A stretch of DNA of 56,025 bases from assembly GCA_025353925.1 (NCBI GenBank), contig JANXNV010000173.1, positions 1 through 56,025 of the forward strand, read 5' to 3'. A program made the position numbers and the translations under genes. Of the stretch, positions 1 to 56,025 are shown piece after piece. A model generated the notes under the pieces. The model saw only the letters and a list, made by a program, of their open reading frames with translations, searched no databases and had not been told where the DNA came from. Each line of letters starts with the position of its first letter. Within the stretch, counting starts at the first letter, position 1. Origin of the DNA: Armatimonadota bacterium. Lineage in GTDB: Bacteria; Armatimonadota; Armatimonadia; Armatimonadales; Capsulimonadaceae.

Positions 1-1
1 C

Positions 2-619
2 TGCCGCCTGGCCCAGCTCGCCCGCGCGACTGGCATTCACCTAGTCATCGCGACTCAGCGGCCCTCGGTGGACGTCATCACCGGTACCATCAAAGCAAAC
101 ATCGGATCGCGCATCGCCTTCAGCGTGGCGACGCAGGTCGATAGCCGGACGATCATTGATATGCCCGGTGCGGACCGCCTGATCGGGCGCGGGGATATGC
201 TATATATGCCGATTGATGCCGCCAAACCCCTGCGCGTTCAGGGCTGCTTCATCGGGGAGCGCGAGACGGAAGACTTAGTCAAATACCTACGTGACCAAGA
301 GGAAGCGGTTTACACGATGATTCCCTCGGAGATGGGGGGCGGGGGCAGCGGGGGCGGGGACGATTACGACGACGGCTCCTCCGACGAGCTGTTCGAGCCG
401 TGTGTGCGCTGGCTGGTACTGCAGGGTCAGTGTTCGACTTCCAGCTTGCAGCGCAAGTTCAAGATCGGTTACACCCGCGCGGCCCGGTTAGTGGAGTTCA
501 TGGAAGCCCGCCAGATCGTCGGCACTCAGGACGGGGTCAAGCCGCGCGAGATCCTGCTGCGCCCTGAGAACGTTGAAGCGTTCTTCCTCGGGACCGGGCA
601 GGGGGATGTGGGGCAGTGA
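2..619 (+). CDS. ftsK: DNA translocase FtsK/SpoIIIE, C-terminal part (truncated by window start)
   Basis: The frame is open from the first bases of the window. It begins inside the RecA-like motor with the LVIATQRPSVDVITGTIKAN segment, which is highly conserved in FtsK/SpoIIIE, followed by the RIAFSVATQVDSRTIID and GRGDMLY motifs. An acidic and glycine-rich linker (about residues 90-105 counted from Met68) leads to the winged-helix gamma domain (LQRKFKIGYTRAARLVEFME), which in the family reads KOPS-type polar sequences. The protein pumps DNA through the division septum and helps resolve chromosome dimers. The N-terminal membrane segments and Walker motifs lie outside the window. The stop overlaps a following GTG-started reading frame by 4 bp. 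Confidence 0.95.
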   Translation, partial: CRLAQLARATGIHLVIATQRPSVDVITGTIKANIGSRIAFSVATQVDSRTIIDMPGADRLIGRGDMLYMPIDAAKPLRVQGCFIGERETEDLVKYLRDQEEAVYTMIPSEMGGGGSGGGDDYDDGSSDELFEPCVRWLVLQGQCSTSSLQRKFKIGYTRAARLVEFMEARQIVGTQDGVKPREILLRPENVEAFFLGTGQGDVGQ

Positions 620-756
620 AGACAACCTCTCACTTTGAGGGGCAAGTCCTTCGCAAACGTCCATACATCAAACTGGAGTGGGGTAAACACCTTCGCGTAG
701 TCACGCTGTCGGACGGCGAGACTTTTCACAATGCGTTCTTCGACCGCGATTCCTGA
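616..756 (+). pseudogene. DUF4258-like remnant with apparent internal deletion
   Basis: A 46-codon frame starts at a GTG that overlaps the ftsK stop (GTGA). The product starts with KTTSHFEGQVLRKRPYIKLEW and jumps to KHLRVVTLSDGETFHNAFFDRD. From memory of the DUF4258-type proteins often found beside DUF2283 genes, about 25-30 residues normally lie between the RPYI..EW part and the LRVV.L.DGET.HNAFFD part. This copy therefore looks like an in-frame deletion derivative. It could still be expressed as a micro-protein, but the toxin-like fold is probably lost. The family assignment is from remembered motifs; the missing segment is inferred. Confidence 0.5.
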
Positions 757-768
757 GGAAATATCAAA

Positions 769-990
769 ATGAAACTTCACTACTATGCTGATACAGACTC
801 TCTTTACATTGACCTCAGCGAGAAGACGAGCGTGGAATCTCGAGAAGTATCTCCCGGCATCGTTCTGGACTTTGACGACGCAGGCCATCTTTGTGGTATT
901 GACGTGGATCATGCCAGCAAAAATTTAGATTTATCGAGCCTGGAAACGGTCGCACTGCCAATCATCTCAGAATCTTTGGTTCATGCCTAG
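769..990 (+). CDS. DUF2283 family small protein (antitoxin-like)
   Basis: This 73-residue protein shows the DUF2283 pattern: MKLHYYADTDSLYIDLS at the start, then VSPGIVLDFDDAGHLCGIDV, the typical short beta-rich repeat (Y..D.D.LYI.L ... V.PG...DFD..G...GIDV). DUF2283 proteins are commonly paired with DUF4258-type proteins and are treated as probable antitoxins. Here the gene lies 12 bp downstream of a DUF4258-like remnant, so the pairing fits. The start has a GAGGAAATATCAAAATG context with a good ribosome-binding site. If the partner is indeed broken, this gene is an orphan antitoxin. Confidence 0.75.
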   Translation: MKLHYYADTDSLYIDLSEKTSVESREVSPGIVLDFDDAGHLCGIDVDHASKNLDLSSLETVALPIISESLVHA

Positions 991-1002
991 AGGAGTAACA
1001 CT

Positions 1003-1190
1003 ATGCCACTCAATCTTAAGCCCGAAGTCGAAGCGAGTGTCAGCCAGGGGGCAGCAAAAGAAGGCGCAGCAGTCTCCGAATATCTGGAACGGACGATCCC
1101 GAAGAGATCGCGCGGCGAGGCGCAGAGTGGGAAGAGTTCAAGAAAGGGATGAGCGAAAACCACTCGTCCGGTAGGATTTTTTATCCATGA
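1003..1190 (+). pseudogene. VapB/RHH-like antitoxin, frameshifted
   Basis: An ATG at 1003 behind AGAGGAGT opens a frame reading MPLNLKPEVEASVSQGAAKE and VSEYLERTI, typical of the N-terminus of short ribbon-helix-helix or VapB antitoxins. In that frame it ends at 1152 after basic nonsense. The neighbouring frame reads TDDPEEIARRGAEWEEF followed by KKGMSENHSSGRIFYP and a stop at 1188-1190, which looks like the proper antitoxin C-terminus. A single-base frameshift around 1085-1095 would join the two. No toxin gene follows. A sequencing error is possible; degeneration fits the broken neighbour at 616-756. Confidence 0.5.
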
Positions 1191-1226
1191 CCAGAATTGT
1201 TGTTCTAGGTCCCTGTGCATAAGTAA

Positions 1227-1301
1227 CCTAGGATTTCCCTCAGCCCCGGAGGGGCTTTCTCCGAATAGCCCGGCCTTTCAAGGCCGGGTCTAAATCCTAG
1301 G
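1227..1301. repeat. Nested palindromic element (outer stem enclosing two hairpins)
   Basis: CCTAGGATTT (1227-1236) pairs perfectly with AAATCCTAGG (1292-1301). Inside lie two further perfect hairpins: AGCCCC/GGGGCT with a GGA loop (1242-1256) and CCCGGCCTT/AAGGCCGGG with a 2-nt loop (1269-1288). As RNA or single-stranded DNA this folds into a three-way junction. The first inner hairpin followed by TTTCT may act as a weak terminator for the small-gene cluster. A REP-type or miniature mobile element is equally possible. Confidence 0.6.
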
Positions 1302-1383
1302 AAACATTGGCGCGAGTACTTACCAGCGTCGAGCATCTGACGCGCTATGCGGCTGCTCGGCATTGGAAGGGTTCTTGAGGGCC

Positions 1384-2823
1384 TCAGTGCGTAAAGCTCA
1401 CACCTACTTCTCCGTGCTGAACCAGGCAGTCTGCACCGCGTGATTTTGCTTTGCTGAGCGCTTCCAGGGCGTGCTGCAAAAGCATCTCCGAATTTGCCGT
1501 TTCGGGTGTCAGCACAGCCACCCCAACGCAGGCGGAGAGAGCTAGCTCCTCCCGGCCGATCCCCGCAATGCCGGCTCGGATACGCTCGGCGGCCATCCGT
1601 GCCCCGGTCTGGCCGGTCTCGGGCAGGATGACTGCAAACTCGTCCGCCCCAATCCGAGCGACGATATCAACCGAACGAATCTTAGATTTGACCAGAGCCG
1701 CCACGGAGCAGAGTGCCGCATCTCCCGTCTCAAATCCGAGTGACTGATTATACACCCCGAAATTATCCAGATCGAGCACGACCAGAGAAAGCGGATGGTG
1801 ATAGCGAGCCGCCCGTTCCACCTCCATGCGAAGCTGCTCCTGAAAGGAACGGTGCCCCCAGACCCCCGTCACCGCATCGTGTAGAGAAGGCTGCTGCAGC
1901 GCACTCTCGGCCTGCTGACGGGCCAAGGCGCACCGCGCCGTCTCGATGGCAGCCCAGGTGTCCTCCAATGCTGCAAGCGCTTCCAGGCTTTCAGGAGCTT
2001 CCGGCACCGAGGCTTCAAGGATTTGAACAGGTTCCACGCCGATGCTCGCACTTAAAATTCCGATAATCGTGCCGTCGGCATCATGCATTGGAACCATGCT
2101 GGACTTAACCGTGCAGACGCCGCCCGCATGACGGTCCCGGCGGACCATGTCCATCAAAGACTCCCCGGACAGCACCCGGCGGACACACCCCTCGGTGGCG
2201 GTGCGTTCCTCCAGCGAGATAACCTTGTCCCAGAGTGTCGAGGTCAGCATTGTCGCCGACGACACCCCGTAGAGCTGCTCACAGGCAGCATTCCAGCGGA
2301 TAATCTTGCCGCTGGGCGCGAAACAAAAACAGGCGACGGGAAGCGTTTGAAAGAACTCCTGAAACTGCCGGGAGGCGTGCTGCCGCAGAGTATCCATCTC
2401 ATCTTTTTTCGTCTGGGCCACCTGCAGCTCAGCGATCAGGCGATCCCGCTGGGCATCGTAAACGCTCTGCTTCTTCTCCCACGCTTTGCGCTCATCTTTG
2501 AGAAAAGACTGCGCGGTCGCAAACTGCGTGCTCAGCACGGAGCGCGTCACTCCTAGGGCAAGACACACGGAAAGTATCAGACCGATCCCGCCCGCCTGCA
2601 TGAGCTTAAAAGAGCTCTCGGTGGGAGAGATGTCGGGCGAAAGCACGGGTGAGGGCTTCGCGGGGGTAGACCGGATCCGACCTATGCGAGGGGCGATCTT
2701 GGGTCGCGCAGTCGCGGCGACAGGAAGCGATTTCGGGGCCAGATGGAGAGAGACTCCATACTGAAAAACACCCAGAGAGAGCAAAGTGAGTGAGATTGTG
2801 AGTGGAAAAAGCGTGCGGCGCAT
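1384..2823 (-). CDS. Membrane-bound PAS-GGDEF diguanylate cyclase
   Basis: This 479-residue protein has two hydrophobic segments (about residues 5-28 and 75-95) with a Pro-rich, probably extracytoplasmic stretch between them. A coiled-coil region (about 105-165) and a PAS domain follow (FFQTLPVACFCFAPSGKIIRW onward). The C-terminal GGDEF domain has the active-site motif in the form GADEF (residues 392-396). An RSVD sequence five residues upstream matches the RxxD inhibitory I-site for c-di-GMP feedback. GADEF is a variant of GG[DE]EF, so cyclase activity is likely but not certain. Predicted role: making c-di-GMP in response to a PAS or periplasmic signal. It is transcribed alone, with a 106-bp gap before the ABC permease. 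Confidence 0.85.
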   Translation of the reverse strand: MRRTLFPLTISLTLLSLGVFQYGVSLHLAPKSLPVAATARPKIAPRIGRIRSTPAKPSPVLSPDISPTESSFKLMQAGGIGLILSVCLALGVTRSVLSTQFATAQSFLKDERKAWEKKQSVYDAQRDRLIAELQVAQTKKDEMDTLRQHASRQFQEFFQTLPVACFCFAPSGKIIRWNAACEQLYGVSSATMLTSTLWDKVISLEERTATEGCVRRVLSGESLMDMVRRDRHAGGVCTVKSSMVPMHDADGTIIGILSASIGVEPVQILEASVPEAPESLEALAALEDTWAAIETARCALARQQAESALQQPSLHDAVTGVWGHRSFQEQLRMEVERAARYHHPLSLVVLDLDNFGVYNQSLGFETGDAALCSVAALVKSKIRSVDIVARIGADEFAVILPETGQTGARMAAERIRAGIAGIGREELALSACVGVAVLTPETANSEMLLQHALEALSKAKSRGADCLVQHGEVGVSFTH

Positions 2824-2929
2824 GCGAAGTCCGTGAATTCCCTGCGACTAATTGACTCAGTCGGCAGTCTAGCGTTACCCATCTTTCGGCAGGAAAGCTT
2901 TGTCACCCTATCCGTCTTTTAGCGAGTTT

Positions 2930-3826
2930 TTACAAATCGCGCCGCTGAAACAGCGTCAGCCCCAGAGCGAAAAACACGGCCATGTAGAGGAGAATATAGA
3001 GGAGATCCGCTTCCGAGGTCGCCGCAACAACTGCGGACTGGCTGGGATCGCGGCGGGCCAAGAAGAGGCTAAAATCAAAACCGGCACTGCCGACCGGGCC
3101 ATGCCCGATCCCGAGCATCCCCCCACCGTCGGCATCCAGTCCGCGCGAGATCCAGTGGTTCATCCGGCTCAGCGGGACCACATACCCGGTGATACGGCTC
3201 AATGTCTCCAGCAGGGGAATTTCCAGGATACGCGAAAGGATGTGCAGCAGGTCTTCGCCCAGTGCCACCCCGGCGGCGATCAGAGCGAGCGACGACGAGA
3301 GGGCGTAAGTCGCGAAAGTCGAAAAACACAGCGTCAGAGTCGTGAACAGCAGTGGAAACAAACCTGCCGCCGCAATCCCGCCCCAAATACGCGGATGGTA
3401 CGTCCCCGTTTGATGCCAGATCGAGCCGGCCAGCAGCAGCCCCCAGACCACGACACATATGGCGAGGAGAAGATTAATACCCAGCCATTTGCCGAGGTAG
3501 ATCGCGGTACGCGGAATGGGTTTCGGCACGATCACCGACAGCACACCACGGTCGATTTCCGATGTGATCGCCCCCGCGGACAGCGCGACCGCCAGGACTG
3601 CCCCGAAAAACTTGATCGTCCCGCAGCCGACCCAGGCAAAGATGCGGCCCATATTGTTCAGTGCCGTCGGCAGGTCTAAACCGACCACCAGGCCGATATG
3701 CAGGTGCAGCGGCAGGAATGCAAACCCGAGATAGAGCGTGGAAATGACCACCGCCGCCAGAAATACTCGCCGCCGGATGGCCTCTTTGATTGTCAGCCCC
3801 GCCAGTATCAGAATGCCGTGAATCAA
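2930..3826 (-). CDS. ABC-2 type transporter permease
   Basis: A 298-residue polytopic membrane protein with about six hydrophobic segments, beginning ILAGLTIKEAIRRRVFLA, which resembles NosY/ABC-2 permeases. The sequence AGAITSEIDRGVLSVIVPKP is a typical ABC-2 signature (mostly SxE...G....l...P). The start is a TTG that overlaps the stop of the upstream ATPase gene (TTGA), with GAGAGG placed 8 nt before it, so the two are translationally coupled. It should form the membrane part of an exporter with the ATPase at 3823-4761. The substrate cannot be told from sequence; drugs, lipids or copper-related cargo are all possible for the class. Confidence 0.85.
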   Translation of the reverse strand: MIHGILILAGLTIKEAIRRRVFLAAVVISTLYLGFAFLPLHLHIGLVVGLDLPTALNNMGRIFAWVGCGTIKFFGAVLAVALSAGAITSEIDRGVLSVIVPKPIPRTAIYLGKWLGINLLLAICVVVWGLLLAGSIWHQTGTYHPRIWGGIAAAGLFPLLFTTLTLCFSTFATYALSSSLALIAAGVALGEDLLHILSRILEIPLLETLSRITGYVVPLSRMNHWISRGLDADGGGMLGIGHGPVGSAGFDFSLFLARRDPSQSAVVAATSEADLLYILLYMAVFFALGLTLFQRRDL

Positions 3827-4761
3827 GGCGTATCCCTCTCGACTACCCGGATAAAGAGATCTTCCAGCGTCTCTCGCATCGGCACGAGTGACAGAAGTCG
3901 CCCGCCATGCCCTACCACGGTGGCGGCCAGCTCAGGGATCACACCCTCTTCACTGATCGTCGCCGCGATCTCGTCGCCCGTTACTTCGACCGTGCGTGAC
4001 AGGCGTTCCAATGCCGCGATCAGCCCCGGTGTCTGCCCCTGCACCCGCATCTTGACGACAGTCGGCGCAGCCAGCAAGTCATCAATCTTCCCTTGCCGGA
4101 TGACCTGGCCTGACTTTAGTATCGCCACCTGATCACAGGACATCTCGATCTCGGAGAGCAGGTGCGAGTTGAGCAAAACGGTCTTCCCAGCAGCTTTCAG
4201 CCCCGCTACGATGTCACGTACCTCGCGCCGCCCCAACGGGTCAAGGGCACTGGTCGGCTCGTCCAGGATCACCAGATCGGGGTCATTCAGGATCGCCTGG
4301 GCCAGCCCCACTCGCTGCTGCATCCCTTTGGAGAACTCACTCAGGCGGCTTTTGCGCCGTGCGATCAAGCCCACCTGTTCCAGCACTTCGGGAATGCGCC
4401 GTTTCCGGGCCGCTTTGCTCATTCCGTAGAGCCGCCCGTGGAGGTCCAGAAACTCCTCGGCGGACAAGAACTCATGAAACTGGAACTTCTCCGGCAGGAA
4501 CCCCAAATGTGCCCGCGCCTCCTGGTTCCCGACCGGCTGCCCGAGCAGAAATGCCTGCCCCGAGGTCGGCTTGATATTCCCCAGCAGCATATTGATCGTG
4601 GTCGTCTTCCCCGCCCCATTCGGCCCAAGCAGCCCAAACACCTGCCCTCTCGGTACCGAAAGCGACAGGTCCTGCACGGCTGTAAAAGCTGGCCGCCCGA
4701 CCGCGCCGCCATATTCCTTCCGCAGATTGCTTGTTTCGATCGCGGTGCTGGTTTGAGTCAT
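3823..4761 (-). CDS. ABC transporter ATP-binding protein (ABC-2 exporter)
   Basis: A 312-residue ATPase with Walker A GPNGAGKTTT, Q-loop GFLPEKFQFHEFL, signature FSKGMQQR, Walker B LVILDEPTSALDP and the H-loop in NSHLLSEIE. The order and the C-terminal extension (about residues 225-312) fit the NosF/CcmA-like class that works with ABC-2 permeases. The ATG start overlaps the stop of the PIN-domain gene by 4 bp (ATGA) and is preceded by GAGG. The gene is therefore coupled to a toxin-type gene upstream and to its permease downstream. The toxin gene may have been inserted at the head of the exporter operon. Confidence 0.92.
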   Translation of the reverse strand: MTQTSTAIETSNLRKEYGGAVGRPAFTAVQDLSLSVPRGQVFGLLGPNGAGKTTTINMLLGNIKPTSGQAFLLGQPVGNQEARAHLGFLPEKFQFHEFLSAEEFLDLHGRLYGMSKAARKRRIPEVLEQVGLIARRKSRLSEFSKGMQQRVGLAQAILNDPDLVILDEPTSALDPLGRREVRDIVAGLKAAGKTVLLNSHLLSEIEMSCDQVAILKSGQVIRQGKIDDLLAAPTVVKMRVQGQTPGLIAALERLSRTVEVTGDEIAATISEEGVIPELAATVVGHGGRLLSLVPMRETLEDLFIRVVERDTP

Positions 4762-5261
4762 GTGGTTCCTCTGACGACAGCAGCAACATCAGTGCTCGAA
4801 AAGCGTTCCGGGTTCAAGGTAGCAAGCCCTTCAGCCTCAGAGGCTCTTACTAATCGCAAGTCTGCCGTGACTAGAAGGCAAGGCGGGCTACCCGGCGGAA
4901 GGCTATTCTGATAGCGCAGGTATGTTGCTAGGATAGCGGCGTCGTTCAAGTTCAAATTATGCTTCAGCACGTAGGCAAGACCCGCAAGAACCTGTTCGTC
5001 CCCAATGTTAATCAAGCCGAACCCGTCACTGGAAACAACCTCGTCTTGTAATTTAGAAATAGCTCGAACGAATGCATTATTCGCTATTAGTCCGCCATTG
5101 CGTTTACGGTGCAGAATTGCAAATGTCTCAGCGTATCCCCAAATAGTGAATTGCATTCGGGAGCGTGGAACGTGGTTGAAAATCTCCGTTACTGTTTCCA
5201 AACCCGTTTCGGCATAATACCGTTTGACAAGACCACTCGCGTCCCATAATAAAATGACCAT
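4758..5261 (-). CDS. PIN-domain ribonuclease toxin (VapC-like)
   Basis: This 167-residue protein has the four acidic positions expected of a PIN nuclease: D7 (LLWDASGLVKRYY), E45 (WGYAETFA), D107 (LNLNDAAILATY) and D134 (VTADLRL). It should cleave RNA in a Mg-dependent way and be neutralised by the small protein encoded 3 bp upstream (5265-5486). The ATG start directly follows the antitoxin stop. The stop overlaps the ABC ATPase start, so reading through this toxin gene would feed ribosomes into the exporter genes. It differs from the two closely similar PIN proteins at 16692 and 22555. Confidence 0.85.
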   Translation of the reverse strand: MVILLWDASGLVKRYYAETGLETVTEIFNHVPRSRMQFTIWGYAETFAILHRKRNGGLIANNAFVRAISKLQDEVVSSDGFGLINIGDEQVLAGLAYVLKHNLNLNDAAILATYLRYQNSLPPGSPPCLLVTADLRLVRASEAEGLATLNPERFSSTDVAAVVRGTT

Positions 5262-5264
5262 ATG

Positions 5265-5486
5265 CTATTTTCCCTCTTCGGGATAACGCAAAGCAATCAT
5301 TTCTCTGGAGGCAGCATTGTCTTCAGGGCGAACGCCTCCAGCAATCATTTGTGCATACAGATCGTGAATTGTCCCACTGTGATCGGGAACAAACCCAATA
5401 TCGGCGTTCAGTTTTTCCAGTGCCCGCAGTATCGATTCGCGGTCTGCAAACATAGATTCAGTTTCAGCAAGTTTTCCTTCAGACAT
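5265..5486 (-). CDS. Antitoxin of PIN toxin (VapB-like)
   Basis: A 73-residue acidic protein encoded 3 bp upstream of the PIN gene. The ATG at 5486 is chosen because GGAGG lies 6 nt before it; an in-frame TTG two codons upstream sits on the ribosome-binding site. The N-terminal half is helical and has no clear DNA-binding motif. The C-terminus contains SREMIALRYPEEG, and a similar SRE-hydrophobic-Y tail is present in antitoxins at 17144 and 22995. In VapB proteins this region normally occupies the toxin active site. Assigned by position, size and the shared tail. Confidence 0.7.
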   Translation of the reverse strand: MSEGKLAETESMFADRESILRALEKLNADIGFVPDHSGTIHDLYAQMIAGGVRPEDNAASREMIALRYPEEGK

Positions 5487-5501
5487 AAACAACCTCCGCT
5501 T

Positions 5502-5843
5502 TCAGTCCCTGTTGCGGCTTACTCCAAGTTTTCGCTCCCGCAAAAAGCCCGTGATCATCACAAACCCCTGGGCTGCCATGATATTCGTGACGAAATAAAA
5601 GACCAGCTCTTCCAGGGGCAGCGGACCGGCGTAAATGCCGACCACGCGGGCCGGATCCACGCGCCAAATGCCGTGCCCTAGAGCAAACGCGTCACAGGCA
5701 CCCAGGTAGATGGTTGCAAGCAGCACGGCGGCGCAGAGCAGGCGTCGCCACCGCCACAGCTCGCGCCCGGCAGCCGCCCACTGCACGGCGATCACCGGCA
5801 AAGACCACCACAATTCGTAACTCAAATACGCGGTATGGCTCAT
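5502..5843 (-). CDS. crtYd: Lycopene cyclase subunit, CrtYd-like
   Basis: A 113-residue membrane protein with three hydrophobic segments and the PLEELVFYFVTN motif. This is the PxE(E)xxFY signature of the heterodimeric and fungal-fusion lycopene beta-cyclase (CarR domain) family. It overlaps the upstream subunit by 4 bp (ATGA), as in the actinobacterial crtYc-crtYd pairs. The two halves together cyclise the ends of lycopene to make beta-carotene-type or monocyclic carotenoids in the membrane. No other carotenoid genes (crtE, crtB, crtI) are in the window. Confidence 0.8.
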   Translation of the reverse strand: MSHTAYLSYELWWSLPVIAVQWAAAGRELWRWRRLLCAAVLLATIYLGACDAFALGHGIWRVDPARVVGIYAGPLPLEELVFYFVTNIMAAQGFVMITGFLRERKLGVSRNRD

Positions 5844-6169
5844 AATTCGTGCCCCTTCGAATCAGGCTTGAGATACCGCGCGAGCACAACCAGCAGCAGA
5901 CACAAAAGGATACCCTGGGCGAAGTAGAACGCGTACTCTTCCCAGGGCAGATACAGCACAAAATGGCTTGGCGGGGCAAACACCGGATCGTAAGTCCAGA
6001 GCTTGATTTTTGCCGCGTGGTTGTCCCAGGGCGACGTGTACACAAAAGCCAGCCCACAGACCGCCGCACACGCTCCCAAATGCCGCCCGCGCCAGCGGCG
6101 GCGGACCGTCAGCGCGAGCATTGCGATGGGAACAACTAGGAATACCAGTAGAAAGACAGCGTACGTCAC
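5840..6169 (-). CDS. crtYc: Lycopene cyclase subunit, CrtYc-like
   Basis: A 109-residue membrane protein with three hydrophobic segments. It carries SPWDNHAA (about residues 46-53) and PWEEYAFYFAQG, the second being the same acidic FY motif as in the partner downstream. Size and order match CrtYc as the first half of a split lycopene cyclase. The start is a GTG at 6169 that overlaps the stop of the exported-protein gene (GTGA), giving three translationally coupled genes in a row. The distinction between c and d is by gene order. Confidence 0.8.
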   Translation of the reverse strand: MTYAVFLLVFLVVPIAMLALTVRRRWRGRHLGACAAVCGLAFVYTSPWDNHAAKIKLWTYDPVFAPPSHFVLYLPWEEYAFYFAQGILLCLLLVVLARYLKPDSKGHEL

Positions 6170-6690
6170 TTGACGATGAATGTTTTCATCGCGGCATCGA
6201 CTGCACGGTCGTATTTTGCTCCGTCAGAAGCAAGCGTGGAAGCCGTTCCGACAAATTTTTTGCTCCCGTGGCCAGAAAACATGAAGAAGACTTGCTGCAG
6301 CACTTTACCCTGCGGCTTAGTCTGGGCGACGATTTTTATCCCCCGCAGCCCGGAAGCCGTAATAAAAGGGGTTTGGCTTTGCAGGTGGAAGCCGGGAAAG
6401 TGCAAATTCATCTGCTGAGTATTCAGCTGCGCATATCGTGCGAGTGGAACGCCTGCTGACTCGACTACGAAGTTCAGGTTAGGCGCGAAGCCGCCCGTTG
6501 GGCGAGCATAGGCCACATGATACTTCGCCCCTGGGAAGGGAGCCACCGTCCATCCCGGCGGCGCAACATAGGAAAAATCGGCCTCCGACACGCGTGCGGG
6601 GGCCGCAGCGAGCGGGGTAGTCACCCCAGATCCGAACATACATAAACCCACGGCTAATACGAGGGACCACTGAACTTTTGCAAACATCAT
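6166..6690 (-). CDS. Exported protein of unknown function, possibly PsbP/DcrB-like
   Basis: The ATG at 6690 is chosen because AAGGAG lies 8 nt upstream. The protein is then 174 residues with a signal peptide (residues 1 to about 31, ending PLAAAPA). The mature part (FSYVAPPGWTVAPFPGAKYHVA ... PNLNFVVESAG ... LRGIKIVAQT ... QQVFFMF) has the layout of the PsbP/DcrB (DUF1795-type) fold: a start reading like PxGW, a central NxN stretch and a C-terminal AxxDxAMKTF helix. It is coupled to the two lycopene cyclase genes. Its role is not known. Confidence 0.6.
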   Translation of the reverse strand: MMFAKVQWSLVLAVGLCMFGSGVTTPLAAAPARVSEADFSYVAPPGWTVAPFPGAKYHVAYARPTGGFAPNLNFVVESAGVPLARYAQLNTQQMNLHFPGFHLQSQTPFITASGLRGIKIVAQTKPQGKVLQQVFFMFSGHGSKKFVGTASTLASDGAKYDRAVDAAMKTFIVK

Positions 6691-6825
6691 TTTACTCTCT
6701 CCTTCTCTATAGTTAAGGATACCGCATACTGGCGATTTTTGCCGAATCGAATAAAATTTGCCCCTATCGGGTATCATTGCTTGTTAGTCAACTGCATTTA
6801 CCCGAAAGATTTAGAAAAGGCATCT

Positions 6826-7935
6826 ATGACCGTCAATACGCTTCCCGGCAAGACCAGCCAGCAATACGAATACGCTTCTCCCCCGGATTTTTTGGAAGAC
6901 GCGCCCAAAGACGCCCCGGTGGCATTGATGAGCCGCGCGGAGCGCGAGCGACTGGTTGAGCGGGCCATCCTGGGCCTTTATCGCTGGTATGTCGCCCGTT
7001 CGCAGCAGATGCGGAACTGGAACCCAGACTCGGAGTTCGCCTGGCGCGATCTGCGGCAGGACCACTCCGACGATGTCATCCAGCTGATCGAAGGCTTCTT
7101 CGCAGTCGAGCAGTATACCCCCGATTACACCAGCGAGATTCTCGAAATCGTTCGCAAGAGCAGTGGCCGCTCCAACTTCCAGCTCCGCTGGGGCGCGGAG
7201 GAGGAACGGCACGCCAACACCTGGGAGAATGCCCTGCTTTTCTCGCGTGGGCGCACCCCGGAAGCGATCGAGCACTACAAATGGCAGCTCCGGAACAACA
7301 ATTGGACACTGCCCTGGGATGACCCCTTGCATATGTTGCTTTACACGGTCTTCCAGGAGCGAGCGACACAGATCAATTACTTGAACTTCGCCAAGATCGC
7401 CCGGGGTGAGTCGGAGAAAGTCGGCAAGAGTGCCGCCGACCCGGTGCTGGCTCGCGCCTGCACGCTGCTGGCCGTCGACGAAGCCGCACACTACGCATTC
7501 TTCCTGGAAGGTGCTCGCCTCTTTCTCTATTACTTCCCGGAAGAGACTTTGCAGGGCATACACGACGTTATTTCGCACTTCGCCATGCCCGCACAGAATA
7601 TCATCCCGAACTGGCCTGTAATCGCCGAAACGATCTATCGGACCGGCGTTTACGGTCCGAAGGAGTTCCAGCGCGACGTTATCGGCCCGGTCCTGGAAAA
7701 TATGACCGTCGCGGGCCGCAAGGCACTCGACAACGGCCTGAAGCGCAGCAAGGAGATCCCGAACGATCAGGGCGTTATGCGCCTCACTGCCCTTTGGGAC
7801 GTCTTCGATCCGGGCGAAGCCGAGCGCAGCGTCATGCGCCTGCACGATAAGATCGATACCTATGAGACCGGGATTGGGCGTTCCCAGATCGACCCAATTC
7901 GATTTGGGGCAAACCCCGATTGGCCGCAGGCCTAG
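6826..7935 (+). CDS. Acyl-ACP desaturase (ferritin-like di-iron)
   Basis: This 369-residue protein belongs to the soluble stearoyl-ACP desaturase family (FA_desaturase_2). Di-iron ligand motifs are visible in order: EGFFAVEQY, EEERHANTWENAL, VFQERATQINY and VDEAAHYAFF, the two ExxH-type pairs expected of the fold. It would insert a cis double bond into an acyl-ACP using O2 and ferredoxin. The ATG at 6826 with AAAAGG just upstream is preferred over a start 87 bp earlier, because the extra residues look non-coding. It is divergent from the exported-protein/lycopene-cyclase operon, so both membrane-lipid functions share a control region (6691-6825). Confidence 0.9.
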   Translation: MTVNTLPGKTSQQYEYASPPDFLEDAPKDAPVALMSRAERERLVERAILGLYRWYVARSQQMRNWNPDSEFAWRDLRQDHSDDVIQLIEGFFAVEQYTPDYTSEILEIVRKSSGRSNFQLRWGAEEERHANTWENALLFSRGRTPEAIEHYKWQLRNNNWTLPWDDPLHMLLYTVFQERATQINYLNFAKIARGESEKVGKSAADPVLARACTLLAVDEAAHYAFFLEGARLFLYYFPEETLQGIHDVISHFAMPAQNIIPNWPVIAETIYRTGVYGPKEFQRDVIGPVLENMTVAGRKALDNGLKRSKEIPNDQGVMRLTALWDVFDPGEAERSVMRLHDKIDTYETGIGRSQIDPIRFGANPDWPQA

Positions 7936-7950
7936 CTAAGTAGTCCGCCG

Positions 7951-8649
7951 ATGCATTACGCCTTAAAAGCTGTTCTCTCTTGTTACGTTGCACTCAGTCT
8001 GCTGGGCTTCGCCGGAGCGGCCCCCGCCCAGCAGAACTCACCCTTGCATCCCGACCCAATGATGACGCCGGGTGCGGTGCTGCCGGTGACGAAAGAGGAC
8101 ATCTGCGTTCCCGGCTACAGCAAGAAGGTCCGTAATGTCCCGGTCAGCGTTAAGCGCAAAGTGTATGCGGCTTACGGCATCACGTCGTATAAAAGCGGCG
8201 AGTATGAGATCGATCATCTGATCAGCCTGCAGCTTGGCGGCTCCAATTCCGTGAAAAATCTGTGGCCGCAGTCGTATTTGACGCAGCCCTGGAATGCACA
8301 CGTCAAAGATGCACTGGAAAACCGGCTGCATTCGGAAGTCTGCAAAGGAAATATCGATCTGGCGACGGCCCAGCATGAGATCGCGACGGACTGGATCGCG
8401 GCTTACCAGAAATATTTTCACACGCAGCTGCCGCTGGCGAAAGGCAGCAGCCGCTCTCACAACAACCGCCGCGTACCGGTAAGTGCCACGGCGGCAAGCT
8501 TCGATACCGGCGGCAAAGTCTGGGTCAACTTGAAGTCCGGCAAATATTTTCGCCCTGGTTCCCGCTATTACGGCAAAACAAAGCAAGGGGAGTATCTCAC
8601 CGAGTCAGAAGCTCAGGCACAGGGTTATGTTGCCGCTGGGGGGCACTAA
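7951..8649 (+). CDS. Exported HNH-type nuclease-like protein
   Basis: A 232-residue protein with a signal peptide (residues 1 to about 26, GFAGAAPAQQ). The core EYEIDHLISLQLGGSNSVKN followed by LWPQ is the pattern of secreted HNH-like endonuclease domains (xIDHLIsLeLGGsN..kNLWPq), with the His as metal-assisted base. The C-terminal segment (VWVNLKSGKYFRPGSRYYGKT and EYLTESEAQAQGY) is a small module that I recall from other exported bacterial proteins. It begins 15 bp after the desaturase stop, so co-transcription is likely. Possible roles are extracellular DNA use or competition; these are inferred. Confidence 0.75.
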   Translation: MHYALKAVLSCYVALSLLGFAGAAPAQQNSPLHPDPMMTPGAVLPVTKEDICVPGYSKKVRNVPVSVKRKVYAAYGITSYKSGEYEIDHLISLQLGGSNSVKNLWPQSYLTQPWNAHVKDALENRLHSEVCKGNIDLATAQHEIATDWIAAYQKYFHTQLPLAKGSSRSHNNRRVPVSATAASFDTGGKVWVNLKSGKYFRPGSRYYGKTKQGEYLTESEAQAQGYVAAGGH

Positions 8650-8658
8650 CGGCGGGGA

Positions 8659-8967
8659 ATGGAGACCAAGAATTTGGCACGAAACCAGAAGCTGACCAGC
8701 CTGATCAAAGGTCGCACGATTACCGGGACGTCCACCGCCGACCCGGTGCTCACCGTGCAGTTTAACGACGGCTCGGTGATGACGATCCAGACTGACGGAT
8801 CCACGCTCACTATCGCGGATGGCGGCACGGTCGCCGCCGTCCGTCAGGCCGACACGACATTACAGCTTGAATTCGAGGACGGCAGCACACTTGATATCGC
8901 GACTGCCGAAGAGACTTCATGCGTTATGCTCCGCGACTCAAAACGAGTCATGGAATACGCGGACTAA
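8659..8967 (+). CDS. Small beta-rich protein of unknown function
   Basis: A 102-residue protein with no signal peptide or membrane segment. It is built of short strand-turn repeats (LTVQFNDGSVMTIQTDG, LQLEFEDGSTLDIA), each with a [QE]F.DGS core, suggesting a beta-hairpin repeat fold. It begins 9 bp after the HNH-like gene. Its stop overlaps the convergent gene at 8964 by 4 bp, and no terminator separates the two. I do not recognise the family. Confidence 0.6.
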   Translation: METKNLARNQKLTSLIKGRTITGTSTADPVLTVQFNDGSVMTIQTDGSTLTIADGGTVAAVRQADTTLQLEFEDGSTLDIATAEETSCVMLRDSKRVMEYAD

Positions 8968-9356
8968 CTCCCCGGCAGCGAGATCGAACGCAAAGCTTCC
9001 CGAAACTCTGCTTTCTGCCGCTCCTGAGCATTTGACGTATGCAAGTCTGCCGTCATATGGGCCTCTTCGTTTGAGACCCGAGTCACCCGCGCCAGAAAGT
9101 CAAAGAAGCCGGAAAGCTCTCCGACGTAGCGCGGCAGAAAGATGATATGCAGCAGATCGCCTTCCAGCCGGACCGGCGGCTTCAGCGTATGCTGCATGTG
9201 CAGGTACGACTGCTCGAACTCATGCCGCCAGACATCCGTTGGTGTCCCCGAGAGACGGACCCGGAACTCAACCGCCTCCCGATTCTCCTCGACATTTTCC
9301 AGATGGTCCGTGTCGATCTCCTTCAGAAAGATTTCCGAGACCTGCTCGTCGCTCAT
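8964..9356 (-). CDS. Conserved hypothetical protein
   Basis: A 130-residue soluble, acidic protein with no recognised motif. The middle section (TPTDVWRHEFEQSYL, DLLHIIFLPRYVGELSGFFDFLARVT) looks like an ordered alpha/beta domain. The ATG start overlaps the stop of the cyclase-family gene upstream (ATGA), so it is the last gene of the long minus-strand run that begins at 25.0 kb. It is convergent with the small beta-rich gene and overlaps it by 4 bp. Confidence 0.6.
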   Translation of the reverse strand: MSDEQVSEIFLKEIDTDHLENVEENREAVEFRVRLSGTPTDVWRHEFEQSYLHMQHTLKPPVRLEGDLLHIIFLPRYVGELSGFFDFLARVTRVSNEEAHMTADLHTSNAQERQKAEFREALRSISLPGS

Positions 9357-10003
9357 GTGAGTTCTCCTTCGATCAGCAATGCCCGGCAGGGGCTGCCCTC
9401 AAGTCCTTGGAACTTGGGCGGCAGTGCGATCAGCGTGTACTTGCCCGGCGCGATGTCATCCAGTACCAAAGTTTCCACGACCACCATTCCCGCCCCTAAA
9501 ACAATCGTATGTGTCTGCGTGTTGACTGGTCCGTGCGGCCCGATGGAAAGATAGTCAATCCCCACCAAGCGCACTCCGTGGCTGACCAGCCACTGCGCCC
9601 CGCTGGGAGCGAGGCCGACATAGCCTTCGTCGAAAATCGGGTTGTCTTTACGCTTCAGCCGCGTGTTATCGGTTTTCAGCAGAACACGCTCCATCCCCGG
9701 CGTAATCCCCGCGCCTTCCAAGTCCGCTGAAGTCACCGAGTCCCGCCCGAAGATCTCGACCACCTGTGCCGGGCCGACTAGTATGTTCAGATCCAGTGCC
9801 TCAATGCTCTTTCCGCCGGGGATAAAATGCAGCGGGGCATCCACATGGGTACCCGTATGCGTGCCGTCGGTCAGCACGGAGAGATTGAAGTCGTTGCCCG
9901 GTGTGCCAAGCTTCGCCGCCCAGCGTTTCGAGAACCCCTGCTCCGTATTCTCCCAGGTGACTGTCTTTTCCGTCACCATCAGACTGATGTCGTGCATCTT
10001 CAT
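9353..10003 (-). CDS. Cyclase-family metal hydrolase (KynB-like)
   Basis: This 216-residue protein carries the HTGTHVDAPLHF motif (about residues 48-59), the metal-binding HxGTHxDxPxHF signature of the kynurenine formamidase/cyclase family. The later GIDYLSIGPHG and TIVLGAGMVVVETLVLDDI segments are also typical. Family members are Mn/Zn-dependent hydrolases of aryl formamides or related amides and lactones. No other kynurenine pathway gene is nearby, so the substrate is open. It starts 9 bp after the alkyltransferase-like gene stop and overlaps the next gene by 4 bp. Confidence 0.8.
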   Translation of the reverse strand: MKMHDISLMVTEKTVTWENTEQGFSKRWAAKLGTPGNDFNLSVLTDGTHTGTHVDAPLHFIPGGKSIEALDLNILVGPAQVVEIFGRDSVTSADLEGAGITPGMERVLLKTDNTRLKRKDNPIFDEGYVGLAPSGAQWLVSHGVRLVGIDYLSIGPHGPVNTQTHTIVLGAGMVVVETLVLDDIAPGKYTLIALPPKFQGLEGSPCRALLIEGELT

Positions 10004-10012
10004 GGTTTACTT

Positions 10013-10360
10013 CTATATCCCCAGCTCCAGTGTCTCCAGTGCTTTTTTTCCAATCACCCCAAGCTGATGCTTCGCCATATCGACGCAGCCATTCGCTTTA
10101 AACGTGACCCCTTCCACTTCCAGCAGCTCCCGCTGCGCGTGCATCAGCGACGGCGAACGCTTCCCAATCCGCAGCGTGCCGTCACTGCCCATCACGCGCT
10201 GCCAGGGGATTTCCTCGCGCAGAGCCTGATTCATCGCCCACCCCGCTTCCCGCGCCGAGCAGCCGACCTCATCCCCGACCTGACCGTACGACATGACCTG
10301 GCCAGGCGGGATGAGGCGAACGCGGGCATGGACGAGTTCTAAAAGGGTTTGTTCTTCCAT
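10013..10360 (-). CDS. Alkyltransferase-like protein (ATL, MGMT family without catalytic Cys)
   Basis: A 115-residue protein matching only the DNA-binding domain of O6-alkylguanine-DNA alkyltransferase, with GQVMSYGQVG and REAGWAMNQAL, the helix-turn-helix region. The active-site PCHR motif is replaced by PWQR (residues 52-55). Trp in place of the acceptor Cys is the mark of ATL proteins, which bind alkylated guanine and pass it to nucleotide excision repair. The ATG at 10360 is preferred over an in-frame TTG at 10375, which overlaps the GAGG ribosome-binding site. Confidence 0.85.
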   Translation of the reverse strand: MEEQTLLELVHARVRLIPPGQVMSYGQVGDEVGCSAREAGWAMNQALREEIPWQRVMGSDGTLRIGKRSPSLMHAQRELLEVEGVTFKANGCVDMAKHQLGVIGKKALETLELGI

Positions 10361-10391
10361 AGTTTGTCGCCTCAATGACTATCGCGCCGCA

Positions 10392-10988
10392 TTACCGCGC
10401 AGCCTTCTTCAGCTCCCCCTCCACCACCCCTACCACATCCGCCGAAAGCGGGTCGTGGCCTGCTGGGAACCGGGCGACGACTTTGCCGGTGCGGTCTACC
10501 AGGAACTTGGCGAAGTTCCATTCGATCTCGCCACCGAATTTCGGGTCGGTGGTTTTGCTGGTCAGGAACGTATACAGCGGAGCCTGGTTCGGGGCCTGGA
10601 CGGAGATTTTGCTGAACAGGTCGAAGGTCGTAGCGTATTTTGCGGTGCAGAACTGATGGATTTCCGCGTTCGAACCCGGCTCCTGCTGGCCGAAATTGTT
10701 AGCGGGAAAGGCGAGTATCCGCAGGCCAGAGCCTTTGTATTTTTGGTACAGGCCTTCCAAAGACTTGTACTGCGGGGTATTGCCGCACAGCGACGCCGTA
10801 TTAACGATCAACAATACCTTCCCGGCATAGTGCGAGAGGGGAACCGATTTGCCGTTGATGTCCTGCACCGTGTAGCTGAGAATACCGGTCGGCTTGATGG
10901 GCTTGGCTGCAGCGGAGTGCGGTGCTAGAAAGCCAAGCGTGAAAAGAGCCAGGCTGGCAATGAGTGTGAAGATGCGTGAAAATTGCAT
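10392..10988 (-). CDS. Exported glutathione peroxidase-family protein
   Basis: A 198-residue protein with a signal peptide (residues 1 to about 28) and a thioredoxin-fold peroxidase domain. The active Cys is C68 in NTASLCGNTPQY. The Gln of the triad is in FPANNFGQQEPGS and the Trp in EIEWNFAKFLVD. Cys-type bacterial members usually act as thioredoxin-dependent peroxidases rather than true glutathione enzymes. Export implies a periplasmic or surface role against lipid or organic hydroperoxides. It lies 27 bp downstream of the SDR gene in the long minus-strand run. Confidence 0.88.
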   Translation of the reverse strand: MQFSRIFTLIASLALFTLGFLAPHSAAAKPIKPTGILSYTVQDINGKSVPLSHYAGKVLLIVNTASLCGNTPQYKSLEGLYQKYKGSGLRILAFPANNFGQQEPGSNAEIHQFCTAKYATTFDLFSKISVQAPNQAPLYTFLTSKTTDPKFGGEIEWNFAKFLVDRTGKVVARFPAGHDPLSADVVGVVEGELKKAAR

Positions 10989-11015
10989 GGAGAGTTCCTG
11001 TTCTAAGTCGCGCCG

Positions 11016-11801
11016 TCAGCGCATTTCTTGCCCGCCCGTCACATTAATCGCCTGCCCCGTCATGTACGAGGACTCGTCGGAGGCGAGAAAGACGGCCACA
11101 TTTGCGATGTCTTCATACGTGCAGCCGCGCCCGAGCGGCACTTGAGACTCGTATTTCGCCCGCACTTCTTCTAGGGACAAGCCCTGCGTTTTGGCATACT
11201 GGTCCAACAGGGATTCTTGCCAGAGCGTTCCGTCCAGCAGGTTGCCGGGGCAGATCGCATTCACCCGAATCGCATGGGGGGCCAAATCGAGCGCGATGCT
11301 CTGGGTTAAGCCGATACCCCCGAACTTGGAAGCGGCGTAGGCGGAGTTGCGGAACGAGCCTTTTTTGCCTGATTTGGAGTTGATCTGGATAATCGTCCCA
11401 CTTTTGTTTGGAATCATCGCCCGGGCCGCCGCCTGAGCGCAGAGGAAGTAACCAGTCAGGTTAATATCCAGCACTGTTTGCCACTCGGCCAGCGGCATCT
11501 CCGTGATATCATGGGCACGGACGATCCCCGCATTCGCCACAAGAATATCCAGCTTGCCGAAGGCCCGGACGGCTTCGTCCACCATCGCCGACACATCAGC
11601 CTCATTGCCGACATTCGTCTGGGTCGCCCCCGTTCGGCGGCCCGTCTCGCGCTCGATGGCATCGGCGGCGGTGCGAGCCTTGTCCAGATTAATGTCCGCC
11701 AGCAGCACATCGCAGCCTTCCATCGCCAGCCGCCGGGCGAGTGCCTCTCCAAGGCCCTGGGCCGCGCCGGTGACGATGGCCGATTTGTTCAAGAGTCGCA
11801 T
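11016..11801 (-). CDS. srlD: Short-chain dehydrogenase, sorbitol-6-phosphate 2-dehydrogenase-like
   Basis: This 261-residue classical SDR has the cofactor motif TGAAQGLGE, NAG (NANAG-like LVANAGIV) and catalytic S-Y-K (INSKSG, SAYAASK). The C-terminal part, CPGNLLDGTLW, VPLGRGCTYEDIANVAVF and SYMTGQAINVTGGQEM, follows remembered SrlD (glucitol-6-phosphate to fructose-6-phosphate) very closely. It overlaps the end of the MDR gene upstream by 13 bp, so the two are coupled and probably act in one polyol or ketose pathway. No sugar phosphotransferase genes are in the window, so the substrate may differ from the enteric one. Confidence 0.8.
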   Translation of the reverse strand: MRLLNKSAIVTGAAQGLGEALARRLAMEGCDVLLADINLDKARTAADAIERETGRRTGATQTNVGNEADVSAMVDEAVRAFGKLDILVANAGIVRAHDITEMPLAEWQTVLDINLTGYFLCAQAAARAMIPNKSGTIIQINSKSGKKGSFRNSAYAASKFGGIGLTQSIALDLAPHAIRVNAICPGNLLDGTLWQESLLDQYAKTQGLSLEEVRAKYESQVPLGRGCTYEDIANVAVFLASDESSYMTGQAINVTGGQEMR

Positions 11802-13429
11802 GCGTGTGTCCCCAGTTTCAAGTTTAGCAGTTCCTCTTCGGCTTCCCCTGTCCAGAAAACTTCGCCTTCGAGCTTTGCGTACACCGTCGGAAGCTGCGCT
11901 TTGAGATCTTCGATCGACAGCAGCGGCAAATCGTCGAGCAGCGGGAAGATCACGACTTTGCCGGGGAATCGTCCGGCTTTGACCGCCGCGAGGCCATCCC
12001 GGAACGCCGTCAAGCCGCCGATTGCCGCGAGGCTGGCATTGGTCGAAAGCTTCTTTGTCTCGACCAGTTCCAGCGTGTGCCGCAGATCGGCGATACTCGA
12101 ACCCGAGGTTCCGATCAGCCGCTGATTTTTGGCAAGGATCGTGCCTAGATCAAGCTCCGCCGCGACTCCTTTGGCGACCCCCGCGAAGATGTTGTATACC
12201 CCATTTTCGGCCAGATGGGGCAGGGTCGAGGCGATCAGCTCCGGGTTTGGCACCATGTTCACGATATCGTCATACGGACCGTAAGCCCCTGGGTCGCCGC
12301 CGACCGCCATATCAACCAAGATCAGCTCGATCCCGCGCTCCGTCATCAAATCGCCAAAGCGCACCGAGATACGCGCCAGCCGATCGGCGTGTCGGTCGGT
12401 CACGACAATCGTTTTCGGCGGATTCTCCAGCATGACCGCCCGCTGCAAGTGCATCTGGCCCATCGGCCCGCCCGCACCCGCGAACCAGGTCCTGCCGCCC
12501 GGCAGCAGCTCCGAGCGTGTATTTCGACGATAGGCTGCGGTGATATCCGCAGGATTATCAGTGGAAACAAATAGTTGCTGCTCGTAATGCACACGCCCGA
12601 TATCCACGGCGATTTTACCAATCAGCGGCTTGTCCCGCACCAGGCAGAGAATACCGCGCCCCCCGAGGCAGCCCATAATCGCGGTCATCGACTCCGCCTC
12701 CGGCGTACCGTAAACAACAATATCGTCGAAACGGCCGCCCTCCAATTGCAGATGCGTGAAATCCGTGCTGCCGATTTCGACCGTAATCACGGTCGCCGGC
12801 TGATGCCCTGGCTCGAAATCCGGTGTCCCTTCCAGACCGGCATGGACGATCAGCAGGCGGCCACCGTCGACAAGCCCAGCCCGGTAGTTTGGATATTCGT
12901 ACGCCGCCACAACGCACGCCCAGGGTTCCACCAGAGCCGCTTCCGCATAGCCCGTGCGATCTTTGACAGGGATCAAATAGCAGCCTTCGTCCCCGGAAAG
13001 CACTTCCTGAGTGACGACCCCGTATTGGGCCATGCCGCCGTCGAGCTGGTACCCATACGCGGTATTTCGACCCTGGAAGTAGACATCGGCCTGAATAATA
13101 TACCGCTGGCCGACTTGGAACTTATCTGTAAGGCTTTTCCCCACCCCAACAACCGTCAGTGCGACTTCATGGCCCATGACCACAGGATCGGCAGTCATGT
13201 CCCGCCCCAGCAAACGCGGATGCCCCGGCCCGAGATTGATGATCTTGATGTCCGAGAAGCAGATCCCGCAGGCGTCATGCCGCACCAAAAGCTCATCCGG
13301 GCCGAGCGACGGCATCTTCAAAGTCACTTCTCGCAGCGAATCCAGGCCCGCCCCGGTCAGATGCCAGCGTTTATTTTCCGTCGGAAGCGGCTGCAGTCCG
13401 CTTCGGTACAGTCCTAGTACTTGCGTCAT
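11789..13429 (-). CDS. Zinc-type medium-chain dehydrogenase with extra nucleotide-binding-like region
   Basis: This 546-residue protein starts with a GroES-like alcohol-dehydrogenase domain (ELLVRHDACGICFSDIKI, with catalytic-zinc Cys; VVMGHEVALTVV; LVEPWACVVAAYEYP). Usual family length is about 350 residues. The excess comes from a first, degenerate Rossmann-like stretch (GGRLLIVHAG ... GRGILCLVRDKP), followed by a second one with an intact glycine motif (GGRTWFAGAGGPMGQMHLQRA). It is coupled to the SrlD-like gene and may act one step before it, for example on a ketose or polyol phosphate; this is inference. Structural zinc cysteines were not seen. Confidence 0.75.
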   Translation of the reverse strand: MTQVLGLYRSGLQPLPTENKRWHLTGAGLDSLREVTLKMPSLGPDELLVRHDACGICFSDIKIINLGPGHPRLLGRDMTADPVVMGHEVALTVVGVGKSLTDKFQVGQRYIIQADVYFQGRNTAYGYQLDGGMAQYGVVTQEVLSGDEGCYLIPVKDRTGYAEAALVEPWACVVAAYEYPNYRAGLVDGGRLLIVHAGLEGTPDFEPGHQPATVITVEIGSTDFTHLQLEGGRFDDIVVYGTPEAESMTAIMGCLGGRGILCLVRDKPLIGKIAVDIGRVHYEQQLFVSTDNPADITAAYRRNTRSELLPGGRTWFAGAGGPMGQMHLQRAVMLENPPKTIVVTDRHADRLARISVRFGDLMTERGIELILVDMAVGGDPGAYGPYDDIVNMVPNPELIASTLPHLAENGVYNIFAGVAKGVAAELDLGTILAKNQRLIGTSGSSIADLRHTLELVETKKLSTNASLAAIGGLTAFRDGLAAVKAGRFPGKVVIFPLLDDLPLLSIEDLKAQLPTVYAKLEGEVFWTGEAEEELLNLKLGTHACDS

Positions 13430-13451
13430 TTCATACTCTCAGTCGCTCTGT

Positions 13452-16400
13452 CTAGGTGAACAACGCTTCAATATCCGACCGCGTGAGCGACTTGAACAAG
13501 CCTGTCTCCGTGCCGATGAGCTGGCTGACTAAAGCCCGTTTGCGGTCCTGCAATTGCAGAATTTTTTCTTCCACCGAATCTCGGGCGATCAGCTTGTAGA
13601 CAAATACCGGCTTGTCCTGACCGATCCGGTGGGTCCGGTCCGTCGCCTGCATCTCGACCGCCGGGTTCCACCAGGGATCGACGTGGATTACGTAGTCCGC
13701 CGCCGTCAGGTTCAGGCCAACGCCCCCCGCTTTGAGGCTGATAAGGAAGAAGGGAATCGCCGGGTCATCCTGGAACGTATCCACCCGGTTCTGCCGGTCT
13801 TTCGTACTGCCATCCAAATAGCTGTAAGGAATGCCGCGAGCATCCAGTGCCTCCCGAATAATCTTCAGCATCTGCACGAACTGCGAGAAGACAAGGGCTT
13901 TATGGCCCTCGGCCCGAAGCGTTTCCAGCGTCTCAATCAGCATATCGAACTTGCCGGAGCCGGCCTTAGTCAGCGGCTCGACCAGCCTCGGATGGTTGCT
14001 GATCTGGCGCAGCCGCAGCAGCCCTTCGAGTATCTTCATGCGAGCATCATTAATGCCCTCTTTCTCGGTCTCCGCATCCATGATGCCCAGAATCTGCGCC
14101 CGGTACTGGTCACGCATCTTGTCGTAGAGTTTTCTTTGCGGCGGCTCCATCTCCGTGTAAATCAGCCGCTCGGTGCGTGGCGGCAGCTCCGTCGCGACCT
14201 GGTCTTTCGTGCGCCGCAGAATAAATGGATGCACCATGCGGCGCAGGAACGCCGCCGCCATTTCGTCCTGATGCCGCTCGATCGGACCGGCGAATTCGCC
14301 GCGAAACGTTTCCAGGGTGCCTAGCAGGCCGGGATTGAGAAACGAAAACTGCGACCACAGCTCCAGTGTCGAGTTCTCCACCGGAGTTCCCGTCAAAGTC
14401 AGCCGATGATCGGAATTTAGCAGCCGTGCAGCTTTGGCGGACTGTGACACGGGGTTTTTGATCGCCTGGGCTTCATCCAAAACGACGTAGTGGAAGCGGT
14501 GCTGCCGCAGCATCTCAATATCGCGGAGAAGAATACCGTAGGTGGTCAGGACCAGATCGTACTCATCGAACTGCTTCAAGTCTTTGGCCCGCGTTGCGTG
14601 AGCATGGTTCAGCAGACGCAGATTGGGCGTGAACTTTTCGGATTCACGCTCCCAGTTAAAGATCAGTGACCGGGGCAGCACCAGCAGAGTCGCAGCTTTC
14701 GCCTCATGGCTTTCGGAGAGCGACTGCAGAAACGCCAAGCACTGGATTGTCTTGCCCGTCCCCATATCATCGGCCAGGCAGCCGCCGAAGCGGTATTCAT
14801 GCAGGAAATGCAGCCAGTCGTAGCCCGCCTTCTGGTAGGGCCGCAGCTCCCCGTGCAGACCGGTCGGCAGGGCATGCGGCTTAATCTCTTTAAACTCGCG
14901 GAGCTGACGCAGACGGTTCTGGAACTCTTCATCCGCCTGTACCCGCTCGCCTTCGCTCAGGAGCTGATCCAGCAGCGTGAGCTGATGCCCGGCGAGCCGC
15001 AGGCCCGTCTCACTGTCTTCCGCCATTGCGAACAGGTACCGATACTTTTCCACCCACTCATCAGGAATCGCCCCAATGGAGCCGTCCGCGAGCTTCAGGT
15101 ACCGCTCTTTGCGGCGCACGGCTTTGCGTATCTCTTTCAGCGACACCTGAGTCTCGCCGAACTCGACCACGGCATCCACGTCGAACCAGTCAATACCCGA
15201 CGAGACCTGAAACGAGATCTTCGGCTGGCTGCGATTGACCCGGGCCGACGCCAGCTCGCGCTCACCATAGATCTCAAAACCCGCTTCGGTCAATTGGGGA
15301 ACCTGTTTGAGCAGAAAGTCCACGACATCCGTCCGCGCACGCAGCACGAACTGGTCCGGCTCGTCGCCGCGCTTAAGGCCGAAGTCGGAGACCCGGCTCC
15401 AAATCTCCTGCTCCGTCTCCGGGCGACGGGTGATACGCACGAGAGTCATCGTCTCCGGCTTCCGCAGAAGGCTGGTCATCGGCAGAGACTTTTCGTATGG
15501 CAGGTCGAAGTCGCCGTAGCCGAAACGCAGGCTGACACGCATCTCCCCGCCCTCCTCACCGAGATAGAGGCGCGGACAGGGAGCCGCATCGGTCAGCTCA
15601 TCCCAAGCGAGCGTATGCCCCGTAACGGCGACTTTCTCCGCCAGTGGCAGCAGGTATTTGTCGAGAAACTTACTCGTCTCCGCCGCAGGAATAGAGAGGT
15701 TGGGATTCTCTAGGAGCGTCTTGACTACTTCGCCGGAGTCTTCGACCTGGAAGATGGTCCGGTCCGAGAGCAGCCAGAGCGGGTCCGCAATCAGTATCTG
15801 TGATTTCTCCGGCTGCAGGGAGAACGTTGCCCCCCCAACCTGTACCGTCCCTTGCAGCTCGAAGCCGCCGTTGACTTCGTGCATATCCAGCGACGGCTTA
15901 CCGGTCTCCCCGGCCACATACAGCAGGGTTTTCAACGGATCGTTTTCCGTCCCCCGAAAGACCGCTCCTCCCGCCAGCAGCGGCAGCAATGCTTTCACAT
16001 CCGTTGACCGCTCGTAGTAATACGAATACGTGTTCTCAAAGGCACTGAGAAGCGAAATTAAAGTCGCCCGCTCTCCGCCGAACGCCAATGCGAACCGCCG
16101 GGGATCACCGAGGCTTCGAACCGCCTTGACCTGATCGGAGAGCCGTTGGGACTGAATGTGCTGCGCCAGAGCCTCCGGATCCTGCAGCATCTCTTCGGTA
16201 AAGTGACTGATCGGGAGGGCGTAGGGATACCCACCCCAGGCAGCGGAGCGAGACTGCAGGCTGAAAAAGAGGATGAAACGCCCCGGCACGGTGGTGCGGT
16301 TCGGCGTTTTGAGTGCCTGGTTAAGAACTGTCTCCCAGGTGACCGGCGGGTTCTGTATCAGGTGGTTGCGGAGTGCCAGAGCCGCTGCGATCTTATGCTT

Positions 16401-16646
16401 GCAGATCATGTCCGCGTCGCCCTCGGCTACCGGGCAGTCGCATGCCGCGACCACACTGCCATCGCTGACTAGCCGGAACCGAAGTTGGTACAACCGACTC
16501 CCCTGTACCGTGACTTCCGCATACTGCTGCTCAATCCGCCGAATCCGCGCCCGCCCCTGCAAAAAATAGCTTCGCCCCCGCTGCGCCGTCTCCGTATCCG
16601 AACGTGCGATAAACCGGGGAATATCCAAACTCTCCACTGTCAACAT
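13452..16646 (-). CDS. SWIM zinc finger SNF2-family ATPase/helicase
   Basis: A protein of about 1064 residues. A SWIM zinc finger lies near residues 65-95 (VAACDCPV ... CKHKIAAAL). A long middle region resembles the SNF2 helicase-associated part. The ATPase has [11 protein letters not shown] (Walker A), LDEAQAIKN (motif II), LTGTPVENS (III), and [20 protein letters not shown] with TDRTHRIGQ (V-VI). Bacterial SWIM-SNF2 proteins are double-stranded DNA translocases thought to remodel protein-DNA or RNA-polymerase complexes. The ATG at 16646 is preferred; an in-frame TTG at 16658 directly abuts the AAAGG. It sits 22 bp upstream of the MDR gene. Confidence 0.9.
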   Translation of the reverse strand: [1064 protein letters not shown]

Positions 16647-16691
16647 GAACTGCGGCAACCTTTCAGGCCAGATCTAATGCGGCGCGAATGC

Positions 16692-17147
16692 TTACTCAGC
16701 GCGGACCTCATCGGGTGTCACGACAACCAGACCCGGAACAAAAGGGAGGAACCGAACGAAATCTCTCGGGTTCCACGTCAGAATTGTCCGAACGCGGGAG
16801 CAGATACAGACCGCTACCAAGCGCGTATCGTGAACCTGCTTGCCGGAAACGCTTGCAAAGCGACAGAGTCGACGCCACTCTGCGCAAACTTCATCCAATT
16901 CAGGCAGTCGAGGGAAGATTTTCTCTAAGCGGTCTATTTCTTCCTCGACTTCAATCGCTGTCAACCCCATACCGTTAACAGCAGTCGGACGCGTCGCCAC
17001 GCACCGGAACTCCACGAAGTTCTGACGAGCAACGACAACCCGCTCGTTTCGCATATCGAGAACATCCAGAGCCAATTGAGTAACATCGTGCCTGGAATCA
17101 ATTGGACTTGGCAGTCGCAGCAGAATTGATGTGTCAGCAAGCGTCAT
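16692..17147 (-). CDS. PIN-domain ribonuclease toxin (VapC-like)
   Basis: A 151-residue PIN protein with acidic active-site residues D5 (LADTSILLRL), E46 (NFVEFRCVA), D107 (KQVHDTRLVA) and D129 (TWNPRDF). It shares the pattern VSGxQVHDxR, AEWRRL and T[WF]NxxDFxR with the PIN protein at 22555-22995, so the two are recent or same-family paralogues. The ATG overlaps the antitoxin stop by 4 bp (ATGA). The pair lies in line between aspS and the SNF2 gene, all on the same strand. Confidence 0.88.
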   Translation of the reverse strand: MTLADTSILLRLPSPIDSRHDVTQLALDVLDMRNERVVVARQNFVEFRCVATRPTAVNGMGLTAIEVEEEIDRLEKIFPRLPELDEVCAEWRRLCRFASVSGKQVHDTRLVAVCICSRVRTILTWNPRDFVRFLPFVPGLVVVTPDEVRAE

Positions 17148-17461
17148 CGCTGATCATCCTCGTAAATGCTTTCTCGGCTTGTTGCTTCGATTGAAAGCGA
17201 AACGCCCTTCCGACCTTGCCCAAGGCCACGCAACGCCTCTCTCCATTCCGGTGTACCCTGCGGAATGAGAGTAATACCCTCCCGTTTTGCAGCCTCAACA
17301 AAATCGGCCATCGTGTATTTTTCGACACCCGGTGCTTCAGGCATCTCAATGTCCCGCTTGAGCAAATCTGCCGCGTAGGCAGTCGCCTCCTTGCCCTGTT
17401 GTGCGGCCTTTGCCCGAAGCCGCGCTTCTTCCGATGGGCTGAGTTCTAAAGTGATTGTCAT
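17144..17461 (-). CDS. Antitoxin of PIN toxin (VapB-like)
   Basis: A 105-residue protein. The N-terminus TITLELSPSEEARLRAKAAQ matches the strand-helix start of small ribbon-helix-helix antitoxins and parallels ITLELPLEEEQSLRRQAEL in the antitoxin at 22995-23246. The tail ATSRESIYEDDQR ends with the SRE-x-hydrophobic-Y motif shared by other antitoxins in the window. The gene begins 4 bp after the aspS stop, so it probably shares its transcript and may lack an independent promoter. Confidence 0.75.
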   Translation of the reverse strand: MTITLELSPSEEARLRAKAAQQGKEATAYAADLLKRDIEMPEAPGVEKYTMADFVEAAKREGITLIPQGTPEWREALRGLGQGRKGVSLSIEATSRESIYEDDQR

Positions 17462-17465
17462 AGCT

Positions 17466-19256
17466 CTACACTTTCTCCCCTTTTTTCGGCGGATAGTTCA
17501 CCGTCAGATGCAGCTCTTTCAGCTGCTTCTCTTCAACTTCCGAGGGCGCATCCATCATAGGGTCGAAGCCGCCGCCGGATTTTGGGAAGGCGATGACTTC
17601 GCGGACGTTGTCATCGTCGGTCAGGTACATGATCAAACGGTCCAGACCGGGAGCCATGCCGCCGTGAGGCGGGGCACCGTAGTCGAAGGCATCCAGCATA
17701 TGGCCGAACTGGGCCTGAATCTGGTCGTCGGTCTTGCCCAGCATCTTGAAGATGCGCTCCTGAATATCACGCTTGTGGATACGGATACTGCCCGACGCTC
17801 CCTCGGAGCCGTTGCAGACCAGATCGTAGGTGTACGCCCGGCAGCGGGCCGGGTCGGATTCGAGAAATTCCAGGTGCTCGGCGTGCGGCATGGCAAAGGG
17901 GTTGTGGGCGAAGGTCCAGCTTTTATCCTCTTCGTCCCACTCGAAGACCGGGAAGTCCGTCACCCAGGCGAAGTGCAGGACGTTCGGGTCGGCCAGATTT
18001 TGACGGGCCGCGATCTCCCGGCGAAGACGATCCAGCGTCTTAGCGACAACCTCCGGCGTGTCGGCGACAAACGCCACCAGGTCCCCCGGCACGGCCTCGG
18101 CGAGTGCGACAAGTCCAGTAATTTCTGCTTCAGAGAGGAATTTCGCGATCGGTGACTTGACGCCTTCTTCCGTAATCAGCAGATACGCAAGACCCTTGGC
18201 CCCCATGGTTTTGGCAAGGGTCGTCAGATCGTCGATCTCTTTGCGGGAAAGAGCCGCACCCTGCGGGTAGCGGATCAGCTTCACCTGTCCCCCACTGCCC
18301 AAAACGCTCTGGAAAACCGAGAACTGCGTGCTCGCCAGCACCAGCGCAGCGTCTTTCAGCTCCAGCCCGTAGCGCAGGTCCGGCTTGTCCGAGCCGTAAC
18401 GTGCCATGGACTCGTCGTAGGTCAGACGCGTGAAGGGCGTGACGACGGATTTTGGCGAAATCTTGGGGATAATTTCGGAGTAAAGCGACTCCACCACTTC
18501 CAGCACATCGTCCTGCTCGACGAACGACATTTCCAGATCAAGCTGCGTGAACTCCGGCTGGCGGTCGGCCCGCTGGGCTTCATCCCGGAAGCATTTTGCG
18601 ATCTGGAAGTACCGCTCGATCCCACCGACCATCAAAAGCTGCTTAAACTGCTGCGGGGCCTGCGGAAGCGCATAGAACAGCCCGGCTTCGAGGCGGTACG
18701 GAACCAGGTAGTCCCGGGCACCCTCCGGGGACGAGCGGGTGAGGATCGGAGTCTCAATCTCCAAAAAGCCGCGTCCGTACATGAACTCGCGGATCAGGCG
18801 AATGGCTTCGTGGCGCAGGCGCATCTTCTCGTACATGGCCGGGCGGCGCAAGTCGAGGTAGCGGTATTTCAACCGCAGCATCTCGTCCACGTCTTTGTCT
18901 TCGGCAATAGGAAAGGGGGGCGTTTTGGCGGCGTTGAGCACTTCGATGCTTTCGGCGGCTACTTCGAACCCACCGGTGGCAAGATTGGGGTTCTCCGTGC
19001 CTGCCGGACGGGGCCGAACGATTCCGCGCACGCTGAGGCAGTATTCGGAGCGCACTTTTTCTGCGACCGCCAATGCCTCGGGCGCATCGCTGCCGTCGAT
19101 TGCGATCTGGACCACGCCAGAACGGTCCCGCAGGTCCAGAAAGACGATCCCGCCCTGGTCCCGGTTCCGATTGACCCACCCGTTCAGGGTGACATTCTGC
19201 CCAACCACCGCCTCCGACACTTCGCCGCACGCCACTGTTCGCTTCCAGACAACCAC
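17466..19256 (-). CDS. aspS: Aspartyl-tRNA synthetase
   Basis: This 596-residue bacterial-type class II synthetase has an OB-fold anticodon domain at the N-terminus (GWVNRNRDQGGIVFLDLRDR). Motif 2 is around FRDEAQRADRQPEFTQLD. A GAD insertion domain spans about residues 290-420. Motif 3 is GAPPHGGMAPGLDRL. It charges tRNA with Asp. The start is a GTG with GAGGAGAG 5-6 nt upstream. A TATACT sequence at 19323-19328 (minus strand) could be its -10 box. A VapBC-type pair follows immediately in the same transcript. Confidence 0.97.
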   Translation of the reverse strand: MVVWKRTVACGEVSEAVVGQNVTLNGWVNRNRDQGGIVFLDLRDRSGVVQIAIDGSDAPEALAVAEKVRSEYCLSVRGIVRPRPAGTENPNLATGGFEVAAESIEVLNAAKTPPFPIAEDKDVDEMLRLKYRYLDLRRPAMYEKMRLRHEAIRLIREFMYGRGFLEIETPILTRSSPEGARDYLVPYRLEAGLFYALPQAPQQFKQLLMVGGIERYFQIAKCFRDEAQRADRQPEFTQLDLEMSFVEQDDVLEVVESLYSEIIPKISPKSVVTPFTRLTYDESMARYGSDKPDLRYGLELKDAALVLASTQFSVFQSVLGSGGQVKLIRYPQGAALSRKEIDDLTTLAKTMGAKGLAYLLITEEGVKSPIAKFLSEAEITGLVALAEAVPGDLVAFVADTPEVVAKTLDRLRREIAARQNLADPNVLHFAWVTDFPVFEWDEEDKSWTFAHNPFAMPHAEHLEFLESDPARCRAYTYDLVCNGSEGASGSIRIHKRDIQERIFKMLGKTDDQIQAQFGHMLDAFDYGAPPHGGMAPGLDRLIMYLTDDDNVREVIAFPKSGGGFDPMMDAPSEVEEKQLKELHLTVNYPPKKGEKV

Positions 19257-19348
19257 GTTTACTCTCCTCTGACTTTTTCCCTGGGGTTTCCATTCGAGAT
19301 TGGAAATGAGTTCTAGAGAAAGAGTATACCACAGAAGAGCATTCGGCT

Positions 19349-19993
19349 TTAGTCTTCGCGCGTGTCAATTAGCCTCGGCGGCAGCAAGTCGGAGACGGCG
19401 ATACTACTGAGAGGAGCATGCAAAGGAGAAACAGAATCGCCATCCAGCAAAATCAACGTCGTTTTATAGAAAGAGCCACTCACTGCGGTGACAGGATCAC
19501 GAAAAACCTCCAATTGCCGGTTGTTCAAGTTGACAATCCAATATTCGCTGATGCGCTCTCGCGCGTACGAAATCATCTTCTTGCCACGATCCAGCGCAAG
19601 GGTGGCATCGGAGATCTCGACAATCAGGCGCAGCTCAGAGGGCACTGGGTGATGGTCTGCGTAATTGTTGATCGTCCCCGGCGCGACGGCGACATCCGGC
19701 TCTGGCTCACTGTTATCTGAAAGGACTATCGGCCCCTGCTGACGCACCCGATAGCCAGCACCAAAAGCTTCTTCAAGTAAGTCGGCTGCGAGCTGGACAG
19801 AAGTGAAATGCGGCGTCTTTTGCCCAGCCATGATGAGTATTTCTCCATCCAGAAGTTCCACGCGCGTGTCGCCGAACAGACCGAGGTCGAAGGCGCGATG
19901 GTACTCATCTCGCGTCCAGCTCCAGCGGCTTGATGGCGCGACGCTTTCCTGTGCAGAGACCAATTCGAGCGAACGTTCTGCTGTCAATGTCAT
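19349..19993 (-). CDS. Uma2 family (DUF820) putative endonuclease-fold protein
   Basis: A protein of 214 residues with the Uma2 pattern: an SWTRDEYHRAFDLGLFGDTRVELLDGEI start, then EPEPDVAVAP and LRLIVEISDATLALDRGKK followed by a Y...GI.EYW-like stretch (YARERISEYWIVNL). The DGEI/PDV/EISD residues form a PD-(D/E)XK-like centre. These proteins are abundant in cyanobacteria and armatimonads, often in many copies, and their biological role is unclear. The ATG at 19993 is chosen over an upstream in-frame TTG. It follows the manC-like gene by 28 bp. Confidence 0.85.
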   Translation of the reverse strand: MTLTAERSLELVSAQESVAPSSRWSWTRDEYHRAFDLGLFGDTRVELLDGEILIMAGQKTPHFTSVQLAADLLEEAFGAGYRVRQQGPIVLSDNSEPEPDVAVAPGTINNYADHHPVPSELRLIVEISDATLALDRGKKMISYARERISEYWIVNLNNRQLEVFRDPVTAVSGSFYKTTLILLDGDSVSPLHAPLSSIAVSDLLPPRLIDTRED

Positions 19994-20021
19994 TACTTCA
20001 CCCAATTTCTGTTACTCGGTT

Positions 20022-22532
20022 TCACGCCGCCGTCTTCAGCCCGCCGATTTTCATCGTATATCGATGCACCAGCTCATTCGCCGCATCTTGGCTGGCTGCC
20101 TCGGCGTAGATTCGGAAGAACGGCTCGGAGGCGTCGGGAAGGACCAGTACCCAGGAGCCGTCGTCGCGGTAGGTTTTGATGCCGTCCACCAGCTCGGTGT
20201 TCGTCCCCTCGCTTTCGGCGGTCAGAACTCGCATGATGCGGCCTTTGACCTCCCAGGGGCAGGGAACCATTTCCTGCGCCATATAATAGACGGGCAGGGC
20301 GGCCCGTACCTGGCTCAATGTCGTCTCTTGGAGGGCCAGCATTTCCAGGAGCTTTGCGAATGCAAAGAGGCCGTCGAACGCCGGATGGAACTCCGGGAAG
20401 ATGAAGCCGCCGGACATATCACCCGCCAGCGCAATACTCTGCTTGCTCTCGGCAGCGGTTGTCATTAATGCCCGCACATCGGTCTTCGTACGGATCACCC
20501 CGCCGCCGTTTGCCTGCAAAATCCGTTCGATAGACGACGGAGCCGTGACCGGAACTGCCACCTGGGCACCGGGTTTGGCACGGGACACGAGGTAAGCAAA
20601 GACCGCCAGCAGGTCCGGTCCGGAGAGAACGCTTCCGGTCTCATCCGCCATGGTCAAGCGCTCGCCGTCGTCGCCTAAAAAGACACCTAGATCGGCTTTC
20701 AGTGTGACCAGATAGTTGCTGAGACTTTTGACCAGCACTTCCCGGTCTGCGGGAGTCTTAGGAGACTTCTTCGGGTCGGTGTAAGCATTCAAAGCGACCG
20801 TCTCAGTTTCGAGCCGACCCAGCATTTGCGGCAGGACACCCGAAATCCGGTTGTAGGCGTAGTCGACAATCACCCGAAAGCTGCGCTTCTGCACCGCCTC
20901 GGTGTTCAAATGCCGGAAAAAGTCCTGACTGTACTGCTCGATGGCACGCGGAACGTAATTGATCTCGCCCACCTCGTCGGCATCGGTGCGCCCGAAGTCT
21001 TCGCGGTAGAAGATTGTCTCGATCTTGCGCTGACCGTTGGTGGAGAGATAAATGCCGTTCTTGTCGAAGAACTCGACCAAAGCGAGGTTTGGCTGGTCAG
21101 GTGCCAGGCGGATATGAATTCCCCCAGCGGCATTGCTCGACCGGATCGTGTGCCGCGTGATCGGCAGCGGCATGCCTTCGTTATCCAGCACGTTGACCCC
21201 GACGGAGACCAGCCCGGCAATCAAGCCGCGCTTGAGCATCCGGCAGACCAGGGTCGAGTCGCGCGACGTGATCACGGTCGCGCCTTTTTTCAGAAACGCC
21301 CCGTAGCTTGCCCCCAGCTTGCAGGCGAAGTCCGGGGTCATCTCGACATTCGCGATGCCCGAAACCCCCAGGTTCTGGAACAAAGCCCCCTGCCACTTCG
21401 AACCCCAGATCAGGCTCATCGTGACCATTGACCCGGCTTCGATCACTTTGTCCGGCCAGAGCTTGATCAGCGGCCGAATCGTGCTGCCGCCTTCGATATG
21501 GCACCGATCGCCGACAACCGCCCCTTCCTGTATCGTCACATCTTCCTTGATCGTGCAGCGGAAACAAACCGTCGAAGCCGTGATCTGCGTTCGCGCCCCG
21601 ATATAGTTCGAGTCCCAAATGATCGCCCGCTGCAGGATCGCGCCTTCTTCGATGAGGCAGTTGTCGCCGATCACCGTCTCCGGGCCGACATGGGCATCCG
21701 CCTTGATACGGCAGTTCTTGCCGATACAAACCGGCCCGATAATCTGCGCCGACGGATCGATTTCCGTCCCCGCCCCGATCCAGATGTCGCCGCCCATGCG
21801 TGCGCCCTCAATCGGAAGCTGCGTCTGTCCGCCGAGCATCTCATACTGCGCCTGCCGGTACTGCTGCAGCGAACCGACATCGCACCAGTATTCACCCATG
21901 ACATAGCCGAACATGGCCTTTTCATCCGCCAATATCTGCGGAAAAATATCCTGCGACCAGTCGTAGTTCTTCTCCGGCTCCATGTAATCAAAGATCGACG
22001 GCTCCAGAATGTACATTCCGGTATTCACCGTGTCGGAAAACACTTCGCCCCAGCTCGGCTTCTCTAAAAATCGCCGAATACGGCCATTTTCATCAGTGAT
22101 GACGACCCCGAATTCCAGCGGGTTGTCCACGTGCTGCAGCACCAAAGTCGCCACTGACTGCTTTTCCCGGTGATAAGCCAGGGCCTTATCCACATCCAAA
22201 TCCGTCAACGCATCGCCGGAGACGATGATAAACGTATCGTCTTTCAGATACTCCTGGGCCTTCTTGACGCTCCCTGCGGTCCCGAGCGGCGTATCCTCGA
22301 CCGTGTAGATAAGGTTGACGCCCAGCTCGGAGCCGTCCCCGAAGTAGCCTTCGATCTCATCGGCGAGATAGTACAGCGTGACGACTATATCCGTGATCCC
22401 ATGCCGCTTCAGCAGCTCGATCGTGTGCTGCATACACGGCTTGTTGAGAACGGGAACCAGAGGTTTCGGGCGGCTGGAAGTGAGCGGGCGGAGGCGTGTG
22501 CCTTCCCCGCCGGCCATGACGACGGCTTTCAT
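20022..22532 (-). CDS. Sugar-1-phosphate nucleotidyltransferase / phosphomannomutase-like fusion
   Basis: An 836-residue protein in three parts. Residues 1-235 form a nucleotidyltransferase ([49 protein letters not shown]). Residues 250-365 form a left-handed beta-helix of hexapeptide repeats. Residues 370-836 form an alpha-D-phosphohexomutase-like region. In the last part the usual catalytic-serine loop TASHNP is replaced by [11 protein letters not shown], and the metal loop DGDGDR by [12 protein letters not shown], so mutase activity is doubtful. The same architecture is annotated as mannose-1-phosphate guanylyltransferase in cyanobacteria and relatives. It lies downstream of the GH57 gene and an intervening toxin pair. 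Confidence 0.85.
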
Positions 22533-22554
22533 CAGTGCGATCTCCTTGGGTCTA

Positions 22555-22995
22555 TCAGATATTTTCTGGGTCTACGGCGACAAAACCTGAGTAACGGGCG
22601 AAATCCTTGGTGTTGAACGTCAGCAGCCGCGCGATGCCATGCACCCGCAGACAAGCCGCAATGCGTACATCGTGCACCTGAACACCAGAGACATCATGTT
22701 GCACAACGAGCCGCCGCCACTCCGCGTAGATGTCAGAGGTGTCGGGAAAAAGCACAAAGAGCCTTTCCATCATGCGAACCTGCCGGTTAACTTCATTAGG
22801 AGGCAGTCCAAAGCCGCCTCGCGCAGATACCGGACGAGATGCAACCCCCCAGAACTCAGTCACACTCTGTGGCAGAATGCAAACTTGTTCTGACGAATTT
22901 CGAAGGCGACGTACTGCGACACGTATTACCTGATGTTGCGGGTGAGTCTTTTGAAAGAAACGCAAGAGTACATTTGCATCGATCGCAGTCGCCAT
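22555..22995 (-). CDS. PIN-domain ribonuclease toxin (VapC-like)
   Basis: A 146-residue PIN protein with active-site residues D6 ([10 protein letters not shown]), E47 (SVTEFWGVA), D109 ([10 protein letters not shown]) and D131 (TFNTKDFAR). It is a paralogue of the PIN protein at 16692-17147. The ATG overlaps the antitoxin stop by one base (TAATG), so translation is coupled. It stops 22 bp before the nucleotidyltransferase fusion, so the toxin-antitoxin pair sits inside the GH57-nucleotidyltransferase transcription unit. Confidence 0.88.
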
Positions 22996-23246
22996 TAAAA
23001 TCTGCCTTCATACATCGCTTCACGCGAGACGGCGTAATCCGAAAGCGGAGGAACGCTGGACGGTACGATATCGGCGGCTTCATCCGCCAATCTTTCCCAC
23101 TCTTCATCCGTCAAAGAAGCGGGGGAGAGAAACACTTTCTCCCGAACGATTTCTCTCAGATACTCATTGACATCCCGCCCGGCCAGCTCTGCCTGCCGCC
23201 GCAGGCTCTGTTCTTCTTCCAGCGGCAACTCTAAAGTGATCGACAT
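22995..23246 (-). CDS. Antitoxin of PIN toxin (VapB-like)
   Basis: An 83-residue protein starting MSITLELPLEEEQSLRRQAE, a ribbon-helix-helix-like N-terminus, and ending YAVSREAMYEGRF, the SRE-hydrophobic-Y tail shared with the antitoxin at 17144. The ATG at 23246 with GAGGTG just upstream is used; the in-frame upstream extension is the shadow of the GH57 gene. It starts 16 bp after the GH57 stop. Confidence 0.78.
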   Translation of the reverse strand: MSITLELPLEEEQSLRRQAELAGRDVNEYLREIVREKVFLSPASLTDEEWERLADEAADIVPSSVPPLSDYAVSREAMYEGRF

Positions 23247-23262
23247 ATTACACCTCGCTCCT

Positions 23263-25005
23263 TCACTCCGCCGGAAACTCCACCGCCGCAAACCACTTTG
23301 GCTCGATGTCCGGGAAGACGCTGTCGCGGGCTTCGCACTCGGCGATGTTCTTCCAGTCGCCGATGGACAGCTCTTCGCCCGCACCCGCCCGCCGGACCAG
23401 CCCGGCCAATGCCTGGAAGTTATCGTAGTGGTTTCGGAGGCGCACTTCGGAATAGTCCTTCGCCCCGCCGGTCGAGATGCAGAACTGCCAGTCTGACGCC
23501 ATCAGCAGCAGGGCTTCGCGGGCGGCTTGATTTAAGATAGGTTTTGCGGCGGTGTTTTTGGCATAGTCTTTCGCCAGCTGAGACATCTCGGCCTCGACTT
23601 CGTAGACCAGCTTCCAGGACCAGGCTGTCTCTTCATTGAGCCAGATATAGTGGAAGCCGCCCTCCCCCCAGGAGCCTTCAGGAAGAGTGACCGGTAAGGT
23701 CGCCGGATTGTGTTCCAGGTACTCGCCGACAGTCTGCAGAGTCACCTCCGGGTCAAGAGCCAATTCGCGCAGGGCATGGTACAGAAACTGCGGCCCCTCG
23801 AACCACCAGTGGCCGAACAGCTCCGTATCGTAGACCGCTGTGACGATTGCCGACGGGTCGTTTTGCGCCCTCAGCACGTCTTTGACCAAAGGCACGAAAT
23901 GCGCGGCATGCCCTTTCGCCCGTTCCTCCGCCTGAAGCGGGTCGTAGAGAGACTTCGCGCCAATATCGGCTTTGTTCTCACTGATACGCCAGAAGCGCAG
24001 GCCGAGTGACTTTTCTTTCTCGAGCACGAACTTTTTGTGGAACTCCAGATACCACTCATCGCCGGGGTACCCGTGCTCGCCGCTCCAGACCTGCTGACCG
24101 GTAGCCGAATCGCGCCCGAAGACCGCCAGCGGCGGGTTCCTGCCCTCGCAGGAGGAATCCACCAGGTACGGATGGTAAGTGGTGTAGGGCCGGTATTCGA
24201 CTTTGACAGTCTCCTTCTGGAACTGCTTATAAAGCTCCTTCAGCGGCCCGAATTTGTCGGCATACACCCCCAGCGACTCCCCGCCGTGCAGCAGGCTGCC
24301 CTCGACAAAGAAGTATTGGATCCCGTTTTCCGCAAGAAACTCATCCACGCCTTTGCGCAGAATCGGCTCCCAGGGAACATCCGGCACGACCACCGAGGGT
24401 GCCCACTTGTAGCGGGGACGGTAAGAGCATTCCGGCAGCCAGTACCCGCGCGGCTTGCGCCCGAAATGCCGCTCATACGACTGTATCCCCGTCTTCACCT
24501 GCGCCTGAATGCTGGTATCCTGAGAGAGCAGTGCCGAATAGCCGTGGGTCGCACTGCTCGTGATGATCTCGATGTGCCCGTCGTCCTGAAGAGCTTTAAA
24601 CGCACCCACAATATCGCGCCCATGCCGCTCTTCGAAGTCGGTCAAGGCCCGCCCGTACCAGTCCTCCCAGTATCGGGCGAGATAGGCCATATGGTAGCTG
24701 CCCTCGCGCCGAAAATGCTCCTGGTTGGCCTGTGCTGCGCTGACCTTACCGCGTAAATAGTCCGAAAGCTCATCCTGGAAACTGGGGTCGCGCAGCTGCT
24801 CGACCAGCACCGGAGTCAGGCCCAGTGTGATCTTTGGAGACAACCCCTCGGCCACCAGACGCAGGCAGGCATCAAGCAAGGGCAGGTAAGTCTCCGCCGC
24901 CGCTTCCGACAGCCAGTCCGTACCGTGCGGAGAGCGTCCATGTGCCAGCACGTAAGGGATGTGAGAGTGCAAAACAAACGAAAATGTGCCGAGCGGTTGT
25001 GCCAA
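23263..25005 (-). CDS. GH57 1,4-alpha-glucan branching enzyme
   Basis: A protein of about 580 residues in the GH57/DUF1957 family. It has FSFVLHSHIPYVLAHGR at the N-terminus, the nucleophile Glu in YWLPECSYRP, the acid Asp in VYDTELFGHWWFEGP and a C-terminal helical domain with WAWSW-like aromatic pairs. The family makes alpha-1,6 branches in glycogen-like glucans. The TTG at 25005 is the likely start: the homologous N-terminus begins just after it, GAGG precedes it by 8 nt, and a strong promoter lies at 25042-25070. An ATG at 25098 lies upstream of that promoter and is rejected. Confidence 0.88.
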   Translation of the reverse strand: MAQPLGTFSFVLHSHIPYVLAHGRSPHGTDWLSEAAAETYLPLLDACLRLVAEGLSPKITLGLTPVLVEQLRDPSFQDELSDYLRGKVSAAQANQEHFRREGSYHMAYLARYWEDWYGRALTDFEERHGRDIVGAFKALQDDGHIEIITSSATHGYSALLSQDTSIQAQVKTGIQSYERHFGRKPRGYWLPECSYRPRYKWAPSVVVPDVPWEPILRKGVDEFLAENGIQYFFVEGSLLHGGESLGVYADKFGPLKELYKQFQKETVKVEYRPYTTYHPYLVDSSCEGRNPPLAVFGRDSATGQQVWSGEHGYPGDEWYLEFHKKFVLEKEKSLGLRFWRISENKADIGAKSLYDPLQAEERAKGHAAHFVPLVKDVLRAQNDPSAIVTAVYDTELFGHWWFEGPQFLYHALRELALDPEVTLQTVGEYLEHNPATLPVTLPEGSWGEGGFHYIWLNEETAWSWKLVYEVEAEMSQLAKDYAKNTAAKPILNQAAREALLLMASDWQFCISTGGAKDYSEVRLRNHYDNFQALAGLVRRAGAGEELSIGDWKNIAECEARDSVFPDIEPKWFAAVEFPAE

Positions 25006-25041
25006 AAGAGGAGCCTCGTCCGGGAGAGTAATTCTTGAAAA

Positions 25042-25070
25042 AGAATAGCACTTTTCGCCGGGTTTGTCAA
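25042..25070 (-). promoter_or_regulatory. Sigma70-type promoter of the GH57 operon with overlapping palindrome
   Basis: On the minus strand TTGACA (25070-25065) is separated by exactly 17 bp from TATTCT (25047-25042). Transcription would start near 25035, giving a leader of about 30 nt to the TTG start of the GH57 gene. A palindrome ATTCTT-GAAA-AAGAAT (25031-25046) overlaps the -10 box and start site, and could be an operator. Confidence 0.7.
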
Positions 25071-25128
25071 ATACGGACTGGAACAAAACGCCTCCCATAT
25101 TGCGTCTCTCATATTAGAAGGAGCTACT

Positions 25129-25629
25129 ATGCTTAATACACCTAAAAATGCGCCTGACGACTTGCCCGGCACTCTCTCCCGACGTGAGGTTTTAAAGACC
25201 GCCGCCGCCACCGGGCTGGTTCTTCTGCTGCCGCTCGCCTCCGCCCTAGCCGAACCCGCCCCGGAGCAGTGGACCTCAATTGGTAAATCCGAAGATTTCG
25301 TCCTAAACACACCCAAGAAAGTCACGCTCGCCGACGGCTCCGTGCTCTACGTCACGCGCCAGACGAAAGACACCGTGGTCGCGGTCTCCTCTAAATGCAC
25401 GCACAAAGGCTGTCAGGTCGGCTGGAAGCCGGATGAGACCCAGTTCGAGTGTCCCTGCCATGGAGCCGCCTTCGCCGCCACGGGCAAAAACCTCCATGGC
25501 ACGATGCGCAGCCCGCAGGAAGCCTTGCCGAACCTGCCCTCCCTGCCGACCCGCCTCAAAGACGGCAGCATTGAAGTGGACCTGGCCGCCGTGCCGGTTG
25601 AAAAGCGGCGTCCAAATCCGGAGTACTAA
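25129..25629 (+). CDS. Tat-exported Rieske [2Fe-2S] protein
   Basis: A 166-residue protein with a twin-arginine signal (SRREVLK, R18-R19, then a hydrophobic run to about residue 42). The Rieske cluster motifs are C90-T-H92-K-G-C95 and C108-P-C110-H111, so the ligands are C90, H92, C108 and H111. C95 and C110 are placed as the structural disulfide of high-potential bc1/b6f-type Rieske proteins. No cytochrome b gene is adjacent, so it is an orphan, possibly part of an alternative complex or a periplasmic oxidoreductase. AAGGAG lies 5 nt before the ATG. Confidence 0.9.
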   Translation: MLNTPKNAPDDLPGTLSRREVLKTAAATGLVLLLPLASALAEPAPEQWTSIGKSEDFVLNTPKKVTLADGSVLYVTRQTKDTVVAVSSKCTHKGCQVGWKPDETQFECPCHGAAFAATGKNLHGTMRSPQEALPNLPSLPTRLKDGSIEVDLAAVPVEKRRPNPEY

Positions 25630-25750
25630 ATCTTTTCCCGCTTTACTGACCCTAAAGAACTCGCTCCCATCTGCCGACAATCCCTTGTGTAAGATAAACC
25701 CAATTAGAGACTCTACCCCCAACTATTGTAGAAGATCAGGAGAGATCGCC

Positions 25751-26161
25751 ATGGAAGTTTACACGAGGGAAGAAGGTACGATGCCGCGCGGAAATACGCT
25801 GGAGAGAGTGTCGCCGGCTGCCCCCATTCGCGGCGCGGAGTTTTATCACACACACCGGGAAGCTAATCGAACGATGCGCATGGACACGGGCGGCCTCTGT
25901 CAGCTCTGCGCCCGTAAAGCCGACCAGCGGGTCGAGCTGTACTCCCCGCTCTGGATCGCCGGACCGATTATGTACGGCGAATGCTGCCTCCCGCTCGCGG
26001 AGGCTGCTCTGCGGAAGACTGCACCCGAGGCCGCCACGATCACTGCCCGCAGACTGGAAGCGCAAAAGCCGCAGACATTTTGGCTGACGGCCATGATCGC
26101 CGCCGTCGCCGGGTTTTTCGCCCTCAGTGCCGAACGGCTGCTTCAAGTGAAGCTGTTTTAG
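25751..26161 (+). CDS. Small Cys-containing, C-terminally anchored membrane protein
   Basis: A 136-residue protein. The ATG at 25751 has AGGAG 8-9 nt upstream. The middle contains GGLCQLCARKADQ and MYGECCLPLAE, with two Cys pairs suited to metal or redox binding. A single hydrophobic segment (about residues 113-130, FWLTAMIAAVAGFFALSA) lies near the C-terminus, suggesting tail anchoring. It follows the Rieske gene by about 120 bp on the same strand. I do not recognise the family. Confidence 0.6.
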   Translation: MEVYTREEGTMPRGNTLERVSPAAPIRGAEFYHTHREANRTMRMDTGGLCQLCARKADQRVELYSPLWIAGPIMYGECCLPLAEAALRKTAPEAATITARRLEAQKPQTFWLTAMIAAVAGFFALSAERLLQVKLF

Positions 26162-26199
26162 GAAACACTGAAGAGGGACAAACATGAGGAAAATTAAGT

Positions 26200-26301
26200 A
26201 AGAGGGTGCGGCAAGCAAGAGGGTGCGGCAAGCAAGAGGGTGCGGCAAGCAAGAGGGCGCGGCAAGCAAGAGGGCGCGGCAAGCAAGAGGGCGCGGCAAG
26301 C
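26200..26301. repeat. 17-bp tandem repeat, six copies, ending in a hairpin
   Basis: Six head-to-tail copies of AAGAGGGYGCGGCAAGC fill 26200-26301. The first three copies have T at the variable position and the last three have C. The last copy continues into AGCGCCCCTACGG, creating a GGGCGC/GCGCCC hairpin with an 8-nt loop (26289-26308). I recall similar GTAGGGGCGCTGCTTGCCGC elements as dispersed intergenic repeats in other bacteria, but cannot check that here. It lies between convergent genes. Confidence 0.85.
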
Positions 26302-26331
26302 AGCGCCCCTACGGGTTCAGAAAGAAGTATT

Positions 26332-26874
26332 CTAGTCGCGGAGTGACTTTCTCCGGGTAGACCGGCATTTGAATGCCGGCGCCGAACTCGTCTGCGCCCG
26401 GTACGTTTGCAGCAGCAATTGATACGTCGGATCGGCTTTGGCGGCTTCCCACTTCGCCCGGAAGATCGCCGCCGACTCGGCTTTTTCGGCATCCACCACA
26501 AAAGGCAGAACGGTGCGCCCATGCGCTCCGCTCTGCCCTTTTTTGTCCTCGGGCACCGGCCCGTCATATTTTTTGCCGCCTTTGTGGTTTGCGTAGCGAC
26601 GCGCCCGGGTCATACCCATTTGCAGGAACTTGCGGGCCATGTCCATGCCGACGAAGTCCCCCGCCGCCCCGTATGCCAGAAACAGATTCCAAATGACCTC
26701 GGACGATTCCCGCGCCGCCTCGGGAGTCGCAAATCGCCAGTGCGGCAGGATTTCACCTTTGTAAGGCTGCACCAGCAGAACCCCCTGCTCCCCCACCCCC
26801 ACCCGGTACAGCTCGGGGTGCGCCCGGAAGTCCGTGTTCTGAAAGTCGAGCGTGTAATCGAACTTCGCGCTCAA
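26332..26874 (-). CDS. DUF4385 family protein
   Basis: This 180-residue protein matches DUF4385 as I remember it: FRAHPELYRVGVGEQGVLL, LPHWRFATPEAARES, DFVGMDMARKFLQMGMTRA, and RRYANHKGGKKYDGPVPED followed by GQSGAHGR. It is soluble, basic and of unknown function. The start is a TTG with no competing ATG. The TTG overlaps what would have been the ancestral stop of the upstream gene (see the duplication at 26878-26921). The C-terminal tail after residue 160 is basic and poorly ordered, close to the tandem repeat. Confidence 0.8.
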   Translation of the reverse strand: MSAKFDYTLDFQNTDFRAHPELYRVGVGEQGVLLVQPYKGEILPHWRFATPEAARESSEVIWNLFLAYGAAGDFVGMDMARKFLQMGMTRARRYANHKGGKKYDGPVPEDKKGQSGAHGRTVLPFVVDAEKAESAAIFRAKWEAAKADPTYQLLLQTYRAQTSSAPAFKCRSTRRKSLRD

Positions 26875-26877
26875 GCC

Positions 26878-26921
26878 GTCACCGTCTCCCGTGTCAATTT
26901 GTCACCGTCTCCCGTGTCAAT
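26878..26921. repeat. 23-bp-period tandem duplication at a gene junction
   Basis: A 21-bp sequence (GTCACCGTCTCCCGTGTCAAT on the plus strand, here in two parts: 26878-26898 and 26901-26921) occurs twice with a 23-bp period. On the minus strand it lies across the end of the gene at 26894-27451 and the start region of the DUF4385 gene. The first copy encountered by ribosomes supplies the present stop codon, and the second supplies the GGGAGACGG before the DUF4385 TTG start. Confidence 0.85.
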
Positions 26922-27451
26922 GTCTCCAGGGATTCTTCCAAGACGCGCCGGAAGCGCAGGTCCACAGCATCCGCCGTCGTGTACTCCGCCTTGCTGGCCG
27001 AGAACTTCTGCGTGTCCCCCAGCTCCAGCAGACCACGCAGGGGCGGGAGTGCTTCTTTCAGGCCCAGCTCCGCCGCCGTCTTCGCTCCCACCAATTGCAA
27101 CCAGCGGTCATTCGCCGTCAAAAGCCGCAGGAGAACCCGCCGCAGGGTCGCTTTCTGCGGCGGCCCGAGCGTCTTCTCTAAGGCCACAAGCTGCGTGTTC
27201 AGGCTCCAGAATTCCTCGGCGTAGGTCTGGCGGTTCAAGTGGGCGAGCGTGTCGCGGATCTCCGCCAGAAGGTCCGGGTCATCGCCGTCCTTCGGGCGCG
27301 GGTGAAAGACCGCTTCGAGCAGGGCCACATCGACAAGCGGCGTAGTCAGCATCACGCGAGCCTTGTTCCCACCGCGCCACTTGCCGACAAATCGTGCGAG
27401 AAAATACGTCCCGACGGCGATCCCGCCCCGTTCCAGCCACACTGCGCTCAT
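26894..27451 (-). CDS. Conserved hypothetical protein, possibly membrane-anchored
   Basis: A 185-residue protein with a weakly hydrophobic N-terminus (GGIAVGTYFLARFVGKW) and a helical, HEAT-like middle (RRVLLRLLTANDRWLQLVGAKTA split over residues 100-125, then LPPLRGLLELGD). I do not recognise the family. The start overlaps the DUF1992 gene stop by 4 bp, so it is coupled to that gene, and it is followed at once by the DUF4385 gene. The three form a small minus-strand operon. Confidence 0.6.
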   Translation of the reverse strand: MSAVWLERGGIAVGTYFLARFVGKWRGGNKARVMLTTPLVDVALLEAVFHPRPKDGDDPDLLAEIRDTLAHLNRQTYAEEFWSLNTQLVALEKTLGPPQKATLRRVLLRLLTANDRWLQLVGAKTAAELGLKEALPPLRGLLELGDTQKFSASKAEYTTADAVDLRFRRVLEESLETLTRETVTN

Positions 27452-27966
27452 AACGATTTTTCCGTTCTAATCTCGCTCTCCGCGATTTTTTCATCCGCCC
27501 CAAACCGCTCATCAAATTCCTGCAGCCGCCGACGAGTCAGCAGCGGGACCGGAGCACGGAAGGCGAAGGGGTTGGAATAGTTATACTTCAATATCAGATC
27601 GTTTGTCTGCTTGAGATGCTTGTGGTACGCCTCACGGGCGGCACAGCGCAGCGCAGTGTAATCCGGTGACCCTACCAGGCCCGGCTCGGCAGCCTCCCAG
27701 CGGGCCAGCGTGCCGAGGGCCGAAGCGCGGGAGGCTTCGATCTCCTTTTCCAGCAGCAGCCAGGGCGGCAGGACTTTGTTTTGCCGCAGTAGGCGGTTTA
27801 CTGCCCGCATACCCGGCGGTTCGAAGGGGTTTTCGGTCAGATCCAGCGGCTTGCCCCGCCCCGGCAGGTTATCGAAAAGGCCTTCATCGATCGCATCCTG
27901 GATCCGACGCTCCGCGATCCCCGCCATCCAATCCACCGTCTCCGCCAAATCTTCCGATGCCGCCAT
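27448..27966 (-). CDS. DUF1992 / DnaJ-C28-like domain protein
   Basis: A 172-residue protein with the DUF1992 signature: AERRIQDAIDEGLFDNLPGRGKPL followed by DLTENPF (written here as ERRIQDAIDEGLFDNLPG and GKPLDL), and NRLLRQNKVLPPWLLLEKEI. The domain is shared with eukaryotic DNAJC28 but has no J-domain; bacterial members are uncharacterised. It is the first gene of a three-gene unit, divergent from the GH38 gene with about 115 bp between the starts. Confidence 0.85.
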   Translation of the reverse strand: MAASEDLAETVDWMAGIAERRIQDAIDEGLFDNLPGRGKPLDLTENPFEPPGMRAVNRLLRQNKVLPPWLLLEKEIEASRASALGTLARWEAAEPGLVGSPDYTALRCAAREAYHKHLKQTNDLILKYNYSNPFAFRAPVPLLTRRRLQEFDERFGADEKIAESEIRTEKSL

Positions 27967-28081
27967 CGCACCTTCTCCCTTAAAATTGCTCGTCCTGCGT
28001 TAATTGTACCCAGTATCATCGCGTTCTCTGAGAAGATACGCTATAATAGAAGCAGAGACCTCTCGAGAAAGTAACCATCTT

Positions 28082-31000
28082 ATGCCCAATCGCAAAATTA
28101 AAACACTTCTCGCTGCCTGTGGCCTGGCTCTGATTGGCACGGCGGCATTCGCGCAGGCTCCGCTTCCTAAGGCAAATCTTTCCAAAGATCCGACCCTGTA
28201 CCTGATCGGCTATTCCCATCTGGACACGGAGTGGTGCTGGAGCTACCCGCAGGTCATTCGCGAGTACCTGCCGAACACGCTGCGCGACAACTTCAAGCTC
28301 TTCGATAAGTACCCCGATTACACGTTCAACTGGACCGGCTCCAACCGCTACCAGATGATGAAAGAGTATTACCCGGAAGATTACGCGAAGCTGAAGAAGT
28401 ATGTCGCCGCCGGCCGCTGGTTCCCGGCAGGCTCGAACGTCGAAGAGGGAGATGTGGATATCCCGTCGGAAGAGTCGGTCATCCGGCAGATCCTGTACGG
28501 AAACCAGTACTTCCGCCGGGAATTCGGAATCGCGAGCAATGAATTCATGGTACCGGACTGCTTCGGCTTTCCCGCTTCCCTGCCGTCGATTTTCGTCCAC
28601 TGCGGCTTAACAGGCTTCAACACGCAGAAGCTTTCCTGGGGATCGGCCATCGGTATCCCCTTTAACGTCGGTGTCTGGGAAGGGACCGACGGTCAATCCG
28701 TGGTCGCGGCCCTGAACCCCGGAGCGTACGTCCAGGGTGTCCCAGGCGATCTTAGCCACGACAAGGGCTGGATCAACCGGGTGAACGACAACGGCAGCAA
28801 GTCTGGGGTCTTCACGGATTTCCGCTACTACGGGACCGGAGACCGGGGCGGAGCACCAGGTGATGACGATGTTCGCCGCATGGAAGAAAGCGTTCATGGC
28901 GGCGGCCCGCTGCACGTTCTGCCTTCGACCACGGCGCAGATGTTCAATGACATCACCCCTGCCCAGAAAGCCGCCCTGCCGCGCTACAAAGGCGATATTC
29001 TGCTGACGCAGCACTCCACCGGGTCACTATCGTCACAGGCGGCGATGAAACGCTGGAACCGCAAAAACGAGGTTCTGGCCGACGCCGCCGAGCGGGCGTC
29101 CGTCGCCGCCGACTGGCTGGGAGCCGCGCCCTACGATCAGTCCCGCCTGCACGATGCCTGGCTGCGCTTCCTGCCGGGCCAGTTCCACGACATCATGGCT
29201 GGGACAGCTCTACCTGCCGCCTACGAATTCGCCTGGAACGATCAGATCATCGCCCTCAACGAGTTTGCCGGAGTCCTTCAGGAATCCGCTGGGGGCGTGG
29301 CCCGCGCTTTGGACACACACACTGTCGGCGTTCCCGTGATGGTCTATAACCCCCTCTCTACGATCCGTCAGGACATAGTGGAGGCGTCTGTCACGTTTCC
29401 GAGATCCGTGCCGCTCCGAGTTCGCGTGTTCGGCCCAAACGGCAAAGAAGTCCCCTCGCAGCTCAGTGGTCGCAGCGGAAACACGCTGACGGTCAAATTT
29501 CTGGGCAGTGCCCCGCCCGTTGGGTTTGCCGTATACGAAGTTCGCCCAGCCGCCAAAGCACCGGAAATGGACCCCGCGCTGAAAGTGTCGCGGATGGGCC
29601 TGGAAAACGCCCGCTACAAAGTTCGGCTGAACGCCGCAGGCGACGTCGCTAGTATCTACGACAAGCGGGCAAAGCGCGAGATGCTCTCGGCTCCGGCCCG
29701 ACTCGCCTATCAATACGAGAATCCCAACAGCTTCCCAGCATGGAATATGGACTGGGACGACCAGAAGAAGGCCCCGCGGGCGTATGTCACGGGAACCCCG
29801 ACCTTCCAGATCGTCGAAAACGGCCCCGCACGGGTCGCCCTTCAGGTGACGCGCGATTCAGAAGGCTCGCACTTTGTGCAGACGATCCGGCTGGCCTCGG
29901 GCAGCGCCGGGAACCATGTCGAGTTCGCTTCGGTGATCGACTGGAAAGGCAAAGAATCAGCCCTCAAAGCCGTGTTCCCCCTGACCGTCTCGAACCCGAT
30001 GGCAACTTATAACTGGGAGCTGGGGACAATTCAGCGCGGGAATAATGACCCCAAGAAGTATGAGGTCCCCTCGCACCGCTGGTTCGATCTGACCGACACG
30101 AGCGGCCAGTACGGCGTCTCCGTTCTGGATGACTGCAAGTACGGCTCGGACAAGCCCGACGATAACACCGTGCGATTGACACTGCTGTACACGCCGGGTG
30201 TGCGCGGCGGCTATCAGCATCAGGCTTCGCAGGACTGGGGACGCAACGAGTTTATTTATGCTCTCGAAGGCCACACGGGAGATTGGCGCTCGGGTCAAAC
30301 TCAGTGGGAAGCGGCTCGCCTAAATCAGCCACTGATCGCCTTCCAGACGACGCCGCATAGCGGCACGAATGGCAGAGAGTTCTCGCTGGCCCGTGTCAGC
30401 ACCCCGCAGGTGCAGATTCTTGCCCTTAAACGGGCAGAGGACAGCAAAGAGACGGTCGTTCGCTTCAACGAGCTGTCCGGGCTGCCCGCACATGCCGTGC
30501 ATCTGACCCTCGCCGCGCCGATCCTCTCAGCCCGGGAGATCAATGGACAGGAGCAGCCCCTGGGACCGGCCACCGTTCAGAACGGGCAGCTTGTCTTCGA
30601 CATGGATCCCTACCGGCCCCGGGCATTCGCCCTGACGATCGCCCCGGCGGCGAGTCGTTTGCCCGCTCCGCGCAGCACGCCGCTGATTCTGCCGTTCAAC
30701 ACGGATGTCGCCAGTGCCTCGGCAGGCAAACCCGGCAGCGGTGATTTCGACGGCCACGGGGCCAGCCTGCCCGGCGAGCTTCTGCCCGCGACCCTGGTCT
30801 CGGACGGCGCGACATTCCATCTCGGCTCCTCGGCGGACGGCAGCAAGAACGCCGTCATTTGCGCCGGTCAGCGTCTGAACCTGGCACCCGGTAAAAACCG
30901 GCGCGTCTCCCTGCTGGCGGCGGCGGTCGGAGGCGATACGCCCGCGACTTTCCTGGTAGACGGCCGCCCGGTGACGCGCGTCATCCAAAGCTGGGACGGC

Positions 31001-31927
31001 TATGTCGGCCAGTGGGATAACCGCACCTGGCGCGGGAAAGTCCCCGAGCTTGCTTACGACTGGTCGAACAAGCTGGCGGGTCTGACACCGGGCTACATCA
31101 AGCCTGCCTCGATCGCCTGGTATGCGAACCATAAGCGTTTAGCCGACGGAACCAATGACCCGTACCGGTTTTGCTACCTCTTCCGGTACTCCATCGCCGT
31201 TCCCGACAGTGCTAAGACGTTTACCCTGCCTAAAGACAGCCGCGTTCGCGTACTGGCCGTCTCGCTGGGGTCAGACCCCAACACGGAAACGGTCCCGGCC
31301 CAGCCTCTGGGCGAGACTCTCGACCACACGGCGAAAGCTCTGAAGCCGTTCTATGCCTCGTTCACGCAGGCGGTGACGATCAGCAGGATCGCTCCGAAGA
31401 TCGAGCCTGTCTACTCGGTACCCGCCGTGCAGGTATTCGACGGGACAAAAGCCGGGTCACCTGCCCCGAATATCACCGGCCTGCCGGTCGGCTACAAAGA
31501 CCCGTGGACGATGAACCAGTTCGTCTACCTCGATACGCAGCCCGCCGAGCTGACCGCCATTGCCGGCTTCGGGACCGGGGCAGAGATCGGCGGGGCGCAG
31601 CGCTACCTGATCAAGTTCCACGACGGCATCCATTTTTGGGGCAGTAATGTGGATGTCACCACCGGCGTGCCGTTCGACCTCGGCAAGTGGCAGATGATCA
31701 CGATGACCTACGACGGAAAAACGCTGACGATCTACAAAGACAGCCAAGCGATTAAGTCAGAGGCAGTCGCGCTGGAGGATGCCGAAAACGTGGTCCGCAT
31801 CGGTGCTCCCGGCCCCTGGGATACGGCTAAACCGTTCGCCGGAAAAGTCGCCGGGTTCGCCCTCTGGAACCGTGCCCTCTCCCAGCCGGAGATTCAGGCA
31901 TTAGGAACCCAAACGCCGAAAAACTAG
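28082..31927 (+). CDS. Exported GH38 alpha-mannosidase with C-terminal LamG-like domain
   Basis: A 1281-residue protein with a signal peptide (residues 1 to about 25, GTAAFAQA). The GH38 domain shows zinc ligands in GYSHLDTEW (H46, D48), the nucleophile Asp in MVPDCFGFP (D159) and a later zinc-type His in GQFHDIMAGT. The middle beta-domains follow the family order. The last 200 residues contain a concanavalin/LamG-like end (FDLGKWQMITMTYDGKTLTIY). It should remove mannose from glycans outside the cytoplasm. The ATG at 28082 is chosen because the signal peptide begins there; TATAAT at 28042-28047 gives a short leader. Confidence 0.88.
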   Translation: MPNRKIKTLLAACGLALIGTAAFAQAPLPKANLSKDPTLYLIGYSHLDTEWCWSYPQVIREYLPNTLRDNFKLFDKYPDYTFNWTGSNRYQMMKEYYPEDYAKLKKYVAAGRWFPAGSNVEEGDVDIPSEESVIRQILYGNQYFRREFGIASNEFMVPDCFGFPASLPSIFVHCGLTGFNTQKLSWGSAIGIPFNVGVWEGTDGQSVVAALNPGAYVQGVPGDLSHDKGWINRVNDNGSKSGVFTDFRYYGTGDRGGAPGDDDVRRMEESVHGGGPLHVLPSTTAQMFNDITPAQKAALPRYKGDILLTQHSTGSLSSQAAMKRWNRKNEVLADAAERASVAADWLGAAPYDQSRLHDAWLRFLPGQFHDIMAGTALPAAYEFAWNDQIIALNEFAGVLQESAGGVARALDTHTVGVPVMVYNPLSTIRQDIVEASVTFPRSVPLRVRVFGPNGKEVPSQLSGRSGNTLTVKFLGSAPPVGFAVYEVRPAAKAPEMDPALKVSRMGLENARYKVRLNAAGDVASIYDKRAKREMLSAPARLAYQYENPNSFPAWNMDWDDQKKAPRAYVTGTPTFQIVENGPARVALQVTRDSEGSHFVQTIRLASGSAGNHVEFASVIDWKGKESALKAVFPLTVSNPMATYNWELGTIQRGNNDPKKYEVPSHRWFDLTDTSGQYGVSVLDDCKYGSDKPDDNTVRLTLLYTPGVRGGYQHQASQDWGRNEFIYALEGHTGDWRSGQTQWEAARLNQPLIAFQTTPHSGTNGREFSLARVSTPQVQILALKRAEDSKETVVRFNELSGLPAHAVHLTLAAPILSAREINGQEQPLGPATVQNGQLVFDMDPYRPRAFALTIAPAASRLPAPRSTPLILPFNTDVASASAGKPGSGDFDGHGASLPGELLPATLVSDGATFHLGSSADGSKNAVICAGQRLNLAPGKNRRVSLLAAAVGGDTPATFLVDGRPVTRVIQSWDGYVGQWDNRTWRGKVPELAYDWSNKLAGLTPGYIKPASIAWYANHKRLADGTNDPYRFCYLFRYSIAVPDSAKTFTLPKDSRVRVLAVSLGSDPNTETVPAQPLGETLDHTAKALKPFYASFTQAVTISRIAPKIEPVYSVPAVQVFDGTKAGSPAPNITGLPVGYKDPWTMNQFVYLDTQPAELTAIAGFGTGAEIGGAQRYLIKFHDGIHFWGSNVDVTTGVPFDLGKWQMITMTYDGKTLTIYKDSQAIKSEAVALEDAENVVRIGAPGPWDTAKPFAGKVAGFALWNRALSQPEIQALGTQTPKN

Positions 31928-31937
31928 GCAGCATGAC

Positions 31938-31972
31938 AAAGCCCCCGCCCCAATTTTGGGACGGGGGCTTTC
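31938..31972. terminator. Bidirectional terminator
   Basis: A strong hairpin with arms AAAGCCCCCG(C)CCCAA and TTGGG(A)CGGGGGCTTT, one C:A mismatch, sits between the convergent stops of the mannosidase (31927) and the FMN-binding protein gene (31973). T runs lie on both sides, so it can act for both strands. Confidence 0.85.
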
Positions 31973-32521
31973 TTATTTCGACCCAAACGCCGGAAGACCG
32001 TCGATGCTTCGAGCGTTTTTCTCCGCCCGGTACCCCCGCAGGCCGTCATCGCCTTTGGACGCCGCCCATTTATCCAGTGTTTCCCGGTTCTCACGGAAGT
32101 CCAGCAGCGGCACGGCAAAGCCGCAGGAGGTAGAGATGCGTGTGACCGATACGCGAATATACGCCCGCGTGCCGGGATTTGGCGGGAAGTGTCCCGCGAT
32201 CTCGTCAAAAGCAGCGTCGCCCGGAAATACGGCTTCGCCGTGCCCATGCAGCCGGGCGATCTCCGGCTTGCCTTCAAACGCACAGAACATCAGAACGATG
32301 CGCCCGTTCTCGCGCAGATGTGCGACTGTTTCCGCCCCGCTCCCGGTGTAGTCCTGGTAGGCCACTTCCGTCGGTCCCAGAATTCGAAAACAATCGCCGC
32401 CTTTCGGCGAGCAGTTGAGATGACCGTCATTTGCCTCCGGGGCGGTCGCCACAAAGAACACATGCTGCCGACGTATCCAGGCGGCTAGATCGTCGTCGAT
32501 AAAATCCCGCTGTTTGCTCAT
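31973..32521 (-). CDS. Pyridoxamine 5'-phosphate oxidase-fold FMN-binding protein
   Basis: This 182-residue protein has the pattern of the putative PNPOx-like stress protein group: FFVATAPEANDGHLNCSPKGGD at the start (VATA...G..N.SPKG), RILGPTEVAYQDYTGSG, and IVLMFCAFEGKPEIARLHG. These proteins bind FMN or F420 and act as reductases or oxidative-stress proteins; true PNP oxidase activity is unlikely. It is the last chromosomal gene before the low-G+C island. Its upstream region abuts the left direct repeat (32561). Confidence 0.85.
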   Translation of the reverse strand: MSKQRDFIDDDLAAWIRRQHVFFVATAPEANDGHLNCSPKGGDCFRILGPTEVAYQDYTGSGAETVAHLRENGRIVLMFCAFEGKPEIARLHGHGEAVFPGDAAFDEIAGHFPPNPGTRAYIRVSVTRISTSCGFAVPLLDFRENRETLDKWAASKGDDGLRGYRAEKNARSIDGLPAFGSK

Positions 32522-32560
32522 GAGGTAACTCCCGTTTTTTGGAGCCTAGTATACCTAATA

Positions 32561-32592
32561 ATGTGGTAAACTATTTCCAGCAACTTCGTAAG
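32561..32592 (+). repeat. Left direct repeat of island
   Basis: The sequence begins ATGTGGTAAACTATTTCCAG, continues CAACTTCGTAAG, and matches 36188-36219 at 30 of 32 positions. Weaker similarity continues to CAATCACTTTATGT (32608-32621), matching CAGTCACTTTATGT before and across the helicase start (36254-36267). One frame reads VVNYFQQLRKFHSPDQSLYV and stays open to a stop at 32659-32661. Confidence 0.85.
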
Positions 32593-32706
32593 TTCCATAG
32601 CCCTGATCAATCACTTTATGTTCTAATTGCCTCGTTACACCTACAGAATATATTTGACTAACTACTCAACCTACCACAAATTGCAAATTATGAGTCTGAT
32701 TAAAAT

Positions 32707-33807
32707 ATGAGTAACAGCCCATCTAGCATTGATTTAGTACCTATGCAAGTTTTGCGTTTTGACCCGCAGAACCCACGCCTGCCTACTTCGATTAAGGGCA
32801 GTGATGAGCAGGCTGTTCTGCTCTACCTGTTAAAAGATGCGTCGCTCACTGAGCTGATGGGTTCGATTGGAGAACAAGGCTACTTTGCGGGTGAACCACT
32901 TCTCATATGTCCTAACCCACAAGCAAAAGACGAATATTTAGTTATTGAGGGAAATCGTCGCTTTGCATCAGTCAAATTATTGAGCAACCCCGAACTTGCG
33001 CCAATCAATAAGTCATCGGTCCAACTCGTAAGCACAGACTCTAAATTTAAGCCAACAGAACTTCCATGTGTTATATATCCAAGCCGCGAGTCGATTCTTA
33101 GTCACCTCAGTTACCGCCATATTACCGGTGTAAAAGCGTGGAACCCACTGCAGAAGGCTAGATATCTTAGTCAGCTTAGACAAGGTGTCCTAGAGCAGCC
33201 ATTGGATGTACAGTTCCGTAAATTGGCTAAGACCATTGGCACAAAATCTGACTATGTCGCGAGGCTCCTTGCTGGCAATGCTGTTTACAATAGAATAGAA
33301 GAAAACAATTTCTTTGACATTCCGAGACTCAATGAAGATACTTTTAATTTTGCTGTTTTAACAACAGCTTTTACATACACTAACATTAGAACTTTCATAG
33401 GGTTGGACAGCGACGACCCCACAACTCCTGATTTAAAAATGCCCGCATTGAGGGAACTGACTCAGTGGATATTTGAAAAAAATGATCAAAATATGACGAG
33501 ACTAGGCGAATCGCGCAACCTTAAATTTCTTAGCAAGATAGTGGCGAACGAAGATGCACTCAAAGCTTTTCAAAGTGGGATGCCTCTTGTTGACGCCAAA
33601 GACCTAACGGAAGCACCAACAGAGATTTTTCAAAGTGCTCTTCTTCAGGCCAAGGACAAAATGATACTTGCGAGAGGAACTCTGCACCTAATAGCACTTC
33701 CGACAATTTCAGATGATGAAGTCTTAGGCGAAGTTATTCTAATCGCTCGCGATATGCGAAGGATCGTGACCTCGAAAATCACAGAGGCAGAGGATATTAT
33801 CGCATAG
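32707..33807 (+). CDS. ParB/sulfiredoxin-fold domain protein of a restriction-type module
   Basis: A 366-residue protein. The N-terminal part has VPMQVLRFDPQNPRLP and later YLVIEGNRRFASVKLL (about residues 78-93), the strand and GxRR box of ParB N-terminal/Srx-fold proteins. An LTELMGSIGEQGYFAGEPLLI stretch between them is also typical of ParB boxes. A helical middle (LRQGVLEQPLDVQFRKLAKTI, then TKSDYVARLLAG) resembles the ParB helix-turn-helix. Such proteins bind nucleotides, or act as nucleases or DNA-sliding factors. It is cotranscribed with the nuclease-like gene 11 bp downstream. Codon use is A+T-rich, unlike neighbours. Confidence 0.75.
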   Translation: MSNSPSSIDLVPMQVLRFDPQNPRLPTSIKGSDEQAVLLYLLKDASLTELMGSIGEQGYFAGEPLLICPNPQAKDEYLVIEGNRRFASVKLLSNPELAPINKSSVQLVSTDSKFKPTELPCVIYPSRESILSHLSYRHITGVKAWNPLQKARYLSQLRQGVLEQPLDVQFRKLAKTIGTKSDYVARLLAGNAVYNRIEENNFFDIPRLNEDTFNFAVLTTAFTYTNIRTFIGLDSDDPTTPDLKMPALRELTQWIFEKNDQNMTRLGESRNLKFLSKIVANEDALKAFQSGMPLVDAKDLTEAPTEIFQSALLQAKDKMILARGTLHLIALPTISDDEVLGEVILIARDMRRIVTSKITEAEDIIA

Positions 33808-33818
33808 GGAGTTAAATT

Positions 33819-34817
33819 TTGTCACCTCTTTCTCAGTTTGGCAGTTTGCCAAAATCGTACTATGATGTTCATGCTTGGGCTGATTATTTAGAAATCCTTT
33901 GCTTAGTCAGCGTCGATCAAAATTTGTCAAAAGGCGATATATTGGATCGAATAAGAACTATCAAAGATGATGTGTCTATGGATGGAGATGATAGTGAAGA
34001 CATAAGCATTGAGGATCAAGAAGAAATAAGCGGTTTGGGTCCTGCTCAGATGAACGACAAATGGGTCACGAGGGTGAATGACTGGTTTGAGCATTTGAGC
34101 TATCGCTCGTGTTCTTTCTCCAATGCTTATCCATTTTCATTATCTGGTGCTGAAGACGTCATTGAAGTAACAACTACTCTCAGTGCCGAGAAGGAACTTT
34201 ATATTTTCCTACTCCTGTGTGCGAACTTACGTTACTGCAAAAGCTCTATATCTGTCCTGACGCGAACTTTTGAGCAACTAAGTGCTGAGGTATTGAAATC
34301 TTGTTTGGCTGATACAGCTGAGGTTCATATTTTTGGGACCAGTCAGACAGAGGAGGGTCGCTACACAGGAAACTTGTGGAAAAACATTAATCAGCTCGCT
34401 CAAGATTTAGGAGAAAAACTCAGTATTGAAGAAAAGGATCTGCCAAAACCGAATTATGGGGACGGCGGTTTGGATATTGTGGCTTGGATCCCATCCGGTG
34501 ACTCAAATTCGCACCGCATCGTGATATTCGGACAATGTGCATGTACGGAAGAATGGGAAACGAAACAATATACCGCTACCGCCAGGAAATGGCGGCAATT
34601 CATGTCTTTGAGTGCAGGAGTGAGCACCGTTGTTTTTATTCCACACTCGCTCAGACAAGCAAATGGTGGTTGGCATGATAAGGCGAATATAGCAACTGTT
34701 ATGATGGATCGTTCAAGGTTTATGTTTTTGCTGAAAAACAAGCTAAATAAATTTGAGACAAGTCTAAGCAAGAAAATCGTAGAGCAAGTTATAGCACAGC
34801 GAGAAGATATTTTTTAG
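33819..34817 (+). CDS. Putative restriction endonuclease, PD-(D/E)XK-like
   Basis: A 332-residue protein starting at a TTG with GGGAG 7 nt upstream. The nuclease-like core is near residues 212-245: NYGDGGLDIVAWIP, then RIVIFGQCACTEEWETKQ. GDGGLDIV supplies the metal-binding Asp. The second strand has Gln-Cys-Ala where Glu-x-Lys is usual, with a Lys further on, so the active site is a variant. The N-terminal 200 residues are helical and acidic and not recognised. Position between a ParB-fold gene and a convergent cytosine methylase supports a restriction role. Confidence 0.65.
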   Translation: MSPLSQFGSLPKSYYDVHAWADYLEILCLVSVDQNLSKGDILDRIRTIKDDVSMDGDDSEDISIEDQEEISGLGPAQMNDKWVTRVNDWFEHLSYRSCSFSNAYPFSLSGAEDVIEVTTTLSAEKELYIFLLLCANLRYCKSSISVLTRTFEQLSAEVLKSCLADTAEVHIFGTSQTEEGRYTGNLWKNINQLAQDLGEKLSIEEKDLPKPNYGDGGLDIVAWIPSGDSNSHRIVIFGQCACTEEWETKQYTATARKWRQFMSLSAGVSTVVFIPHSLRQANGGWHDKANIATVMMDRSRFMFLLKNKLNKFETSLSKKIVEQVIAQREDIF

Positions 34818-34866
34818 TGTAGTCCCACACCTTATACCCTTGAAAGGCTTGGTGCCTTCAGGCTGA

Positions 34867-36009
34867 TTAAATATTTTGTTTTGCCCTCTTTGCAGACTGT
34901 ATAGCTTTTAAATGAGTGTCAAAATTTTGTTCAGAAACATATTGCGGTGAAATAGTGGATTTCAAGCCAACTCCTGATGTCAGGCCTTGAACAATGTGTT
35001 CCATCAGAAGTGGCGGTACTGCATTTCCTACTTGCCAGTACTTTGCCTCAACAGATCCTTCTGGTTCAATCTCAACAGGAAATGTTTGAAGTACGGCACA
35101 TTCTCTCCAGGATAAGCGGCGAGGCAGTTCTAAAACAGGCAGATTGGGGACATTAGCGCGGTGTTCGTACTCTTGTGTAAATTCCCATTGCTGTTTCGAT
35201 CCATTACGCCAATCAGATGAAATCATGTGCATGGTGGGGGATGCTGGATGAAGTGTCACATGTCGCCAGTTAGACACAACCGTATATGCTGGGTCACCCC
35301 ATGCACGCTTACGATTCCTTGACATAAACCACCATGAAAATGGATCCTTCTCAGGATGATAGTATTCCCCAGTACAATCGAGCGGCAAGTCTATGAGTGC
35401 TTCGCCGTGTGAAGCATATGGTGTCTGCAGTTTACTCAGTGGCCCATGCGTAGGCTTCGGAAACCAATAATATGCACCGATGTCTCTGCGTACACCTACG
35501 AGGAATATCCTTTTTCTATCCGCAGGCACTCCATAGTCTTTTGCGTTCAAAGATAAGAATGAAACCAAATATCCTTGACCTGCTTCACTGAATGCCTTGA
35601 TTTGCTCATATAAGTAACGACCATTTTCAAGTAATTGCATACCGGCCACATTTTCAACGACAAAGTATCGTGGATTTGTTTGTACTAAACAACGTAGGAA
35701 TTCTTTATATAGACTAGTTCTATCGTCACTTTCTGGTAGTCGGGGGCCACCCATTGTAAAGCTTTGACATGGGTAGCAGCCAATTAGTATATCGCAAGAT
35801 GGAAAACTTGGTATCTCCCTAATGTTTTTAGTGTTAACCACTGTTTCATCATTTGCAATAATGCTCTTAAATGCCTCATAAGTCTTTGTTGCAGGCAAAA
35901 AACAATCGTTAGAAAATATTACGTCAACGCCAGCCCGCTTTGCGCCAAGATCACTCCCGCCACAACCACTAAATAACGACACCCCCACTAACCTGTTCCT
36001 AGCTGTCAC
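34867..36009 (-). CDS. DNA (cytosine-5) methyltransferase
   Basis: Conserved m5C motifs are all present: I LFSGCGGSDLG, IV GCYPCQSFTMGG with catalytic Cys, VI VVENVAG, VIII ADRKRIFLVGVR, IX RECAVLQTFP and X QVGNAVPP. The stretch of about 130 residues between VIII and IX is the target-recognition region; the site cannot be read from it. The GTG at 36009 is preferred because AAGGA lies 6 nt upstream; a GTG five codons earlier (36024) has no ribosome-binding site. It is convergent with the nuclease gene. It would protect host DNA from the cognate enzyme. Confidence 0.93.
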   Translation of the reverse strand: MTARNRLVGVSLFSGCGGSDLGAKRAGVDVIFSNDCFLPATKTYEAFKSIIANDETVVNTKNIREIPSFPSCDILIGCYPCQSFTMGGPRLPESDDRTSLYKEFLRCLVQTNPRYFVVENVAGMQLLENGRYLYEQIKAFSEAGQGYLVSFLSLNAKDYGVPADRKRIFLVGVRRDIGAYYWFPKPTHGPLSKLQTPYASHGEALIDLPLDCTGEYYHPEKDPFSWWFMSRNRKRAWGDPAYTVVSNWRHVTLHPASPTMHMISSDWRNGSKQQWEFTQEYEHRANVPNLPVLELPRRLSWRECAVLQTFPVEIEPEGSVEAKYWQVGNAVPPLLMEHIVQGLTSGVGLKSTISPQYVSEQNFDTHLKAIQSAKRAKQNI

Positions 36010-36046
36010 ACATTTTTCCTTCACACGAAATTTGTTAAGTCTATAT

Positions 36047-36081
36047 ATTATACTGTAATGCGCCTGAATGTCAGGCGCATT
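36047..36081 (-). promoter_or_regulatory. Methylase promoter overlapped by a perfect palindrome
   Basis: On the minus strand CTGACA (36074-36069) lies 16 bp from TATAAT (36052-36047), a good sigma70 promoter for the methylase. AATGCGCCTGA (36057-36067) and TCAGGCGCATT (36071-36081) form a perfect 11-bp inverted repeat with a 3-bp centre that covers the -35 box and much of the spacer. It is placed as an operator for autoregulation. The arms contain GCGC, which could itself be methylated. Confidence 0.7.
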
Positions 36082-36153
36082 TTCGGGTTCAATTTAAGAA
36101 TGTTTGTCAATCGAAGGGTATTCGACTATCTGTGAATTAAAAGGAGGAAATTT

Positions 36154-36237
36154 GTGCAAGTTACAAATTGCAGTCCTTGCATACAAGATGTGGTAAACTA
36201 TTTCCAGCGATTTCGTAAGCCCCGCACCCCAAGTTAG
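36154..36237 (+). CDS. Candidate 27-residue small ORF across the right repeat
   Basis: A perfect Shine-Dalgarno sequence AAGGAGG (36141-36147) lies 6 nt before a GTG at 36154. The frame encodes QVTNCSPCIQDVVNYFQRF then RKPRTPS and stops at 36235-36237. Its VVNYFQRFRK part is encoded by the direct repeat and parallels VVNYFQQLRK on the left side, so the repeat may be a piece of a coding sequence. It could be a leader peptide for the helicase gene or a decayed gene end. Confidence 0.35.
   Translation: MQVTNCSPCIQDVVNYFQRFRKPRTPS
36188..36219 (+). repeat. Right direct repeat of island
   Basis: This copy reads ATGTGGTAAACTATTTCCAG then CGATTTCGTAAG and differs from the left copy only at two bases (36209 and 36211). 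It ends 44 bp before the UvrD-like start codon. Confidence 0.85.
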
Positions 36238-36263
36238 TTATCTTTTCCTAAGTCAGTCACTTT

Positions 36264-38402
36264 ATGTCCCAAGCCACCCTCGAAGCCATTACCGAAGACC
36301 TGCACCGCAGCCGGTCCGCCACACTCTTGCCTGCACTGGAAGCGGGCCTGAATACCGAGCAGATACAGGCCTTTTCCCATGATGATGGCCCCTGCCTGGT
36401 CCTGGCCGGGGCGGGCAGCGGCAAAACCACCGTGCTGACCCGCCGGGTCGCGCGGCTTCTCGCCCGGGGCACTGATCCGCAGCGGATATTTGTCGCCACG
36501 TTTACCAAGAAAGCCGCCGAGGAAATGGGCAGCCGCCTTGCTGCCCTGCTGGGCGAAGGCGGTGAAGCGATTGTCGAGAAGATGTGGATCGGCACATTCC
36601 ACTCGCACTGCCTGCGGATCCTCAAGTTCGAGTGGGCGCATCTCTTTGGCAAAGCAGGCTACTTTCAGCTCGCCGACGAAAACTGGCAAATTCGGGTCGC
36701 AAAAGCCATTCTGGGTGACAAGGACTGGATGGCACGCGGGCTGCCCTCGCCTCCCTTCGGCCTGAATGTGGCCTATGACCCCAAAGGAGCACTCTCCGCC
36801 GTCTCCGCCGTCAAGAACCGTGGATTTCAGGTGGAAGAAGCCGAAGCCGCCTTCCGTGCCCACGAGCCGCTCTGGGCGGATCCCAGTATCCAGATACTCG
36901 CCAAGTTCTGGCGGTGCTACGAACAGGCGAAGCAGGCGAAATTCGATATCCTCGCGAAGAAGCCGTCCCGGCGTTTAGACTTTGATGACCTGCTGATCGA
37001 AGCCCTGAAGCTGCTTCAGGAGCAGCCTGCCATCCGGCAGAAGTATCAGCAGTTCTTCCAGTATCTTTGCATCGACGAGACCCAGGATACGTCGTCAGTG
37101 CAGTGGGAGATCGCCCGGCTGCTTTCCGCCGCGCATTCCAATATCTTCATCGTCGGGGATGTCGGCCAGGCCGTCTACGGCTTTCGCGGCTGCTCCCCCG
37201 AGGCAACCGTCGGGCAGTTTGGGGCGGCCTATCCCAGTGGAACAGTGATCCGGCTGCCGACCAACTACCGCTCGACGGCCACCATTGTGCGGGTCGCCAA
37301 TGAGCTGATCGAGTGCTCAGGAATCGACGCGAAGTACCGGCTGGAAATGGCTTCGGTGCACCCTGAGGGCGAACCGCTGTCTCAGCACGAACACGAGCAT
37401 GCCGACGCCGAAGCACTCTTTGTGGCCGAGTCCCTGAAGCAGATCCAGGAAACCGGGGCCGCTCTGCGAGACTGCGTGGTGCTCTTCCGCACGAATGCTT
37501 ACTCCCGGGCTTTGGAGGAAGCGTTCGTCAAAAACGGTGTCCCCTACGTCCTGCAAGGCGCGATGGGCTTTTATGCCCGCCGGGAAGTGCGTGACCTCGT
37601 AGCGTTTTTGCAGCTCTCCGTCGAGCGCGACAGCCCTGCCGCCGATGAGGCCGTCAAGCGGGTGCTGAATGTCCCCTCCAAGTCCTTCGGCAAGCCGACG
37701 CATTTTCTGGGCGGGGCCTTTATCGCCGCGCTGGAAACGCAGGCTGCCCTCAAAAATCAGTCGCTGTACAAGACGCTGGCAACGGGCCAATTTAAGACCT
37801 GGCAGGGGCTGGCCGCCAAAGACTTCCGGGACATGGTGCGGGATATCGCGCTCGCCGGGGACTCTGCCGAAGCCCGTCTGCGGAAGGCCCGGGATATGGG
37901 CTACGATGACTGGCTGCTGCGCGAAGAAGGCCATGTGGAAGACGAGGGCAACTCCCGCCTCGATAACCTCGAAGAGCTATGCACCGCCGCCGCCGCTTTC
38001 CCCACTCCTCTGGACTTCGTGGCGTTTGTGGCGGCCCAGAACAAGCCGATTGGCGAGGAAGAAGCGGGCGATGCCGTCGAGATGATGACCATCCACCGGG
38101 CGAAAGGCCTGGAATGGCCCGTCGTGTTCGTCGTCGGTTTTGCGTTCGGCATGCTGCCCCATCACCGCTCCCTGCGCTGGCTGGACGAGGAAAAAACCCA
38201 GCTTGCCGGGGACAGCATCGAGGAAGAGCGGCGGCTGGCCTATGTGGCGATTACCCGTGCCAAAGAGCGTGTCTATCTATCGTGGCCCTTGCAGCACCAA
38301 ACGCGGGCATTGACCCGTTCGCCGTTCCTTAAAGAGATGCCGTCGCTGCCAGAGATGGAAGCTGCCCCACTCGGAACTGTCTCGAAAGAGGCGAGTTCTT
38401 GA
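36264..38402 (+). CDS. UvrD/PcrA-like superfamily 1A DNA helicase
   Basis: A 712-residue helicase with the Q-motif LNTEQIQA, Walker A AGAGSGKTTVLTRR, Ia FVATFTKKAAEEM, II LCIDETQDTS (DETQ form), III VGDVGQAVYGFRG, IV LPTNYRSTATIV, V TIHRAKGLEWPVVFVVG and VI RRLAYVAITRAKERV. It unwinds DNA 3' to 5' in repair or recombination. It is slightly shorter than typical UvrD and lacks the usual C-terminal Tudor-like tail. The N-terminal 28 residues are unusual and there is no clear ribosome-binding site for the ATG, which lies in the region similar to the left repeat. Confidence 0.93.
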   Translation: MSQATLEAITEDLHRSRSATLLPALEAGLNTEQIQAFSHDDGPCLVLAGAGSGKTTVLTRRVARLLARGTDPQRIFVATFTKKAAEEMGSRLAALLGEGGEAIVEKMWIGTFHSHCLRILKFEWAHLFGKAGYFQLADENWQIRVAKAILGDKDWMARGLPSPPFGLNVAYDPKGALSAVSAVKNRGFQVEEAEAAFRAHEPLWADPSIQILAKFWRCYEQAKQAKFDILAKKPSRRLDFDDLLIEALKLLQEQPAIRQKYQQFFQYLCIDETQDTSSVQWEIARLLSAAHSNIFIVGDVGQAVYGFRGCSPEATVGQFGAAYPSGTVIRLPTNYRSTATIVRVANELIECSGIDAKYRLEMASVHPEGEPLSQHEHEHADAEALFVAESLKQIQETGAALRDCVVLFRTNAYSRALEEAFVKNGVPYVLQGAMGFYARREVRDLVAFLQLSVERDSPAADEAVKRVLNVPSKSFGKPTHFLGGAFIAALETQAALKNQSLYKTLATGQFKTWQGLAAKDFRDMVRDIALAGDSAEARLRKARDMGYDDWLLREEGHVEDEGNSRLDNLEELCTAAAAFPTPLDFVAFVAAQNKPIGEEEAGDAVEMMTIHRAKGLEWPVVFVVGFAFGMLPHHRSLRWLDEEKTQLAGDSIEEERRLAYVAITRAKERVYLSWPLQHQTRALTRSPFLKEMPSLPEMEAAPLGTVSKEASS

Positions 38403-38428
38403 CACTCCCACTCCAATTACGCTAAAAT
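38399..38428 (+). promoter_or_regulatory. Promoter of the aminotransferase gene, apparently leaderless
   Basis: TTGACA (38399-38404) overlaps the helicase stop codon and is followed after 18 bp by TAAAAT (38423-38428). The ATG of the next gene is at 38435, only 7 nt after the -10 box, so the transcript would begin at or next to the start codon. No Shine-Dalgarno sequence is present. Confidence 0.65.
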
Positions 38429-38434
38429 AGCTGT

Positions 38435-39709
38435 ATGGAAATGACCCCCGCTGAAGTCGAAGCGGTGACGCAGGACGTCATCGAAAAGTACCAAAAATTC
38501 GTCAATCCGACCCAAGTCGCCCTGCTAAAAGTCGGGGGGTTTGATCATATTGAGCACAAAGCCGAAGGGGTGCGAATCACCGATCTGGAAGGCAATATCT
38601 ACATCGACTGCCTCGGCGGTTACGGCGTCTTTTCGCTCGGCCACCGGCACCCGAAAGTCGTAGAGGCGGTCAAGAAGCAGCTCGACCTGATCCCGATGGC
38701 TTCTAAGACGTTTCTGAATAAGCCGCTCGCCGATCTCTGCGCGAAGCTGGCCGAAATCTCTCCCGGCGGCCTGCAGTACTCGTTCATCTCGAACTCCGGC
38801 GCGGAAGCCGCTGAGGCTGCGCTGAAGATCGCCCGCATGGCGACGGGAAAGACGGATTTTATCGCGACCGTCGGGGCGTATCACGGCAAGACGATGGGTG
38901 CCCTGGCGATCACGGGCCGCGAGGTCTACCGCAAGCCGTTTGAGCCGATGCTGCCCGGCGGCAGTTTCGTGCCGTTCGACGATGCCCCCGCTATCGAAGC
39001 GGCCATCACGGACAAGACCGCAGCGGTGATTCTGGAGCCGGTGCAGGGCGAAGGCGGCATTATCGTCCCTTCCCCAGACTACTTCCCGCGCGTCCGCGAA
39101 ATCTGCGATAAGCACCATATCCTGCTCATCGCCGACGAGGTCCAAACCGGTCTCGGGCGGACGGGAAAGATGTTTGCCGTGAACCACTGGGACGTCAAAC
39201 CCGATATGATGACCCTCGCCAAGTCTCTGGGCGGCGGTGTCATGCCCATCGGCGCGACCCTGGCGACGGCGGAGATCTGGGGGAAAGTCTTCCACGAGAA
39301 CCCGTTCATCCACACCAGTACGTTCGGCGGCGGTGAGCTGGCCTGCGCAGCGGCTCTGGCGGCCCTGGAAGTGATTTATGAAGAGGGCCTGCCCGCGAAA
39401 GCCGCCGAAAACGGCGCGTATTTCCTGCATGGCCTGCAGGCAATCGCAGAAAAGCACCCGAAAATTCTGAAAGAGGCGCGGGGATTAGGCTTGATGCTCG
39501 GCGTCGAGTTCACCGACAGCGACATCGGCAAGCTGGTCATCGGGACGATGGTGCATCGCGGGGTCGTGGCGGCTTACACGCTGAACAATCCCAAAGTCAT
39601 CCGTTTCGAGCCGCCGCTGGTGATCACCCGCGAAGAAATCGACACGGTGCTGGGAGTCTTCGAAGCGGGAGTGCTGGATGCAATAGAATTGCTGGGGGAT
39701 TTGATCTAG
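38435..39709 (+). CDS. Class III aminotransferase (putrescine/ornithine aminotransferase-like)
   Basis: A 424-residue PLP enzyme of the acetylornithine/ornithine/putrescine group. It has NSGAEAAEAALKIAR, GAYHGKTMGALAITG, the ILEPVQGEGGI strand, LLIADEVQTGLGRTGKMF with the PLP-binding Asp, and the Schiff-base Lys in MTLAKSLGGGVMPIG. The N-terminal YQKFVNPTQVALLK resembles putrescine aminotransferase (YgjG/PatA) more than ArgD. It would move an amino group from a diamine or omega-amino acid to 2-oxoglutarate. No polyamine or arginine gene is adjacent. Confidence 0.88.
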   Translation: MEMTPAEVEAVTQDVIEKYQKFVNPTQVALLKVGGFDHIEHKAEGVRITDLEGNIYIDCLGGYGVFSLGHRHPKVVEAVKKQLDLIPMASKTFLNKPLADLCAKLAEISPGGLQYSFISNSGAEAAEAALKIARMATGKTDFIATVGAYHGKTMGALAITGREVYRKPFEPMLPGGSFVPFDDAPAIEAAITDKTAAVILEPVQGEGGIIVPSPDYFPRVREICDKHHILLIADEVQTGLGRTGKMFAVNHWDVKPDMMTLAKSLGGGVMPIGATLATAEIWGKVFHENPFIHTSTFGGGELACAAALAALEVIYEEGLPAKAAENGAYFLHGLQAIAEKHPKILKEARGLGLMLGVEFTDSDIGKLVIGTMVHRGVVAAYTLNNPKVIRFEPPLVITREEIDTVLGVFEAGVLDAIELLGDLI

Positions 39710-39716
39710 GGGCAGT

Positions 39717-40172
39717 TCAGGGTTTGATGTCGGTCCAGAGTTCAGCTGGAGCGAAGAGCGAGAGATGACCGACATTCACGGTTGCGATAACAAAAGCGGA
39801 TACTGGCAAGCCCATATCCAGAGCTTGCGCTGCGATAAGCACATCGGCATCAAGTTCTTTCGGATCGGCAGTCGGTGTGCCTGCATTCCTTGCCTGCGCC
39901 CAGAGAGCAGCCCCCAGCAGTAGAGCAGTAGCAGTCAGATCCAGAAGCCGCCCTGCCTCCGCTGCATTAAATGAGTTCAGGCGAGCGATTCCGTTGGCTT
40001 TGCCGGAGCGAATAAGCTCACGTCTGACTTCATAATCGGCAATTGCAGGTACAACTATGTTGTGCCGGGCTGCATCCATATCGTAGATCCACTCCGCCAT
40101 GGCGATGGTTTCCGGTGTCCTTTTTGGGTTGGTGATCAAGCCTAGCGGTCCTGTGTCAAGAAAAATGGTCAT
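39717..40172 (-). CDS. PIN-domain protein (toxin of a TA pair)
   Basis: A 151-residue protein with D6 (TIFLDTGPLG), E48 (ADYEVRREL) and D108/D110 (KELDADVLIAA) of a PIN nuclease. The fourth acidic position appears as Asn (ATVNVGHL, N133), which occurs in some PIN families. The ATG at 40172 is one base from the antitoxin stop at 40174. It belongs to a different PIN subgroup from the three other toxins in the window. It is convergent with the aminotransferase gene, 7 bp apart, with no terminator between them. Confidence 0.8.
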   Translation of the reverse strand: MTIFLDTGPLGLITNPKRTPETIAMAEWIYDMDAARHNIVVPAIADYEVRRELIRSGKANGIARLNSFNAAEAGRLLDLTATALLLGAALWAQARNAGTPTADPKELDADVLIAAQALDMGLPVSAFVIATVNVGHLSLFAPAELWTDIKP

Positions 40173-40173
40173 A

Positions 40174-40476
40174 TCACTCACCCTCTGGGTAAAGAAGTCG
40201 GGACAAGGCATCTTTGCGCGGCTGGTTCATATTACGCTTAAATTCGGTTAGTTCTTGTGAAGCAGCTTGTAGTTGGACTGGATCTTCCGTCGCATCTTGT
40301 GCCAGCCACGTGCGCATGAGTGTCATAGTCGCCGTTTCCTCGACAGGCTTTGGCTGAGTATCAAAAATTTTCAGTTCTACGGTCGCACCGGCAGGTATTT
40401 CGCCACGGTGACTAAAAACTTCTTCAACACTCCCACGGTAGACTTTGCTAGGTTGTTCTTGCTGTAATTGCGCCAT
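40174..40476 (-). CDS. Antitoxin of PIN toxin
   Basis: A 100-residue protein directly upstream of the PIN gene. The N-terminus (KVYRGSVEEVFSHRGEIPAGATVEL) resembles a small beta-rich DNA-binding module; the rest is helical and acidic. The tail SRLLYPEGE recalls the SRE...YPEEG end of the antitoxin at 5265. It lies 48 bp downstream of the P450 gene on the same strand. Assigned by position and size. Confidence 0.65.
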   Translation of the reverse strand: MAQLQQEQPSKVYRGSVEEVFSHRGEIPAGATVELKIFDTQPKPVEETATMTLMRTWLAQDATEDPVQLQAASQELTEFKRNMNQPRKDALSRLLYPEGE

Positions 40477-40524
40477 GGTTTATCCTTCTGTAAATAGATT
40501 ATACCAACTCTCTCCACCAATATC

Positions 40525-41856
40525 TTAGCCGCGCCGCACCAGCGTCATCTGCATCCCGTAGCGGGACCGAAGGGTGATGATCGGCTGAGTCACGACCCGG
40601 TGACCGGGGACGAGGCGGGGACGCCATCTCTGGCCGAGCGTCGCTAGGGTCAAGATCCCCTCCATCCAGGAGAACTGCTCCCCAATACAAGTACGCGGAC
40701 CGCCGCCGAAGGGGAAATAGGCGAATTTCGGTCGCTCGGCCTCCGCTTCGGGGGTCCAGCGGTCCGGGTCGAAGCGATGCGGGTCAGGGAAGAAGCGCTC
40801 ATCCACGTGAGTCACGGCCTGTGAGGGCAGCACGATGGAGTTGGCCTTAAGAACGTAGCCACGCACTTCATAATCGGTCAGAATGCGGCGTCCAATGACC
40901 CAGGCGGGCGGGTAGATGCGCAGAGATTCAGCGAAGACGTTGCGGGTGTAGGGCAGAGCCTCAAGATCGTCCATTGTTGGAGTACGCCTGGCCAGCACGC
41001 TGTCGATTTCCTCATGAAATTTCCGCTCGGCCTCCGGGTTTTGCGAGAGCAAATACCAAGTCCAGGTCAGGGCATTAGCCGTCGTCTCGTGCCCGGCCAG
41101 AAACAGCGTCATGGCCTCATCGCGCACCTGAACATCGGTCATACTCTCGCCGTCTTCCTCATCCTGGGAGAGAAGCAGCATAGAAAGCAGATCTCCGCGA
41201 TCCCCGGAAGCCCGGTGCTCAGTGATCAGTCGGCTGATCTTCGCGTCCAGCAGGGCGCGGGCGACACGCGCACGGCGCACCACGGGGAGGGGCAGCTTCT
41301 CGAAAAAATCTGGCAGGGGCAGCAGCAGCAGCCGAAACAGAGCGATCACTTCCTCCATTGCACTGCCGATCTCAGCGGCCTCTTCCTCGACTACCGTATC
41401 GAAGAGGGTTTTGCCGACAATCGCCAGTGTCAGGTGCATCATCTCTACGGACATATCGACGGTCTGACCATCGTGCCACCGCTCTCCCGCCTGCCGGGAG
41501 TAGAACGTCATCGAGTCGCCGAACGCCGCCACGCGGCTCCGATGAAATGCCGGCTGGACCAATCGCCGCTGACGCAGGTGCCGCTCCCCCTCACTGGTAA
41601 GCAAACCCTCCCCAAGCAGCATCTTTGCACGCTCGAGACCACGGCCTTTTTTAAACTGTTTTTGACGGGTGACAAGAACGTCCTTGATCAGATCGGGGTG
41701 ATTGATGAGATAGACCGGGTGCTTCCCGAGGGGAAGCTGAACGATGTCGCCGTACCGGGCGGCAGCCCTCCGAAACAGGGCGATGGGATCGCGCCGTAGA
41801 GCGAGCAGGCATTCACCGGGGAAACGCTGCGGCAGAACAGGAGGCTGAGAACTCAT
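40525..41856 (-). CDS. Cytochrome P450
   Basis: A 443-residue soluble P450 with the I-helix motif FLAGHETTANAL, the K-helix ESLR, the PERF-like region DPDRWTPE and the heme-binding loop FPFGGGPRTCIGEQF with the axial Cys. It has no N-terminal membrane anchor. It is a monooxygenase needing separate reductase and ferredoxin, not seen nearby. Sequence style is like bacterial fatty-acid or terpenoid hydroxylases (CYP102/CYP110-like), but the substrate is open. It is transcribed away from the ferritin-like pair. Confidence 0.93.
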   Translation of the reverse strand: MSSQPPVLPQRFPGECLLALRRDPIALFRRAAARYGDIVQLPLGKHPVYLINHPDLIKDVLVTRQKQFKKGRGLERAKMLLGEGLLTSEGERHLRQRRLVQPAFHRSRVAAFGDSMTFYSRQAGERWHDGQTVDMSVEMMHLTLAIVGKTLFDTVVEEEAAEIGSAMEEVIALFRLLLLPLPDFFEKLPLPVVRRARVARALLDAKISRLITEHRASGDRGDLLSMLLLSQDEEDGESMTDVQVRDEAMTLFLAGHETTANALTWTWYLLSQNPEAERKFHEEIDSVLARRTPTMDDLEALPYTRNVFAESLRIYPPAWVIGRRILTDYEVRGYVLKANSIVLPSQAVTHVDERFFPDPHRFDPDRWTPEAEAERPKFAYFPFGGGPRTCIGEQFSWMEGILTLATLGQRWRPRLVPGHRVVTQPIITLRSRYGMQMTLVRRG

Positions 41857-41925
41857 GCACTCAGTATACCTTGCGTCTGCAGACTGCCGCAGATTCGCCG
41901 GACTGTTTGACGTGATTTTCCTAAA

Positions 41926-41988
41926 AGGGGATTTGTAACCTCAGGTTAATCCCCTCGGCGGTTGAGAGGAGTACAATCAGGATATAAT
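41926..41988 (+). promoter_or_regulatory. Palindrome and -10 box upstream of the ferritin-like genes
   Basis: AGGGGAT (41926-41932) and ATCCCCT (41949-41955) enclose TAACCT-C-AGGTTA (41936-41948), together a nearly continuous 30-bp inverted repeat. TATAAT follows at 41983-41988, with TTGAGA at 41962-41967 as a possible but closely spaced -35. The palindrome lies just upstream of the promoter, between it and the divergent P450 gene, so it could be a regulator site for either. Confidence 0.5.
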
Positions 41989-42046
41989 ATGCGCGTACTG
42001 ATATTCGCCTACCTAGGCAGGGACCCTCAGAAAGGAATTCCGCACC

Positions 42047-42865
42047 ATGACCGATGCACCTGATTTTCTCCGAGACGCCGTGAGCCGTCGCACATTCCTG
42101 GCTCGTATGACCGCAGCCGGACTGGGCACGGCGGCAGCCGCGCTGATCGCCGGATGCGGCGGCAGTGGAGGGGGCGGCGGTTCGACCACTCCCGGCAACC
42201 CGCTGACCACATTCGCTGACCAAGCCAACTTCCCCGGGATCCCCGGCGCGAATGAGAATACCGTTGTTCTCAATTACGCTTTGACCCTGGAAACCCTGGA
42301 AGCCGACCTTTACCGCCAGGCGCTGAACATTGCCGCAGGCAAAGACATCGGTACCCCGCTTCCGAACGACGTTTCCGGCTACACGCTGGCTGTGCCGAAT
42401 GGCGGCCTGGATACTTCTACCCCCGGCGGAGCGGGCAGTGTCGGATTCCTATATCTCAAGCAGTATGCTGGTGTCGAAGCCGCACACCGCGACTTCCTGC
42501 GGACCGCGCTCGGCGCAAATGCCGTCCCGGCGAACCCCAAGGGTTACAATCTGGGCCTGGCAGCAGGAACCGACCTCAAAACGATCCTGCAGCTGATCCG
42601 CACGGTTGAAGAGACCGGCGTGACGGCCTACCTCGGCGCGGCAGGTTTCCTGACCGATGCGTCCCTGGTGCAGATTGCTTCCAGTATTTACACGACCGAA
42701 GCGCGGCATTCGTCCGGCATGAACTATATCCTGGGCCTTCCCACGGGACCGACCGGCGACGTCGGCGGCAGCCAGCCTGCGAAGGATGTTTCCGCAGATG
42801 AGTTCGAGTTTGCGCAGACGCCCAAAGCCGTCCTGAACGCCGTTCGCCCGTTCTTCATTCAATAA
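42047..42865 (+). CDS. Tat-exported ferritin-like domain (Ferritin_2) protein
   Basis: A 272-residue protein with a twin-arginine signal (SRRTFLARMTAAGLG) followed by LIAGCGGS, which reads as a lipobox, so it may be a Tat lipoprotein. The four-helix core has LETLEADLYRQAL, VEAAHRDFLR, VEETGVTAYLG and TTEARHSSGMNYI, giving Glu and ExxH positions suited to a di-iron site. Proteins of this group (often called ferritin-like or desiccation-related) are exported and of uncertain activity. It is followed after 48 bp by a paralogue without a signal. Confidence 0.82.
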   Translation: MTDAPDFLRDAVSRRTFLARMTAAGLGTAAAALIAGCGGSGGGGGSTTPGNPLTTFADQANFPGIPGANENTVVLNYALTLETLEADLYRQALNIAAGKDIGTPLPNDVSGYTLAVPNGGLDTSTPGGAGSVGFLYLKQYAGVEAAHRDFLRTALGANAVPANPKGYNLGLAAGTDLKTILQLIRTVEETGVTAYLGAAGFLTDASLVQIASSIYTTEARHSSGMNYILGLPTGPTGDVGGSQPAKDVSADEFEFAQTPKAVLNAVRPFFIQ

Positions 42866-42913
42866 ATTCGTGATCCAATAACTTCGTTGGATACTCAGAA
42901 AGGTACCTAAATC

Positions 42914-43693
42914 ATGCCGACGCATGCCACTCTCTATTTCGGAGCTGATCCGAAGATCGCCAACACGACTTCGGTTGCGATCCCTAACTCATCCACCAAG
43001 GCCGGCTCCGGCGCCGACGTCAAGGTGCTGAACTTCGCTCTTGCCCTGGAGACCCTGGAAGCCGAGCTTTACCGCCAAGCGATCCTGCGGCTGACCACCG
43101 GCGGCAAGGACTTTTACGGCAATACCATCACCGGTCTGGGCCTCACCGGCCCCGATGTCACCTACCTGCAGACCTTCGCGCGGGTCGAGTCCGAGCATCA
43201 GAAGTTTCTCGAAGGTGCGCTGGGCGGCAACTGGGCCGTCGCCGCCGGAGCCGGGTTTGATTTCGGATTTGCCGATACGAACCTGTTTGGTAAGCCTGCC
43301 CTGGACCGATTCAACACAGTCGCTCTGGTCTACGCCGCCGAGCAGACCGGCATCTCTGCCTATCTGGGCGGTGCCGGCCCCGGCGGCCTCACCCCCGGCG
43401 GCCCCTACCTGGGCATCGCCGCCAGCATCCTCGGCACAGAAGCCCGCCATACGACGGCGGTCGCGATCCTGCTGAACGGCAATCCGAACCTCTTCCCGCA
43501 GCTCAAAGCCAAGCTGGCAACAGCTCCTCTGATCAACGATACGGGGACCGGCGGCGGGATCGGTCTGGACACGGCTTTGGCCCCCGACGCGATCCTGAAT
43601 CAGGGCGGCCAGGTCGCTCCTGACACCACAGTCGCAGGGGATGGCCGGATCAACCCGATCTCCGGCCCCAACGGCTTCGTCTTCGTTGGCTAG
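42914..43693 (+). CDS. Ferritin-like domain protein, paralogue without signal peptide
   Basis: A 259-residue protein with the same helix motifs as its neighbour: LETLEAELYRQAI, VESEHQKFLEGAL, AEQTGISAYLGG and GTEARHTTAVAIL. It has no signal peptide or lipobox. It may act in the cytoplasm or be carried out bound to the Tat-exported partner, since Tat moves folded complexes. AGAAAGG precedes the ATG by about 7 nt. The C-terminal 50 residues are Gly-, Asp- and Ala-rich. A strong terminator follows. Confidence 0.8.
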   Translation: MPTHATLYFGADPKIANTTSVAIPNSSTKAGSGADVKVLNFALALETLEAELYRQAILRLTTGGKDFYGNTITGLGLTGPDVTYLQTFARVESEHQKFLEGALGGNWAVAAGAGFDFGFADTNLFGKPALDRFNTVALVYAAEQTGISAYLGGAGPGGLTPGGPYLGIAASILGTEARHTTAVAILLNGNPNLFPQLKAKLATAPLINDTGTGGGIGLDTALAPDAILNQGGQVAPDTTVAGDGRINPISGPNGFVFVG

Positions 43694-43711
43694 TCAAATC
43701 TGCCCTTTGTG

Positions 43712-43750
43712 AAAAGTGCGGGCCTCTCGTGAGAGAGGCCCGCACTTTTT
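43712..43750. terminator. Bidirectional terminator
   Basis: AAAAGTGCGGGCCTCTC and GAGAGGCCCGCACTTTT form a long perfect hairpin with a 4-nt loop. It lies between the ferritin-like gene stop (43693) and the convergent moaA stop (43759), with T or A runs on both sides. Confidence 0.9.
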
Positions 43751-43758
43751 TCTGTCTC

Positions 43759-44784
43759 TTACCCACCGATATGCGACATTTCCACTTTGGGCCGCAAGCG
43801 GCTCTCCTCGCTGCGCTGCTCGGAGTATCGGTCGCTGCGCACCGACCACAGACGGCGCACGGCGGTGGTGATCTCTTCGTCGGTGGATCCACCGCGCAGC
43901 AAGGCACGGAGATCGAAACCGTCCGCGGCGAAAAGGCAGGTGTACAGCCTGCCATCCGCGGAGAGACGGGCACGGCTGCAATCGCCGCAAAAGGGCTTTG
44001 TCACAGACGCGATGATCCCAATCTCGCCGCCGCCGTCCAGGTAGCGATAACGCGAAGCGACTTCGCCGGAGTAATTGGGCTGGATGGGTTCCAGTGGCAG
44101 GACGCGGTGGATACACTCGATGATCTCTGCCGCCGAGACGACATCCCCCAGCTGCCAGCCATTGGTTGCCCCGACATCCATGTATTCGATGAAGCGCAGA
44201 ATATTCCCCGTACCGTGGAACCGCTGGGCCATCGCCGCGATATCCCCGTCATTGATTCCGCGCTGGACTACCATGTTGATCTTCAGCGGGGTCAAACCGG
44301 CGGCTCGGGCGGCGTCGATTCCCTCCAGAACGCGCCCTACGGGAAACGCGACATCGTTCATTGACTGAAACACGCTGTCATCCAGCGAATCGAGGCTGAC
44401 GGTTACGCGGTTCAAGCCCGCCGCTTTCAGCACCTCGGCTTTGTGGGCAAGCAGCGCACCATTTGTCGTCAGTGTCAGGTCGCGCAGACCCGGCAAAGGC
44501 GCGAGCATGCCGATCAGTGTTTCCAGATCCCGGCGCAGAAGCGGCTCGCCGCCGGTCAGTCGTATCTTTTCAATGCCCAAACCCAGAAAGATCCGTGCCA
44601 GCCGGGTGATCTCCTCAAAGCTCAGCAGCTCTCTGGGGGGCAGAAACGCGAAGTCGCGCCCAAATATCTCCTTCGGCATGCAGTAGGTGCAGCGGAAGCT
44701 GCAGCGGTCAGTCACCGAGATACGCAGGTCGCGGAGCGGGCGGGAGAACGTGTCGTGAACGGTCAAAGGGATCGCTTCAGGCAT
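43759..44784 (-). CDS. moaA: GTP 3',8-cyclase MoaA
   Basis: A 341-residue radical SAM enzyme. The SAM cluster motif is in [13 protein letters not shown], with [12 protein letters not shown] as the SAM-binding GGEP. The C-terminal second cluster has [20 protein letters not shown], and the protein ends in the conserved Gly-Gly tail (SHIGG). It makes 3',8-cyclo-GTP, the first step of molybdenum cofactor synthesis. No other moa or mob gene is in the window, so the pathway genes are dispersed. It is divergent from the LacI-type regulator. Confidence 0.96.
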
Positions 44785-44833
44785 GATACTGTTATACCCG
44801 TATCGGAGCGCCTTTAGTTTTTGTGCTCAAGTG

Positions 44834-44879
44834 TTGACAATCCATAACATTCAAGGTATAGTCGATGAAACTGGTTTCA
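44834..44879 (+). promoter_or_regulatory. Promoter and LacI-type operator of the regulator gene
   Basis: TTGACA (44834-44839) and TATAGT (44857-44862) are 17 bp apart. TGAAACTGGTTTCA (44866-44879), a palindrome of the classical LacI/GalR-family operator form, covers the expected start site. A second overlapping palindromic part, GAAACCGGTT, follows directly. This arrangement indicates repression of the gene by its own product. Confidence 0.75.
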
Positions 44880-44905
44880 GAAACCGGTTGGAATGAGGAC
44901 AGCAA

Positions 44906-45883
44906 GTGACGATCGAAGAGCTGGCCGGAGCAGTTAACCTTAACAAAAGCTCGGTCTCGCGCATCCTAAACGGAAAGGGACAGGGACACTCATCCCAGAC
45001 TCAGAAACGGGTACTGGATGCAGCCGCGGCTCTGAGATACCGGCCAAATCCGACTGCGCGTGCGTTGGCGACGGGAGCTACCCAGATCATCGAGCTTTGG
45101 ATGATGACGCACGAGGATTATTCGCCTTACTTCGGGACTCTGCACCATTGTCTGCATCGTATCGGGGTTGCCCACGGCTACCGCCTGATTGAAGAGGATG
45201 TGAGTCGGACCATCTCCGCAGATACGCCGGTCGCCCCGCCGAGCCAATGGCCGGTGGATGGAATATTGAACTGCGATTTTGATCCGAGGTCTGCGCTGTA
45301 CCGTCACTTGACTGCTGACCGGCAGATACCTATCGTCCATATCGGGCAGGAAGTAGACCCGGATAGAGATTATGTCCAACTGGATGTTCATACCGGAGCG
45401 CAGGAAGCGGTGACACACCTGCTGGCAGCGGGATGCCGCCGGGTCGGAATGGTTCGCTCCCAGGCAGACACGCGCGATACCGCTTACACCGAGATTATGG
45501 AGGATGCGGGCAAAGGCACGGAATTCGTCGCCGCATCGAACCACTCACGAAGTGCGGGCCGTCAGGCACTACTTGACTATGTACGCACCTTCGGCTGTCC
45601 GGATGGTTTATTTTGCGCCAATGACGAGCTTGCCATCGGCTGCTATCTGGCCCTGATGGAGCTGGGGCTGCGTGTGCCCGTTGACGTTCTGCTGGTAGGC
45701 TTTGACGGACTGGAGAATGCACGCTTGTTCCCCTGTCCCATCAGCAGCGTTATCGTGCCTCTTGAAGAGATGGGCCGGATCGGCTGGGAGCTGCTGGTTC
45801 GGCGGCTCTCCCACCCGGAGGCTCCGGTAGAACAGCGGGTGCTTGTCCCGCGCCTGGAAATCCGAAATTCCTCGCGTCGGTAA
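44906..45883 (+). CDS. LacI-family transcriptional regulator
   Basis: A 325-residue regulator. The N-terminal helix-turn-helix is TIEELAGAVNLNKSSVSRIL, with the hinge YRPNPTARALATG. A periplasmic-binding-protein-like ligand domain follows (VDGILNCDF, AVTHLLAAGCRRVGMVR, PDGLFCANDELAIGCYLAL, LVGFDGLE). It starts at a GTG and its promoter carries a matching operator. It probably senses a sugar. The next gene on the same strand encodes a DUF1559 prepilin-like protein; in armatimonads and planctomycetes such proteins often neighbour sugar-use regulators. Confidence 0.9.
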   Translation: MTIEELAGAVNLNKSSVSRILNGKGQGHSSQTQKRVLDAAAALRYRPNPTARALATGATQIIELWMMTHEDYSPYFGTLHHCLHRIGVAHGYRLIEEDVSRTISADTPVAPPSQWPVDGILNCDFDPRSALYRHLTADRQIPIVHIGQEVDPDRDYVQLDVHTGAQEAVTHLLAAGCRRVGMVRSQADTRDTAYTEIMEDAGKGTEFVAASNHSRSAGRQALLDYVRTFGCPDGLFCANDELAIGCYLALMELGLRVPVDVLLVGFDGLENARLFPCPISSVIVPLEEMGRIGWELLVRRLSHPEAPVEQRVLVPRLEIRNSSRR

Positions 45884-45927
45884 TCTAAGGAATAATTAAA
45901 GAAGTAGTCAAAGAAAGAAGAAAAGAA

Positions 45928-46788
45928 ATGTCAAAGCCTAGCCGCTGCCCAAATCGCTTGGGATTCACGCTCATTGAGTTGCTCGTCGTCATCGCAATTA
46001 TTGCGATCCTTGCCGCTATTTTATTTCCCGTATTCCAAAAGGTCCGTGAGAATGCCCGCAAAGCTTCCTGTCAATCCAATTTAAAACAAATTGGGTTAGC
46101 ACTGATTCAGTATTCGCAGGATAACGATGAGCGGCTTTGCTCCGCCTGGATCGGTACCCCGTTCGCCGGCTTCAACGCCTCGGACCCGAACCCCGCCAGC
46201 CCAAAGTACAAATGGATGGATATGGTCTATCCATTTGTGAAAAGCACTGGCGTATTTCATTGTCCGGATGACAGCGGCGGCCTGACGAAGGGAATCGGCG
46301 GGCTTGCTACCGGCACTTACATTCCGTATCAGCTCCTCGGAACGCCGGGGCAGCCCCACGCGCCCAACGATGAATATTATGGCAGCTACGCTATAAACGT
46401 GTTTAACTATCATCAGACTGCTGGGGTTCTGGATTACCCTAACATTGGACCGGGCAACAATCCTAACGGGGATGGAGGCGCTTATAACCTAGCTTCGCTC
46501 GTTTCACCGGCGACAGTTGTCTGGGTAACGGACAGTGACGGCGGTTTCCAAGCGGGTTGTGACTTCAACAACGAAAAGCAGGGGACGACCGGAAATATGC
46601 CGAACCTTTACTGTACCACTACGCCGGCGAATCTGATCAATGGCGATGTCTTCCTGGCGCGTCACGGTGCGCCGGATTTGATCAACACACTCTACTGCGA
46701 CGGGCATGTCAAATCGGTCCGGCCCAGCACGCTCCTGCAGTTAAACGCCGCTGGTTATCCAGCTCAGCTGACGATGCAGGGTTCCTAA
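45928..46788 (+). CDS. Prepilin-type N-terminal / DUF1559 domain protein
   Basis: A 286-residue protein with a type IV prepilin leader: basic N-terminus, then G-F-T-L-I-E with cleavage after Gly and Glu at mature position 5, and the hydrophobic helix [19 protein letters not shown]. The H-X9-DG tail feature is visible as [21 protein letters not shown], typical of DUF1559. These pseudopilin-like proteins are processed by prepilin peptidase and sit in the envelope; they occur in very many copies in Planctomycetota and Armatimonadota. It follows the LacI gene by 44 bp. Confidence 0.93.
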
Positions 46789-46815
46789 CCCAAGCAGTTC
46801 AACACTCTCCTTTTG

Positions 46816-46850
46816 CTCCTGCTTCTTTAAAACGAAGCAGGAGTTTTTTT
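46816..46850 (+). terminator. Rho-independent terminator
   Basis: CTCCTGCTTC (46816-46825) pairs perfectly with GAAGCAGGAG (46834-46843) and is followed by seven T residues. It ends the regulator/DUF1559 transcript. Confidence 0.92.
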
Positions 46851-46863
46851 CGCCGTCTGCTCC

Positions 46864-46893
46864 TTGACGCAGAAGCCGTGTTTGTGCTATACT
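46864..46893 (+). promoter_or_regulatory. Sigma70-type promoter of gltBD
   Basis: TTGACG (46864-46869) and TATACT (46888-46893) are separated by 18 bp, leaving a leader of about 70 nt before the gltB ATG. No operator or riboswitch-like structure was noticed in the leader. Confidence 0.65.
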
Positions 46894-46971
46894 TCTCCTC
46901 CAAAAGACTGAAATTCTAACCCCACTGAAGCAGTCTCGCTGACGATTGATTTAGAAGAGGATCGCTCCCGC

Positions 46972-49900
46972 ATGAACCCGACTGGCCTGCCCCCTAAGCA
47001 GGGGCTATATGACCCGGACTTCGAGCATGATTCCTGCGGCGCAGGATTTGTCGTCAATATCAAGGGCAAAAAATCTCACGAGATCGTGAGCCAAGCTTTG
47101 ACTATCCTGCGAAACCTAGCCCACCGCGGCGCGTGCGGCAGCGAAGCCAACTCCGGAGATGGAGCCGGTATCCTGCTGCAGGTCCCCCATGCTTTCCTGG
47201 AACGTGAATGTGCAAAGCTCGGCTTTGCCCTGCCCGCGGCCGGAATGTATGCCCCCGGCATGGTCTTCCTGCCCCGCGACCCTGCCGAGCGGCAAGTCTG
47301 CGAAACCCTGCTGGAAAAAGTCGTGGCTGAGGAAGGCCAGACGTTTCTCGGGTGGCGCGACGTGCCGACCGACAACAAGACCCTGGGCGAGACGGCGATC
47401 GCGGCCCAGCCGATGATCCGTCAGTTTTTCGTCGGGCGCGGCGCAGGCATCACCGATGCACTCCATTTCGAGCGCAAGCTGTGCGTCATCCGCCAGGCCT
47501 CCGCACATCGCTTACTTCTGACCGGAATGGGCGGCAATGAGAAGTTTTACATCCCCAGCCTTTCGGCCCGTACCATCGTCTACAAGGGTATGCTGATGCC
47601 CGAGCAGGTGGATGAGTTCTTCCCTGATCTGCTGGACCCGACGATGGAAAGTGCCCTGGCACTGGTCCACTCCCGCTTCAGCACGAACACGTTCCCTAGC
47701 TGGGAGCGCTCACATCCCTACCGGATGATCGCCCACAACGGCGAGATCAACACGCTGCGCGGCAACGTTAACTGGATGCGTGCGCGTCAGGCACAGTTTG
47801 CGTCGGAGCTGTTCGGCGAAGACCTGCCGAAGATGCTGCCGATCATCGATGCCGAGGGCAGCGACTCGGCGATGTTCGACAACTGTTTCGAATTCCTGGT
47901 CCTGAGCGGCCGCTCCCTGCCGCACGCCATGATGATGATGATCCCCGAGCCGTGGGCCAATCACGAGAGCATGAGCGTGGACAAGAAAGCGTTCTACCAG
48001 TTTCACAGCTGCCTGATGGAACCCTGGGACGGCCCCGCCTCCATAGGCTTCACCGACGGAATCAGCATCGGAGCCGTGCTGGACCGGAACGGTTTGCGCC
48101 CGTCGCGCTACTACGTTACCAAAGACGACTTGGTCATCATGGCCTCGGAAGTCGGCGTGCTGGACATCGCCCCCGAGCGAATTTTGTCCAAGGGCCGCCT
48201 GCAGCCGGGCCGTATTTTCCTCGTGGACACGGAGCAGGGCCGGATTATCGGCGACGACGAGATCAAGGGCAGCATCGCGCAGGAGCATCCTTATGCCCAG
48301 TGGCTAAAGGACGAGCTGATTCAGCTCTCCGACCTGCCCCTGCCGACCGATGTGCCGACGACCACCCACGAGACGGTTTTGCAGCGTCAGCAGGCCTTCG
48401 GCTACACGTTTGAAGATTTGCGGCTTCTGATGGCCCCTATGGCGCGTCACGGGATCGAAGCTACCGGGTCCATGGGCACCGATACGCCGCTGGCCGTGCT
48501 GTCCGACAAGCCGCAGTCCTTGTTCAACTACTTCCAGCAGCTCTTCGCGCAGGTGACCAACCCGCCAATCGACTGCATCCGCGAGGAGATTGTAACTTCG
48601 GCAGGCATGACCATCGGCACCGAGGGGAACCTGCTGCATCCAACCTCGAAGAACGCCCGGCTGATCTCCTTGGCCTCGCCGATTCTCACAAATGAGGATC
48701 TGGCCAAGCTGCGCCAGTGTACCCTGCCCGAGTTCCAGGCGGTGACCCTCCCGATCGTTTTCAAGGCGTCGGAGGAAGCCGAAGGCTTGAAAGCGGCCCT
48801 GGATACCCTCTTCGCTCAGGCCGACCAAGCGATTGAGGACGGCAAGAATATCCTGATACTCTCCGACCGGAGCCTCGATGCCGAATATGCTCCCATCCCG
48901 GCCCTTCTGGCCTCGGCGGGCCTGCATCATCACCTGATCCGGCAGGGGACACGGACACGCATCGGCTTGGTGCTGGAATCGGGCGAGCCGCGCGAAGTGC
49001 ATCACTTCTCGCTGCTGGTCGGTTACGGCGTCGCAGCAATTAACCCCTATCTGGCCTTCGAGACCATCGATGACGCCATTCGGGAAGGCCTGCTGCTCGG
49101 GGTCACCCCCGAGACGGCCCATTACAACTACATCAAAGCGGCAGTCAAGGGGATCGTCAAAGTCATCTCGAAGATGGGCATCTCGACTGTCGAAAGCTAC
49201 TGCGGAGCGCAGCAGTTCGAGGCCATCGGTCTGCATGAGTCGGTCATCGACCGGTACTTCACCCGGACGGCGTCCCGCATCGGCGGGATCGGCATGGATG
49301 TCATCGCCCGCGAGGCGACGATCCGCCACGCACATGCTTTCCCGCCCCACGGCGAGATGCCGCACACCCTGGATACCGGCGGCAACTATCAGTGGCGTGC
49401 CGACGGCGAGTACCATTTGTTTAGCCCGCAGACGATCCACAAGCTGCAGCAGGCGGTGCGGACGGCAAACTACGGCGTCTTCAAAGAGTATTCGACCCTG
49501 GTCAACGAACAGCTGGAAAAGCGGGCCACCCTGCGCGGCCTGCTCGGGCTGAAGCTGGCGGACACCCCGATCCCGCTCGACGAGGTGGAACCATGGACGG
49601 AGATCGTCAAGCGGTTCAAGACCGGAGCCATGTCCTACGGCTCCATCAGTGCGGAGGCGCATGAGTCGCTGGCAATCGCCATGAACCGCATCGGCGGCAA
49701 GAGCAATACCGGCGAAGGCGGTGAGGATCCGGCACGGTTTATTCCCGATGCCAACGGCGACTCCCGCAACTCCGCCATCAAGCAGGTGGCCTCGGGTCGG
49801 TTCGGCGTGACCAGCCACTATCTGGTCAACGCCAAAGAGCTGCAGATCAAAATGGCCCAGGGCGCGAAGCCCGGCGAGGGCGGCCAGCTTCCGGGCGCGA

Positions 49901-51570
49901 AAGTCTATCCCTGGATCGCCAAGGTGCGCTTCTCGACCCCCGGTGTCGGCTTGATTTCGCCGCCGCCGCACCACGACATCTACTCGATTGAAGACCTGGC
50001 CGAGCTGATCCATGACCTGAAGAACGCCAATACGAAGGCCCGAATCAGCGTCAAGCTGGTTTCCGAAGTCGGAGTCGGCACTATCGCCGCCGGGGTCGCG
50101 AAGGCCAAAGCCGATCTGGTGCTGATCAGCGGCCACGATGGCGGCACGGGCGCGTCGCCGCAGACATCCATCAAGCACGCGGGCATTCCGTGGGAGATGG
50201 GCCTGGCGGAAACGCATCAGACCCTGGTGCTGAACAACCTGCGCTCACGGATCGTGGTGGAGACCGACGGACAGCTTAAAACGGGCCGCGATGTGGTCAT
50301 CGCTGCCCTGCTCGGGGCGGAAGAGTTCGGCTTCGCAACTGCCCCACTGGTCTCGCTCGGCTGCATTATGATGCGTGTCTGTCACCTGAACACCTGCCCG
50401 GTGGGGATCGCGAGCCAGAACCCTGAGCTGCGAAAGAACTACACCGGAGACCCGGCCCACGCGGTCAACTTCATGAAGTTCGTCGCCGAAGAGGTCCGGG
50501 AGATCATGGCGTCCCTCGGGTTCCGCACACTGCTCGAGATGGTCGGCCAGACGGGCCGACTGGAAGCCAACCGGGCGATCAATCACTGGAAATCGCAGGG
50601 CCTAGACTTCTCAAATGTCTTCCATCAGCCCGAAGTCGGTCCGGAAGTCGGACGCTACAAGCAGATGGAGCAGGACCACGGTTTGGCGACCGCGCTTGAC
50701 AACACAACGCTCCTGGACCTCTGCGAGCCTGCCCTGGAGCGCGGTGAGCGTGTCGAGGCCCGCATGCCGATCAAGAACGTCAACCGTGTGGTCGGCACCA
50801 TTGTCGGCAGTGAGCTGACCCGCCGCTACGGTCAGCATGGCTTGCCCGAAGATACGATCAAGCTGACCTTCGACGGCTCGGCGGGCCAGTCCTTCGGGGC
50901 CTTTATGCCGCAGGGCATGACGCTGATTCTCAGCGGCGACGCCAACGATTATCTGGGCAAGGGCCTTTCGGGCGGCAAGATCGTGATCGCCCCGCCGGAA
51001 GGGTCGACGTTTATTCCGCGCGAGAACATCATCATCGGTAACACGGCCCTCTACGGAGCGACCGCCGGTGAAGTCTACATTCGCGGCATGGCCGGGGAGC
51101 GGTTCGCCGTTCGCAACTCGGGGGCCAATGCGGTCGTCGAAGGCGTCGGCGACCACGGCTGTGAGTACATGACCGGAGGCCGGGTGATCGTCCTCGGGCC
51201 GACGGGCCGCAACTTTGCGGCGGGCATGTCCGGCGGCATCGCTTATATCTGGGACGTTGACGGCGACTTCGCGACCCGCTGCAACAAGCAGATGGTCGGC
51301 CTAGAACCACTCTCCGATCTGGCCGAAATCGAAGAGGTTCGTCAGATGATCCGCCGCTACCAGGAATATACGAGCAGCGGCCACGCCGAGCGTCTTCTGA
51401 ACGAATGGGAGACGACAGTCACGCAGATGGTCAAAGTCATCCCGCACGACTACAAGCGGATGCTGGAAGCGATCTCCCGCAACGAGGCTTCCGGCCTCAG
51501 CGGCGAGGATGCACTACTGGCGGCCTTCGAAGAGAACGCCCACAGCCTGGCACGCACCGGCGGCGGGTAG
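46972..51570 (+). CDS. gltB: Glutamate synthase (NADPH) large subunit
   Basis: A 1532-residue protein of normal GltB length. The N-terminal amidotransferase begins after a 21-residue propeptide at C22 ([14 protein letters not shown]), the nucleophile for glutamine hydrolysis. The central and FMN-binding synthase domain includes [25 protein letters not shown] and [11 protein letters not shown]. The 3Fe-4S cysteines are in [15 protein letters not shown]. The C-terminal GltB3 beta-helix ([23 protein letters not shown]) is complete. It makes two glutamates from glutamine and 2-oxoglutarate with electrons from GltD. Confidence 0.97.
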
Positions 51571-51637
51571 TTCGCAGTTATTTTCTCTCGCCTATCGTGG
51601 TGGGAGAGTTCAACCTTTAGAGACACGAGATTGACAC

Positions 51638-53122
51638 ATGGGAAAACCCACCGGGTTTATCGAATATCTGCGGGAGCTGCCGCTTGACCGCACGGCGACC
51701 GAACGCATCCGGGACTGGAAAGAGTTCCATCTGCACCTCGACGAGAAAACGCTGCGCGAGCAGGGTTCCCGCTGCATGGACTGCGGCATTCCGTTCTGCC
51801 ACACCGGCACGGTGCTGAACGGCATGGCATCGGGCTGTCCGATCAACAACCTGATTCCCGAATGGAACGATCTGGTCTATCGCGGCCTCTGGCGCGAAGC
51901 CCTGGACCGCCTGCACAAGACCAACAACTTTCCGGAGTTTACGGGCCGCGTCTGCCCCGCACCCTGCGAAGGGGCCTGCGTTCTGGGCATCACCTCACCG
52001 CCGGTGACCATCAAGAATATCGAATGTGCGATCATAGACAAGGGCTTTGAGGAGGGCTGGGTCGTCGCCAACCCGCCAAGCCGCCGCACAGGCAAGAAAG
52101 TCGCCGTGATCGGCTCCGGTCCTGCGGGCCTTTGCGCCGCCGCCCAGCTCAACAAAGCGGGCCATCTGGTCACCGTCTTCGAGCGCAGCGACCGCGTCGG
52201 CGGCCTGCTCACTTACGGCATTCCTAACATGAAGCTGGGCAAAGAACTCGTGGACCGGCGCGTCCGGCTGATGGAGCAGGAAGGGATCGCTTTCCTGACC
52301 GAGACCGAAGTCGGCAAGAACTATCCCGCGGACCGGCTGCAAAAAGAGTTTGATGCCGTTGTTCTCGCCACCGGGGCCACCAAGCCGCGCGGCCTGGCGG
52401 GCATCGAGGGCGGAGACCTAAAGGGCATTCACTACGCGATGGACTTCCTGACCGCCAACACGCAGAACGTGCTGGACGGCTCGAAGAACGATAAATTTGT
52501 CTCCGCCGAGGGGAAAGATGTTGTCGTGATCGGCGGCGGGGATACCGGCACGGACTGCGTCGGGACTTCCCTGCGCCACAAGTGCCGCAGCCTGGTCCAG
52601 CTCGAGATCCTCCCGAAGCCGCCGCTCTCGCGTGCCTCCGATAACCCGTGGCCGCAGTGGCCGAAGGTCTACCGATTGGACTACGGCCAGGAAGAAGCTC
52701 TGGCGATGTTCGGGGCCGACCCGCGCATTTACAACACGACAGTCAAGAAGTTCGTCGGCGATGAGCACGGCAATGTCAAAGAGGCGCACACGGTCCAGAT
52801 CGACTGGCAGCACGACGAGAATGGCCGCTTCGTGCCCGTCGAGATCCCCGGTACCGAGAAGGTCTCCGCCGCACAGGTCGTCCTGCTGGCGATGGGCTTT
52901 TTAGGCCCGGAGCAGACACTTCTAGACCAGCTCAATCTGGCCCGCGACTCCCGCTCGAATGTCGAAGCCGCCTACGGCAGCTACACGACCAACGTTCCAG
53001 GCGTCTTCGCCGCCGGTGACGTGCGGCGCGGCCAGAGCCTCGTCGTCTGGGCATTCAACGAAGGCCGGGAGGCAGCCCGCGAGTGCGACCGCTACCTCAT
53101 GGGCGAAACTCAGCTGCCGTAG
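51638..53122 (+). CDS. gltD: Glutamate synthase (NADPH) small subunit
   Basis: A 494-residue flavoprotein. Its N-terminal cysteines ([30 protein letters not shown]) hold two 4Fe-4S clusters. The FAD site is [15 protein letters not shown], the NADPH-type site [16 protein letters not shown], and the C-terminal [15 protein letters not shown] closes the FAD domain. It passes electrons from NADPH to GltB. It follows gltB by 67 bp on the same strand, in the usual gltBD order, and is followed by a strong terminator. Confidence 0.97.
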
Positions 53123-53163
53123 CCGGATCATTTCGGACACATTATTCACAAACGGAGGCGATG

Positions 53164-53213
53164 AAGCCCCCCTTCCAATTCCAGTACCCCGGGATTAGGC
53201 CGGGGGGCTTTTT
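53164..53213 (+). terminator. Rho-independent terminator after gltD
   Basis: AAGCCCCCC (53164-53172) pairs with GGGGGGCTT (53202-53210). The sequence between contains a further CCCC...GGGG pairing, and the T run extends to 53213. It separates gltBD from the next gene. Confidence 0.85.
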
Positions 53214-53230
53214 CATTCAGGAACCCAACT

Positions 53231-56025
53231 ATGACAACTCACGCTGCTCCCGACACCCGCCAGGAACTCATCGACTACATCAAGCTCAAGCTGCTTGTCT
53301 CCAGCGGCGATACGGCCTCGGAGGAGTTTGTCGCCCGGCTGCGCCTGCCACGGGAAGTCGTCGCGCATCTGCGGGAGCGCGTGCGGCTGTCTTACGGCGA
53401 GCTGAGTCCGATCGATGCGCGGGCGCAGGCGTTTCTGGATCGGTATCTGGAAGATGTTCCCACGGAGCACCCACTGCGGCTGCCGGGCCTCGGGCAGTGC
53501 TTCATACTCGACCGCCTGGGCATGGCCTGCGAGCTGTCCCTGCCGGAAGGCGGTGACAGGTTCGACTCGGATATCGTCAGCTCCTACCGCCTCGGGCATG
53601 GTCAGGGCGTACTGCACAACCCCAAGAGCGACCGGCGAACGACTCAGGGCGTCTTCCATGTCGCCGAAGGCGGCACCCCCGTTCCCTTCGAAAAGGTCTC
53701 CGTGCCGAAAGCCGCGTTTGCCGGACTGCTGCGGGCTGCACTCAGCCCGCCGCAGTCTCTTCTCGGCCTGCCCTTTACGTCCAGCCGCGAGCAAAATGTG
53801 GAAACGTTCGTCTCACTGCTGCTGCGCCCGGCGGTCGTCCCGGAAGTCTCCGGCGTGACCCCTGCCCGGTCGATGGAGATCCGCTTTCTGGTCCCCGGCA
53901 ATCTGGTCTGTAATCTGGACTTTCTGGAGCGTATCTTTGATAATGCCGGTGACCCCCACCTGCCGGAAAACGATGCCGGGCTGGATTTTGAGCACTGGAC
54001 CGGGCACACGGGCTACGTGATCCTGGCACCGCATCTGACGACGATTTCCAAGAAGTCTCTCGGCCTGCCGCACTTCGACGACGCCACGGACCGGCAGAAG
54101 CGCGACCGGATGTGCTGGTCCGGCCCGGATGAGCTTTATAACAACGGAGACGCCTTCAAGATCACGGCTCGCGACGAGCAGGGCGTCATGGTGACCGTGA
54201 TCGCCGACAACTATTTCGGCTACTGCAAAAAAGAGGTCAAGACCCAGATCAATTTTGCCGCAAATCTCTTAGGAATGGTCGAAGAAGAGCACGCGGGAGG
54301 TGCGTTCGTTCATCCGCAGTATGATCTGGGCAAGCGGTTCAGTATCGGAACCCACCTGCCAAAACTCGGGCATACGTTCGAAGCGGTCAAGCGGCAGTTC
54401 GGGGCACAGATGACTTTGCAGCCCGAAGGGTACGGCATCGACAAAGTCTACGCCGATATTTACTACGTGCCTGAGAGCTTCGAGATCGATCTTAACACGC
54501 AGGTCGTCACCTGGCGGAACCTCACCGGGCGGCAGTCCTTGCCTCTGAACCCTAATATCACCTACGTCGCCCCTTCCGGGTACAAAGTGCGTCTGGAAAA
54601 AGAGGCCGACTCCGGCCAGTGGCGGCTTGTAGGGACAACTGCCGAGGGTACCTTCTGCCACAAGCCCAGCACCGTGTCCGGGGGCGGCAAATCGGAGATC
54701 TCCAAGTCCATTTCTGACTCGATCATGCATGCCCCCTTCTTTATCGCCGATTTTCACAAGGATATGGCTGCCGTGTCGGCACTCCTGGCGTACGACTATT
54801 CCGCTCGCTTTCGGGACCGTCCGGTGCATGACAGCCGCCCGATCCTCAGCCCGGAGCGCTCTTTGGGTTCGGTGATCAAGCTGCTGACTCCCTCCGCGAC
54901 CCTCTACATCGACGAATACAATCAGTGGCTTGAGTCGATCCCCCATCCCACCCGCGAGCTAGCCTATCTCGTGAAACGGTTCTACCTGCCCGAGATGGGC
55001 GAGGACTGGCGCGAGCAGTTCAGCGTGGATGTGGTGAATGGCCGCTCCGGCAACGAGCTTCGCTTCAAGGGCGAAAAGCTGGTCGCGCATTACGCCCGGG
55101 TCGGCTTCACCGCCGAGGGCGACTGGCGCATCTTCTCGCTGCGCAACGATTTTGTCCCCGCCGAAAAGCTTCAGGAAGAGGATGACATTTCGGCCTCGAT
55201 CGTCGTCCCGGCACCGCTCGTGCCCAACATCAACCCCAAATACGCCGGTCCGAAGAGCTTCAAGATCATCCAGAATGCCGAGCGGCGTCTGTTCCAGCGG
55301 CCTGACGAGGCGATCCATCGCGGCTACGACACCCTGACTGAAGCCCATTTCGCCCGCCCGGACAACTTCTTTTCGAACTACGCCCCACTGACACAGGCCG
55401 ACGCCAAAAAGCTGACCGCCTCACCGATCACCCTCAGCGAGTTCACACTGCCGATGCAGGAAGTCATCCGCCGCGCCGCGACGACCCCCGGCTACTTCGT
55501 GTCCTCCGCTCACCCACGCATCGTCGACGGCAAGCCGACCAAGAACCCGCGCTACCTCCAGGTCCGCGCTGATCTGCTGGATAGCCGCCCTAATTATCTT
55601 TCGCAGGTTGGCATACGGCTCTTCCGGCAGGTCGCCCCGGATCAGTGGCTGCCGACACCCGTCAACGCCGTCCTGCCGGGCCGCCGCCTGAACCCGCCTG
55701 AGCCGGGAATCCGCTCTCTGGCCGTGTTGAACCCGATCCATTATCAGGAGACGCCGGAGCTGTTCATGGAGCTGATCAGCAGCCTTACCGGTAAATCTCC
55801 CTCCACCACCGGGGCCGGGTCGGAGGGTGCGCTGACCAAAGGCCCGTTCAATGCCCTGCCGCCGATTATCGACCTGAACAATGCCCTGGTCTCCCACCTG
55901 CTGACTTCCAGCGAGTGCTTCGCCACGGCGGCGGGCTTTGTCGGCCCGCATTTCCGGGTGGACCACGATGTCAGCCTGCTCATCCCCGAGATCTGGTCCC
56001 GTATGGAGGTGTCCGAGCGGCTGCC
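53231..56025 (+). CDS. Large protein, probably PPi-dependent phosphoenolpyruvate carboxykinase (truncated by window end)
   Basis: The frame is open for 931 codons and runs off the window. It has no signal or membrane segment. Visible motifs are HNPKSDRRTTQGVFHVAEGG, FLVPGNLVCNLDFLERIF, ENDAGLDFEHWTGHTG, YFGYCKKEVKTQINFAANL and a P-loop-like VSGGGKSEISKS near residue 485. From memory these fit the roughly 1,100-residue PPi-type PEPCK described in Propionibacterium and Entamoeba. That enzyme interconverts PEP, CO2 and phosphate with oxaloacetate and PPi. The P-loop-like sequence parallels the kinase motif of ATP- and GTP-PEPCK. Many databases call the family hypothetical. A different nucleotide-binding enzyme is possible. 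Confidence 0.55.
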   Translation, partial: MTTHAAPDTRQELIDYIKLKLLVSSGDTASEEFVARLRLPREVVAHLRERVRLSYGELSPIDARAQAFLDRYLEDVPTEHPLRLPGLGQCFILDRLGMACELSLPEGGDRFDSDIVSSYRLGHGQGVLHNPKSDRRTTQGVFHVAEGGTPVPFEKVSVPKAAFAGLLRAALSPPQSLLGLPFTSSREQNVETFVSLLLRPAVVPEVSGVTPARSMEIRFLVPGNLVCNLDFLERIFDNAGDPHLPENDAGLDFEHWTGHTGYVILAPHLTTISKKSLGLPHFDDATDRQKRDRMCWSGPDELYNNGDAFKITARDEQGVMVTVIADNYFGYCKKEVKTQINFAANLLGMVEEEHAGGAFVHPQYDLGKRFSIGTHLPKLGHTFEAVKRQFGAQMTLQPEGYGIDKVYADIYYVPESFEIDLNTQVVTWRNLTGRQSLPLNPNITYVAPSGYKVRLEKEADSGQWRLVGTTAEGTFCHKPSTVSGGGKSEISKSISDSIMHAPFFIADFHKDMAAVSALLAYDYSARFRDRPVHDSRPILSPERSLGSVIKLLTPSATLYIDEYNQWLESIPHPTRELAYLVKRFYLPEMGEDWREQFSVDVVNGRSGNELRFKGEKLVAHYARVGFTAEGDWRIFSLRNDFVPAEKLQEEDDISASIVVPAPLVPNINPKYAGPKSFKIIQNAERRLFQRPDEAIHRGYDTLTEAHFARPDNFFSNYAPLTQADAKKLTASPITLSEFTLPMQEVIRRAATTPGYFVSSAHPRIVDGKPTKNPRYLQVRADLLDSRPNYLSQVGIRLFRQVAPDQWLPTPVNAVLPGRRLNPPEPGIRSLAVLNPIHYQETPELFMELISSLTGKSPSTTGAGSEGALTKGPFNALPPIIDLNNALVSHLLTSSECFATAAGFVGPHFRVDHDVSLLIPEIWSRMEVSERL

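Follow-up and report, generated by a model that had tools for sequence, protein, structure and literature searches.

The genome of an Armatimonadota bacterium (Capsulimonadaceae) contains a three-gene cassette that is probably a complete type II-like restriction-modification (R-M) system, acquired horizontally, in which the restriction half is a pair of proteins, one ParB-like and the other nuclease-like. The parts have recognizable identities and folds, their linkage is constant in the relatives that we have collected, a modification gene is nearly always present, and the nuclease gene can be found broken by an insertion sequence where the methylase gene is intact. The window analyzed here comprises positions 1 to 56,025 of contig JANXNV010000173.1.

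Results

Organization and composition of the cassette

The cassette (32707-36024) contains three intact open reading frames, encoding a ParB-like protein, a nuclease-like protein and a C5 methylase (Table 1). An 11-nt gap separates the first two genes, with the sequence AGGGAG upstream of the TTG start of the nuclease-like gene, and the nuclease-like and methylase genes converge across a gap of 49 nt. The G+C content of the cassette is 0.429, compared with a mean for the contig of 0.591 (SD 0.017, minimum 0.556; 228 other segments of the same length), placing it about 9 SD from its flanks (43% versus 59%). Similarly, GC3 is 0.35-0.40 in the cassette genes versus 0.67-0.75 in the neighboring genes. 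The foreign composition noted in a preliminary description of this DNA is thus borne out by both measures.

The neighbors of the cassette are genes for a PNPOx-like protein, a GH38 mannosidase, a UvrD-like helicase, an aminotransferase and glutamate synthase, and analysis of the neighboring proteins with PADLOC and Pfam found mostly housekeeping functions. Since the three genes stand alone among such neighbors, they form a single cassette and not the defence island that had been suggested. Elsewhere in the window (13452-16658) an SNF2-type helicase with an SNF2_assoc domain matches the DpdE and ZorD models; it is probably an ordinary SNF2 helicase.

Table 1. Features of the cassette and of the ParB-like protein
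Feature	Position	Strand	Description
Left repeat	32561..32626	+	apparent degenerate duplicate of the helicase leader, running through the start-codon context (ATG TTC TAA); upstream of the ParB-like gene
ParB-like gene	32707-33807	+	366 aa
Nuclease-like gene	33819-34817	+	332 aa, TTG start
C5 methylase gene	34867-36024	-	385 aa
Inverted repeat AATGCGCCTGA-ATG-TCAGGCGCATT	36057..36081	.	perfect 11-nt arms, 3-nt center
Right repeat	36188..36272	+	promoter/leader native to the UvrD-like helicase gene, with its first codons
ParB/Srx nucleotide-binding fold	about residues 8-130		NPR 22-24, EGNRR 81-85
HTH-type middle region	about residues 147-200		ParB-like protein
Helical C-terminal part	about residues 210-366		ParB-like protein

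Origin of the flanking repeats

The three genes are enclosed by a 32-bp direct repeat (32561-32592 and 36188-36219), identical at 30/32 positions; when extended to 43 nt, the two copies still agree at 84%. Random windows of 100-120 nt from the contig gave no 32-mer match better than 21/32, so the repeat that had been reported is not a product of chance. From the first base of its right copy it is 76 nt to the start codon of the UvrD-like helicase gene (36264-38402). When G001, a genome from the same genus with a helicase 96% identical, is compared with the right flank of the window, homology starts at 36188, exactly where the right repeat begins, and the right repeat aligns better with this genome than with the left repeat. 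Since the homology begins at this point, the right copy is the native helicase leader.

The two copies look like a duplicated promoter and leader of the host, not like the ends of a mobile element. The possibility that they are the ends of an insertion sequence was rejected; the sequence is that of the helicase leader, and neither an integrase ORF nor a tRNA adjoins the repeat. As the left copy lies upstream of the ParB-like gene, the ParB operon may be transcribed from this copy of a promoter of the host. Both genomes compared hold a few further loose matches to the core of the repeat. These fit the reading of the core as a promoter element, which may be of a type belonging to this genus. Loose copies of the TGTGGTAAACT-TTTCC element are located at 19317-19333 of the window and at G000 C256:2786-2806.

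It had been proposed that the empty site be sought in related genomes. The nuclease gene is indeed absent from G001, but there the left flank (to 32533) is found on another contig with a different gene after it, and the gene in front of the helicase is an unrelated one. With the flanks not contiguous, there is no clean empty site in this genome; the same candidate was rejected for a second genome (G002), where the two flanks are also apart. A rearrangement in either lineage would fit these observations, as would import of the cassette by recombination in the helicase leader. Exact repeats of 16-24 nt flank relatives of the cassette in 3/14 chromosomal loci. Two further segments of the window (1214-1322 and 26339-26382) both match one place in contig C40 of G001 (L034 about 3715-3823) at 82-86%, and are a possible dispersed repeat.

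The proteins of the cassette

The AF2 model of the ParB-like protein has a pLDDT of 93.3. Its best Foldseek matches are KorB, C. crescentus ParB and Noc, with E values from 2e-6 to 1e-4 over the nucleotide-binding and HTH domains, and the profile of the protein matches PDB 4umk at 4e-5. The protein also matches phrog_3694 (PHROGs, unknown function) at 3.5e-90, and its match to Pfam ParB_N falls under the Pfam cut-off. Residues D19, N22-P23-R24, E63, E81-G82-N83-x-R85, H138, G141, W145 and A151 do not vary in the alignments, and the EGNRR motif is near-invariant among the relatives. The predicted structure combines the ParB/Srx fold with the nucleotide-pocket motif, i.e., the two features of a ParB-CTPase fold.

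The model of the nuclease-like protein is of similar quality (AF2, pLDDT 92.9). A chain of MspJI is the only PDB match that Foldseek returned with E <0.001 (4e-4), followed by more MspJI chains, and this best match is weak, with a TM-score of 0.26. The profile of the nuclease matches the MspJI sequence at the motif (E 0.03). The protein matches phrog_3984 (PHROGs, unknown function) at 4.3e-59; it had no match in Pfam, NCBIfam, PADLOC or a single-sequence search of the PDB, and a fold search of BFVD gave nothing significant. In the 87 distinct nuclease sequences collected below, D219 and R298 never vary, 85/87 have Q239 and likewise 85/87 have K249, and D22, E25, R96, D297 and R300 are near-invariant. 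The +2 position, where QxK enzymes have lysine, is Gly or Ala in 84/87 sequences. A single nuclease (L071, QCK) has lysine at the usual QxK place, and it does not have K249. K249 is probably the migrated lysine of a variant PD-(D/E)XK site, and the predicted protein has a restriction-enzyme fold with D219, Q239 and K249 as residues of catalytic type. The preliminary description of a ParB/Srx-fold protein and a variant PD-(D/E)XK protein in one operon, with a convergent C5 methylase, therefore holds, and the predicted structures back the guesses made for both folds.

The methylase matches Pfam PF00145 (7.8e-53), with the motifs PCQ (C86) and ENV (E124), and the nearest solved structure in the PDB is that of M.HaeIII (3e-44). 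The inverted repeat upstream of its gene overlaps the -35-like hexamer of the promoter (CTGACA/TATAAT, 36074-36047, minus strand), and might act as an operator or a terminator.

Recurrence of the three genes

Relatives were gathered from phages, plasmids, IMG/VR, GTDB genomes and the host phylum, and near-copies were collapsed to leave 87 distinct nuclease loci, in P2-like phages (Wphi and D14A included) and bacteria of several phyla. The ParB-like gene lies immediately upstream of the nuclease gene in 84/87 loci; of the three exceptions, one has a truncated nuclease and the other two begin at a contig edge or close to it. A modification gene is found near the pair in 84/87 loci, and 60/87 have the layout of the window, in which a C5 methylase gene no more than 120 bp from the nuclease gene converges with it. 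As the nuclease or ParB served as bait, the methylase alone counts as independent evidence of co-occurrence. In the reverse search, with the methylase, 10 of the 11 strongly matching phage records hold the trio and the eleventh does not. Homologues of the ParB-like and nuclease-like genes thus do occur together and with modification genes; had they never done so, the preliminary description would have been refuted.

The trio is present in phage Wphi (gp98, gp96, mth), in Pseudomonas phage D14A and in EcoM-12474. Among 5426 complete E. coli genomes, 139 match, and 103 of these carry the whole Wphi-type trio; one of the other 36 was inspected, and in it the same methylase adjoins a ParB-nuclease pair that has diverged, in a P2-like prophage, between the portal and replication genes. 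In P2-like prophages the trio is located between the portal and replication-endonuclease genes, an interval known as an anti-phage hotspot (PMC9122126). The literature and family libraries searched do not describe the trio, which may be an unnamed cassette in the supplementary tables of that study. In the phylum of the host, distant relatives were found in 5 other genomes of 291, four with an N4/N6-type methylase and one with a C5 methylase. In L186 (MT835579, 7025-11864) two ParB-nuclease pairs are arranged face to face, with a Z1-type gene and a gene for a C5 methylase alongside.

Exchange of modification partners

The partner of the pair is a C5 methylase, in any orientation, in 71 of the 87 loci. 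Five loci have dnd genes (DndC/D/E or DndG/H, confirmed by PADLOC), four an N4/N6-type methylase (Pfam N6_N4_Mtase in the one tested), two a Z1-type system, one a D12-class N6A methylase and one a type IIG-like enzyme together with a C5 methylase. No modification partner was found in three loci: L060, which is cut at the contig start; L028, with no annotated modification gene within about 15 kb on each side; and L071, with none in its 12 kb. A pair of this kind is that of the Persicobacter plasmid pPP2 (L203 15974-18043), with no annotated modification gene for about 15 kb either side. The Persicobacter pair and L071 suggest that the methylase may at times be dispensable, or act in trans. The pair in L203 sits among small hypothetical genes resembling an immunity-gene array.

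A maximum-likelihood tree (quick search) gave 7 partner changes among the loci with a partner, an approximate count given that several branches are long. Supported branches of the tree account for no fewer than five changes of the C5 label, and the Dnd-linked nucleases, five in all, fall into a single supported group (98).

For 77 distinct C5 loci (2926 pairs), ParB and nuclease identities are correlated with r = 0.93, compared with r = 0.40 for nuclease and methylase. The methylases of Wphi and EcoM-12474 are 98% identical, while their nucleases are about 25-26% and their ParB proteins 32% identical. Methylases at least 80% identical accompany nucleases less than 45% identical in 154/325 locus pairs, which are not independent of each other. 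The conclusion that emerges from the two correlations is that ParB and nuclease behave as one unit. They travel together, with the methylase being exchanged or homogenized separately. Either both lineages of the pair read one site, or the methylase holds the choice of site.

In E. coli strains JXZ9A32M and 98206 the nuclease gene is interrupted by an IS5-family element, and the ParB and methylase genes are intact. Likewise in L088 (on the same phage contig as L128) the nuclease is broken and the methylase intact. No broken methylase was seen beside an intact nuclease in this small, non-exhaustive sample, as would fit a nuclease that is harmful without the mark. Such a handful of cases is too few to prove asymmetric loss.

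Discussion

The best explanation of these results is an R-M system with a restriction half of two proteins. The convergent C5 methylase would mark the host DNA at the target, and thereby protect the host. The ParB-like protein and the variant PD-(D/E)XK protein would act as a unit that cuts DNA without the mark; the former, which may be a clamp or a specificity factor, would bind DNA via its HTH region, and might load or gate the nuclease with the help of CTP or another NTP. The predicted ParB/Noc/KorB fold of the first protein and the MspJI-like fold predicted for the second support this explanation. Against it stand the weakness of the Foldseek match to MspJI, the Gly or Ala in place of the usual QxK lysine, and the pairs that have no modification gene. 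The cassette is thus likely to be an R-M system with such a restriction half, which is new to the sources searched; its gating by ParB is a mechanism that we infer.

A broader proposal, which we make only tentatively, is that the pair is a general restriction module bound to no single mark, whether C5, N6A or N4/N6-type methylation or phosphorothioation. The modification partner would then provide the choice of sequence, and a nucleotide-gated ParB clamp would bring the nuclease to unmarked DNA.

It is unlikely that the pair attacks foreign-modified DNA in the manner of a type IV enzyme, or causes cell death on loss of the mark, with the adjacent methylase merely competing for sites or making the mark that is sensed. 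The nearest fold to that of the nuclease is MspJI, and MspJI cuts 5mC DNA. The match nevertheless is one to the nuclease motif of MspJI, and no match to its 5mC-reading domain was observed. ParB-superfamily (DUF262) proteins include GmrSD, a type IV enzyme (PMC12373910), and DndI, a phosphorothioate-sensing nickase (PMC11662687), the pair adjoins dndH in two Dnd loci, and the Persicobacter pair has no modification gene nearby; yet if the pair cut marked DNA, a host carrying the mark of the adjacent gene would itself be attacked, and modification genes of several chemistries accompany the pair in 84/87 loci.

It is very improbable that the ParB-like protein serves chiefly to control expression or segregation, as a regulator or a partition-like accessory, with the nuclease restricting alone: its fold and HTH are like those of the transcriptional repressor KorB and the inverted repeat overlaps the methylase promoter, but no ParA-like gene, the partner in ParABS, adjoins the ParB gene of the window, and the tight co-divergence (r = 0.93) and an operon order kept across phyla and with different partners fit a complex better.

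Chromosome segregation is the setting in which nucleotide switches of the ParB type are best known. The recurrent system of ParB, nuclease and modification gene makes a role for a ParB clamp in immunity directly testable, in phage Wphi and E. coli W. The swaps of partner and reassortment of the methylase raise the question of how the restriction half keeps matching its mark, and touch a long-standing one in the R-M field, namely how such systems evolve without killing their hosts.

Comparison with known systems

The two-protein R-M system that we favor resembles type II systems of the HaeIII type in the linkage of a nuclease-like gene to a C5 methylase, with M.HaeIII as the nearest structure to the latter. 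It differs in that the restriction half comprises two genes, one of them ParB-like, that the nuclease motif is variant, and that the pair has relatives accompanied by a different modification system instead of this methylase. The methylase matches the DruM2 model of Druantia (PADLOC, 5e-127), but neither the DruE helicase nor another core gene is among the matches listed for eight neighboring proteins.

PD-Lambda-5 (Vassallo et al., 2022; PMC9519451) also has a methylase partner and is found in temperate phages. The N-terminal ~200 amino acids of PD-Lambda-5_A match the ParB-like protein (hhalign 99.3%; N-terminal match 1.2e-22), but its C-terminal part is unrelated to the nuclease (hhalign 0.3%) and there is no full-length match, whereas PD-Lambda-5_B belongs to another methylase family, Dam-like by annotation, and not to the C5 family. 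With only the ParB N-terminus in common, membership of PD-Lambda-5 was rejected.

MspJI provides the best fold and profile matches of the nuclease, at the D...Q motif; the TM-score is low, the lysine has moved in the nuclease of the window, and that nuclease has its own linked methylase. The DUF262 and HNH proteins GmrSD, DndI and SspE share a ParB-superfamily fold in modification-related defence, but the cassette has EGNRR instead of DGQQR and a separate PD-(D/E)XK protein, and its proteins have no DUF262 or HNH match. A survey of ParB-CTPase folds describes fusions to methylases and HNH nucleases, and the binding of CTP, ATP or GTP; the trio does not appear in the available part of that survey (PMC12704722).

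In having dnd genes as neighbors, five relatives of the pair resemble Dnd systems with alternative nucleases (PMC10853773), although no dnd gene lies beside the pair in the window. The nucleases named in the portion of that survey at hand (HKD, SRA-HNH, HARE-REase, NERD and URI) do not include the pair. According to the proposal made there, Dnd is served by alternative nucleases, and in related systems C5 methylases can take the place of phosphorothioation; this is the closest published idea that we have found.
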